Shown here piece by piece: positions 1 to 34,614 of a stretch of DNA of 34,614 nt. The stretch's first letter is position 1. The number at the start of each line of letters is the position of its first letter. Under the pieces are notes generated by a model, which saw nothing but the letters and a program-made list of their open reading frames with translations, was not told the DNA's origin and made no database searches. The stretch comes from an uncultured bacterium (GTDB lineage Bacteria; Verrucomicrobiota; Kiritimatiellia; RFP12; UBA1067), in contig CACXPT010000019.1 of the NCBI GenBank assembly GCA_902769585.1, positions 1-34,614 of the forward strand. The letters are read 5' to 3'. Made by a program: the position numbers and the translations under genes.

Positions 1-80
1 TCCCACAAGCAGCACGAGATCGTCGCGCTCCTTGCGAGAGCCCGGCCCGTCTGCTGACGCCGCAAGGATAGCAAATCCGC
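1..80 (-). other. left-edge sequence, possible start of a minus-strand gene
   Basis: The minus strand shows an extended -10 (TGC then TATCCT, 73 to 65), then an AAGGAG at 33 to 28 and a GTG at 15 to 13 that reads VLLVG off the window edge. The AAGGAG to GTG gap of 12 bases is long. On the plus strand, 1-57 could instead be the last 18 codons of a gene ending in TGA at 55-57. Too little sequence is present to choose between these. Confidence 0.2.
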
Positions 81-112
81 GGACCGCGCGCAAGGGGGGA
101 AGTGAATTTTTT

Positions 113-183
113 TAGTGCCTAGTGCTTGGTGCCTAGTGCTTAGTGCTTGGTGCTTGGTGCTTGGTGCTTGGTGCCTGGTGCAC
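113..183. repeat. heptamer tandem array (YTRGTGC)n
   Basis: About ten direct copies of a 7-bp unit of the form C/T-T-A/G-GTGC, varying only at the first and third positions. The same heptamer recurs in five copies inside the membrane-protein gene at 19040-19074. Apparent ORFs through it are low-complexity readings of the repeat and are not annotated as genes. Confidence 0.9.
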
Positions 184-194
184 CTGGCACGCGC

Positions 195-350
195 CTCCCA
201 ATTGGCAACATTGGCAACTGGCAACACTTCCACATTGGCAACATTCCGCGCCTCCCATGCGCCGCCAAGATGGCGGCGTTCCCAGTCAGGCTCCGTGCGC
301 ATGCACTGACTGGGACAGCCGCCTTCTAGGCGGCGGCATTCCCAGCCACC
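195..350. repeat. composite palindromic repeat, copy 1
   Basis: Two parts. First, at 197-246, a block built of ATTGGCAAC-like 9-mers. Second, at 251-348, a palindromic module: hairpin GCCGCCA/TGGCGGC around AGA, then CCCAGTCAG answered by CTGACTGGG, with a further hairpin GCCGCC/GGCGGC beside it. Copy 2 at 780-938 is nearly identical over the whole length, and copy 3 at 3287-3451 has the two modules in the opposite order. It resembles REP/BIME-type interspersed palindromes and encodes nothing plausible. Confidence 0.88.
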
Positions 351-387
351 AAAATTCACGGCATCAACGAAGCCGGATTGAAAATCG

Positions 388-438
388 TCAGAGTCGGGAA
401 AAGCGAGCTTCCATGCATGTATCGACGACCCAAATCAC
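388..438 (-). pseudogene. remnant of a PIN-domain toxin gene (5' end only)
   Basis: Immediately after the antitoxin-like gene, a GTG overlapping its stop (GTGA, 438-435) opens a frame reading VIWVVDTCMEARFSRL then TGA. The first eight residues match the start of PIN-domain (VapC-like) toxins, where the Asp of V-V-D-T-C is the first catalytic acid. The frame ends after 16 codons, and 40 bp further on lies repeat copy 1. No other frame continues the domain. The rest of the toxin gene therefore appears to have been lost, perhaps by recombination with the repeat. The match is short, so the call rests on motif, position and the overlap typical of toxin-antitoxin pairs. Confidence 0.5.
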
Positions 439-680
439 AGCTCTTCCCCCTCGCGAAGTTCCTTCATCCATTCCTCGGTCGTACGGAGCTTGTGGAACCG
501 TGCACCATACCCGATGAAATCGCTGATTCGCGGCTTCTTGCGCTCAACCGGCACTGACGCGCCCCCATGAGCAGGTTCCGATGCTTTAGGAACGGCAGAC
601 ATGGAATTCGCAATATACACGATTAAACGCAGTTTTTCATCTGCGCTCATCCGATCAACCAGTTCCATCACTGCTGGCAT
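435..680 (-). CDS. orphan antitoxin-like protein, 81 aa
   Basis: A small soluble protein starting MPAVMELVDRMSADEK, with a helical N-terminus and a polar, charged C-terminus that ends in EEWMKELREGEEL. This layout (N-terminal dimerising part, then a tail with an aromatic/acidic helix that wraps a toxin) is common in antitoxins paired with PIN toxins. The start at 680 has an upstream AAGGAA and matches the promoter at 710-738; the longer open frame runs back into repeat DNA and is rejected. Its stop overlaps a PIN-toxin remnant by GTGA, so the partner seems to be dead. I do not recognise the exact family. It could be an anti-addiction remnant or simply a decaying gene. Confidence 0.6.
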   Translation of the reverse strand: MPAVMELVDRMSADEKLRLIVYIANSMSAVPKASEPAHGGASVPVERKKPRISDFIGYGARFHKLRTTEEWMKELREGEEL

Positions 681-709
681 TTCACAATTCCTTTGTTTCA
701 ACGAGGAAT

Positions 710-738
710 AGTGTAGCAAATTCGAACCGTTCCGTCCA
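710..738 (-). promoter_or_regulatory. promoter of the orphan antitoxin
   Basis: On the minus strand, TGGACG (738 to 733) lies 17 bases from TACACT (715 to 710), which is preceded by the extended TGC. The predicted start near 703 gives a leader of about 22 nt containing AAGGAA before the ATG at 680. Confidence 0.5.
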
Positions 739-775
739 CCGCGAGTGGAAAGCGCTTGGGGCATTCCCGGCCCGT

Positions 776-940
776 ACCTCCCAATTGGCCATTGGCAACA
801 TTGGCAACTGGCAACACTTCCACATTGGCAACATTCCGCGCCTCCCATGCGCCGCCAAGATGGCGGCGTTCCCAGTCAGGCTCCGCGCGCAAGCACCTGA
901 CTGGGACAGCCGCCTTCAGGCGGCGGCATTCCCAGCCACT
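776..940. repeat. composite palindromic repeat, copy 2
   Basis: Same order as copy 1: a TTGGCAAC block (780-835), then the palindromic module (841-938) with the GCCGCCA-AGA-TGGCGGC hairpin and the CAGTCAG/CTGACTG arms. Near-identity to copy 1 over about 150 bp suggests recent duplication or gene conversion. The two copies bracket the decayed toxin-antitoxin locus at 388-738. Confidence 0.88.
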
Positions 941-954
941 GGCCCGCCAATCCC

Positions 955-1071
955 CCCTTCACCTTTCCCCCTTCACCTTTCACCCTTCACCCTTCACCTT
1001 TCCCCCTTCACCCTTCACCTTTCCCCCTTCACCTTTCACCCTTCACCCTTCACCTTTCCCCCTTCACCTTC
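955..1071. repeat. heptamer tandem array (CACCYTT/CCCCCTT)n
   Basis: About 15 tandem 7-bp units alternating CACCTTT, CACCCTT and CCCCCTT, ending one base before the stop of the vapC gene at 1072. A short run of the same unit (CACCTTT, CGACTTT, CACCTTT, CACCCTC) sits inside ilvD at 11791-11820. Confidence 0.9.
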
Positions 1072-1476
1072 TCACGAACCAATCCAATTCTCGATCCGCA
1101 GCCCGGCCACGCGCGAGAAATGGGCGGTGTTGTTCGTCACCAGTGTCAATCCTTCCGCCTTGGCAACGGCAGCTATCAGCATGTCCATGTCGCCGATGAG
1201 CTGCCCTTGGGCTTCAAGGGTGGCACGTATCATCGCATATTCCTCTGCAGCGGCAGCAGTGAAGCTGCGCACCTCCACCAGTTCGACGAACAGCCCAATC
1301 ATCGCATCAAGTTTCGCCGACCTGCGCTTGATCGCGCCATAGCGGATCTCGGCAAGCGAAATGGCAGAAAGGACGGGCGGCACCTTGAGCGACTGAAGCC
1401 GCTGCCTAACCATAGGATAGCGCCCCGACACGGCATAGCTGAACATGTCGGTGTCAAGCATGAAACGCGCCGCCAT
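1072..1476 (-). CDS. vapC: VapC-family PIN-domain ribonuclease toxin, 134 aa
   Basis: Toxin of a type II toxin-antitoxin pair; PIN-domain VapC proteins are Mg-dependent RNases that typically cleave tRNA or rRNA. The sequence shows the PIN acidic set: MLDTD at 6-10 (Asp8 and Asp10), Glu43 in SLAEIRYG, and Asp96/Asp98 in GDMDMLIAA. The C-terminal LVTNNTAHFSRVAGL segment followed by ENW is characteristic of VapC. Length is normal. The ATG at 1476 overlaps the antitoxin stop (TGATG), implying translational coupling; the longer in-frame start runs into the antitoxin gene and is rejected. The stop is directly next to the CACCYTT array. Confidence 0.92.
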   Translation of the reverse strand: MAARFMLDTDMFSYAVSGRYPMVRQRLQSLKVPPVLSAISLAEIRYGAIKRRSAKLDAMIGLFVELVEVRSFTAAAAEEYAMIRATLEAQGQLIGDMDMLIAAVAKAEGLTLVTNNTAHFSRVAGLRIENWIGS

Positions 1477-1721
1477 CAGAACAACTCCCGTGGCTGGGGA
1501 ACGACATTCGCCGGACGATCCAGGACAAAATCTCCCTCTTCTGCCTGGATTTCGTCGCACATCTCGAAAAACCTCTTCCAGCCAATTCTGCGCCGGACAG
1601 GCCGCAAAATGATGCCGCCAGGTACCGCTTCGACCGACACGCGATCAGTATCGAAGCGGTATGCCGCAGGGATGCGCACGGCCTGCGACCCCCCATTCAT
1701 GAATACACTTGCATATGACAT
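1476..1721 (-). CDS. vapB: VapB-type antitoxin (AbrB/SpoVT fold), 81 aa
   Basis: Antitoxin for the VapC encoded next. The N-terminal half (MSYASVFMNGGSQAVRIPAA, residues 1-20, then YRFDTDRVSVEAVPGGIILRP) is the classic swapped-hairpin AbrB/MazE-like DNA-binding module: N-G-G-S-Q-A-V-R-I-P followed by a V-x-V-E turn. The C-terminal tail from about residue 46 would bind and block the toxin. The start at 1721 has a strong GGAGG (1733 to 1729). The preceding promoter contains an imperfect inverted repeat, consistent with autorepression by the VapBC complex, which is usual for this family. Confidence 0.92.
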   Translation of the reverse strand: MSYASVFMNGGSQAVRIPAAYRFDTDRVSVEAVPGGIILRPVRRRIGWKRFFEMCDEIQAEEGDFVLDRPANVVPQPRELF

Positions 1722-1736
1722 GACAATTCCTCCAAA

Positions 1737-1776
1737 AGTATAGACAAAGTGTATCTACTTTCAGGCGACTTGTCAA
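1737..1776 (-). promoter_or_regulatory. vapBC promoter with candidate operator
   Basis: Minus strand: consensus TTGACA (1776 to 1771), a 17-bp spacer, TACACT (1753 to 1748), predicted start near 1741 and a 20-nt leader. An imperfect dyad TAGATACA-CTT-TGTCTATA (1757 to 1739) covers the -10 and the start site, a plausible VapBC operator. Confidence 0.6.
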
Positions 1777-1809
1777 GCGGTCGACGGAAGTTTCTGGGAT
1801 TCCGGGGCG

Positions 1810-3147
1810 CTACACATGGTAAATCAGCCGCTCTGGCAAATCGGACGCAGCCATAAACATGACCATGTAAATCGGCAAGTAGGTGATTCTGCCGACACGT
1901 TCCAGGTTCTCGTTGCTCAGCACAAAGGCCTCGTCAATCTGGTAGTTGGCGTCTGCAAGCACGTTGCTCAGGGCGTTGTGCCGTTTGTAGTCCTTGCCGC
2001 TCTTCACCTCTATCGGTGTCACACCGCCGTCGCGCTCCACCACGAAATCCAGCTCTCCTCTTTTCTTTGAATGGTAGTAATAGGGAGAGATGCCTTTGGC
2101 CAGCAATTCCTGGGCGACCACGTTCTCATAGACGGCCCCGATGTTCAGTCCGCTTTCGCCTGCAAGCAGGCGCAGTTGGATCCCGCCCGCATACATTGCC
2201 GCCAGCAGTCCCACGTCATTGGCAAATAGCTTGAAAAGGTTGCGCTTCTCCGAGAGCTTCAGCGGTGCCTTGGGCTCTTCCACGCAATAAGCGGGAATCG
2301 CAACTCCGGCATTCTTCAACCAGAGAAATCCGTCCTCCACCCGCGTGAAACGACTCCCCGAGACGACGCTCGCCATCTTGAACCGACGGTTTTCAGATGC
2401 AAGTTCAGAGGGTAGAAGATCGTAGACCTCGCGTATGCGCAAGGCATGGTCCGGGTCGTATTTCGAAATGTCGCGGCGATAGGCGCGTATCACGAACCGC
2501 TGCTCGGCGACGACTGCGGAGAGATCATTGGTGGCCACATACCTGTCGACTGCGGCCGGCATGCCGCCGACAACGAGATACAATCTGAAATAGCGCATCA
2601 GCCTGTCATGAACGAAGGAATCCACCTTCCGTCGGCCTTCCCAGGCCGCCCGCGCCTCGCCGATCACGTCTGCGCCCACGCCGTTTGCCCAAAGAAACTC
2701 CTCGAAGTCCAATGGATACATCTCGCTTTCATCCATGAATCCAACAGGAACAGATCGCACATTCTTCAGCTCAACGCCCAGAAACGATCCACTGTAAACA
2801 TAGTGGCATCGCCCCTTGCCGGCAAGAAACTTTGCGTATGTGACGGACTCGGGACACTCCTGCACCTCGTCGAAAAACACAAGCGTGCTTCCTGGAATCA
2901 GCTTGCCGTTCGCGTATGCCGACAGGCGGCGAAGGACGTCCTGTTCATCCGACACGTCGTTGAAGATGGCCTTGGCCGCAGGTTCTTTGATGAAGTTTAT
3001 CTCCACCAAAGACTGATAATGCCGTTTCGCAAACTCTTCAACGATGAAGGTCTTTCCGACCTGCCGTGCACCTGTTAAAAGCATGGCCTTCCTATCGGCA
3101 ACCTCATGAAAGGCCTCCAATTCTCGCCATATTCTTCTCTTGAGCAT
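1810..3147 (-). CDS. AAA_14 / DUF4143-type ATPase, 445 aa
   Basis: Member of the prokaryotic AAA+-like ATPases with a C-terminal DUF4143 domain. Walker A is GARQVGKT at 26-33 and Walker B is LVFFDE at 89-94 (Asp93, Glu94). The sensor-like VYSGS is at 117-121. The C-terminal domain carries a PD-(D/E)XK-like signature, with Glu341, Asp367 in GELDF and Glu380-x-Lys382 in PIEVK, suggesting a nuclease fold; activity in this family is not established. These genes are frequent in accessory regions, often in many copies, and their role is unclear (defence or stress is inference). The start at 3147 follows GGAGAAAAAGA. It is monocistronic, with its own promoter, and lies between toxin-antitoxin modules and repeats. 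Confidence 0.9.
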   Translation of the reverse strand: MLKRRIWRELEAFHEVADRKAMLLTGARQVGKTFIVEEFAKRHYQSLVEINFIKEPAAKAIFNDVSDEQDVLRRLSAYANGKLIPGSTLVFFDEVQECPESVTYAKFLAGKGRCHYVYSGSFLGVELKNVRSVPVGFMDESEMYPLDFEEFLWANGVGADVIGEARAAWEGRRKVDSFVHDRLMRYFRLYLVVGGMPAAVDRYVATNDLSAVVAEQRFVIRAYRRDISKYDPDHALRIREVYDLLPSELASENRRFKMASVVSGSRFTRVEDGFLWLKNAGVAIPAYCVEEPKAPLKLSEKRNLFKLFANDVGLLAAMYAGGIQLRLLAGESGLNIGAVYENVVAQELLAKGISPYYYHSKKRGELDFVVERDGGVTPIEVKSGKDYKRHNALSNVLADANYQIDEAFVLSNENLERVGRITYLPIYMVMFMAASDLPERLIYHV

Positions 3148-3166
3148 TCTTTTTCTCCGTTGAGCG

Positions 3167-3200
3167 ATGGTATTATACCATCACTTTGGCAATTCCGCAA
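3167..3200 (-). promoter_or_regulatory. promoter of the DUF4143 ATPase, with palindrome over the -10
   Basis: Extended -10 TGG-TATAAT with TATAAT at 3177 to 3172. It is embedded in an 8-bp dyad, GATGGTAT-T-ATACCATC (3167-3183), that would suit a repressor. The TTGCGG of the first 33-bp repeat (3200 to 3195) sits exactly 17 bp upstream and could serve as a weak -35. Confidence 0.6.
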
Positions 3201-3275
3201 CCCGGAAATACCCATTTCTCGACAATTCCGCAACTTGGGAATGGCCTGTTTTTGACAATTCCGCAGCCTGCGACG
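3187..3275. repeat. 33-bp tandem repeat, about 2.7 copies
   Basis: CAATTCCGCA recurs at exact 33-bp spacing (AATTCCGCA at 3191, 3224 and 3257). The intervening parts are less conserved but share a GGAAT/GGAAA segment. Read on the minus strand the unit would encode 11-residue AEL-type repeats, but there is no start or coding context, so it is treated as non-coding. Confidence 0.8.
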
Positions 3276-3279
3276 GCGG

Positions 3280-3470
3280 CGCGTGACCCTCCCATGCGCC
3301 GCCAAGATGGCGGCGTTCCCAGTCAGCCTCCACGCGCATGCACTGACTGGGACAGCCGCCTTCCTGGCGGGGGCATTCCCAGCCAACGGCCCGCCACCCA
3401 CAATTGGCCATTGGCAACACTGGCAACTGGCAACACTTACACATTGGCAACATTCATATTCCTCCCACTG
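3280..3470. repeat. composite palindromic repeat, copy 3 (modules swapped)
   Basis: The palindromic module (3288-3384: GCCGCCA-AGA-TGGCGGC hairpin, CCCAGTCAG and CTGACTGGG arms, GCCGCC/GGCGG) comes first, and the TTGGCAAC block (3401-3451) follows. Copies 1 and 2 have the opposite order, so the two modules behave as separable units. Confidence 0.85.
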
Positions 3471-3473
3471 CGG

Positions 3474-3535
3474 TCGCAACAAGTTGCGACCCTCCCGCGC
3501 GGACACAATGCGGTCGCGCAGGAGCGCCCCCCCGC
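3474..3535. repeat. GGTCGC...GCGACC-CTCCCG palindromes, two copies
   Basis: A perfect 9-bp hairpin, GGTCGCAAC / GTTGCGACC around AA, is followed by CTCCCG. A second, degenerate unit with GGTCGCGC, AGGA and GCGC follows within 20 bp. The same plan (arms GGWCGCGC and GCGCGWCC around RGGA, then CTCCCG) is found between genes at 34078-34103 and three times inside a gene at 19073-19175. Confidence 0.75.
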
Positions 3536-3543
3536 ACCAGCCA

Positions 3544-3578
3544 CCCACCAACCACTAACCACCAACCACTAACCACTG
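3544..3578. repeat. heptamer tandem array (AACCACY)n
   Basis: Four to five copies of AACCACT/AACCACC end 7 bp before the extended -10 of the cytochrome gene, occupying the place of its -35 element. Confidence 0.8.
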
Positions 3579-3584
3579 ATTTAT

Positions 3585-3600
3585 GCTATACTTCTGTCCA
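3585..3600 (+). promoter_or_regulatory. extended -10 promoter, leaderless geometry
   Basis: ATGC followed by TATACT (3587-3592). There are seven bases between the -10 and the A of the ATG at 3600, so transcription should begin at or next to the start codon. No -35 is visible and there is no room for a ribosome-binding site. Confidence 0.6.
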
Positions 3601-4490
3601 TGGAAAAGCCAACACATCGCACCATCGCCATCGCCGCATGCGCGCTAGCCGGCGCGGCTGCGCTCCTTTGCGCCGCATGGTGGCTTGCCGGGCGCGTCAA
3701 GGCGGCGCACCAGGCCGCCGAGCGGCAGGAGCTGTACAAGCGGCTCGGCATCGACGCCGACCCCGCGCGCGAGTTCATCCCGCTGCCCGATGCTCTTCCG
3801 CACAGCGCGCCTGCCGCGCGCCTCGGACAGTCGCTGTTCGTCGACAGGCGGCTCGCCCGCAGCCCGTACCGCACGTGCGGCGCCTGCCACAGGCTCAACG
3901 AGGGCGGCATCGACGCCCGCGCCCTCGGCGGCATGCTGCCGCGCACCGCCTACAACGCCGTCTTCGCGGACGTCTTTCTCCACGACGGCAGCGTCATCGG
4001 CATGCCCGCCCTCGTGCGGCACATGATAGCCAGCACCAACTTCTGCGCCGGCGGCTCCGTCTCCAACGTCGCCGAGCGCCTCGCAGCCGACGAGAAGACC
4101 CGCAAGATGTTCCAGTTCGCCTACCCCGACGGCCTCACGGCGGACAACGTGGTCAACGCCCTGGTGGAATACCAGCGGACGCTCTTCACCTCCCGCAGGA
4201 AGTTCGACCACTGGTGCTCGGGACGCACCAACGCCTTCGACGCGGCGCAGCTGCGCGGCTTTGACGTCTTCCGCAGCCGCAAGTGCACCGACTGCCACTA
4301 CGGCCCCGCCCTCGGCACGCGCAAGGTGGCCGACGGCAAGAAGGTGCCCGGCCTGCGCGGACTATCCCAGCGGCGCGCCTACCTGCCCGATGCGACGACC
4401 AACCTCGTCACCGTCATAGAGCGAATGCCCAAGGGCGACCTCGAAGACGACGACCGCGACGCCCTCGCCGCGTTCCTCAAGACCCTTTGA
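3600..4490 (+). CDS. di-heme cytochrome c peroxidase family protein (CcpA/MauG-like), 296 aa
   Basis: Periplasmic, membrane-anchored di-heme c-type protein. Residues 8-30 form one hydrophobic helix (signal anchor). Heme motifs are CGACH (Cys93, Cys96, His97) and CTDCH (Cys229, Cys232, His233), spaced as in bacterial cytochrome c peroxidases. The segment YNAVFADVFLHDGS (118-131) corresponds to the family's F-H-D-G motif. The C-terminal R-x-A-Y-x-x-D and E-x-D-x-D-x-L-A-A-F-L match the family end. At 296 residues it is slightly short. Family members reduce hydrogen peroxide or oxidise protein/quinone partners; which applies is unknown. The gene is alone on its strand, converging on the ABC ATPase gene with a 14-bp overlap of coding ends. 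Confidence 0.88.
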   Translation: MEKPTHRTIAIAACALAGAAALLCAAWWLAGRVKAAHQAAERQELYKRLGIDADPAREFIPLPDALPHSAPAARLGQSLFVDRRLARSPYRTCGACHRLNEGGIDARALGGMLPRTAYNAVFADVFLHDGSVIGMPALVRHMIASTNFCAGGSVSNVAERLAADEKTRKMFQFAYPDGLTADNVVNALVEYQRTLFTSRRKFDHWCSGRTNAFDAAQLRGFDVFRSRKCTDCHYGPALGTRKVADGKKVPGLRGLSQRRAYLPDATTNLVTVIERMPKGDLEDDDRDALAAFLKTL

Positions 4491-5379
4491 CGAAACAGCT
4501 CCACGTCCTGCCGCCTGCCGCCGTCGCAGGCGGCTGTCCGCGCGAGCAGGCGTCCGTCGCCATCGCGCAACGCGGCGCGAATGCGCAGCCGGGCGGCCAG
4601 CGGTCGGGCGGCGGCACCGTGCCTGGGATGTCGGCGAGCGGCGCGTCACGCGGCGCGTCCAGCGCCGGCACCGCCGCGAGCAGTCCCTTGGTGTAGGGAT
4701 GCCTGGGGTCGGCCAGCACGTCCACCACCGGCCCTGCCTCGACGATCTGCCCGGCGTACATCACGTTGACGAAGTCCATGCGCCCCGCCACCAGTCCGAG
4801 GTTGTGCGTGATGAGGAGCACAGCCATGCCCGTCTCGGCAGCAAGGGAGTCAATCAGCTCCAGCACCTGCTTCTGCGTCGTCACGTCAAGCGCCGTGGTC
4901 GGCTCGTCGGCCACCAGCAGGTCGGGCGAGGCGGCGAGCGCCATCGCGATCATGCAGCGCTGCTGCTGTCCGCCCGAAAGCTCGCAAGGATAGGCGCGAG
5001 CGGCGCGCTGCGGATCCGGAAGGCCGGTGCGCTCCAGCAGCTGGACGATCCGCTCGTCCTGCGCGGCGCGGTCCATCCCTTTCGGCAGCGCCTCGCGGAT
5101 CTGGTCGCGGATGCGCATCACGGGGTTGAGCGAGTCCGAAGGGTTCTGGAAGACGTAGGCGATGCGCTCCGGCGCCTTGACCGTGCCAGAGACAAAGGCG
5201 CGGTCCGTTGGCGAGAGACGCCTGAGCGACAAGGCCGTGAGCGACTTGCCGCACCCGGATTCGCCCACCAGCGCCACGCGCCCGTGCTCGGGCACCGTGA
5301 AGCTCACGTCCCGCACCGGCACGATCTCGCGGCTATCGCGGCGGAAGGCCACGCGCAGGTTCCTCACCTCAAGAAGCAT
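4477..5379 (-). CDS. OppD/DppD-like peptide ABC transporter ATP-binding protein, 300 aa
   Basis: Cytoplasmic ATPase subunit of a dipeptide/oligopeptide/nickel-type importer. Walker A GESGCGKS is at 39-46, Q-loop Q78 (VFQNP), signature LSGGQQQ at 134-140, Walker B LLVADEP at 154-160 (Glu159), and H-loop His192. The C-terminal oligopeptide/dipeptide extension (from about 225, HPYTKGLL) carries Cys265, Cys271, Cys278 and Cys295, the cysteine set typical of this subfamily. The start at 5379 has AGGAGAGCAAG; the longer frame runs back through miaA. It overlaps the miaA end by 11 bp and is last in the operon. No permease or binding protein gene lies nearby, so its partners must be elsewhere. Its stop lies within the convergent cytochrome gene. 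Confidence 0.9.
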   Translation of the reverse strand: MLLEVRNLRVAFRRDSREIVPVRDVSFTVPEHGRVALVGESGCGKSLTALSLRRLSPTDRAFVSGTVKAPERIAYVFQNPSDSLNPVMRIRDQIREALPKGMDRAAQDERIVQLLERTGLPDPQRAARAYPCELSGGQQQRCMIAMALAASPDLLVADEPTTALDVTTQKQVLELIDSLAAETGMAVLLITHNLGLVAGRMDFVNVMYAGQIVEAGPVVDVLADPRHPYTKGLLAAVPALDAPRDAPLADIPGTVPPPDRWPPGCAFAPRCAMATDACSRGQPPATAAGGRTWSCFVKGS

Positions 5380-6259
5380 CTTGCTCTCCTTCCTCTGGCA
5401 GCGACACCTGCCATGGCCCCTTTTCCTTCCATGTGCGCCACACGTTCTCCGCCGTCTCGTCGGCGGCATCGCCGACCTTCACGTACAGAGGTGTCGCCTG
5501 GTGACGGAACCAAGTGTCCTGCCGCTTGGCAAGCTGCCGCGTCCGCACCAGGATCTTTTCTTTAAGGCCAGTAAGGTCTTTAGGGTCTTTAAGGTCTTTA
5601 AAGTCTTTAACGACTTTATCTACCTTAAACTCCTTATCTACCTTATCTACCTTAAACTCCTTATCGACCCTATCTACCTTAAACTCCTTATCGACCTTAA
5701 ATTCCTTAAAGACCTTAAGCAGGGCGGCGATTTCCCTGTAGCCGATCGCCACCTGCGCCGTGTCGGACCAGACTGGATAGTCCGCCAAAAGCCGCTTCAC
5801 CTCGTCGATCCACGCGCCGCCAGCCAGCATCTCGTCGAGGCGGGCGGCGATTCGCGCGTGCAGGACGGCGCGGTCGAGCTGCAGCACGGGATAGGCCGGC
5901 GGCGGCATCGTCCACTTGCGGTCAAGCCCGCGCAGCAGCGCCGAGAAGTAGAGGCCCGTGCCGCCGACTATCACTACGGGACGTCCCGCCGGCACTTCGG
6001 CGAGCCAACGTGCTGCAGCGCGCAGCCAAGCGCCGGACGAAAAATGCTCGGCTGGTGTCACGAGGTCGATGCCGCCCATCGAGAACTCCGCTCGCTCGTC
6101 GGTCGACGGCTTTGCCGTCCCAACGTCCATGCCCTTGTACACCAGCATCGAATCCGCGCTCAGGATCGCCGCGCCCATCCGGCGCGCGAGCAGCGCGGCG
6201 GCGGCAGACTTGCCGCTCGCGGTAGGTCCGGCGAGGAGGTAGGCGTCACGCCTGACCAT
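5369..6259 (-). CDS. miaA: tRNA dimethylallyltransferase MiaA with internal repeat insertion, 296 aa
   Basis: Transfers dimethylallyl to N6 of A37 in tRNAs reading UNN codons. P-loop GPTASGKS is at 11-18, SADSMLVYKGMDVGTAKP at 34-51, GGTGLYF at 99-105, AIGYREI at 171-177 and TRQLAKRQDTWFR at 240-252; all core motifs are present. Between AIGYREI and TRQLAKRQ the family normally has a short helical linker of about 20 residues. Here residues 181-235 are a repetitive K/D/E/F/V segment encoded by 9-bp tandem repeats (5561-5720). The insertion keeps the frame, so the protein may still work. It overlaps lspA upstream by 14 bp (start 6259) and the ABC gene downstream by 11 bp. The position fits an added exposed helix; effect on activity is unknown. 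Confidence 0.93.
   Translation of the reverse strand: MVRRDAYLLAGPTASGKSAAAALLARRMGAAILSADSMLVYKGMDVGTAKPSTDERAEFSMGGIDLVTPAEHFSSGAWLRAAARWLAEVPAGRPVVIVGGTGLYFSALLRGLDRKWTMPPPAYPVLQLDRAVLHARIAARLDEMLAGGAWIDEVKRLLADYPVWSDTAQVAIGYREIAALLKVFKEFKVDKEFKVDRVDKEFKVDKVDKEFKVDKVVKDFKDLKDPKDLTGLKEKILVRTRQLAKRQDTWFRHQATPLYVKVGDAADETAENVWRTWKEKGPWQVSLPEEGEQDAS
5561..5720. repeat. 9-bp tandem repeats inside miaA
   Basis: About 15 units of 9 bp. On the plus strand they take forms such as GTCTTTAAG, TACCTTAAA, CTCCTTATC and GACCTTAAA. They are markedly AT-richer than the surrounding gene. Nine-base units preserve the reading frame whatever the copy number. Confidence 0.92.
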
Positions 6260-6758
6260 GGCGCGCGTCGCCCTTCCTGTTCTTCAGCCGCTGCTCCTTC
6301 CAGCCTTCCACAATGCCCATCACGATGAGCAGACCGGCTGCCACGGTGATGAACGAATCGGCCACGTTGAAGCACGGGAAATGGTGCGGGCCCCAGTGGA
6401 AGTCGAACATGTCGATCACGCATCCGCGCGCCAGGCGGTCTATCAGGTTCCCTAGTATGCCGGCATGCAGGAGCAGCTCCGCCACCGTGCCGGCCACTCC
6501 GGCGGGGAAGATGGAACGTCGCTTCCAGATCAGCACCCCTATCGCCACGCAGGCGAACGCCGCCAGCGGCCACACGTATCCCTGCAGCAGCCCCCAGGCC
6601 ATGCCGCGGTTCTCCACGTAGCCGAGGTCGAACAGGTTGGGGATGACCGTTATCGGCATCTCGCCCTTCAGCCTGCGGATCGCGAACTCCTTCACGACCT
6701 GGTCGAGAAGGAGCAGGTTCATGACCGCGGCGAAGGAGAGGACGAAGCGCTTGAGCAT
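6246..6758 (-). CDS. lspA: lipoprotein signal peptidase (signal peptidase II), 170 aa
   Basis: Inner-membrane aspartyl protease that removes signal peptides from diacylglyceryl-modified prolipoproteins. Four hydrophobic segments are visible, at roughly 5-22, 62-78, 90-105 and 134-152. The catalytic aspartates are Asp107 in GNLIDR and Asp134 in NVADS, with the conserved Asn104 and Asn131. VENRGMAWGLL at 48-58 is the family's N-x-G motif. Length is standard. It starts 6 bp after the dksA-like stop with no clear ribosome-binding site, suggesting coupled translation, and overlaps miaA by 14 bp. Lipoproteins encoded here (10082-11110, 17525-18265) are potential substrates. Confidence 0.95.
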   Translation of the reverse strand: MLKRFVLSFAAVMNLLLLDQVVKEFAIRRLKGEMPITVIPNLFDLGYVENRGMAWGLLQGYVWPLAAFACVAIGVLIWKRRSIFPAGVAGTVAELLLHAGILGNLIDRLARGCVIDMFDFHWGPHHFPCFNVADSFITVAAGLLIVMGIVEGWKEQRLKNRKGDARHGQA

Positions 6759-6764
6759 CGTGCG

Positions 6765-7571
6765 TTACCGCAGGGGATTCTCCATCTCGCTCTGGCACTC
6801 CATGCAGGTGCGCACGAAAGGAAGGTTCATCAGCCGCGGCTTGCGGATCAGCTGACCGCACATGTCGCAGATGCCGTACGTGCCGTCCGAGATGCGGTGC
6901 AGGGCCTCGTCGATCATCTGTATGATCTTGTTCTGGGAATCGACCTGGCTGAGGTTCTGCAGGCGCATGAACGCGTCGGACCCGTCCTCGTCCTCGCCGC
7001 CGCGGTCGTCGGTCTGCTCCAGCGCGTTCGTGCGCAGCGTGGCGGACTGGCCCAGCGCCTCCTGGCGCAGGAGAATAAGCCGCTTGCGGAACTCGGCGAG
7101 GTCTGCCGCCGGGAACTGCTGCGTGTCCTTGCCCTTTGTCCGCGTCGTCGGGCGGCGGGACAGCTTGATCACGGTCGTCTCCGCCTTCTTCTGCTCCTCG
7201 CTCTCGCGGTGCTGCTTCTTCATCATCTCGGCGAAGGAGAAGGCGAAGTCCCTGCTCTGGTTCTCGAACGCGGTCGGCTCCTCCGGCTTCTTGAGCGGCG
7301 GACGGACAGGCTTCTTCACGACCGTGATCGGCTTGTGCGACGCATCTTTCTTGTCTGCCGTCGGCTGCGCCGCCGCAACCGGCTTCTTCGCCGTGGGCTT
7401 CGCCTTCGCCGGCGCTGGCTTCTTGGGGGCGGGCTTGGCTGCAGGCTTCGCGGCCGGCTTCTTCGCCGCAGGTTTCTTTGCCGCTGCCTTCGGTGCGGGC
7501 TTCGGGGCCGGTTTCTTCGCGGCAGGCTTCTTCGCCGCAGGCTTCGCGGCTGGCTTCTTCTTCGTGCTCAT
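6765..7571 (-). CDS. TraR/DksA-type zinc-finger protein with Lys/Ala/Pro-rich N-terminus, 268 aa
   Basis: C-terminal TraR/DksA C4 zinc finger: Cys235, Cys238, Cys256 and Cys259 in GICDMCG...RTCMEC. It is preceded by a helical region (about 157-230, AEFRKRLILLRQEAL onward, with an acidic stretch at 187-199) like the coiled-coil arm that enters the RNA polymerase secondary channel. Residues 1-100 are a histone H1-like tail of KKPAAK-type repeats, strongly basic, likely disordered and probably nucleic-acid binding. DksA proteins are usually about 150 residues. The start at 7571 follows GGGAGAAGAATCCA. It is co-directional with the long greA 43 bp upstream, so two secondary-channel factors appear to be co-expressed. 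Transcription regulator is the likely role; the tail's function is inference. Confidence 0.88.
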   Translation of the reverse strand: MSTKKKPAAKPAAKKPAAKKPAPKPAPKAAAKKPAAKKPAAKPAAKPAPKKPAPAKAKPTAKKPVAAAQPTADKKDASHKPITVVKKPVRPPLKKPEEPTAFENQSRDFAFSFAEMMKKQHRESEEQKKAETTVIKLSRRPTTRTKGKDTQQFPAADLAEFRKRLILLRQEALGQSATLRTNALEQTDDRGGEDEDGSDAFMRLQNLSQVDSQNKIIQMIDEALHRISDGTYGICDMCGQLIRKPRLMNLPFVRTCMECQSEMENPLR

Positions 7572-7614
7572 TGGATTCTTCTCCCTCGCAGATTGACAGT
7601 TGGCGGGCGTGTCC

Positions 7615-9747
7615 TCAGATGGACATCCCCGCAGGAACCTTGACCCACTCGCGCAGGTCGGCGGAAAGCGGCTCGACGGCTATGATCGTGGCGGTGGTGA
7701 CGTTGCCGTCCGCGTCGGGAAGGTCGAACGTCTCGCCCGCCTTCTTCCCGAGCATGTTCTGGGCCAGCTTCGTCTTGTTGGCGATGATGCCGCGCTCGAT
7801 GTCGTTGTCCCACTCGCCGAGGACCGTGTAGGAGAGCTCCCTGCCGTCGGCCGTGGATATCCGCACGGTCGTGCCGGGGCACACCGCGTCGGACACGACG
7901 TCGGCGAAGTCCACGGCCTTGACGACATTGAGCTCTTCCTGCATGACCGTCTGCTTCTGCAGCAGCGCGCGCTGCTCGTCCTTGGCGTACTGGTACTCGG
8001 CGTTCTCGCTGAGGTCGCCGTAGCTGCGCGCGAACTCGATGCGCCGCGTGTTCTCCGGCATGTCCACGTTGACGAGCTTCTGGTACGCCGCCTTGCGCTC
8101 GACGTAGGAGCGGAACGAGGTGATGCGCTCCACCTTCGGCGCCTCGACGGCCTTGACCTGGCGGGACGCGAGCTCCGGGACGATGTGCGTCATGCGCACG
8201 ACGATCAGGTGGTGCGTTGAGGGATCCCAGGCTATCGACGCCTGGAACCGCTCGAAGAACAGCACCTGGTCGGCAGGATCGAGCTGGGCGAAGATGCCCT
8301 CGAGCCACTTCTTGTCGGCGAACAGGCGGCGGATCATGTTCTGCATGCGCAGCGTCTCGCCGCTCTGCCGACCCTCGCCGAGCGCGATGGCGTGGGTGAG
8401 TATGACCACGAGCGGCGGCAGCTTGCCCCAGTGCTTGAAGTCCTCGTAGCGGCCGAGGACCAGCGTCACGAGCGTCGCCGGGGCGGACGGGTTCTTGAGG
8501 AGCGCCGCCACGGCGTCCTCGCAGTCGGCGTCCGTCTTGAAGAACATCAGCGTCTCGGTGAGGAGCGGGAAGCACATCTCGGGCAGGACCTTGAAGAGGT
8601 CGTGCTTGCGCGCCTCGCGGTTGTCCGCCGTGAGGAACACGACGAGCGCCCCCGTCTCGCGGGCCGGCAGGGTGCGCGCGGCGGCGAGGTAGCGGTTCTC
8701 CGTCCAGAGGTACGTGCGCGCCTTGGCCACGCGCTCGGGATCCAGCTTCAGGTCGCTCAGGCAGAACGCCAGGCGCGCGTAGAGCGCGTCGTCGACGCCG
8801 CGGGCGCCCTTGAGGGCGAACGCGAGGCGGTCCGCGATCTTCTTGCTGTCTTCCTCTGACAGCGCCTTGAAGCGCTGCGTGCTCTCCAGCTCGCGCACGG
8901 ACGAGAGGATCGACTTCGGGTCAGTCATCTGGGCGAAGGCGGTGAACCAGCTGTCGCCGTACGTCTCCGCAGTCTTCTTCACGTGGATCGGCTCGGTGCG
9001 GCGCGTCGGGATCTCCACGAGCTTGTCCTTGCGCAGGTCGGTGCGCGCCTTCTCCCAGAACGACTTCCAGTTCGCCTGCTTCACGAAGCCGTGCTGCGCG
9101 CACAGCTCCTCCAGGCGCGTGATGGGCATGTCGCCAAAGCTCTTCAGCATCGCCTTCACGAACTCGCCCGGCTCCTCCTTGAGCATCTTCTGGACGCGGG
9201 CCGGATCGGCGCGGTTCGTCACGAGGATGTGGTCCTCAGGCGCGAACACGAGCGTCTCGCAGGCCGCGTCGAAAGTCATCTGATGGCCCTTGCGGGAGGT
9301 GAAGTCCACCGTGATGCGCCGATAGAAGGAATCGATGCGCCTGACCTCGCCCAGGCCCCAGGTCGTGCTGAGGACAAGCCGCCCCGGCTGGAACGCCAGC
9401 AGGCGCTCGAGGCGCGCGAAGGCCTCGTCGAGCGGCCTCACGCCGAATCCCACGGAGTCGATGAACGCGATGCGAAGACGGTCCTTCGTCGCCTTGCGCA
9501 GCATGTCGCGGATGCCGGCCCCCTGTATCTTGGCGCCAAGCATGTCCTTGCAGGCCTTCACCAGACGGAACGTGCCGTCAAAGTCCGCCGCCTCGGTCAG
9601 GGCCTTCAGCGCCGCCAGCGTCCACTCCTCCGCCTTGCCCGGCGTCGCGCCCGCGATCAGCTCCAGTATCTCGTCGATCGGGTACGGCGGCGCCTGCATG
9701 ATCTCGCCGAACCTCGCCTCCATCTCTTCAATCGTCTTCTTGTCCAT
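7615..9747 (-). CDS. greA: GreA-domain transcription factor with long N-terminal extension, 710 aa
   Basis: The C-terminal part holds GreA: an antiparallel coiled coil with RSYGDLSENAEYQYAKDE near 574-591 (the acidic tip motif that stimulates RNA polymerase transcript cleavage), then the FKBP-like globular domain ending at 710. The first 550 residues form a mostly helical extension with no motif I recognise. Standard GreA is about 158 residues; Chlamydia and related PVC bacteria have GreA proteins of about this greater length. The ATG at 9747 with GAAGGGCAGCAA was chosen; an earlier in-frame ATG at 9789 falls in the terminator region and is less likely. It heads the minus-strand run greA-dksA-lspA-miaA-ABC. 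No obvious promoter was seen between it and the terminator. Confidence 0.92.
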   Translation of the reverse strand: MDKKTIEEMEARFGEIMQAPPYPIDEILELIAGATPGKAEEWTLAALKALTEAADFDGTFRLVKACKDMLGAKIQGAGIRDMLRKATKDRLRIAFIDSVGFGVRPLDEAFARLERLLAFQPGRLVLSTTWGLGEVRRIDSFYRRITVDFTSRKGHQMTFDAACETLVFAPEDHILVTNRADPARVQKMLKEEPGEFVKAMLKSFGDMPITRLEELCAQHGFVKQANWKSFWEKARTDLRKDKLVEIPTRRTEPIHVKKTAETYGDSWFTAFAQMTDPKSILSSVRELESTQRFKALSEEDSKKIADRLAFALKGARGVDDALYARLAFCLSDLKLDPERVAKARTYLWTENRYLAAARTLPARETGALVVFLTADNREARKHDLFKVLPEMCFPLLTETLMFFKTDADCEDAVAALLKNPSAPATLVTLVLGRYEDFKHWGKLPPLVVILTHAIALGEGRQSGETLRMQNMIRRLFADKKWLEGIFAQLDPADQVLFFERFQASIAWDPSTHHLIVVRMTHIVPELASRQVKAVEAPKVERITSFRSYVERKAAYQKLVNVDMPENTRRIEFARSYGDLSENAEYQYAKDEQRALLQKQTVMQEELNVVKAVDFADVVSDAVCPGTTVRISTADGRELSYTVLGEWDNDIERGIIANKTKLAQNMLGKKAGETFDLPDADGNVTTATIIAVEPLSADLREWVKVPAGMSI

Positions 9748-9790
9748 TTGCTGCCCTTCTTCCGTTACTTGAAAAATCTGGAAAATCAAA

Positions 9791-9827
9791 GGAAAAAGGC
9801 CGCCTGCCCCAGAGGGGTTGGCGGTCC
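9791..9827 (-). terminator. intrinsic terminator of the small basic protein gene
   Basis: On the minus strand a 13-bp GC-rich stem (9826 to 9814 pairing with 9810 to 9798, one mismatch, three-base loop) is followed by five T (9797 to 9793). It lies 24 bp after the stop of the small basic protein gene and before greA. Confidence 0.8.
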
Positions 9828-9850
9828 TTCTCTGCCGTGTACCATGTCAT

Positions 9851-10006
9851 TTAGGCTTCCGGCTTCGTCTTCTTCAACCCAAGGCCGCGGTCGCCTTCCT
9901 TCCAATCGCCGCGCTTCTGCAGCAGGTTGACGCGCTCGAAACGCTTTAGTACGTTGCGCTTGGACGTGATCTTGCTGGATCCTCTCAGACTGCGATGCTG
10001 ACTCAT
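9851..10006 (-). CDS. small basic protein of the Chlamydiae/Verrucomicrobia type, 51 aa
   Basis: A 51-residue basic protein starting MSQHRSLRGSSKITSKRNVL, followed by KRFERVNLLQKRGDWKEGDR and ending GLGLKKTKPEA. It matches the PVC 'small basic protein' family (TIGR04137-like: H-x-S-L-R-G, R-N-V-L-K-R-F-E-R, G-x-W-x-E-G-D). Its size, charge and universal presence in that group suggest a ribosome-associated role, but I cannot show this from sequence. The start at 10006 has a strong AGGAGAAGAAGAA. It is flanked by its own promoter and intrinsic terminator, so it is an independent, probably highly expressed unit. It is a strong taxonomic marker in this window. Confidence 0.9.
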   Translation of the reverse strand: MSQHRSLRGSSKITSKRNVLKRFERVNLLQKRGDWKEGDRGLGLKKTKPEA

Positions 10007-10030
10007 TTCTTCTTCTCCTGTTCAAAAGTG

Positions 10031-10047
10031 GGTCAATAGTATATCAT
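10031..10047 (-). promoter_or_regulatory. promoter of the small basic protein gene
   Basis: Minus-strand extended -10, ATGA then TATACT (10043 to 10038). The predicted start near 10031 gives a leader of about 25 nt with AGGAGAAGAAGAA before the ATG. Confidence 0.65.
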
Positions 10048-10081
10048 TTTTCCCCGCCTGAGGGAATACCGCTTTTCAATT

Positions 10082-11110
10082 TTATTTTTTGCGGGAAAAG
10101 AGGCGGTCAGCCATCTCGAAATCCTCCGCGGCCGGCCACGACGTGACGTTGCGCAGGATGAGCAGGATGTCGCCTGTCGACCGGTCCCGGCAGAGAAACG
10201 ACTCGCCGCCGTAGATCATCCCGAAGCGGTAGTCTACCGTCCGGCCAGAAGGCAACGCGCGCACGCATAGGCTAGCTGACTTCAGGCTCCCGCTCCTGGA
10301 GAAGAACTTCGCGCAGTCGGCGGCGGACGAGCATAACCCGCCCATGCCCACCAGAGCGGACCCTAGCGGATGCGCATCTATCGGTCTCCCGCGCCGCACC
10401 AGCCATGGCAACTTGCCGGCCGACGGTTGCGGAAACCGCGCCAGCTGCGCCCCGTCCAGCTCGAACATGGTGTCCTTCAGCCCGAGCGGTTCCGTCACCT
10501 CCTCGCGCAGTATCGCTCTTATGTCACGCCCTGTCGCATCCTCCACGGCCGTCACGAGCAGCGCGAAACCCACGTTGGAGTACTGCGGTCGCCGTTCGGC
10601 GAGAAAGCGGAGCGTCCGCGCGAAGTTGCACGCCTCCTCGAAGTCTTTCCGCTCGTCGAACGTCTCGTAGATGTGCGCCCCCACGAGCCCAGACATCAGG
10701 GCACGGTGCCACGCGAGCGGGTTCCACGGGTTAAGGAAGTCCATCGGCATGCCCGACCGATGCTCCATCAGGTCGCGGAGCGTCACGGAACCGTACTCCG
10801 GCGCCAGCTCATACTTGGAATAGCGCGTTACCGGCGCGTCAAGGTCGATCACGCCCTTCGCCGCCAGCCGGCCGATGGCCTCCGCCACGAACAGCTTGGT
10901 CAACGAGGCGATCCTGTAGATCGCGTGCGGGTCGCCGGCGAAAGAGACCTTGCCGTCCCTGATGATCGCCACGGAGCAGGACGGATCGCCCACCTGCTCC
11001 ACGTAGAACCTCCGTATCTCCTCGGCCGGATCCGGCGAGTCCAGCGTCGGCCACGTCGTGCAGCCGACCAGCGCCAGCACGCCGAATGCGATGGCGAAGG
11101 TTCCCCTCAT
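10082..11110 (-). CDS. beta-lactamase-fold serine hydrolase, lipoprotein, 342 aa
   Basis: Penicillin-binding/class C beta-lactamase-like family. The N-terminus is a lipoprotein signal peptide with lipobox LVGC (Cys17), so the mature protein is membrane-attached outside the cytoplasm. The catalytic S-x-x-K is Ser69-Leu-Thr-Lys72, and the second motif Y-S-N is at 177-179. HRSGMP at 117-122 is the usual family segment. A typical H/K-x-G third motif is not obvious. Substrate is unknown: cell-wall peptides, esters or beta-lactams are all possible. It starts 7 bp after the ilvD stop and is probably read from the same transcript; no functional link to valine/isoleucine synthesis is apparent. Confidence 0.85.
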   Translation of the reverse strand: MRGTFAIAFGVLALVGCTTWPTLDSPDPAEEIRRFYVEQVGDPSCSVAIIRDGKVSFAGDPHAIYRIASLTKLFVAEAIGRLAAKGVIDLDAPVTRYSKYELAPEYGSVTLRDLMEHRSGMPMDFLNPWNPLAWHRALMSGLVGAHIYETFDERKDFEEACNFARTLRFLAERRPQYSNVGFALLVTAVEDATGRDIRAILREEVTEPLGLKDTMFELDGAQLARFPQPSAGKLPWLVRRGRPIDAHPLGSALVGMGGLCSSAADCAKFFSRSGSLKSASLCVRALPSGRTVDYRFGMIYGGESFLCRDRSTGDILLILRNVTSWPAAEDFEMADRLFSRKK

Positions 11111-11117
11111 CAGCGCG

Positions 11118-12812
11118 CTACTTCTTCAGAGAGGCTCCCGTGGAGGCGTTGCCCACGAACGTGGCGTAGCGCTCGAGCCAGCCACCCTTGATGCGCGGCG
11201 TCCAGGGCTTCAGCGCCTTGCGGCGCTTCGCGATCTCGGCCTTCGCCAGCTTCGCGGAGATGGCGCGGTTCGGGATGTCGATCGTGATCAGGTCTCCGTC
11301 CTTCAGGAGACCGATGAGGCCGCCCTCCGCCGCCTCGGGGCTGACGTGCCCGACGCACGCGCCGTGCGTCGCGCCGCTGAAGCGCCCGTCCGTGATGAGC
11401 GCCACGCTCTCGCCGAGGCCCGCGCCGATGATGTAGCTCGTGGGCGCCAGCATCTCCTGCATGCCCGGCCCGCCCTTCGGGCCCTCGTAGCGGATCACCA
11501 CCACATGTCCGGGCTTCACCTTGCCGCCGAGTATGCCGGCGCACGCCTCCTCCTGCGAGTCGAAGCAGATGGCCTTGCCGGTGAACGTCATCATCGACGG
11601 TGCCACGCCGCCCTTCTTCACCACCGCTCCGCGCTCTGCGAGGTTGCCCCACAGCACCGCGAGCCCGCCGTCCTGCGAATAGGCGTTGCCGACCTTTCGG
11701 ATCACGTCGTCGTCGGATATCTTCGCCGACGCGATCTGCCTGAACAGCGACTTCCCGCTGACCGTCGGCGCATCGACGAGCCCACCATCTTTCACCTTTC
11801 GACTTTCACCTTTCACCCTCTTGAGGATTGCCATTATTCCTCCGGCGCGGTCGAGATCGGACACGTGGTAGTGTCCGCTCGGCGCGAGCTTGCAGATGTA
11901 GGGCGTGCGCGCGGAGATCTCGTTCATGCGCTCGAGCGAGTAGTCGACGCCGGCCTCGCTCGCGATCGCGAGCGTGTGCAGGACCGTGTTGGTGCTGCCG
12001 CCCATCGCCATGTCGAGCGTAAGCGCGTTGTCTAGCGAGTCGCGCGTCACGAGTTCCTTCGGAAGAGGTCCGCCCTTCTTCGCCATCGCCACGGCACGGA
12101 ACGCCGCCTGGCGGTACAGCTCCATGCGCTTCGGGTCGGTCGCGAGGATCGTGCCGTTGCCCGGCAGAGCGAGGCCGAGCGCCTCGTAGAGGCAGTTCAT
12201 CGAGTTTGCCGTGAACATGCCGCTGCACGACCCGCAGCCGGGGCATGAGGTCTCCTCCACCTGCTGGAGCTGCTTCTTCGTGATCGTGCCCACGTTCTCC
12301 TGGCCCACGGCCTCGAACACCGTGTTGAGGTCGCTGTCCTTGCCAGTGAGCGGGTGCTTGCCGGGCGCCATCGGGCCGCCGGACGCGAAGATGGTGGGGA
12401 TGTTCACGCGCAGCGCGCCGATGAGCATGCCCGGGACGATCTTGTCGCAGTTGGGCACGCAGATGAGCGCGTCGAAGCAGTGCGCGCGCGCGATGGACTC
12501 CACGCTGTCCGCGATCAGCTCGCGGCTCGGCAGGGAGTACTTCATGCCCGGATGCGCCATGGCGATGCCGTCGCACACGGCGATGGTGTTGAACTCCATC
12601 GGCACGCCGCCCGCCTCGATGACGCACTTCTTGATCCACTCGCCCACCTTGTTGAGGTGGCAGTGCCCCGGCACGAAGCTCTCGTAGCTGTTGCAGATGC
12701 CGATGAACGGCTTGTTCATGTCCGCGCGCTTCATGCCCGTTGCGAAAAACAGGCTACGGTGCGGCGCGCGCTCGTTGCCCGCCTTCACCTGATCCGAAAC
12801 CATCTTCTTCAT
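11118..12812 (-). CDS. ilvD: dihydroxy-acid dehydratase, 564 aa, with short repeat insertion
   Basis: Fe-S enzyme of branched-chain amino acid synthesis: converts 2,3-dihydroxy-isovalerate and -methylvalerate to the 2-oxo acids. Cluster cysteines are Cys51 (PGHCHL), Cys122 (NCDK, followed by the metal-site Asp123-Lys124) and Cys196 (GCGSCSGMF). [13 protein letters not shown] (201-213), [11 protein letters not shown] (269-279), [11 protein letters not shown] and [20 protein letters not shown] complete the family set. Residues 332-342 ([11 protein letters not shown]) interrupt the usual GG-x-x-A-x-x-K ... G-L-x-D-x-x-T-V-x-G-K linker and are encoded by CACCTTT heptamers. The start at 12812 has AGGAGAAG and its own promoter. 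It is the only ilv gene here. Confidence 0.96.
11788..11820. repeat. heptamer repeats inside ilvD
   Basis: CACCTTT, CGACTTT, CACCTTT and CACCCTC in tandem (11793-11820), preceded by CATCTTT. The unit matches the intergenic array at 955-1071. The net addition is in frame and adds about 11 residues to a linker of dihydroxy-acid dehydratase. Confidence 0.85.
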
Positions 12813-12832
12813 ATTCTTCTCCTAGGTTGACG

Positions 12833-12850
12833 ACTGATGATTATACCAAA
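12833..12850 (-). promoter_or_regulatory. ilvD promoter
   Basis: Extended -10 TGG-TATAAT (TATAAT at 12845 to 12840) on the minus strand, predicted start near 12833, leader of about 20 nt with AGGAGAAG. No good -35. Confidence 0.7.
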
Positions 12851-12874
12851 GAACTGTACCTCTCGGCACGCGAA

Positions 12875-13864
12875 TCACAAATCCATGGGTTTTGCCGTAC
12901 CGCCCTTGCGGGGCCACTTCACACCGCGCGTCAGCTCGCGCAGATACTTGATGTAGCCCTGCGGACCGCCCCTGCGGTATCCGGAATGGCTCTTCACCGC
13001 CTCGCCGTCAGGATTGACTATCACCACCGTCGGGAATCCGCGCACCTCATACTTCTCCGTCAGCTTCTGGTTCTGCTTGCGCGCCAGAGCCGAGAGCATC
13101 GACTTGTCGCGCGGGCTGTCGACCATAACGAGCACGAACTTCTTCGTCACCTCCCGCACGAACCTATCCTGCGAGAACACCTCCTCGTCCATCTTCTTGC
13201 ACCAGCCGCACCAGTCGGACCCGGAGAAGTCGATGAGGATGAGCTTCCCCTCCTTGGCGGCTTGCTGCCGCGCCGCCTCGAAGTCCTCCGTCCATCCCTT
13301 CGGCACGCTCTTCGACACGGCCGGCGCGTCGTCTGCCGCCGACTCGCCGCCATCGTCCCCCGTCTTTGCCTTGAAGTCAAGATTCACCGTCGCTGAGGCT
13401 GCCTGCCACCCGTTCGGGAAGTCGTCTAGTCCCGGATCTGGCTTCGTCTTCGCGGCCACAGTCCTCAAGGTGCATTCTGCGCCCTTCTCAAGCAGGGAGA
13501 GGAACCCGTAGGCAGTACCCTTCCCCTTGTACAGCGGAGAAGGATTGAACCCGAATCCGTATGCGTTCCGCCTCTCTTCGCGCGGCCATACCGTGTTCAT
13601 CCAGATCCGAGCAGAGTATCCCTCCGGGAAGTCGTATTCCACGCGGAAGAGGACAGTCTTGCCGAACGGGACCTCCAGCGGCGTCTCCGGTGGCACAAAA
13701 TCGATGCCGTCCTTGCTTCCGCGCCGTTGCGAAGGTTCCACCACCGCCAAGCCAGTTATGACGGCCTTGAAGTCGTTCGTAGAAACAGGTGGCGGCTCCG
13801 CGGCTCCGCTGGCCGTCACCGCGAACGCCGCCATCACAGCAATTCCAACCAATGCTCTCTTCAT
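12875..13864 (-). CDS. secreted thioredoxin-fold protein, 329 aa
   Basis: N-terminal signal peptide (residues 1-21, ending ASGAA). Residues 30-165 are a beta-rich domain of unknown function. A linker rich in Asp, Gly and Ala (167-188) leads to a C-terminal thioredoxin fold (about 189-315) with active site WCGWC (Cys219, Cys222) and the cis-Pro segment VRGFPTVVIVNPDG. The DFSGSDWCGWCKKMDEEVF stretch resembles DsbD-gamma/thioredoxin_7 proteins that act as periplasmic disulfide reductants. The start at 13864 follows AAGGAGAATGAC; the longer frame invades the phosphorylase gene. It lies 31 bp after pnp and is followed by the ilvD promoter. Partner and role are not indicated; cytochrome c maturation support is only a thought. 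Confidence 0.85.
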   Translation of the reverse strand: MKRALVGIAVMAAFAVTASGAAEPPPVSTNDFKAVITGLAVVEPSQRRGSKDGIDFVPPETPLEVPFGKTVLFRVEYDFPEGYSARIWMNTVWPREERRNAYGFGFNPSPLYKGKGTAYGFLSLLEKGAECTLRTVAAKTKPDPGLDDFPNGWQAASATVNLDFKAKTGDDGGESAADDAPAVSKSVPKGWTEDFEAARQQAAKEGKLILIDFSGSDWCGWCKKMDEEVFSQDRFVREVTKKFVLVMVDSPRDKSMLSALARKQNQKLTEKYEVRGFPTVVIVNPDGEAVKSHSGYRRGGPQGYIKYLRELTRGVKWPRKGGTAKPMDL

Positions 13865-13895
13865 GTCATTCTCCTTTTTTTGTTTGCCGCCACGC

Positions 13896-14714
13896 TCAGC
13901 AGCGGGCGATGAAATCGTCGATGAGGCCGGCCATGAGGTTCTTGGCCACGGACGTCGCCTCAAGCACCTCCTCGTGGCAGAGCGGCTTCGACGAGATGCC
14001 GGCGGCCAGGTTCGAGACAAGCGCCACGCCGGCCACCTTCATGCCGCACGCGTGCGCGAACACCGCCTCAGGTACCGTGCTCATTCCAACGACATCCGCC
14101 CCCATGCGCCCGTAAGCGCGGATCTCGGCCGGAGTCTCGAACACCGGCCCCGCCGTGAACGCGTAGATGCCCTCCATCACGCGCAGTCCGCGCCGGTTGG
14201 CGACAGCGTGCAGCACGTCGCGCAGGTGCTGGGTATAGACGTCCGACATGTCAGGGAAGCGCGGTCCCCAGACGGGGTTGTGCGGACCGATGAGCGGATT
14301 TATCCCCACCGTGTTGATGTGGTCCTTCAAAATCACGAGGTCGCCAGGCCGAAGCGCGGGGTTGATGCCGCCGGAGGCGTTGGTGAGCAGCAGCTTGCCG
14401 CAGCCCATCCTGCGCGCAAGCTCCACGGGCAGCACCACCGTCTCCCAGCCCACGCCCTCGTACCAGTGGCGGCGGCCGCAGAAAGCGGCGATGCGCTTCC
14501 CCGCGCGCTCGTACAGCTTGAACTCGCCCGCGTGCCCAACCACCGTGGCCGCGCCGAATCCCGGAATGTCCGAGTATGAGAAGTTCACGAGAGTGCGGTC
14601 GGCGGTCAGCGACTCGCCCCAGCCGCTGCCGAGGATGATGGCGAGGTCTGGCGGCTTGCTGAAGCACTCGTCCGGCAGGAAGTCTGCCGCCTTGTCAAAA
14701 ATCATGCAGTTCAT
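13896..14714 (-). CDS. purine nucleoside phosphorylase (PNP/MTAP family), 272 aa
   Basis: Phosphorolysis of purine (deoxy)nucleosides to base and (deoxy)ribose-1-phosphate, in purine salvage. Family motifs in order: GSGWG at 29-33, VVGHAG at 58-63 (His61), GRRHWYEG at 80-87, LTNASGGIN at 110-118, AGPVFETPAEIR at 188-199 (Glu193), GMSTVPEA at 210-217 and VSNLAAG at 233-239 (Asn235, base-binding). This is the trimeric low-molecular-weight type. The start at 14714 (or 14705, three codons later) overlaps the pyrC end by 20 or 11 bp, so the two nucleotide-metabolism genes are translationally linked. An upstream AAGG lies 9 nt before 14714. Confidence 0.95.
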   Translation of the reverse strand: MNCMIFDKAADFLPDECFSKPPDLAIILGSGWGESLTADRTLVNFSYSDIPGFGAATVVGHAGEFKLYERAGKRIAAFCGRRHWYEGVGWETVVLPVELARRMGCGKLLLTNASGGINPALRPGDLVILKDHINTVGINPLIGPHNPVWGPRFPDMSDVYTQHLRDVLHAVANRRGLRVMEGIYAFTAGPVFETPAEIRAYGRMGADVVGMSTVPEAVFAHACGMKVAGVALVSNLAAGISSKPLCHEEVLEATSVAKNLMAGLIDDFIARC

Positions 14715-15864
14715 CGTGCGTCACCTTTCCGTTAAAAACCGTCAGCACGGGCCATGCGGCAAAGCGCATCCCGGCAAACGGCTGGTTTCTTGATCTTGTC
14801 CTGAAAGCCGTCGGATTCACCTGCCGGCACGCCTGCAGGTCAATGACCGCGAAGTTGTCCTCCGTCGGCGCTAGCATCTCGCCCAGAAGCGCGGCCGGAC
14901 CGGTCGTCCATCGCGCAATCCAGTCCGTAGGCGCCATGCCCTCCTCCACCACCATCGCCTGCCACGTGACGGCGGCGGCCGTCTCCAGGCCAACGATGCC
15001 ATTCGCCGCCGTACGGAAACCGCCCTGCTTCTTCGCAGCGGGGTGCGGCGCATGGTCTGTGGCGAAGAGTCCGAGAGTGCCATCCTTCACGCCAGCGCGG
15101 ATCGCCGCCACGTCCTCGCGGCTGCCGAGCGGCGGCGCCATCTTCCAGTTGGCGTCGTCCGCCGGGATGTCGTCGCAGGAGAGAAGCAAGTGATGCGGCG
15201 TCGCCTCGCCGGTGACCGGCAGGCCTTCACGCCGCGCCGCGCGGATGAGCTCGACCGTTCCCGCGCAGGAGATGTGCTGCACGTGGAGTGCGCATCCCGT
15301 CACACGGCAGATCGCGATGTCGCGCCGCACTGCCTCCGTCTCGGCCTCTGGCGGCATCACGGGCAGTCCGAAACGACGCGCCACCGCGCAGTCGCGCATC
15401 ACGCCGCCTGCCAGCAGGGACGGCACGACGGCGTGCTGCATCACCGGCTTGCCGAGCTTCGCCGCGCGACGCATCGCCTCCTCCATCACGTGCGCGTCCT
15501 CCACGAACGAGCCGTCGTCCGTGAACGCCACCGCTCCGGCGGCGGCAAGCCCTTCGAGATCAGCCACCTCGCGTCCGAGCCGTCCCTTCGTGATGCAGGC
15601 GGAGGGAGCGATGCGCACGGGCAGCGACGCGTCCTCGATCTGCTCGCGCAGCCATCCGGCGTTGTCGCCCGCGGGCATGGTGTTCGGCATCGTCGTCACG
15701 CACGTGAACCCGCCGGCGGCGGCGGCCTGCGCCCCCGTCGCGCGCGTCTCCGCCTCAGGCACGCCCGGATCGCGGAAATGGACATGCACGTCACGCAGCC
15801 CGCCCGGCACGACAAGGTAGCGTTCAGGCTGCTGCGACAGACGCTTCAGTATCTCTTTAGGCAT
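14695..15864 (-). CDS. pyrC: dihydroorotase (class I type amidohydrolase), 389 aa
   Basis: Cyclises carbamoyl-aspartate to dihydroorotate in de novo pyrimidine synthesis. Metal ligands visible: His27 and His29 in DVHVHFRDPG, Asp117 in TDDGS, His144 in VMQHA, His197 in VQHIS and Asp270 in ATDHAPH; MPNTMP at 59-64 is the substrate-loop motif. The usual H-C/A-E-D after the fourth ligand is HAVV here, a mild deviation. The start at 15864 has AAGGTGG close by and GGAG further up; a longer open frame upstream is a shadow of the phosphatase gene. It lies 26 bp after the SpoIIE-type phosphatase and overlaps purine nucleoside phosphorylase. No other pyr genes are nearby. Confidence 0.92.
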   Translation of the reverse strand: MPKEILKRLSQQPERYLVVPGGLRDVHVHFRDPGVPEAETRATGAQAAAAGGFTCVTTMPNTMPAGDNAGWLREQIEDASLPVRIAPSACITKGRLGREVADLEGLAAAGAVAFTDDGSFVEDAHVMEEAMRRAAKLGKPVMQHAVVPSLLAGGVMRDCAVARRFGLPVMPPEAETEAVRRDIAICRVTGCALHVQHISCAGTVELIRAARREGLPVTGEATPHHLLLSCDDIPADDANWKMAPPLGSREDVAAIRAGVKDGTLGLFATDHAPHPAAKKQGGFRTAANGIVGLETAAAVTWQAMVVEEGMAPTDWIARWTTGPAALLGEMLAPTEDNFAVIDLQACRQVNPTAFRTRSRNQPFAGMRFAAWPVLTVFNGKVTHDELHDF

Positions 15865-15890
15865 GTCCACCTTACTCCACAATAGACGTT

Positions 15891-17528
15891 CTAGGCATTG
15901 CTGCCACGATAGCGGATGACGAGCTGCGTGCAGTCGTCCGCCTGGTCCGCTCCTGCGGCGTAGGCGGACACGCGGGCGAGGACGGACTGGAGAAGTTTGG
16001 CCAAGTCGCCGCCAGCGCCGGTCTTGGAAATAGTCGCGAGCAGACGCTCCTCGCCGAGCAGCTCGCCCTGATCGTCGGGCTGCTCGGTTATGCCGTCGGT
16101 GTACAGGTAGATGGCGTCGCCGGGGGCGAAGTCGATCTCCTGCGAGCGGTACTTGATGCCGGGCATCGCGCCAAGGACGAGTCCCGGACGGGTACGCAGG
16201 TAGCTGGCCGTGCCGTCCGCTTTTATGACTACCGGCGGATTGTGCCCAGCGTTCACGTAAGTGATGCGACCGGACATGAGGTCGATCTCGCCGATCCACG
16301 CCGTCACGAACATGTTCGCGCCGTTGCCTTCGCAGAGAGCGTCGTTCGACTCCGTCACCACATCGGCGATCGGCTTGCCGGTCTGCGCGATGCTCTTGAT
16401 GATGGTTTTCGCGCGCATCATGAAGAGGGCGGCGGGGACGCCCTTGTCGCTCACGTCCGCGATGAGGAACGTTATCTTCTGCGGGCCTGAGAAGTAGAAG
16501 TCGTAGAAGTCTCCGCCCACGTCCTTCGCAGTCTTCATGCTCGCGTAGATATCGACGCGCTTCTCGTCCGGGAAAGGAGGGAAGACGCGCGGGATCGCGC
16601 TCTCCTGGATGTCGGAGGCCATCTTCATCTCCTTCGCCCGCTGCGAGCTGAGCTGAGAGCGCACGTACGCCGCGATGACGAGGCCCACGAGGACGGCGGC
16701 GAGGACGAGGGCCATGCCGTTGAGGAATGCGGAGGTGCCCACGAGCACGCGCCGCTCCACGATGGCCGTGCGCTTCGGGATGACGACATAGACGGCAAAG
16801 CCCTCCACGTCGCGCCGCTGCCAGTAGCACTCGTCGCCAGGATCGCGCCACTGCCCGCTCTCGCGCTTCTCGTCGGGATGCGAGATGATCGTGCCGGACC
16901 CCGTGGTGATGACAATGTAGCCAGCCTCGCCGCTCACGTGGCGGTTGTGGGTAAGGCCCGTCAACGCCGAGCGCGAGAGATACCGCAGGTTGCCCTCGCG
17001 GCAGCCAACCTGCACGAAGCCGCCCTCTGGCCGCCATACGCCGACGTACTTGATCATGTCGCCGGCGCGCGTGTTGGGCATCAGCGACTGCGTGATCTCG
17101 GTCTCGTCGCGCAGAAGCGGCTTGAACGCCGCCGCCTGCCCCTTTATGTTGGTGAAGTCGAACCCGATGTCCCGCTCGTCCGCGCTGTGCGTGAGAAGCC
17201 CGTTCGCGTCGATGACGCACAGCTCGTCCACGTTGAGCTCGTTCGCCAGGTTGCGGAGCAGGGCGACAGACTTCTTCTTGTCGCGCCAGTCGGGATTCTT
17301 TTGCAGCTCGGGCAGCTTGTCGCGAAAGAGCATCGCCTGCCGGACGAGCCGACGGTCCACCTTCTCGCGGATAGCACCCACAACGTCCTTGAAGGCTACG
17401 TCGATCAGCTTATGCGCGTCGCGCGCCGTCATGCGGTCGTGCAGCAGCCACGTCAGCGCCAATGATGCGAGAAAGGCCACCAGCACGGCTCCCGCGAGCC
17501 GAGCCACAAGTTTCCGTTGCGCCGTCAT
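15891..17528 (-). CDS. membrane sensor SpoIIE/RsbU-type PP2C phosphatase, 545 aa
   Basis: Residues 10-29 and about 262-288 are membrane helices enclosing an extracytoplasmic sensor of some 230 residues (Cache-like: VDELCVIDANGLLTHS near 99-115, SGEAGYIVITTGSGTIISHPDE near 199-220). The C-terminal SpoIIE domain (about 300-545) has the PP2C metal sites VGGDFYD (337-343), ADVSDKG (357-363), TDGITE and DDCTQLV. Such proteins dephosphorylate anti-anti-sigma (STAS) proteins in partner-switching pathways. No STAS or anti-sigma kinase gene is nearby. Its ATG overlaps the stop of the solute-binding protein (ATGA), so the two are tightly coupled; the binding protein may deliver the signal. Confidence 0.9.
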   Translation of the reverse strand: MTAQRKLVARLAGAVLVAFLASLALTWLLHDRMTARDAHKLIDVAFKDVVGAIREKVDRRLVRQAMLFRDKLPELQKNPDWRDKKKSVALLRNLANELNVDELCVIDANGLLTHSADERDIGFDFTNIKGQAAAFKPLLRDETEITQSLMPNTRAGDMIKYVGVWRPEGGFVQVGCREGNLRYLSRSALTGLTHNRHVSGEAGYIVITTGSGTIISHPDEKRESGQWRDPGDECYWQRRDVEGFAVYVVIPKRTAIVERRVLVGTSAFLNGMALVLAAVLVGLVIAAYVRSQLSSQRAKEMKMASDIQESAIPRVFPPFPDEKRVDIYASMKTAKDVGGDFYDFYFSGPQKITFLIADVSDKGVPAALFMMRAKTIIKSIAQTGKPIADVVTESNDALCEGNGANMFVTAWIGEIDLMSGRITYVNAGHNPPVVIKADGTASYLRTRPGLVLGAMPGIKYRSQEIDFAPGDAIYLYTDGITEQPDDQGELLGEERLLATISKTGAGGDLAKLLQSVLARVSAYAAGADQADDCTQLVIRYRGSNA

Positions 17529-18265
17529 TTCGCTTTCCTTTCCCTGATGACTGCATTGACCGCCTCGATGTAGTCGATACGGTCCTTGCGCACGGCAATG
17601 CCGTAGTTCTCGCGCGTCTCGAGCGGCGTCACCGCCAATTCGCCGCCAGAGGCCTTCGCCACCTCCGCAAGTGCCGGACGGTCATAGAACACCGTGTCGA
17701 CCTTGTGCGCTTTCAAGGCTTTGATAGCATCCTCGATCGTCCCGTAGCGGAACGGATCTATCCCGTGCCGGGTGAGGTAGAAGTCGTGCGTCATCGACTC
17801 GACCACGCCCACGTGCCGTCCCTCGACCCGGACCATCGTCGGCATCGGCTCGCCCGAGCGGTAAAGGAACGCCGCTCCCTCCTCCGCATACGGGATAGAG
17901 AATTCCACGTTTCGGCGGCGCCCTTCCGTGATGGTGATTGCACCGACCGCAAAGTCGGCCTTGTGATCCTTTACGGAAGGAAGAAGGTCCGCAAAACGTA
18001 CCCGACGGATTTCGAGCTTGCGCCCTAGCCGTTCGGCTACGGCCTTGACTATGTCGATGTCTATGCCACACACTTCGCCAGAGTTCGTGTCGACATAGGC
18101 GTAAGGCGGCATTTCCGGCATGACCGCCAGCACAAGCGGCCCTTTCGTCCGCTCCGCCGCCACAGGTCCTGCGTCGCGGGAGTCCTTCCCGCATCCCACA
18201 AAGAGCGCCATGCCGGACAGAGCAACCACGCCCGCAATGACATTTGCCCGAACAACTTTCATCAT
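17525..18265 (-). CDS. amino-acid-type solute-binding lipoprotein (SBP_bac_3), 246 aa
   Basis: Periplasmic binding protein family 3 (polar amino acid type). The N-terminal signal has a lipobox-like FVGC with Cys25. The mature domain begins near residue 43 (GPLVLAVMPEMPPYAYVD) and has G-I-D-I-D-I-V-K-A-V-A-E-R-L, the F-A-V-G-A-I-T-I-T-E-G-R-R-R hinge and the V-G-V-V-E-S / G-T-I-E-D-A-I-K-A-L pattern of the fold. The start at 18265 (M-M) overlaps the upstream stop as ATGA, with GGAGAAAGGCAGC ahead; the downstream end also overlaps as ATGA. No ABC permease or ATPase lies next to it. The pairing with a Cache/SpoIIE phosphatase suggests a sensing rather than transport role, which is inference. Confidence 0.88.
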   Translation of the reverse strand: MMKVVRANVIAGVVALSGMALFVGCGKDSRDAGPVAAERTKGPLVLAVMPEMPPYAYVDTNSGEVCGIDIDIVKAVAERLGRKLEIRRVRFADLLPSVKDHKADFAVGAITITEGRRRNVEFSIPYAEEGAAFLYRSGEPMPTMVRVEGRHVGVVESMTHDFYLTRHGIDPFRYGTIEDAIKALKAHKVDTVFYDRPALAEVAKASGGELAVTPLETRENYGIAVRKDRIDYIEAVNAVIRERKAK

Positions 18266-20274
18266 GCTGCCTTTCTCCAAGTACGCCCGTTCAGGCATCC
18301 GCACGCCGCCCAAGCGCCGACGCCAACCGTCATGAGAACAGAGAGCAGCGTCATCGCCTGAGCCGCACGATTCGCCGACGGCTTGTCTTTCGCCGGCGCA
18401 GGCACGTTCTTCGCCTGCAGCAGCACCAGCGCCGCCGCGTTCTGCGCCGCCTTCCTGACGCCTTGCCGCGACAGGGAGTAGAAGCCCACAGGAACCAGCT
18501 CGCCTCTGCCCCAGCGTTCGTTCAACGTCTTGTCCGCTCGCAGCGTCTTCCCGGACGCGAGCACGAACCGCACGCCCTCGGCCGCCTGGTCGTCGACCGT
18601 CTCCGCAAGATGCACGCCCATGGAATCGCGCACGAGCCGTCCGCCATCCTGCGGCGGCATCGCCACGAACACCTTGCCGCCACCGGCCTTGACGACGTCC
18701 TCCGCGGCATCGTTCGGCGCCTTCTGGAACGACACGTCCTCGACCGCAAGGTACTTGCCGTCGACGCGCGCCAGGTCGATCACGTTCACGGCCGCCAGGA
18801 CGCAAAGCGCCGCTCCCACCCATGCACGCGCCGATCCAAACCGCTCATGCGCCCACGCCAAGCCGTAACCCGCCAGCACCGCCACGCAGAACTCGAGCAG
18901 GTGGACGAACTTCACCGGCGCGCGCAGGTAGTCGCCAAAAGGAAGAGCAAACACTAGCCGATAGAACGGCGTGAAGCAGCCAAGCGCGCAGAGGTAGACG
19001 ACGAGCGCTGAAATTGTCCAGAATGGGACGTCGGAGTAGCTAGTGCCTAGTGCCTGGTGCTTAGTGCTTAGTGCGGGAGGGACGCGCTCCTGCGCGTCCG
19101 CGCTTGGTGCGGGAGGGACGCGCTCCTGCGCGTCCGCGCTTGGTGCGGGAGGGACGCGCTCCTGCGCGTCCGCCTTGCGCTTCTTCCACCAGCCGACGAC
19201 GCCGACGGCGGCAAAGAGGACCGTGAGGAAACCGAAGTAGAGCGAATGCTGGCGATATGGGATCCAGATGCGTTCGCCGGGCTTCACGATCTCGCCCGTC
19301 ACCGGATGCCGCCCGCCCTGCCCAGGCGGCACAACCACCTGCTGTCCGAGCCGTCCGCGATACGGATTCTTCGGGCTCACGCGCGGATCGTTCGAGCCGC
19401 CATGCACCTCCGCCGCCACGAACTCGAGCGTGTCCTCCGGCGGCAGAGACCAGCTAGTGCAGAACTCCCAGCGCTTCTCGCGCGACACGTCGGCCTTGCC
19501 GTCGGCGGACACCAATGCGCCAGACGAATCCGCGATCTGCTTGTCGCGCCCAGCCAGGTCATGGATAAGCGCATGCCCGAACTGCGGCGCACCCGTCAGG
19601 GACACAACAGCCGCGCACACGCCAACTCCCGCGAACAGCCGTCCCCAACGGAAGTCGCCAGACTGCGCACGACCACGCCACTCTCGCACGATGCACCATA
19701 CGCCGTATGCGAACGTAAGTACCGCAAAGAGAAGCCACATGTCGGGTTGCTGAGCGCTGCTCCACGCCAGCACAGCGCCGAGCAATGCCCAGTTTCGCCA
19801 CTTCCCCTTCCGCACGCAACGATCCACCAGCCCGAACGCGAAAGGTCCGTACATGAGCCAGATGAACCATCCGAGATGCCCCGCCGAGAAGAGCGTGAAG
19901 CAGTAGCCCATCAGACCGTACGCAGCGCCGCCGCCATACGCGCCCACGAGCGGCACGCGCCGTCCGCGCAGGTAGAACACGACGCCTAGCGCCGCCAGAT
20001 AGGCCGCTAGCGCATACTGCAGTTCCTGCCAGAAGTACATGCCGCCAACAACGTGCATGAGGTCGGACGGGACAAACCGTCCGCCGGCGCACACGTCGGC
20101 GAACCACCTCGCCGCGTCGTTGATCGGATAGAATATCGCGTTGTCTGGCTCCACAGGGGCCTTGTCAAGCGCCCAGGTGCCCCAGAACACGAACGCCATG
20201 CACACGGCATACAACCCCGTGAACGCCAGGAACGCGATCGTCGAGGGCCTACGGAAAAACTCTTTTATCTTCAT
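18262..20274 (-). CDS. polytopic membrane protein with repeat-derived insert, 670 aa (YfhO/GT-C-like)
   Basis: About ten to twelve hydrophobic helices (for example 12-33, 84-101, 108-130, 134-151, 162-190, 214-229, 345-363, 417-436, 451-480, 645-662) with a first large loop beginning WALDKAP-x-E-P-D near 34-44. The general plan resembles YfhO or GT-C glycosyltransferase-like membrane proteins, but I see no decisive catalytic motif, so function is uncertain. Residues 368-413 are a foreign-looking insert: three ADAQERVPPAPS-type 12-mers, then a segment encoded by GCACTAA-type heptamers. It is placed in a loop between membrane segments and keeps the frame. Transcribed from a near-consensus promoter only about 5 nt before the ATG; its stop overlaps the SBP gene by ATGA. 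Confidence 0.75.
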   Translation of the reverse strand: MKIKEFFRRPSTIAFLAFTGLYAVCMAFVFWGTWALDKAPVEPDNAIFYPINDAARWFADVCAGGRFVPSDLMHVVGGMYFWQELQYALAAYLAALGVVFYLRGRRVPLVGAYGGGAAYGLMGYCFTLFSAGHLGWFIWLMYGPFAFGLVDRCVRKGKWRNWALLGAVLAWSSAQQPDMWLLFAVLTFAYGVWCIVREWRGRAQSGDFRWGRLFAGVGVCAAVVSLTGAPQFGHALIHDLAGRDKQIADSSGALVSADGKADVSREKRWEFCTSWSLPPEDTLEFVAAEVHGGSNDPRVSPKNPYRGRLGQQVVVPPGQGGRHPVTGEIVKPGERIWIPYRQHSLYFGFLTVLFAAVGVVGWWKKRKADAQERVPPAPSADAQERVPPAPSADAQERVPPALSTKHQALGTSYSDVPFWTISALVVYLCALGCFTPFYRLVFALPFGDYLRAPVKFVHLLEFCVAVLAGYGLAWAHERFGSARAWVGAALCVLAAVNVIDLARVDGKYLAVEDVSFQKAPNDAAEDVVKAGGGKVFVAMPPQDGGRLVRDSMGVHLAETVDDQAAEGVRFVLASGKTLRADKTLNERWGRGELVPVGFYSLSRQGVRKAAQNAAALVLLQAKNVPAPAKDKPSANRAAQAMTLLSVLMTVGVGAWAACGCLNGRTWRKAA
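19039..19175. repeat. intragenic repeat block: five heptamers plus three 36-bp palindromic units
   Basis: 19040-19074 holds five YTRGTGC heptamers, the same unit as the array at 113-183. From 19073 to about 19175 come three 36-bp direct repeats, each containing the palindrome GGACGCGC-AGGA-GCGCGTCC followed by CTCCCG on the minus strand. The palindrome matches the intergenic units at 3474-3535 and 34078-34103. 36 bp is a multiple of three, so copy-number change would keep the frame. Confidence 0.92.
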
Positions 20275-20278
20275 CGTT

Positions 20279-20314
20279 TGCGGGAATTATACATGACCAT
20301 CCGCCACGGGTCAA
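20279..20314 (-). promoter_or_regulatory. near-consensus promoter of the membrane protein-SBP-phosphatase operon
   Basis: Minus strand TTGACC (20314 to 20309), 17-bp spacer, TATAAT (20291 to 20286). The ATG is at 20274, 11 bases after the -10, leaving a leader of about 5 nt and no ribosome-binding site. Confidence 0.75.
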
Positions 20315-20345
20315 GGTCGCGCAAAAGCATTCTGCGGAAGCTTCG

Positions 20346-21818
20346 TCACGCCTTCTCGCCGGCGGCGGAAGCGGCCGCCTTCCTCACGGCGGCGGCCAGC
20401 GTCGCGCCGATGCCGGCAACGGCTGCGATCTCGTCTTCCGTCGCGCGCGCGATGCCATATACGGAATGGAACCTCTTCAGCAGCGCCATCTTCTTCGCGG
20501 GCCCGATGCCGGGCACGTCATCAAGCGCCGACTCCCGGATCGTCCGTTCGCGCAGGCTTCGGTGGTACGTGATGGCGAAGCGGTGAGCCTCGTCCCGGAG
20601 ACGCGTAACGACCATCAGGCCCTCAGAGTCGCGCGGCAGCAGGAGCGGCTCGCCGCCGTCATCCGTCACCAGCTCCTCCATACGCTTGGCGAGGCCCACC
20701 GTAGGGATGTCCGTGATGCCCAGCTCCGCGAATACGGCGCGGGCGGCGCGCAGCTGCGTGACGCCGCCGTCGCAGATGTAGAGGTCCGCGCGCGGGCTTT
20801 TCGCGGTCAGCGTGGAGTCCGGCCCGTAGCGGCGGCGCACCACTTCCGCCATCGCGCGCGGGTCGTCCGCGCCCTCGAAGGACTCGATCTTGAAGTGCCG
20901 GTACCAGCGACGGTCCGGCAGACCGTCCACCGCCACGACGAGCGACGCCACGTTGTGGGTGCCGAAGAGGTTGGAGATGTCCACGCACTCGATCACGCGC
21001 GGCGGCTTGGGAAGTCCCAGCGCGGCGGCGAGCTCGGCGAGGCCGCGTCCCGCGTCCTCGCGGCGCATCTCCGGCGACTTTCGCACGAAGTGGGCCTTCG
21101 TCATCTCCTTGAGCGCCGCCACCGTGTCGCGCAGGCGCGCGGCCTTCCGGAAATCCTCCTTCGCCGCGGCCTCCTTCATCTCCTCCACCACCTCCGCGAT
21201 CACCTCCGGACGCTCGCCCTTCAGGAAGGCGCACGCCTCGTCGAAGCGCACCCGGTAGTCTGCCGCGGAGATGCTGCCCAGGCATGGCGCGGAGCAGAAG
21301 CGTATGACATCCGCGTGGCAGTGGGTGTGCGCCTCCTCGTCCGGCGCGAGCGCCGTGCAGCCTCGCAGCCCCCAGCGCTTCTCGACGAAGTCCTTCGCGG
21401 CGCGCACTACGGGCGAGGACGGGAACGGCCCGAAGTAGAGCGCGCCGTCGTCGCGCACGATGCGGCACGTGCGGAACGCCGGGAACGGCTCGTCGGGATC
21501 GGCGCGGAGCGCGAGGTAGCGCTTGTCGTCGCGCATGAGGATGTTGAAGTGAGGCTTGTACTTCTTGATGAGCGACGCCTCGGTGAGCAGCGCCTCGGCG
21601 TCGTTGCGCACCGTCATGAACTCAAGGTCGGCGACGGAATTGACCATCGAGCGCACCTTGGGCGCGAGATCGGCACCCGGACGGAAGTACGATAGGACGC
21701 GGCGGCGCAGGTTCTTCGCCTTGCCGACATAGATGATGACGCCCCGGCGATCCCTCATCAGGTAGCAGCCGGGGCGGTTCGGAACGGTCTTGAGCCGTTC
21801 TCGAATGACGTCGTTCAC
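20346..21818 (-). CDS. uvrC: excinuclease ABC subunit C, 490 aa
   Basis: Dual-incision nuclease of nucleotide excision repair. The N-terminal GIY-YIG domain has GCYLMRD at 17-23 and VIIYVGKAKNLRRR at 27-40. The UVR (UvrB-binding) motif lies near 205-235 (IAEVVEEMKEAAAKEDFRKAARLRD). The RNase H-like endonuclease domain has IECVDISNLFGTHNVASLVV and WYRHFKI. C-terminal helix-hairpin-helix: DDVPGIGPAKK and VAGIGATLA. At 490 residues it is shorter than the roughly 600 of E. coli UvrC but retains all domains. It starts with GTG at 21818, 6 bp after the tatA stop, with only a weak AGG, suggesting coupling to tatA. Confidence 0.95.
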   Translation of the reverse strand: MNDVIRERLKTVPNRPGCYLMRDRRGVIIYVGKAKNLRRRVLSYFRPGADLAPKVRSMVNSVADLEFMTVRNDAEALLTEASLIKKYKPHFNILMRDDKRYLALRADPDEPFPAFRTCRIVRDDGALYFGPFPSSPVVRAAKDFVEKRWGLRGCTALAPDEEAHTHCHADVIRFCSAPCLGSISAADYRVRFDEACAFLKGERPEVIAEVVEEMKEAAAKEDFRKAARLRDTVAALKEMTKAHFVRKSPEMRREDAGRGLAELAAALGLPKPPRVIECVDISNLFGTHNVASLVVAVDGLPDRRWYRHFKIESFEGADDPRAMAEVVRRRYGPDSTLTAKSPRADLYICDGGVTQLRAARAVFAELGITDIPTVGLAKRMEELVTDDGGEPLLLPRDSEGLMVVTRLRDEAHRFAITYHRSLRERTIRESALDDVPGIGPAKKMALLKRFHSVYGIARATEDEIAAVAGIGATLAAAVRKAAASAAGEKA

Positions 21819-21824
21819 GCCTGG

Positions 21825-22034
21825 TTACGCGTTGACGTCGGACTTTTGCTCGAGCTTCTCAAGCTTCTTGGGCTTGTCGTCTTCGGAAAGGAGCTGCTCT
21901 CCCTCCTGAGTGCCCTTCTTGAACTCGCCCTTCGCCTTGCCGAGCGCGCGCGCCAGCTCCGGCAGCTTCTTGCTGCCGAACACGAGCACGATCACCACGA
22001 GCAAAAGAACTATCTGCCAAGGTCCTGAAAACAT
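21825..22034 (-). CDS. tatA: Sec-independent translocase subunit TatA/E, 69 aa
   Basis: Pore-forming component of the twin-arginine pathway, which exports folded proteins. One N-terminal membrane helix (about 6-20), then the hinge and amphipathic helix FGSKKLPELARALGKAKGEF (19-38) with the family's F-G-x-K-K-L-P-E-L, and a charged tail. Length is typical. The start at 22034 follows GGAGAAATAGA. It is co-transcribed with uvrC. tatC is not in the window. Confidence 0.95.
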   Translation of the reverse strand: MFSGPWQIVLLLVVIVLVFGSKKLPELARALGKAKGEFKKGTQEGEQLLSEDDKPKKLEKLEQKSDVNA

Positions 22035-22060
22035 TCTATTTCTCCTTTGAAGTTGACAAT

Positions 22061-22089
22061 ACTTTACCGAAAAAACGCTGCGAAATCAA
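22061..22089 (-). promoter_or_regulatory. tatA-uvrC promoter
   Basis: Minus strand TTGATT (22089 to 22084), 17-bp spacer, TAAAGT (22066 to 22061). The leader of about 20 nt contains AAGGAG. Confidence 0.5.
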
Positions 22090-22097
22090 GCGCAAAA

Positions 22098-23171
22098 CTA
22101 TCCCGTCACGCGTTCCATGAGGTCTGCGACCCTAGCCGCGGCGTCCGGAACAGACATCGCAAGCATCGCAGCGGCCTTCTTCGCGAGCATCTCCGGATGC
22201 TCGATCTTGTTCAGGATGTAGTTCGCGAGCGCGCGCGGAGCCAAAGAATCCTGTATGCCCTCGTCCGCGGCGCCGGCCTGCACGAACGCCTGCGCGTTGA
22301 AGTGCTGGTGGTTGCGCACCGCGCTTGGAAGAGGGATGAAGAACGCCGGCTTTCCCACGCGCGCGAGCTCGAAGCAGGTCGACGCGCCGGCACGCGCCAC
22401 GACCATGTCGGCCGTCGCGAACGCCCGCCCCATCTCCGTCTCGAACGCGTTCACACGCGACGGCAGCTGCATCGCCTCGTAGCGCTGGCGCACCATCTCC
22501 TCGTCGGCGGCGCCCGTCTGGTGTATCACGAACAGCCGCTTCCCCGGCATGCGCCGCGCAAGGCCGGACTGCACGAGCGCCATGGCCTGGACAGCAAGCT
22601 CATTCACGCGGTGCGCCCCCTGGCTCCCGCCGGTCACGAACACGCAGAACGCGTCCTGCGGCACCTCGTCGAGACGTGGCTGTCCGGCGATCTCCGCGCG
22701 CACCGGCAGCCCGGTCAGCTCCACCTTGCGTCCCTTCAGGTAATCCCCAGTGGCCGCGAACGACACGGCGACCGCCTTCGCCTTGCGCGCCAGCCAGTCT
22801 ACCGCGCGCCCCGGCACCGTGTTCGCCTCGTGCAGCACCACCGGCACATGCCGCATCGACGCCACCAGCACGGGCGCGAGGCTCGCGTACGATCCCATCG
22901 CCAGCAGAGCGTCCGGCGCGAACTTCTTCATCTCGCGCCTGCACCGCAGGAGCGAGAATATGTTCGTGAACACGTTGCGCACAGTGAGCGGACGCGCCCC
23001 CGTCGAGAAAACGGCACCGTCCCACGACTTCATCACCGAGCTTTCGATGGCGCGGCCAGATGCCCACACCACGACCTCGTGCCCGCGCGCGCGCAATTCC
23101 TGAGCCACCGCCAGTCCCGGGAAGGAATGTCCTCCCGTGCCGCCGCAAGCAACTATGAACTTCTTCGCCAT
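22098..23171 (-). CDS. murG: MurG, UDP-GlcNAc:undecaprenyl-PP-MurNAc-pentapeptide transferase, 357 aa
   Basis: Makes lipid II from lipid I at the inner face of the membrane. The glycine loop GGTGGH is at 10-15, followed by SFPGLAVAQELRARGHEV. The second Gly-rich loop VTGGSQGAHRVNE is near 189-201. The UDP-GlcNAc site appears as VVARAGASTCFELARVGKPAFFIPLP, followed by NHQHFNAQ. Length is normal. The ATG at 23171 lies six bases from a TATAAT box, so the message looks leaderless. The gene lies 20 bp after hisF, away from any mur/fts cluster, so it probably has both its own promoter and read-through from his. Confidence 0.95.
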   Translation of the reverse strand: MAKKFIVACGGTGGHSFPGLAVAQELRARGHEVVVWASGRAIESSVMKSWDGAVFSTGARPLTVRNVFTNIFSLLRCRREMKKFAPDALLAMGSYASLAPVLVASMRHVPVVLHEANTVPGRAVDWLARKAKAVAVSFAATGDYLKGRKVELTGLPVRAEIAGQPRLDEVPQDAFCVFVTGGSQGAHRVNELAVQAMALVQSGLARRMPGKRLFVIHQTGAADEEMVRQRYEAMQLPSRVNAFETEMGRAFATADMVVARAGASTCFELARVGKPAFFIPLPSAVRNHQHFNAQAFVQAGAADEGIQDSLAPRALANYILNKIEHPEMLAKKAAAMLAMSVPDAAARVADLMERVTG

Positions 23172-23189
23172 GGCAGGATTATACCAAAC
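23171..23189 (-). promoter_or_regulatory. murG promoter, leaderless geometry
   Basis: Extended -10 TTTGG-TATAAT (TATAAT at 23183 to 23178) with six bases to the A of the ATG at 23171. It lies in the 20-bp gap after hisF. No -35 is visible. Confidence 0.65.
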
Positions 23190-23191
23190 AT

Positions 23192-23968
23192 TCACCACGT
23201 GCGGCGGACGGGGATGCCCGCTGCCGCCAGTTCGTCCTTGATCTGCGCGATCGTCCAGTCGCCCGTGTGCACCATGCCTGCCACGATCGCGGCGTCGGCA
23301 TGCGCAACGTTGAACGCGTCGGCAAGATGCGACGGCTTGCCCGCCCCGCCAGAGGCGACCACAGGCACCGGCACCGCCTCCGCGATCAGGCGCGTGACCG
23401 TCAGCTCGAATCCCGCCCGCGTCCCGTCCGCGTCCACGCTGTTGACGACGATCTCGCCTGCCCCAAGCTCCACCGCTCGCTTCGCCCATTCCACCGCATC
23501 CATGCCGGTGAGCTCCCGGAAACCGCGCGTCGTCACCTCGTAGCCGCTTGGACAGGCCGGGTTGCCGCTGTGCACAGGATCCATCCCAAGCACGATGCAC
23601 TGCGCCCCAAACTCCCTCGCGCCCTCGCCTATGATATCTGGGTTGCGCACGGCGAGCGAGTTCACGCTCACCTTCTCGGCTCCAGCCAATATGACACGTT
23701 CCATGTCCGCCACAGTCGAGATGCCGCCACCCACCGCGAACGGGATGCGGATCGTACGCGCCACCGCCTCCACCATCCCGATGTCGATCGGGCGACGCTC
23801 CGCCGATGCCGTGATGTCGTAGAACACCAGCTCGTCCGCCCCGCCGTCGGAATACGCCAGCGCCATCTCCACGGGATCGCCGAGGTCGATGTTGTTCTTG
23901 AACTTGACGCCTTTCGTCACGCGTCCCGCGCGGACGTCCAGGCATGGAATTATACGCTTTGTCAACAT
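23192..23968 (-). CDS. hisF: imidazole glycerol phosphate synthase, cyclase subunit, 258 aa
   Basis: TIM-barrel subunit that uses ammonia from HisH to convert PRFAR to IGP and AICAR (histidine synthesis, linked to purines). Catalytic Asp11 in CLDVRAGRVTKG and Asp130 in LGMDPV are at the canonical positions. AVGGGI at 78-83 and VASGGAG near 220 are the phosphate-binding loops. The start at 23968 overlaps the hisH end by 7 bp, with AAGGA inside hisH; the longer frame is a shadow of hisH. Only these two his genes are here, forming the complete heterodimer. Confidence 0.97.
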   Translation of the reverse strand: MLTKRIIPCLDVRAGRVTKGVKFKNNIDLGDPVEMALAYSDGGADELVFYDITASAERRPIDIGMVEAVARTIRIPFAVGGGISTVADMERVILAGAEKVSVNSLAVRNPDIIGEGAREFGAQCIVLGMDPVHSGNPACPSGYEVTTRGFRELTGMDAVEWAKRAVELGAGEIVVNSVDADGTRAGFELTVTRLIAEAVPVPVVASGGAGKPSHLADAFNVAHADAAIVAGMVHTGDWTIAQIKDELAAAGIPVRRTW

Positions 23969-24561
23969 GACACAAAATCCTTCAGCAATGCCAGACCGAG
24001 ACGGCCGGACTTCTCTGGGTGGAACTGGGTTGCGAGCAGGTTGCCACGCCGGACGGCGGAGGAGAACTCGACACCCGCATATTCGGTCACGCCCAGCGTG
24101 TGCGGACCCATCTCCGCATAGTAGGAGTGGACGAAGTAGAACTCGCTCCCGTCCGGCACGCCCTCGATGCCCAGCCCCTTCACCTGATTCCATCCGATTT
24201 CCGGCACCTTGCACCCGGGCAAGTTCGGGAACCTGCGCACCTGGCCAGGCAGGATGCCCAGCAGGTCCACGCCCCCGTCCTCCTCGCTGTGCTCGAACAG
24301 TATCTGCATCCCGAGGCAGATGCCGAGGAAGGGACGCCCGTCCGTCGCCGCTTCCCGCACCGCGTCGACCAGCCCGAGCGCGCGCAGGTTCTCCATGGCA
24401 GACGCCGCCGCGCCCACGCCGGGGAAAACGACTCGCGCCGCGCCGCGAACCGTGTCCGCGTCCGACGTCACGATCGTCTCGACCCCTATGGCCTCGAACG
24501 CCAGCCTGACGCTGGTCAGGTTTCCGGCCCTGTAGTCCACTATCGCTGTCACATCATTCAT
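23962..24561 (-). CDS. hisH: imidazole glycerol phosphate synthase, glutaminase subunit, 199 aa
   Basis: Class I glutamine amidotransferase that supplies ammonia to HisF. Catalytic triad: Cys82 in FLGICLGMQ, and His181 and Glu183 in QFHPEKSG. The N-terminal IVDYRAGNL and the oxyanion-side PGVGA at 47-51 are typical. The start MNDVTAIVDYRAGN at 24561 is preceded by AGAAGG; the longer frame crosses the promoter and is rejected. Confidence 0.97.
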   Translation of the reverse strand: MNDVTAIVDYRAGNLTSVRLAFEAIGVETIVTSDADTVRGAARVVFPGVGAAASAMENLRALGLVDAVREAATDGRPFLGICLGMQILFEHSEEDGGVDLLGILPGQVRRFPNLPGCKVPEIGWNQVKGLGIEGVPDGSEFYFVHSYYAEMGPHTLGVTEYAGVEFSSAVRRGNLLATQFHPEKSGRLGLALLKDFVSC

Positions 24562-24578
24562 GACCGACCTTCTTCCGA

Positions 24579-24598
24579 AAGCGCACATTATACCATGT
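24579..24598 (-). promoter_or_regulatory. hisHF promoter
   Basis: Extended -10 TGG-TATAAT (TATAAT at 24592 to 24587), predicted start near 24580, leader of about 18 nt with AGAAGG. Confidence 0.65.
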
Positions 24599-24610
24599 AC
24601 GCGAGAAAAG

Positions 24611-25036
24611 CTACTCCTCAGCAAAAGGATTGAATATGGGAACGCCCATTCCCGCCATGTCGTTTACGTTGCGCGTGACGAGCGTCAACCCATGAACAGA
24701 AGCTGTCGCCGCGATCAAGGCATCAACAGCAGGACGCCTTCTGCCAATTCGTTCACCCTCACCGCAGATCCGGCCCCATTCTAAGGACACACTTCGTTCC
24801 ACAGGCAGAATACGGTCGGCGAACTCCCCAAGTATCTTGTCCTGAAGCCACCGTTCAAGTCGTTGAGCCCGCAAATCCCCGCCGCGCTTTGCAATCCCTT
24901 TCTCGATTTCCCCAACCGTGACAAACGAGATGTAAAGTGAATCGGACGGCTGACGCTCCAACCAATCCACAACCCTCGGATTTGGGATTCGGTTGACCAA
25001 TTCGCTGATGACACATGTATCCAGGAGATACTTCAT
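24611..25036 (-). CDS. vapC: FitB/VapC-type PIN-domain toxin, 141 aa
   Basis: PIN-domain RNase toxin of a type II pair. Acidic residues: Asp6 (LLDTCVISEL), Glu43 (TVGEIEKG), Asp105 (PAVDALIAAT), with Asn123/Asp126 in TRNVNDM. The LLDTCVISEL opening and the D-x-L-I-A-A-T-A block are those of the FitB-like subgroup. The start at 25036 overlaps the antitoxin stop (ATGA), with AGGGA ahead. It is only distantly similar to the toxin at 1072-1476, so the two are separate acquisitions rather than a recent duplication. Confidence 0.92.
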   Translation of the reverse strand: MKYLLDTCVISELVNRIPNPRVVDWLERQPSDSLYISFVTVGEIEKGIAKRGGDLRAQRLERWLQDKILGEFADRILPVERSVSLEWGRICGEGERIGRRRPAVDALIAATASVHGLTLVTRNVNDMAGMGVPIFNPFAEE

Positions 25037-25293
25037 AGGTCGATGTCCCTGCCAAAGTCCGAGGGATCACGGGTAACATCAAGGGACTCGCCGTCTTCCA
25101 GCTTCGGACACGACAGCAGGGCTTCGACAAATGTGCGAGGCTTGTGCCCGACGCGAACGACGGGAACCGTCTGCGACGCGACAGGGGCCAGGGGGACGAG
25201 AATCACCTGAAAGGAATACGAACTGTATTCCCTCGGAATCGAGACGCTAATCCTGTTTCGGCGCGGTGTTGCTATGGTCTCAATCGGCGGCAT
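25033..25293 (-). CDS. antitoxin partner of the PIN toxin, 86 aa
   Basis: A small protein starting MPPIETIATPRRNRISVSIP whose central V-S-I-P-R-E-Y and the C-terminal F-V-E-A-L-L-S-C-P ... F-G-R-D-I-D-L pattern is common in antitoxins encoded just before FitB/VapC toxins. The C-terminal tail would bind the toxin active site. The start at 25293 has AAGGAG 5 nt ahead, supported by the promoter at 25322-25327; the very long alternative frame reaching 25995 is a shadow of the opposite-strand gene. ATGA overlap with the toxin. Confidence 0.85.
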   Translation of the reverse strand: MPPIETIATPRRNRISVSIPREYSSYSFQVILVPLAPVASQTVPVVRVGHKPRTFVEALLSCPKLEDGESLDVTRDPSDFGRDIDL

Positions 25294-25314
25294 GGGCACT
25301 CCTTGTCCTTGAAC

Positions 25315-25333
25315 GCACGCAATTATACCACAA
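25315..25333 (-). promoter_or_regulatory. promoter of the second toxin-antitoxin pair
   Basis: Extended -10 TGTGG-TATAAT (TATAAT at 25327 to 25322), predicted start near 25315, leader of about 22 nt with AAGGAG. Confidence 0.65.
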
Positions 25334-25405
25334 TTTGGCCGTTTCCATTGGCAATTATTCATAAGACTTTGTGACTTAGTGACAGCCGCCGTCCGGATGC
25401 TTTTT

Positions 25406-25497
25406 GGGCACGAAAATGGTATTGTTGGATATTTCGTGCCCGTTTCTGACATAGCCATTCCGGGCACGAAATATCCTTCTGGCTTGGTTTCGTGCCC
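25406..25497. repeat. four-site inverted-repeat array of GGGCACGAAA
   Basis: GGGCACGAAA occurs at 25406-25415 (+), 25432-25441 (-), 25462-25471 (+) and 25488-25497 (-). Each +/- pair has exactly 16 bp between arms, and the two pairs are offset by exactly 56 bp. In addition GGATATTTCGTGCCCG (25427-25442) and its exact complement (25461-25476) form a 16-bp dyad. The last site lies 9 bp before the -10 of the next gene, so the array could be a set of operators; a dispersed palindromic element is the alternative. Confidence 0.85.
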
Positions 25498-25520
25498 GGA
25501 ATGTGGTATGATTTGCATGA
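25484..25520 (+). promoter_or_regulatory. promoter of the PD40/cytochrome gene, leaderless geometry
   Basis: TTGGTT (25484-25489), 17-bp spacer, extended -10 TGG-TATGAT (TATGAT at 25507-25512), then seven bases to the ATG at 25520. The -35 overlaps the last GGGCACGAAA site. Confidence 0.6.
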
Positions 25521-28346
25521 TGAAAAAATCAAGATTGAACATTTCGTACATCACGTTACTGGTGATTGCGGCGCTGGCGGCAGGCCGAGCCGACGGCGAG
25601 TTCATCTCACCTCGCCATTCGCAGGTGGAGATGAAGGGAAACTGGTACCCTGAGATACAGCGCGCGGGAAAGGAAACGCGCTGCCACTGGATGTCGGGCA
25701 CGGCCGGCGAATCCGCAACGTTGCGGTTCGAGGGAACCTCGGTGGCGGTGTCGACGCGCACGGGGGCGCGCGTCACGTGGCGGAACGTGACGCACACCAA
25801 CTCGCTGGCGAGGCTCGGTCGCTTCGCCGTGCGGCTGGACGGACGTTCGCTTGCGCCGATCAGCCTTGCCGGGTCCGAGACCGACGCCACCGCGCGTCCC
25901 GAACGCTCGCAGGCAGCGGTGATCACCGTGGCGAAAGGCCTCCCCGAGGGGCCGCACGTGCTGGAACTCGTCAACGACGGTGGCGGCGAGGTCACGCTGG
26001 CGGGCTTCGTCCTGGACCGGCCGCAGAAGGGCGCGGAACCCGACTATTCCCGCGAATCGCCGGAACTCGCCGCCGAAACGCGCTGTCTGCCGCCGATCCT
26101 GTTTGTGGAGGGGGCGCCGGTGCGGACGTTTTCCGGACCGTCGAAGATCGGATTCTCCTCGTGGCCGAACGACTATGTGTGGGGCGCGGCGATCAAGGCG
26201 TTCGACCCGGCGTATCCCGAAAAGCCGCCGCGCGTTCTCTTCTCCGAGGACGACTCCTACATCCTCGACCTGGCCCTGTCGTACGACGCGAAGACGATCT
26301 GGTTCTCCATGCGCCGCCACAAGTCGCCGTGCTGGCACATCTACAGGATGAACGCGGACGGTACGGGTCTCGTGGCGCTGACGAGCGGCCTCTCCCACAA
26401 CACGTCCCCGGCGCCGCTGCCCGACGGACGCCTCGCGTTCATCTCCTCGCGCGAGCCGCTTACGCACCTCGTCTGCGCGGAAGGCCCGTCCACGCGCGTG
26501 CACGTGATGGAGGCGGACGGATCGGGCGTGAAGATGATCTCGTCCAACACGCTGGCCGACTTCTGCGTGACCGTGCGCCGCGACGGGCGGCTGCTCTACT
26601 CGCGCTGGGAGTACGTGGACTGGAACATCATGTCGCGCCAGTCGCTCTGGACGCAGTATCCCGACGGACGCCATCTGGAGCTGTTCTTCGGCAACCTGCT
26701 CGACGACCCGCCCACGCTCATCCAGGCACGCGAGCTGCCGGACGCTCCGGCGTCCGTCGTCTGCACGTTCGCGCCGCACCACGGATCGCCCTACGGCGCC
26801 ATCGGCGTGGTGTCGGCGGAAAACGGCCCCGAGGGGCGGCGGGGCGCAGAAGTGCGCTGGCTCACGCCGGAGTTCCCGTCCATCATGGACTTCAACCACC
26901 TCTGGTCCTACTGCTGTCCGTACCCGCTCGGCGGCGGGCGCTACCTCTGCTCGTACGGGGGCGGCGGAACGCATCGCTACCGTCTCTCGCTCATCGACGA
27001 GAAGGGAAACCGGGCCACGGTGTACGATCCGAAGACGACGAGCGCGTTCTGCGCGACGCCGTTCGTCGCACGGCCGGCGCCGAAGACGCTCGCGTCGTTC
27101 ACACCTGCGGAGGTCAGGAGCGTGAAGGTCCCAGCCGCGCCGCCGGGACAGCCGTCCGCGGAGGAGGTGAAGGTGGGCTTCCTGTACGTGACGGACGTGA
27201 CGCGCGGCTACGCCGAGGGCGTGGCGCGCTCGGACGTGAAGGCCGTGCGCATCATGGAGCAGCTGCCGAAGACCGTGGACCTGGGCGGACTGCGCGCCTA
27301 CGACCAGAGTCCGGTGATGGGCGTGGGCACCTACTACGCCAAGCGCGTCTGGGGGTATGCGCCCGTGGAGGAGGACGGCAGCGCGTACTTCGAGGTGCCG
27401 GCGATGAAGGAGATCTACCTCCAGCTGGTGGACGGCGACGGACGCGAGCTGCTCCGCATGACGAGCGCCCTCCACGCCGCTCGCGCCGCCGGACGGGCTA
27501 CGGGCCGGGGTCATCGACTACATGCGCGACGTGCAGCCAATCTGGAACGGACATTGCGTGCGCTGCCACGGCGGCACCGACCCGGCCGGCGGGCTCTCCC
27601 TGGAGGACGGGCGTACGCGCTTCTTCTGCCGGAGCTACGACGGACTGAACGAGCGCGCGCAGAGCGACCGCACGAGCTACCTCTCGTACGGCGGCGCCCC
27701 CGGCGCGGGGAAACGCAAGCCGCTGATCCACTCCATCCTCCTCAACTACGGCTTCGCCGACGTTCTGCAGCCGCGCCAGACCGGATCGTGCGCGAGCCGT
27801 CTGCCGGAATATCTGGAACGCGCCCACTGCGGTTCCGACGTGACGCCGGAGGAGCGTCGGCGCGTGTACGAATGGATTGACGCGATGGTGCCGTACTATC
27901 CCACCACCGACTGCGCTCACCTGAACGCGCGTGGCAAGCGCGACCGCTGGGGCGAGCCGGACTCCGAAAAACTCGCCCCGTGGGCGGTCAAGTACACGCG
28001 CGTGTTCGCGCGTTCGTGCGCGTCGTGCCACGGCGCGTTCACGCCGGACCGCGTGGGCATCACCGGCGACAGGCGCTGGGAGTGGGTGGACCTCACGCGG
28101 CCCGATGCGAGTCCCGCGCTCGTCGCGCACCTGCCGAAATCCGCCGGGGGGAGGGGCCTTTCCGCCAACGGCAAGTTCTCCTTCTCCGGACGCGACGACC
28201 CGCTGTGGCTCGAACTGAGGGAACTGTTCCGCGCGGGCGCGGCGTTTGCCGCGCAGACGCCGGAGCCGGACGAGGCGGGATTCGTCCCCCGCTCCCGCGG
28301 CCGTCTTGAATACGAGACGCTACTCAAGTCCCGCGCACAGCCTTGA
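25520..28346 (+). pseudogene. PD40 beta-propeller / HzsA-like multiheme cytochrome c protein, frameshifted
   Basis: Two frames together make one family member. Frame A runs from 25520 (signal peptide MKKSRLNISYITLLVIAALA) through a beta-sandwich domain (ESATLRFEGTSVAV), a TolB/PD40-like propeller (HIYRMNADGTGL near residue 272, PLPDGRLAFISSR) and an HzsA middle-domain-like region to about 27465. Frame B, open from 27462 to the stop at 28346, carries GVIDYMRDVQPIW, heme motif CVRCH (27555-27569) and CASCH (28017-28031). They differ by one base near 27465-27480. Relatives normally have, at this junction, a segment with P-G-E-x-x-x-C-x-G-C-H before the proline-rich linker. That segment is missing, so a deletion, not just a single-base slip, is likely. 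The product would be a secreted redox or surface protein; function of the family is not settled. Start 25520 is preferred over 25517 by promoter spacing. Confidence 0.75.
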
Positions 28347-28386
28347 CCTCGGGCTTAAAGAGATCGTAAGCACCATGTGGATGTCC

Positions 28387-29040
28387 TTATTCGCGGAGGC
28401 GGTAGCCTGCGCCGCGAACGGTCTCGATCAGGTCGCCCGACTTGCCGAGCTTGCGTCGCACCTGCACGATGTGCTGGTCGAGCGTGCGCGTGCCGCCAGC
28501 GTAGTCCATGCCCCACACCTCGTCGAGCAGGGTGTCGCGTGAAAGAACTTCGCCCGGATGCGCGGCGAATTCCTTCAGGAGGCCCAGTTCGCGTACGGTC
28601 AGCGGTTGGTCGGGCGGTTCGCCCGTGGAGACTAGGAACCGGCGCGCATCGATGCGAGCCGAACCGATTGTGAACATATCGGATGGGGCGGTTGTCGCGG
28701 CGAGCTGTCCACGTCGCAAGGCTGCTGACACGCGCGCGAGCAGCTCGCGGATTCGGAATGGCTTGGGGATGAAGTCGTCCGCGCCCAAGCCAAGCCCGAT
28801 AACGACATCTGCCTCGGATGTCTTCGCGGTAAGGAAGATGATCGGTACGGTGGGGTCGGATCGGCGGACCTCCACGCACACGTCGAATCCGCTCTTGCCG
28901 GGCATCATTACGTCCAAAATCAGCAGGTCGGGACGGCGTTGGGTGAAAGCGGACAGCGCCTCGTTGCCGTCCTTGCATCCGCATGTCTCGTAGCCTTCGC
29001 TTGAGAGCGCAGCCTCCAAACCGGTTCGCAGATAAGCCAT
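28387..29040 (-). CDS. OmpR/PhoB-family response regulator with truncated receiver, 217 aa
   Basis: Receiver features: phospho-acceptor Asp43 in LLILDVMMPGKSG, Thr71 in FLTAKT and Lys93 in IPKPF. The C-terminal winged helix (about 122-217) has LTVRELGLLKEF, LLDEVWG, TRTLDQHIVQVRRKLG and ETVRGAGYRL. The protein begins MAYLRTGLEAALSSEGY, which aligns with the first helix of PhoB-type receivers just after V-V-E-D-D. Strand beta-1 and the two acidic residues that bind Mg are therefore absent. The ATG at 29040 has a strong GGAGG seven bases ahead and an in-frame TAA two codons upstream, so no longer form exists. It lies 18 bp after the histidine kinase gene. Phosphorylation by the usual mechanism should be impaired. 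Confidence 0.88.
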   Translation of the reverse strand: MAYLRTGLEAALSSEGYETCGCKDGNEALSAFTQRRPDLLILDVMMPGKSGFDVCVEVRRSDPTVPIIFLTAKTSEADVVIGLGLGADDFIPKPFRIRELLARVSAALRRGQLAATTAPSDMFTIGSARIDARRFLVSTGEPPDQPLTVRELGLLKEFAAHPGEVLSRDTLLDEVWGMDYAGGTRTLDQHIVQVRRKLGKSGDLIETVRGAGYRLRE

Positions 29041-29058
29041 ATCTTAACCTCCAATCAT

Positions 29059-30360
29059 TCAATTTGCACTTTTCAAGGTCAAGGTGAAGACGCTGCCACC
29101 TCCCGGCCTGTGGGAATACGTCAGGTCGCCACCCATGCCGCGAGCCAGGAAACGGGCGATGCAAAGTCCGATACCGCTGCCACCCGTTGTCCGGGTGAGG
29201 GAATTGTCCACTCGGTAGAAACGCTCGAAGATGCGCTCCTCGTCGCCGTCCGGAACGCCAGGCCCGCGATCCATGAATCTGATCTCGCATCCTTCAACCT
29301 CAACGTCGATCTCGCCGTCCGAGTACTTGACGGCGTTGGCGATGAGGTTTGCGCCGATCTGCCGGATGGCGTTCGCGTCGGCGTTGACGAGCGTCCCCGC
29401 GCCCTTGACCGTGATGCGCGCGCGTCCGTGCGACATTGCCGTCGCGGCCTGAATCACGGCATCCTGCGCCGCGAACGCAGCGAGGTCGAACGTTTCAAGA
29501 TTGTAGCGCCGAGTTCCTTTCTCAAGGCGGCTGAAGTCGAGCAACTCATCGACCATGCGCGCGAGGCGGTCGGATTCCATGAGAATCGCCTTGACGGCGC
29601 TCTTGCGCTTGGCGTCGTCGGCAAGGCGATTTTCCGCAAGGAGTTCGGCGTTGAGGCGTATGCCGGCGAGCGGGGTCTTGAGCTCATGCGACACGTTGTC
29701 GATGAAGTCCGTCTTGCGTCGGGCGTCGCGCCGTTCGCGGCGGAGCCCGCGCACAAGGAGCGCGCCGCCGGCCAGGAGCGTGCAGACGAGCAAGGCGAGC
29801 AGACATGCTCCAAAAGCCAGAAGCCGGATCGCCCTCGTCCGAACAGCGGCGCCCCCGTCTGGCCGCGCGACGCGCAGGACGCCTTCGCCAAGGGGTGGCG
29901 CGAGGGGACATTCGCCAGTCAGTCCTGTCGGATCGGGATAGTCTGACGTAGCATAGAGGAGCTCTCCGCCCTCGTCGCGGATTTCAAACGCCAGATGCCG
30001 TTGCATCTTCTTGTGCGTGGCGTGGAGCGTTTCGCAGAGGTCTGGCAGTTTTTCGAGGGCGACACCAGACCAGTGGTGCGGCGGCGCGTTGCCGGGGCGC
30101 GACGGGCGGCCTGATCGCGCGCGTCCAGGCGGTGGTCCGTGGCGGCCGTGCGGCGGGCCGTCGTCCAGCCCCGCGTCATCCGCGTGCGCCAGCAGGTTGT
30201 CCACGTACAGGGCCGCCTGCGCCTGGAGTATTTCGCGCTCCTCCGTCCAGATCGCGCGCCAGCCTACGCACAGCAGACTGATGCCGCCCGCCACGACAAA
30301 GACGGCAGGCAAACCGATCGCGAAAAAGAAGAGCCGGAATTCATGGATGATTTTTGCCAT
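29059..30360 (-). CDS. sensor histidine kinase, 433 aa
   Basis: Two membrane helices (about 11-33 and 179-204) enclose an extracytoplasmic sensor of about 145 residues. This includes a His/Pro/Gly/Arg-rich stretch (66-97, containing DDGPPHGRHGPPPGR and a PPHHW end) that could bind metal or polyphosphate (inference). HisKA has FIDNVSHELKTPL with His225. The ATPase domain has N-box NLIANAVKYS, G1 MDRGPGVP, F-box ERFYRVD and G2 GGSGIGLCIA. It pairs with the response regulator downstream. It has its own promoter, divergent from the secreted beta-helix protein gene, a common place for a regulated target. Confidence 0.93.
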   Translation of the reverse strand: MAKIIHEFRLFFFAIGLPAVFVVAGGISLLCVGWRAIWTEEREILQAQAALYVDNLLAHADDAGLDDGPPHGRHGPPPGRARSGRPSRPGNAPPHHWSGVALEKLPDLCETLHATHKKMQRHLAFEIRDEGGELLYATSDYPDPTGLTGECPLAPPLGEGVLRVARPDGGAAVRTRAIRLLAFGACLLALLVCTLLAGGALLVRGLRRERRDARRKTDFIDNVSHELKTPLAGIRLNAELLAENRLADDAKRKSAVKAILMESDRLARMVDELLDFSRLEKGTRRYNLETFDLAAFAAQDAVIQAATAMSHGRARITVKGAGTLVNADANAIRQIGANLIANAVKYSDGEIDVEVEGCEIRFMDRGPGVPDGDEERIFERFYRVDNSLTRTTGGSGIGLCIARFLARGMGGDLTYSHRPGGGSVFTLTLKSAN

Positions 30361-30400
30361 AGGCTCTGCCTGCGATATAGAGTTTGCCTTTCACGCCTCC

Positions 30401-30429
30401 ATGATACACCATCGTACCCCCGCGTTCAA
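30401..30429 (-). promoter_or_regulatory. histidine kinase-response regulator promoter
   Basis: Minus strand TTGAAC (30429 to 30424), 17-bp spacer, TATCAT (30406 to 30401). Leader of about 34 nt without a strong ribosome-binding site. Confidence 0.5.
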
Positions 30430-30465
30430 GGACAAAGGCAAATGTCGTTGTTTTTTTACGCGCGC

Positions 30466-30515
30466 TTGACATTCCGTTGACACAAAAATGAAGCGTGTCG
30501 CATATACTATTGGTG
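30466..30515 (+). promoter_or_regulatory. promoter region of the beta-helix/LRR genes
   Basis: TTGACA occurs twice, at 30466-30471 and 30477-30482 (11 bp apart), upstream of TATACT at 30503-30508. The nearer TTGACA is 20 bp from the -10, longer than ideal, so an activator may be needed. AAAGGAG lies about 8 bp before the ATG at 30555. The 194-bp gap 30361-30554 otherwise holds only the two divergent promoters. Confidence 0.5.
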
Positions 30516-30554
30516 AAAGCCCCGAACTGAATAATCCGACAAAGGAGTTTCAAC

Positions 30555-32654
30555 ATGACAAGACAAAAACTGATCTGCCTTTATCTGTCAACCGCTCTCG
30601 GACTGACCGTCTGCGCTGTCGACCGGCCCGAGACGAAAGCCTATCCGTACAAGACGAGCGTGACGGCGGGCGGCACGTATGCGAACGGGGGCACCGTCGG
30701 TACGGACTATGTGGTGAGCGGAACGATAACGTCCGCCCTGACGTTCAGTTCGGACGTCCCGTATCGCGTGACGCTCAATGGCGCAACGGTCTCCAAGACC
30801 ATGACGCTTTCCGGTGACGCGACGCTGTGGCTTGTAGGCGACAACGCCGTAGAGACGACGTCGGCGACCGCGATCTCGTCATCCGGGACGTTGACGATCG
30901 GCGGGCCAGGTTCCGTCACGCTGGCCTCCGCTCCCACGAAGAAGCAGACCGGCCCCGTAATCGCGGATGATCTTGTCGTCGCAGGCGGAAACGTCTCGAT
31001 TGTCCTCAACGCCGACGTGAAAAACGTCGCCGGCATCACGCTCACGGGCAATTACGTGCAGATGGCCGGCTCCGTCGCGATTGACTGCGCGTCGTACGGC
31101 GCCGTGAACAAGGTGAACGGCATCCTCGTGAACAAGAAGGCGAAGTCCGTGACGGTGGAGGGCGGACGACTCTCCGTCGCCGTGTGCGGAGAGAAGTCCG
31201 TCGGCGTCTCGCTCGACAAGTCCGGTACGACGATGCTCCTCTCCGGCGGAACCGTCGAACTCGCCGTTGCGGGAGACGGCGCAAAGGGCATCAAGGGCGA
31301 CGAGACTTTCACGATGACCGGAGGACTGCTCAACGCCTCCGTCACCGGCAACGTCCTCTACGAGAACTACGAAGACGGCGACGGCAGCAACTATGTCGTG
31401 AAGGTCTCCTCCACGTCGCTTCTTTCCTCTACGGGCAGCTACGTCGTGCAGGACACGTCGCCCGCATACGCCGTGAAATGCGGCAACATCTCGATATCCG
31501 GCGGAACGGTGCGCGTCTCCGCGACGGGCATCGCCTCGCGCGGACTCTGCGCGGACGCGGACGGCGGAACGTTCGACATCTCCGGCGGTTTCTTCGACGT
31601 GACGTGCAGCGGCGGAGCATCCAACACAATTCTCGAAATGCTCGACGAGACGGCTTTGACGACGGACATCGACAAGGCCACCGCATGCGGTCTTCGCACG
31701 TCGGAGACGAACAGTGTCTTCAAAATCACGGGCGGGACGCTCAACCTCGTCGCAAACGGGACCGGCGGCAAGTGCATCGTCGCAAAGGGCGAGCTCGTCG
31801 TCGGCACGTCAGGACAGACCACGACACCGTCCGACTCCGCCTTCCTCCCCGATATCCAGGCCGCGACATACGGCACGCAGATATACGTCGCCGCACAGAA
31901 GCAGAAGAACTACCTGAGCGTCGGCACAGCAACCGTCGCCGACCTGGCATCCACGACATACTACTTCGCCTCCAACAAGGTCGTCACGGCCTCGGGCGAC
32001 AACGTCGACCACTCAAACCCCAAGTGCATCAAGGCGGAAGGGAACCTCACGATGCATGGCGGCAGAATACGCGGCTTCTCGCAGGCCGAGGGCGGCGAGG
32101 GATTCGAGTCGAAGAAGGTGATGACGATCAACGGCGGCGTGTTCGAGGCCACGACCTACGACGACTGCATCAACGCGGGCGAATCCCTTGTCATCAACGG
32201 CGGCTACCTCTACTGCGGCGCGACGAACAACGACTGCATCGACTCAAACGGATCGGGTTCCGACTCCATCGTCATCAACGGCGGAATCGTCCTCTGCTTC
32301 ACGGCGGCGACGCCGGAAATCGGCATCGACACGGACAACTCCAGCGGGTTGAAGATCAACGGCGGGACGGTCGTTTCGTTCGGAAGCGCTGCGGGCAACA
32401 TGGTCATTGGCTCAACCGGGACGCTTGCGACGTACAAGGGCACTTCTGTGTCCGCCTCGACATACGCGGGAAAGTACCTGAAGATGACAGGCGGCATCAA
32501 GACGGTCTATGCGAAGGTGCCGTCCATGAGCAGCAGTTCTGGATCGGTCTCGCTCGTCTGCACCACGGACGGCTGCTCGTCCGCGCCGTCGATCTCCGCA
32601 GTCACCAGTCCTTCCGGCACGTCGCAGAACTTCCACGGCGTATACTTCCAGTAG
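30555..32654 (+). CDS. secreted beta-helix protein (carbohydrate-binding domain / Cthe_2159-like), 699 aa
   Basis: Signal peptide at 1-21 (ends TVCAVD). The rest is repetitive, Gly/Ser/Thr-rich, with short strands of the type I-S-I-S-G-G-T-V and K-G-I-K-G-D-x-x-F-T-M-T-G-G (near 244), C-I-K-A-E-G-N-L-T-M-H-G-G (near 489) and C-I-N-A-G-E-S-L-V-I-N-G-G (near 535). This G-I-K-A-D-G-x-L-T-I-x-G-G rhythm is that of the Cthe_2159/DUF4353 right-handed beta-helix family, known to bind polysaccharides such as pectate. No catalytic motif is identifiable. It is 25 bp from the LRR gene and likely co-transcribed. Location next to a divergent two-component system suggests regulated surface expression. Confidence 0.82.
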   Translation: MTRQKLICLYLSTALGLTVCAVDRPETKAYPYKTSVTAGGTYANGGTVGTDYVVSGTITSALTFSSDVPYRVTLNGATVSKTMTLSGDATLWLVGDNAVETTSATAISSSGTLTIGGPGSVTLASAPTKKQTGPVIADDLVVAGGNVSIVLNADVKNVAGITLTGNYVQMAGSVAIDCASYGAVNKVNGILVNKKAKSVTVEGGRLSVAVCGEKSVGVSLDKSGTTMLLSGGTVELAVAGDGAKGIKGDETFTMTGGLLNASVTGNVLYENYEDGDGSNYVVKVSSTSLLSSTGSYVVQDTSPAYAVKCGNISISGGTVRVSATGIASRGLCADADGGTFDISGGFFDVTCSGGASNTILEMLDETALTTDIDKATACGLRTSETNSVFKITGGTLNLVANGTGGKCIVAKGELVVGTSGQTTTPSDSAFLPDIQAATYGTQIYVAAQKQKNYLSVGTATVADLASTTYYFASNKVVTASGDNVDHSNPKCIKAEGNLTMHGGRIRGFSQAEGGEGFESKKVMTINGGVFEATTYDDCINAGESLVINGGYLYCGATNNDCIDSNGSGSDSIVINGGIVLCFTAATPEIGIDTDNSSGLKINGGTVVSFGSAAGNMVIGSTGTLATYKGTSVSASTYAGKYLKMTGGIKTVYAKVPSMSSSSGSVSLVCTTDGCSSAPSISAVTSPSGTSQNFHGVYFQ

Positions 32655-32679
32655 TCTTCGAAAAGAAAGGAGTTCGAAT

Positions 32680-33978
32680 ATGAACAAGATGAATCTCATT
32701 TGCACAGTCGCATTCGCAACGATTGCATCCGCAGTCGTCATCGCAGGACCCGGCGGAGGAAACCAGCCGGGAGGGAACCAGCCTGGCGGCGGTTCGTCAG
32801 CCACCTGGACGTTTGACACTTTTCTCGCGTCCTCGGCCACGACATCGGGGTTGATCATCCGTGAGGGTATAATCACAGGCTACGCGAGCCCAACATCCGT
32901 GACAGCCGCATCGACTGTTGCGGACATTGCGGCGGGCGCGCTCGCGGGCTGCACGACGCTTACGAGCATCGACTTCTCCGCGACATCCATCACGGAAATC
33001 CCGGAATCCGCGTTCGCCGGATGTTCGAACCTCACTACGGTCATTCTCCCATCCACCTGCACAACGATCGGCGCCAACGCCTTCGCGGGCTGCACGAAGC
33101 TTGCGATGCTGACGGCACCCGGTGTGACAACGGTTGGGAACGATTCATTTCGCGCCTGTTCCGCCTTGACGACATCCCCCTCTACCATCAGGGCGGCAGG
33201 CGCTTTCTCCTTTGCTCAGTCTGGCGTGACGTCCGTTGACCTTGCCGGCATGACTTCAGTTGGCGAGGGCGCGTTTGCGGGATGCGAGAGCCTGACGACG
33301 GCGACGGTCGCGGCAGGCGCGACGCTCCCGGACGCCGTGTTCGCCGGCTGCACCGCGCTTGCGGTGTCGGACTGGTCGGGCGTGACGTCGTTCGGCCAGG
33401 CTGCGCTTGCGGGAATCCCCGCGACGACACTTACGCTCTCCGATTCCGCCTCGCTGGGTGCGTACGCGCTCGCGGCGGAAGAGGCGACCATTGTCACGAC
33501 GCTCTCCGGCGCGACCGTGCCCGCCTACGACGCAACAACTTTTCTCGGCCGCGAGGTCTCCTACACCCCCGTCGCCGGATCGGTGACTCGTATCGAGGCA
33601 TTCGACCTCGTGGAATGGCTAGTGGCCGACGCCTCTGGATCATCGCCAACGGTGACACAGCCAACGGACTACAACACCGCCACGCTCAAGACGTGGCTCG
33701 CCACGGGGAATAACGCCTACGCCTACGCCGATGACATCGCGGCGGACGAGTCCTTCCTGGGCCTGACCGTCAACGGTACGAGTTTCATCTATGCCGCTCC
33801 CTCCGATGCGGCGCTTTCCGTTTCCGTCACGCCTGTCGCGAGCTACACGCTTTCTTCGGACGAAGGGGATTGGAGCGCGGATAACCTCGTATGGTCAGAA
33901 GAGAACGGTGCATACGTTGCGGCGGATGAAACGCAGACTTCCTGCTTCGTGCGGCTGCGGTTCACTTTCTCGTGGTAG
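32680..33978 (+). CDS. secreted BspA-like leucine-rich-repeat protein (LRR_5), 432 aa
   Basis: Signal peptide at about 1-22, then a Gly/Asn/Pro linker (24-38: GPGGGNQPGGNQPGG). The LRR_5/TpLRR repeats have the unit A-F-A-G-C-x-x-L-T-x-x-x-L-P, for example ESAFAGCSNLTTVILPS and ANAFAGCTKLAML, in about eight units to residue 260. A C-terminal domain follows and ends RLRFTFSW; a terminal aromatic after alternating hydrophobics resembles an outer-membrane or sorting signal, but that is inference. BspA-like proteins are surface or secreted binding proteins. The start at 32680 has AAAGGAGTTCGAAT. It shares the linker style and operon with the beta-helix protein. Confidence 0.85.
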   Translation: MNKMNLICTVAFATIASAVVIAGPGGGNQPGGNQPGGGSSATWTFDTFLASSATTSGLIIREGIITGYASPTSVTAASTVADIAAGALAGCTTLTSIDFSATSITEIPESAFAGCSNLTTVILPSTCTTIGANAFAGCTKLAMLTAPGVTTVGNDSFRACSALTTSPSTIRAAGAFSFAQSGVTSVDLAGMTSVGEGAFAGCESLTTATVAAGATLPDAVFAGCTALAVSDWSGVTSFGQAALAGIPATTLTLSDSASLGAYALAAEEATIVTTLSGATVPAYDATTFLGREVSYTPVAGSVTRIEAFDLVEWLVADASGSSPTVTQPTDYNTATLKTWLATGNNAYAYADDIAADESFLGLTVNGTSFIYAAPSDAALSVSVTPVASYTLSSDEGDWSADNLVWSEENGAYVAADETQTSCFVRLRFTFSW

Positions 33979-34020
33979 TGACTGTCGCAATAGGCCTTGG
34001 CCGACGACCTTGAATGCAAC

Positions 34021-34103
34021 GCTCGCCGTCCGGCGGACGGCGAGCTACCGGGTTGAAGTCTCGATACCCCGTTAAGCGGTCGCGCGGGAGCGCGACCCTC
34101 CCG
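34021..34103. repeat. two intergenic palindromes between convergent genes
   Basis: First an 11-bp perfect stem GCTCGCCGTCC / GGACGGCGAGC with a 3-nt loop (34021-34045). Then an 8-bp stem GGTCGCGC / GCGCGACC around GGGA (34078-34097) followed by CTCCCG. The second belongs to the family at 3474-3535 and 19073-19175. There is no T-run, so they are not classical terminators, but they sit at the 3' ends of two convergent genes and may protect or end both messages. Confidence 0.85.
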
Positions 34104-34614
34104 TTAGGCGTTGTACGTGGCGGCGGAGGTGTTGCCGCCGTGGCCGGTCCAGTTCGTGTGGAAGAACTGGCCGCGCGGCGAGTCGAGCCTTTCGTACGTG
34201 TGCGCGCCGAAGTAGTCGCGCTGCGCCTGTAGAAGGTTCGCGGGGAGGCGTTCCGTGGTGTAGCCGTCGAAGTACGCGAGGGCGGAGGTCATCGCTGGGG
34301 CGGGGATGCCGTACGAGACGGCCGCCGCGGCCACTTGGCGCCACGCGGGCACGAGCTTCTCGATTGTCTCCTTGAAGTACGGGTCGAGCAGCAGGTTCGT
34401 CAATTCGGGGTTCTTGTCGTAGGCTTCCTTGATCTTCCCGAGGAACACGCTGCGGATGATGCAGCCACCGCGCCACATGAGCGCGATGCCGCCGTAGTTG
34501 AGGTTCCAGCCGTACGTCTTCGCGGCGGTGCGCATGAGCGTGTAGCCCTGCGCGTAGGAGATGATCTTCGAGGCGAAGAGCGCCTGGCGGATGTTCTCGA
34601 CGAACGCGGCCTTG
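34104..34614 (-). CDS. gnd: 6-phosphogluconate dehydrogenase, decarboxylating, C-terminal part (cut by window edge)
   Basis: Pentose phosphate pathway enzyme: 6-phosphogluconate plus NAD(P) to ribulose-5-phosphate and CO2. The visible 169 residues enter at [24 protein letters not shown] and match the all-helical C-terminal domain: [42 protein letters not shown] and the tail [13 protein letters not shown]. The R and H of this tail reach the partner subunit's active site in the dimer. The stop is TAA at 34106 to 34104. The N-terminal Rossmann domain lies beyond the window. Confidence 0.97.

Follow-up and report, generated by a model that had tools for sequence, protein, structure and literature searches.

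A palindrome family resembling REP elements, with many in-frame copies inside genes of an uncultured rumen bacterium

Introduction

How does a gene for a polytopic membrane protein come to carry three copies of a short palindrome, in tandem and in frame, when REP-like small mobile palindromes are usually kept between genes in bacteria? The question is raised by positions 19039-19175 (minus strand) of what we call the window, a stretch of 34,614 nucleotides that constitutes contig C19 in the genome of an uncultured rumen bacterium (assembly GCA_902769585.1). A first-pass annotation, made from the letters alone, had described the palindrome as an intergenic family that colonized the gene, and had considered it a mobile or recombinogenic repeat tolerated within a loop.

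Materials and methods

The genome of this bacterium, G000, comprises 4.9 Mb on 365 contigs and is 79% complete with 5% contamination. Most of the named relatives used for comparison are metagenome genomes from the rumen or gut, with the label Kiritimatiellae, Lentisphaerae or Verrucomicrobia. Statistics are based on 1.34 Mb of G000, in stretches mostly picked for holding copies of the palindrome (hereafter the sample), and on 0.72 Mb of the relative G003. Genes were called with a simple, crude dicodon caller of our own, and copies were regarded as strictly internal where the coding signal extended over 30 codons or more on both sides.

Results

The insert in the window gene

The insert consists of three 36-bp units, each formed by the hairpin GGACGCGC-AGGA-GCGCGTCC and the tail CTCCCG, and of five heptamers, all of them in frame; TRF, the open reading frame and the pattern search agree with the original description in this respect. 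The hairpins proper occupy 19080-19099, 19116-19135 and 19152-19171 of the minus strand. The features of the gene are:

18262..20274, minus strand: gene for a 670-residue polytopic membrane protein, host of the insert (ORF call; orthologues in 52 of 59 relatives)
19146..19171, minus strand: palindrome copy 1 in gene order, hairpin plus CTCCCG, coding for ADAQERVPPA
19110..19135, minus strand: palindrome copy 2, coding for ADAQERVPPA
19074..19099, minus strand: palindrome copy 3, coding for ADAQERVPPA
19066..19177, minus strand: 36-bp tandem unit, 3.1 copies with 97% match, palindrome plus heptamer-like spacer CACCAAGC (TRF)
19040..19074, minus strand: five heptamers (GCACTAR/GCACCAG), coding for ALSTKHQALGT together with the flank (TRF, 7-bp unit in 5 copies)

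In translation, the insert reads as ADAQERVPPAPS twice, followed by ADAQERVPPALS. Residues 373-415 are predicted, with low confidence (mean pLDDT 64), to form a coil between two helices (345-372 and 416-430). As the spacer CACCAAGC within each unit resembles one heptamer, it was probably a palindrome-plus-heptamer unit that triplicated. Substitution rates against the G014 orthologue (dN 0.11 and dS 0.67 for the N-terminal part, dN 0.22 and dS 0.78 for the C-terminal part) indicate that purifying selection acts on both sides of the insert, and this selection on the host lends indirect support to the protein being made and functional with its repeat peptide.

Twenty orthologues were aligned, of which that from G003 is cut by a contig end, its matches being split over two contigs; the insert is absent from all 19 that span the linker. 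The objection foreseen in the first-pass annotation, that distant orthologues might all carry the same repeat, thus falls away. Two orthologues, those from G005 and G014, have heptamer-like arrays of other kinds in this linker, of the AACCACG and CGCGAAC types.

Further copies of the design, and of the heptamers, were found elsewhere in the window, all but the heptamers at 3545-3576 at essentially the places first indicated:

34078..34103, plus strand: intergenic palindrome copy GGTCGCGC-GGGA-GCGCGACC CTCCCG (pattern search)
3472..3497, plus strand: intergenic variant GGTCGCAAC-AA-GTTGCGACC CTCCCG (pattern search)
3510..3535, plus strand: decayed palindrome copy (GGTCGCGCAGGAGCGCCCCCCCG) ahead of a heptamer array
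113..181, plus strand: intergenic array of heptamers (GTGCYTR)n like those of the window gene (TRF)
3545..3576, plus strand: intergenic heptamer array (CCACYAA)n (TRF)

The window also holds repeats of other kinds. Three near-identical stretches at 245-345, 840-940 and 3290-3390, containing GCGCCGCCAAGATGGCGGCG and a partner hairpin, represent another interspersed repeat, and a 9-bp-based tandem array with a 27-bp unit lies at 5559-5718 within a called gene (5369-6259, minus strand).

A dispersed palindrome with a constant tail

The palindrome is far more abundant in the genome than chance would allow, which disposes of the second objection, its absence elsewhere: hairpin and CTCCCG tail together occur 309 times in G000 against 0 for a reversed control, the exact stem with any 4-nt loop occurs 132 times against 1 for the reversed pattern, and a slightly looser rule yields 281 copies in the 1.34-Mb sample, with 0 for the control. 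The consensus unit, about 28 bp long, reads 5'-GC, an 8-bp hairpin (GGNCGC..GCGN'CC) and CTCCCG-3'; the base preceding the unit is usually C, most often as GC, stem and loop measure 8 bp and 4 nt, or 9 bp and 2 nt, and the end is CTCCCG. Stem variants change jointly on both sides, as in GGACGCGC/GCGCGTCC, GGTCGCGC/GCGCGACC, GGTCGCAA/TTGCGACC, GGACGCAA/TTGCGTCC and GGCCGCGC/GCGCGGCC. All 15 variants considered pair perfectly, with double changes at three positions; as they were picked by hand and are all perfectly paired by choice, this count shows which positions covary and is not an unbiased rate. The covariation score of the stem is 0.486, compared with 0.112 after shuffling (0/500).

Copies tend to be found close together, 203 of the 281 in the sample having another within 80 bp. 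Inverted dimers in the sample have their tails outside in 47 cases and inside in 17, and direct 36-bp spacing occurs 14 times, which makes the triplication in the window gene a recurrent form. A search of 288 genomes from the class shows a patchy occurrence of the tagged pattern: G006 has 356 copies, G000 309, G003 262, G023 233 and G119 113, while most of the remaining genomes have between 0 and a few, and the reversed control is near 0.

Copies inside genes

The label 'intergenic' proved wrong for this family. Within the sample, 222 of 281 copies (79%) lie in called genes, where random placement would give 88%; copies are thus only mildly depleted in genes. In about a quarter of G000, 195 copies are strictly internal, distributed over 92 genes, and 156 of these fall into just two of the six frames (p=8e-40): 79 are read in sense frame 2 (xDAQERVPPx) and 77 in antisense frame 1 (xGGSRSCATx), with 3 to 14 in each of the others. 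The bias persists when one random copy is drawn per gene (76 of 92) and in the GC-stem subset, whose commonest forms are stop-free in all frames. In G003, where many sites are common to G000, 64 of 77 copies are in the two preferred frames. Arginine is more frequent in the four avoided frames, which may be why they are avoided.

Hosts supported by Pfam matches include MetRS, DnaG primase, MFS transporters, LacZ, GH106, a PFL-like enzyme and a 2-oxoacid:ferredoxin oxidoreductase. In MetRS, the copy falls inside the match to the catalytic domain, and in the oxidoreductase between its domains.

Comparison with a close relative

G003 is 92.4% identical to G000 over 255 kb of aligned sequence. Forty clusters of G000 have an orthologous site in G003, which has an equal copy number in 19 cases, a different one in 14 and no copy in 7. 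At strict in-gene sites, the length is equal in 14 cases and differs in 17, and 16 of these 17 differences are multiples of three (p=2.7e-7); the sole exception, which was kept in the count, is a difference of -1367 at L120_4974 over a long span that may be wrongly paired. In the alignments, single copies are gained or lost, the hairpin type changes within one site and, at orthologous sites, the palindrome is swapped with a tandem array unrelated to it (L064 vs L172; L151 vs L088). These sites give the appearance of permissive loops in which repeats are taken up and exchanged. As many sites are common to G000 and G003, movement is not frequent. A target-site duplication, for which the first-pass annotation had proposed to look, was not clearly present in any of the G000-G003 alignments inspected. 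At one site, G003 has a CTTAAGGTC array similar to that at 5559-5718 of the window where G000 has palindromes.

Heptamer arrays

Like the STRR heptamers of cyanobacteria, the tandem arrays found here are degenerate, based on 7 bp and dispersed in the genome, but they differ in sequence, and of the 160 tandem arrays in the 1.34-Mb sample of G000 whose periods are multiples of 7 between 7 and 35 bp, 82 lie within called genes; examples are L085:7803-7901 and L090:13790-13844. We considered the heptamers as a part of the palindrome element and rejected this, because only 4 of the 160 arrays lie within 60 bp of a palindrome; they therefore constitute an independent repeat class.

RAYT-type transposases

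RAYT-type genes (Y1_Tnp) are present in all 16 genomes of the genus that were searched. Two candidates examined closely, together with a scan of the other RAYT loci for nearby family copies, yielded no clearly cognate RAYT. The RAYT on C9 lies between family copies, but another palindrome occurs in and around the gene, and this candidate was not accepted; nor was the L195-type one. The sole RAYT match in G003 has AAAACAGGTCTGACCTGTTTT-type hairpins on its flanks. L195, L206 and L208, from three species, encode RAYTs with a C-terminal extension and have hairpins related to AAAACAGGTCTGACCTGTTTT on one or both sides.

Some of these transposases are themselves embedded in other genes. In two species, uxaC (glucuronate isomerase) contains, at the same place in its middle, an in-frame Y1 transposase of the RAYT type (L139:12501-14669, minus strand, G000:C98, and L196, G014:C39), and for the G000 chimera Pfam gives UxaC in several stretches along with Y1_Tnp. 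With dN 0.090, dS 1.13 and 86% amino acid identity, the embedded RAYT is evidently under strong purifying selection. Likewise, L063:16768-18750 (plus strand, G000:C24) and L192 (G001:C409) have a Y1 transposase in frame inside nadB (FAD-binding, L-aspartate-oxidase-like), again in two species; here, dS is saturated. The RAYT or host proteins of L139, L063, L056, L065 and L094 hold other repeated peptides (GQDARCPS/ATGETPVVP, ARGAPETCGVVP, KARRSDMG and AQALPSGQWQGG), which suggests several further palindrome families inside genes. Perhaps, although we put this forward tentatively and consider it rather doubtful, there is a repeat ecology at the level of proteins, in which several palindrome families and even whole RAYT genes would persist as in-frame segments of enzymes, the transposase being a nested domain, as in uxaC and nadB, with both parts functional.

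Discussion

Origin and spread of the palindromes

The insert is very probably explained by a REP-like palindrome that inserts widely, including into genes, that is filtered by what proteins tolerate and that is subsequently amplified locally. The survivors in loops and linkers would be those copies that stay in frame and encode a peptide of low charge, DAQERVPP in sense and GGSRSCAT in antisense. In the window gene, one copy would have landed in an inter-helix linker that was already variable and carried heptamers, whereupon the palindrome-plus-heptamer unit would have triplicated through slippage or unequal recombination. We infer both this order of events and the operation of a loop filter in the other hosts. 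For the mobile or recombinogenic character that had been proposed, and for tolerance within a loop, speak the genome-wide dispersal, the lack of the insert in the 19 spanning orthologues, the variation in presence and type between close genomes and the coil predicted at low confidence. The palindrome may, with a chance somewhat short of even, have been moved by a RAYT (Y1/HUH) transposase acting in trans on single strands; such RAYT-driven spread is plausible.

Spread might have done without a transposase, through recombination or gene conversion between existing palindromes combined with slippage. This is consistent with the exchange of whole hairpin types (GGACGCGC to GGACGCAAT) at orthologous sites in closely related DNA, the swaps between palindromes and unrelated tandem repeats, the recurrence of the direct 36-bp spacing and the outcome for the RAYT candidates, none of which was clearly cognate. 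Yet it leaves the arrival at new, non-homologous sites unexplained, and the constant GC...CTCCCG ends and the orientation bias of the dimers point to a defined unit; we regard it as unlikely. More improbable still is that the peptides are functional modules, such as exposed linkers, under positive selection and not merely tolerated. The same two peptides do recur across many unrelated proteins, and many sites are common to two species, but their hosts, from MetRS, DnaG and MFS transporters to LacZ, GH106 and the PFL-like enzyme, are unrelated, orthologues of the window gene do without the insert, and the peptide is lost or replaced at orthologous sites. The metagenome-type assembly, with its completeness and contamination given above, and the matches to the window gene on two contigs of G003 might raise the suspicion of an assembly artefact or a decaying pseudogene. 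This is very improbable, given that the frame is intact with both flanks under purifying selection, that the separate assembly of G003 shows the same family and frames, and that in-gene length differences are multiples of three.

Relation to known repeats

A REP-like palindrome, as we favour it, finds its closest parallels in REP/REPIN sequences and their RAYTs (TnpA-REP). It shares with them a palindrome of about 20-40 bp with conserved pairing and a constant tag at one of its ends, hundreds of dispersed copies, Y1/HUH transposases in the genome and a predominance of inverted dimers with tails outside, which is reported for REPs (PMC3733652). Unlike REPs, which are mostly extragenic and bear GTAG or CGTC tags, the subject of PMC3733652, it has the tag CTCCCG (CGGGAG on the other strand), most of its sampled copies are intragenic, and a RAYT clearly its own was not found among the loci considered here.

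Earlier work has described REPs within genes, those of Opitutus terrae and Rickettsia among them, as well as RAYTs that contain in-frame REPs (PMC3733652, PMC6006769 and PMC10969869). The GTAG REPs of O. terrae (PMC3733652) also belong to a verrucomicrobial lineage and occur in genes as singles and dimers coding for short peptides; they have another tag and sequence, whereas intragenic copies are the majority here and show a strong bias towards two frames. The Rickettsia RPE, going by its description in PMC10969869, is likewise a palindrome inserted in frame into unrelated genes, giving a recurrent peptide, and a preferred frame is found in our family as well; with about 150 bp, it is set apart by that description from the units of about 28 bp, often clustered, seen here. 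The portions of the open-access literature available to us gave no description of the CTCCCG tag or of such an intragenic density, which is not proof of novelty.

With its tag outside the GTAG and CGTC types, this palindrome family is patchily abundant across the class. Its copies in 92 genes, with known frames and a site-by-site comparison to a close relative, constitute a dense natural experiment on the tolerance of proteins to insertions, and they make the mode by which such repeats move directly testable.

Follow-up and report, generated by a model that had tools for sequence, protein, structure and literature searches.

The locus raises the question of which protein reads an array of four identical half-sites placed on the promoter of a TolB-like/cytochrome-c gene, and whether that protein belongs to this gene at all. 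Throughout, "the window" means the whole stretch of DNA analysed (34.6 kb). The first-pass annotation had described four GGGCACGAAA sites in alternating orientation, 16 bp separating the two sites of a pair, a 56-bp offset from one pair to the next, and a perfect 16-bp dyad joining the middle sites; each of these points was reproduced exactly (Table 1). The dyad arms occupy 25427-25442 and 25461-25476, and another perfect pair of 16-nt arms occupies 25456-25471 and 25488-25503. These four are the only exact copies in the window, and allowing one mismatch gave 5 matches in total versus 3.0 expected. The promoter-like element consists of a -35-like TTGGTT (25484-25489) and a -10 TATGAT (25507-25512) separated by 17 bp, and the -10 ends 4 bp 5' of the ATG. 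The last site had been said to cover the -35, which is correct for the final two bases of TTGGTT, but the rest of the site lies in the 17-bp spacer.

Table 1. Array half-sites, promoter, and downstream gene, in window positions
Feature	Positions	Strand	Basis
Half-site 1, GGGCACGAAA	25406..25415	+	exact match in sequence
Half-site 2, inward partner of site 1, offset 26	25432..25441	-	exact match and repeat arms
Half-site 3, offset 30 from site 2 and 56 from site 1	25462..25471	+	exact match and repeat arms
Half-site 4, inward partner of site 3, offset 26; within the -35/-10 spacer	25488..25497	-	exact match and repeat arms
Promoter-like TTGGTT-N17-TATGAT	25484..25512	+	read directly in sequence
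TolB-like/cytochrome-c gene, broken	25517..28346	+	comparison with orthologue

In the genome bin (4.9 Mb in 365 contigs, 79% complete), the exact 10-mer occurred 11 times, versus 2 for a reversed control pattern. Paired sites (GGCACGAA..TTCGTGCC) were found at four places, two of them within the window, and at none for the control. The two pairs outside the window (C86 and C170) each lie directly 5' of a gene for an AAA-type ATPase, and 25 of 96 genomes of the family carry paired sites. A genome with REP/BIME palindromes has them in many nearly identical copies, dispersed among its unrelated genes; here there are four pairs in 4.9 Mb, and the two non-window ones precede ATPase genes. A generic dispersed repeat was rejected on the small number of pairs genome-wide, their absence from the control, and their location at ATPase promoters, and the random scatter that the first-pass annotation had named as the outcome against its reading was not seen. 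The coherent gene set that it had proposed to look for is not a classical regulon, each ATPase paralog having a private motif built on the common geometry. No plasmid match was found.

Among 35 fetched stretches of relatives, the four-site layout (0/26/56/82) recurred at eight loci besides the window, with varying DNA between the half-sites. At five of these eight, an intact ATPase of ~475 aa starts 45-52 bp from the array; at two the ATPase is decayed (L053 and L054, the latter as fragments), and at one (L055) a contig end cuts the gene just past its start codon. Three exact sites are kept at four further loci (L058-L061) and a degenerate set at L062. An intact ATPase stands beside the partial array at L060 and L062, whereas the gene is cut by a contig end at L061, the start soon diverges without an ATPase match at L059, and no ATPase was found at L058. 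Likewise, no adjoining ATPase was found at the single pairs L057, L063, L065, L066, L067, L069, and L071, and some of these ATPase-less single pairs are probably chance occurrences or relics. At L053, an intact four-site array remains beside residues 1-29 and 448-475 of the ATPase, which illustrates the origin of orphan arrays. Relatives also carry another recurrent class of 33 bp, palindromic over almost its full length (GGCACGAACAGCCAGATTCTGGCAGTTCGTGCC and similar sequences) and partly 5' of RGGSL-type ATPases, at L072 (3086, 4554), L073 (633, 2324), L042, L039, L035, and L083, twice as two copies ~1.5-1.7 kb apart.

The array-bearing ATPases are proteins of ~475 aa with an N-terminal ATPase_2 domain (PF01637), a winged helix, and a C-terminal PD-(D/E)XK motif. 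The ATPase_2 P-loop domain scored above the Pfam cut-off in all three array-bearing ATPases scanned (L051, L094, and L095), the winged helix corresponds to an HTH_20 match at residues 254-296 of the L095 protein, and all five ATPases scanned matched PADLOC PDC-S27 models (best E 8e-46 to 2e-194). In the putative nuclease motif (D401, E414-x-K416), D401 and E414 are invariant and K416 is present in at least 90% of the rows of two alignments (A1 and A2). Foldseek returned 2fna (Sso1545), 2qen (a Pyrococcus Walker ATPase), ORC/Cdc6 subunits, and the plant NLR resistosomes Sr35, Roq1, and NRC4 as top matches, so that the modeled structure appears to have the ATPase-winged-helix fold of STAND NTPases such as Sso1545, Cdc6/ORC, and NLR proteins. 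The AlphaFold model of the L144 protein (pLDDT 91.7) features helices 267-274 and 280-291 and wing strands 295-298 and 313-316; 280-291 would be the recognition helix and 313-316 would lie in the wing, which puts residues 278, 281, 282, and 311 at the places where a winged helix is expected to contact DNA.

The genome bin contains 34 PF01637 matches. When its ATPases were aligned (24 rows, with C86 twice, and a further alignment), none exceeded 55% identity with the reference ~475-aa ATPase. The C86 protein, whose own site is GGGCACGAAAT, was the sole aligned own-genome ATPase with both R278 and H281, and the C170 ATPase has R278 and S281.

Arrays of this kind proved to be a general property of the family. 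We collected 212 ATPase genes from the own genome, the family, and named genomes, using a P-loop pattern and at least 150 bp of upstream sequence, and took as controls 198 other genes with intergenic upstream DNA in the same loci. Relatives came from 14 of the 16 genomes of the genus, which hold up to 55 such genes each, and 80 stretches of them were fetched; the named set comprised 80 loci, distributed over Kiritimatiellae, Verrucomicrobia, Chlamydiae, Bdellovibrionales, Bacteroidales, and other groups. Inverted-repeat arms of at least 10 bp were found upstream of 153/212 ATPase genes (107/138 in the family set and 46/74 in the named set) versus 20/198 control genes; the shuffles run on the family and named sets preserved base composition only. 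In the own genome, arms of at least 9 bp were present in 18 of 26 ATPase genes versus 1.6% of dinucleotide shuffles, and the 5 of 26 genes without arms of at least 8 bp were three 361-369-aa SSO-like and two ~440-aa forms.

These inverted repeats differ considerably in sequence between the paralogs of the own genome, and GGGCGACTAAAT and CCTCACCTATT are examples of other paralog operators. The arms lie ~8-18 bp from the dyad, and the half-site offsets measured in 71 non-redundant genes clustered at 24-26 (inward), 29-31 (outward), and 54-56 (same strand), with loop sequences varying while the offsets stay fixed. The 26/30/26 layout of the window is thus the family layout, regardless of sequence, and the window promoter is arranged like the promoters of array-bearing ATPases (TTGATT-N17-TATCAT).

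If each ATPase reads its own half-sites, the sequence of the sites should follow that of the DNA-reading residues. For the covariation tests, 45 genes with arms below 9 bp were left out and 167 kept, and restriction to class I (>38% identity to the reference) together with redundancy filters gave 77 or 71 genes. The half-site alignment was seeded with GGGCACGAAAT, and half-sites were oriented without use of the proteins. Half-site similarity correlated with domain similarity in the order winged helix, ATPase, and nuclease (Mantel r of 0.29, 0.25, and 0.22, respectively; 77 genes); the winged-helix correlation controlled for the ATPase domain was 0.17 (0/2000 permutations), whereas that of the ATPase domain controlled for the winged helix was 0.066 (57/2000). 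In a scan of 409 columns, residue 278, just before the recognition helix, came out on top (t = 13.0), followed by wing residue 311 (7.2). The pairs of residue 278 with base 6 and with base 7 lead among 4,334 residue-base pairs, the observed maximum being 0.367 versus a top permutation maximum of 0.262, and 0/200 permutations reached the observed value. The ATPase-domain residues A163 and T160 were also high in summed MI, so shared ancestry contributes to the signal.

When separately examining nearest-neighbour proteins, it was observed that bases 5-8 agree in 84% of 27 pairs with the same residue 278 but in 40% of 25 pairs with a different one (p = 1e-6). Mostly, R278 goes with ..ACGAAAT, K278 with ..ACCTATT or ..ACCTAAA, N278 with ..GTGAAAT, and P278 with ..AACTAAA or ..GACTAAA, while residue 281 follows the outer bases (H281 mostly GGG, S281 TGG, D281 CCT or TCT), with exceptions in most classes of either residue. 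Residue 278 predicted base 7 correctly in 41 of 49 cases on leave-one-out, versus 22 for the majority base, and in 7 of 11 held-out named genes versus 2 of 11; in the latter set, the gain for bases 5, 6, and 8 was marginal or nil, and base 1 was predicted worse than by the majority base (9 versus 11 of 17). Operator sequence thus changes with the residues by which the neighbouring ATPase would read DNA, as in autoregulated operators, and PDC-S27-type ATPases very probably read their own operators, as far as sequence comparison can tell.

We consider it likely that the window array is the operator of a PDC-S27-type STAND ATPase (PF01637, winged helix, and PD-(D/E)XK), now standing without its ATPase by a broken cytochrome gene. 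A search of the whole window for an ATPase or a decayed remnant of one gave no match; since the gene is absent from the window, the array is probably an orphan, an ATPase operator/promoter that was either left behind or captured. The genome bin being 79% complete, the cognate ATPase may sit in the missing sequence. Such an ATPase would bind its operator through the winged helix, either as dimers or as a larger assembly spanning two or four half-sites, and the constant placement of the arrays suggests that the bound protein would control its own transcription. Private half-site sequences would prevent cross-talk among the tens of paralogs per genome, and the C86 ATPase, with its R278/H281 combination, may still bind the window array in trans.

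Relative to the promoter, array placement falls into two classes. In window-type promoters a half-site lies within the -35/-10 spacer, and repression is therefore the likelier mode for the window array, judging from position. In the majority of other family genes, the -10 begins 39-43 bp past the start of the last inward site, with the dyad near -60, a typical class I activator position. An extra half-site hidden in the promoter spacer of this majority class was not visible on average. The quality of the -35 does not separate repression from activation: the best match averaged 3.7 of 6 in 31 array promoters versus 2.9 in 41 controls, so that array promoters are not the poorer ones and an activator reading from poor -35 boxes is not supported.

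A different role for the same protein was also considered. Here the ATPase-nuclease would use the array for parking, sensing, or cleavage (for instance, it would be held inactive on its own gene until infection), and transcription control would be secondary or absent. The presence of the predicted nuclease motif in the very protein whose winged helix would read the site is compatible with such a role, as is the finding that in most genes the array does not span the promoter core but lies upstream of it. The constant distance to the -10 in most genes fits transcription control instead, and we regard the parking or cleavage role as unlikely.

The first-pass annotation had suggested a cooperative dimeric regulator, but ownership of the operator by such a protein, separate from the ATPases and acting on the cytochrome gene, is very improbable. 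It would account for the position of the array right at the cytochrome promoter, where the final half-site falls in the spacer, but the array is absent at five cytochrome orthologues of the genus that are 89-96% identical (G063, G065, G041, G036, and G027) and at a partial orthologue (G008, 91%), and the same array stands 5' of ATPase genes in relatives. In G041, G036, and G008 the ATG of the orthologue is closely preceded by a plain extended -10, and in G063 and G065 an ATPase-like gene of another type, named by eye, ends just 5' of the orthologue. The window gene is itself broken: its frame changes near 27462-27475 and residues 656-684 of the orthologue, with a CAGCH motif, are missing, owing to a real mutation or to an error of assembly. 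Because close orthologues lack the array while ATPase genes elsewhere have it, the sites were not assigned to the cytochrome gene, and a cytochrome-specific operator was rejected; the covariation of half-sites with the ATPase winged helix points the same way. What stands of the earlier suggestion is an oligomeric DNA-binding regulator, consistent with the geometry and the covariation.

A structured element that acts as RNA or as a DNA cruciform (a hairpin, an attenuator, or a dispersed palindrome of the REP type) is hardly credible, and RNA as the main function was rejected, despite palindromic pairs and the strong fold of the array segment (z = -7.9), because in most genes the arms lie upstream of the -10 and would not be transcribed from that promoter, loops vary at fixed offsets, the half-sites of different paralogs are unlike each other and follow a protein domain, and the pairs sit at ATPase promoters instead of being scattered.

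Two observations concern the surroundings of the cytochrome genes. Just left of the window array, on the minus strand (24611-25293), lies a gene for a PIN-domain (VapC-like) protein, overlapped by a small gene upstream of it; the two are likely a toxin-antitoxin pair. Near-palindromic dispersed repeats of type GGTCGCGCAGGAGCGCGACCCTCCC were found 5' of the cytochrome orthologues at L117, L118, and L126 and are recurrent in these genomes.

Returning to the ATPase operator, its known counterparts include regulators. MalT is a STAND transcription regulator. MalT and IniR resemble the array ATPases in joining a STAND/AAA ATPase to a regulator, but they control other operons, whereas each array ATPase paralog would read a private operator on its own gene; to our knowledge, regulators of these two types carry no nuclease. 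The BrxR/WYL family and RptR are said to be autoregulators of defence islands, with defence genes under operator control; they are separate regulators, whereas in the array ATPases the candidate effector itself has the reading domain. The AAA domain of IniR has been likened to Sso1545 (PMC5760070), also the best structural match here.

PDC-S27 itself is described as an ATPase fused to a PD-(D/E)XK member and a single-gene phage-defence candidate (PMC12988326), and it and its sister PDC-S01 are counted with the most common defence candidates that await validation (PMC12988326, PMC13356809). The array ATPases match the PDC-S27 models and share this make-up; the account, in its available text, covers neither an operator nor self-recognition nor a test of S27 (PMC12988326), whereas the window has the operator only and no gene. 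PDC-S27, its ATPase-PD-(D/E)XK make-up (PMC12988326, PMC13356809), and STAND regulators such as IniR (PMC5760070) are thus already in print. In the open-licence PubMed Central papers searched, we found no description of operators of PDC-S27-type ATPases, nor of private operators combined with common geometry and a recognition code, and the control of PDC-S27 and PDC-S01 is not addressed in the available text of PMC12988326 and PMC13356809.

With a private operator, a shared geometry, and a code, the bound DNA, the oligomeric state, and the trigger become assayable with short oligonucleotides. Operators become predictable from protein sequence, orphan operators mark lost ATPase genes, and each genome supplies tens of naturally occurring regulator-operator pairs, possibly mutually orthogonal. 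As a tentative generalization, the PDC-S27 ATPase-nucleases might form a huge family of self-reading immune regulators with private four-half-site operators of universal geometry and a code in which residue 278 specifies inner and residue 281 outer bases; the operator-bound protein could be both sensor and switch, and operators that outlast their genes could, as orphan arrays, rewire neighbours like the cytochrome gene of the window.

The DUF4143/AAA_14 ATPases (PDC-S01) are another parallel, a sister ATPase-nuclease family with private repeats 5' of promoters, but these are direct repeats at 33 bp, unlike the inverted pairs of the PDC-S27 arrays. The private direct repeats are spaced by 32-34 bp; repeats of at least 10 bp were found in 10/22 genes of the own genome and in 0% of shuffles, with almost none at the other spacings tested. 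One set lies in the window at 3190-3265, upstream of a minus-strand DUF4143 gene (1810-3147), and others occur at L338-L341, L343-L346, and L355.
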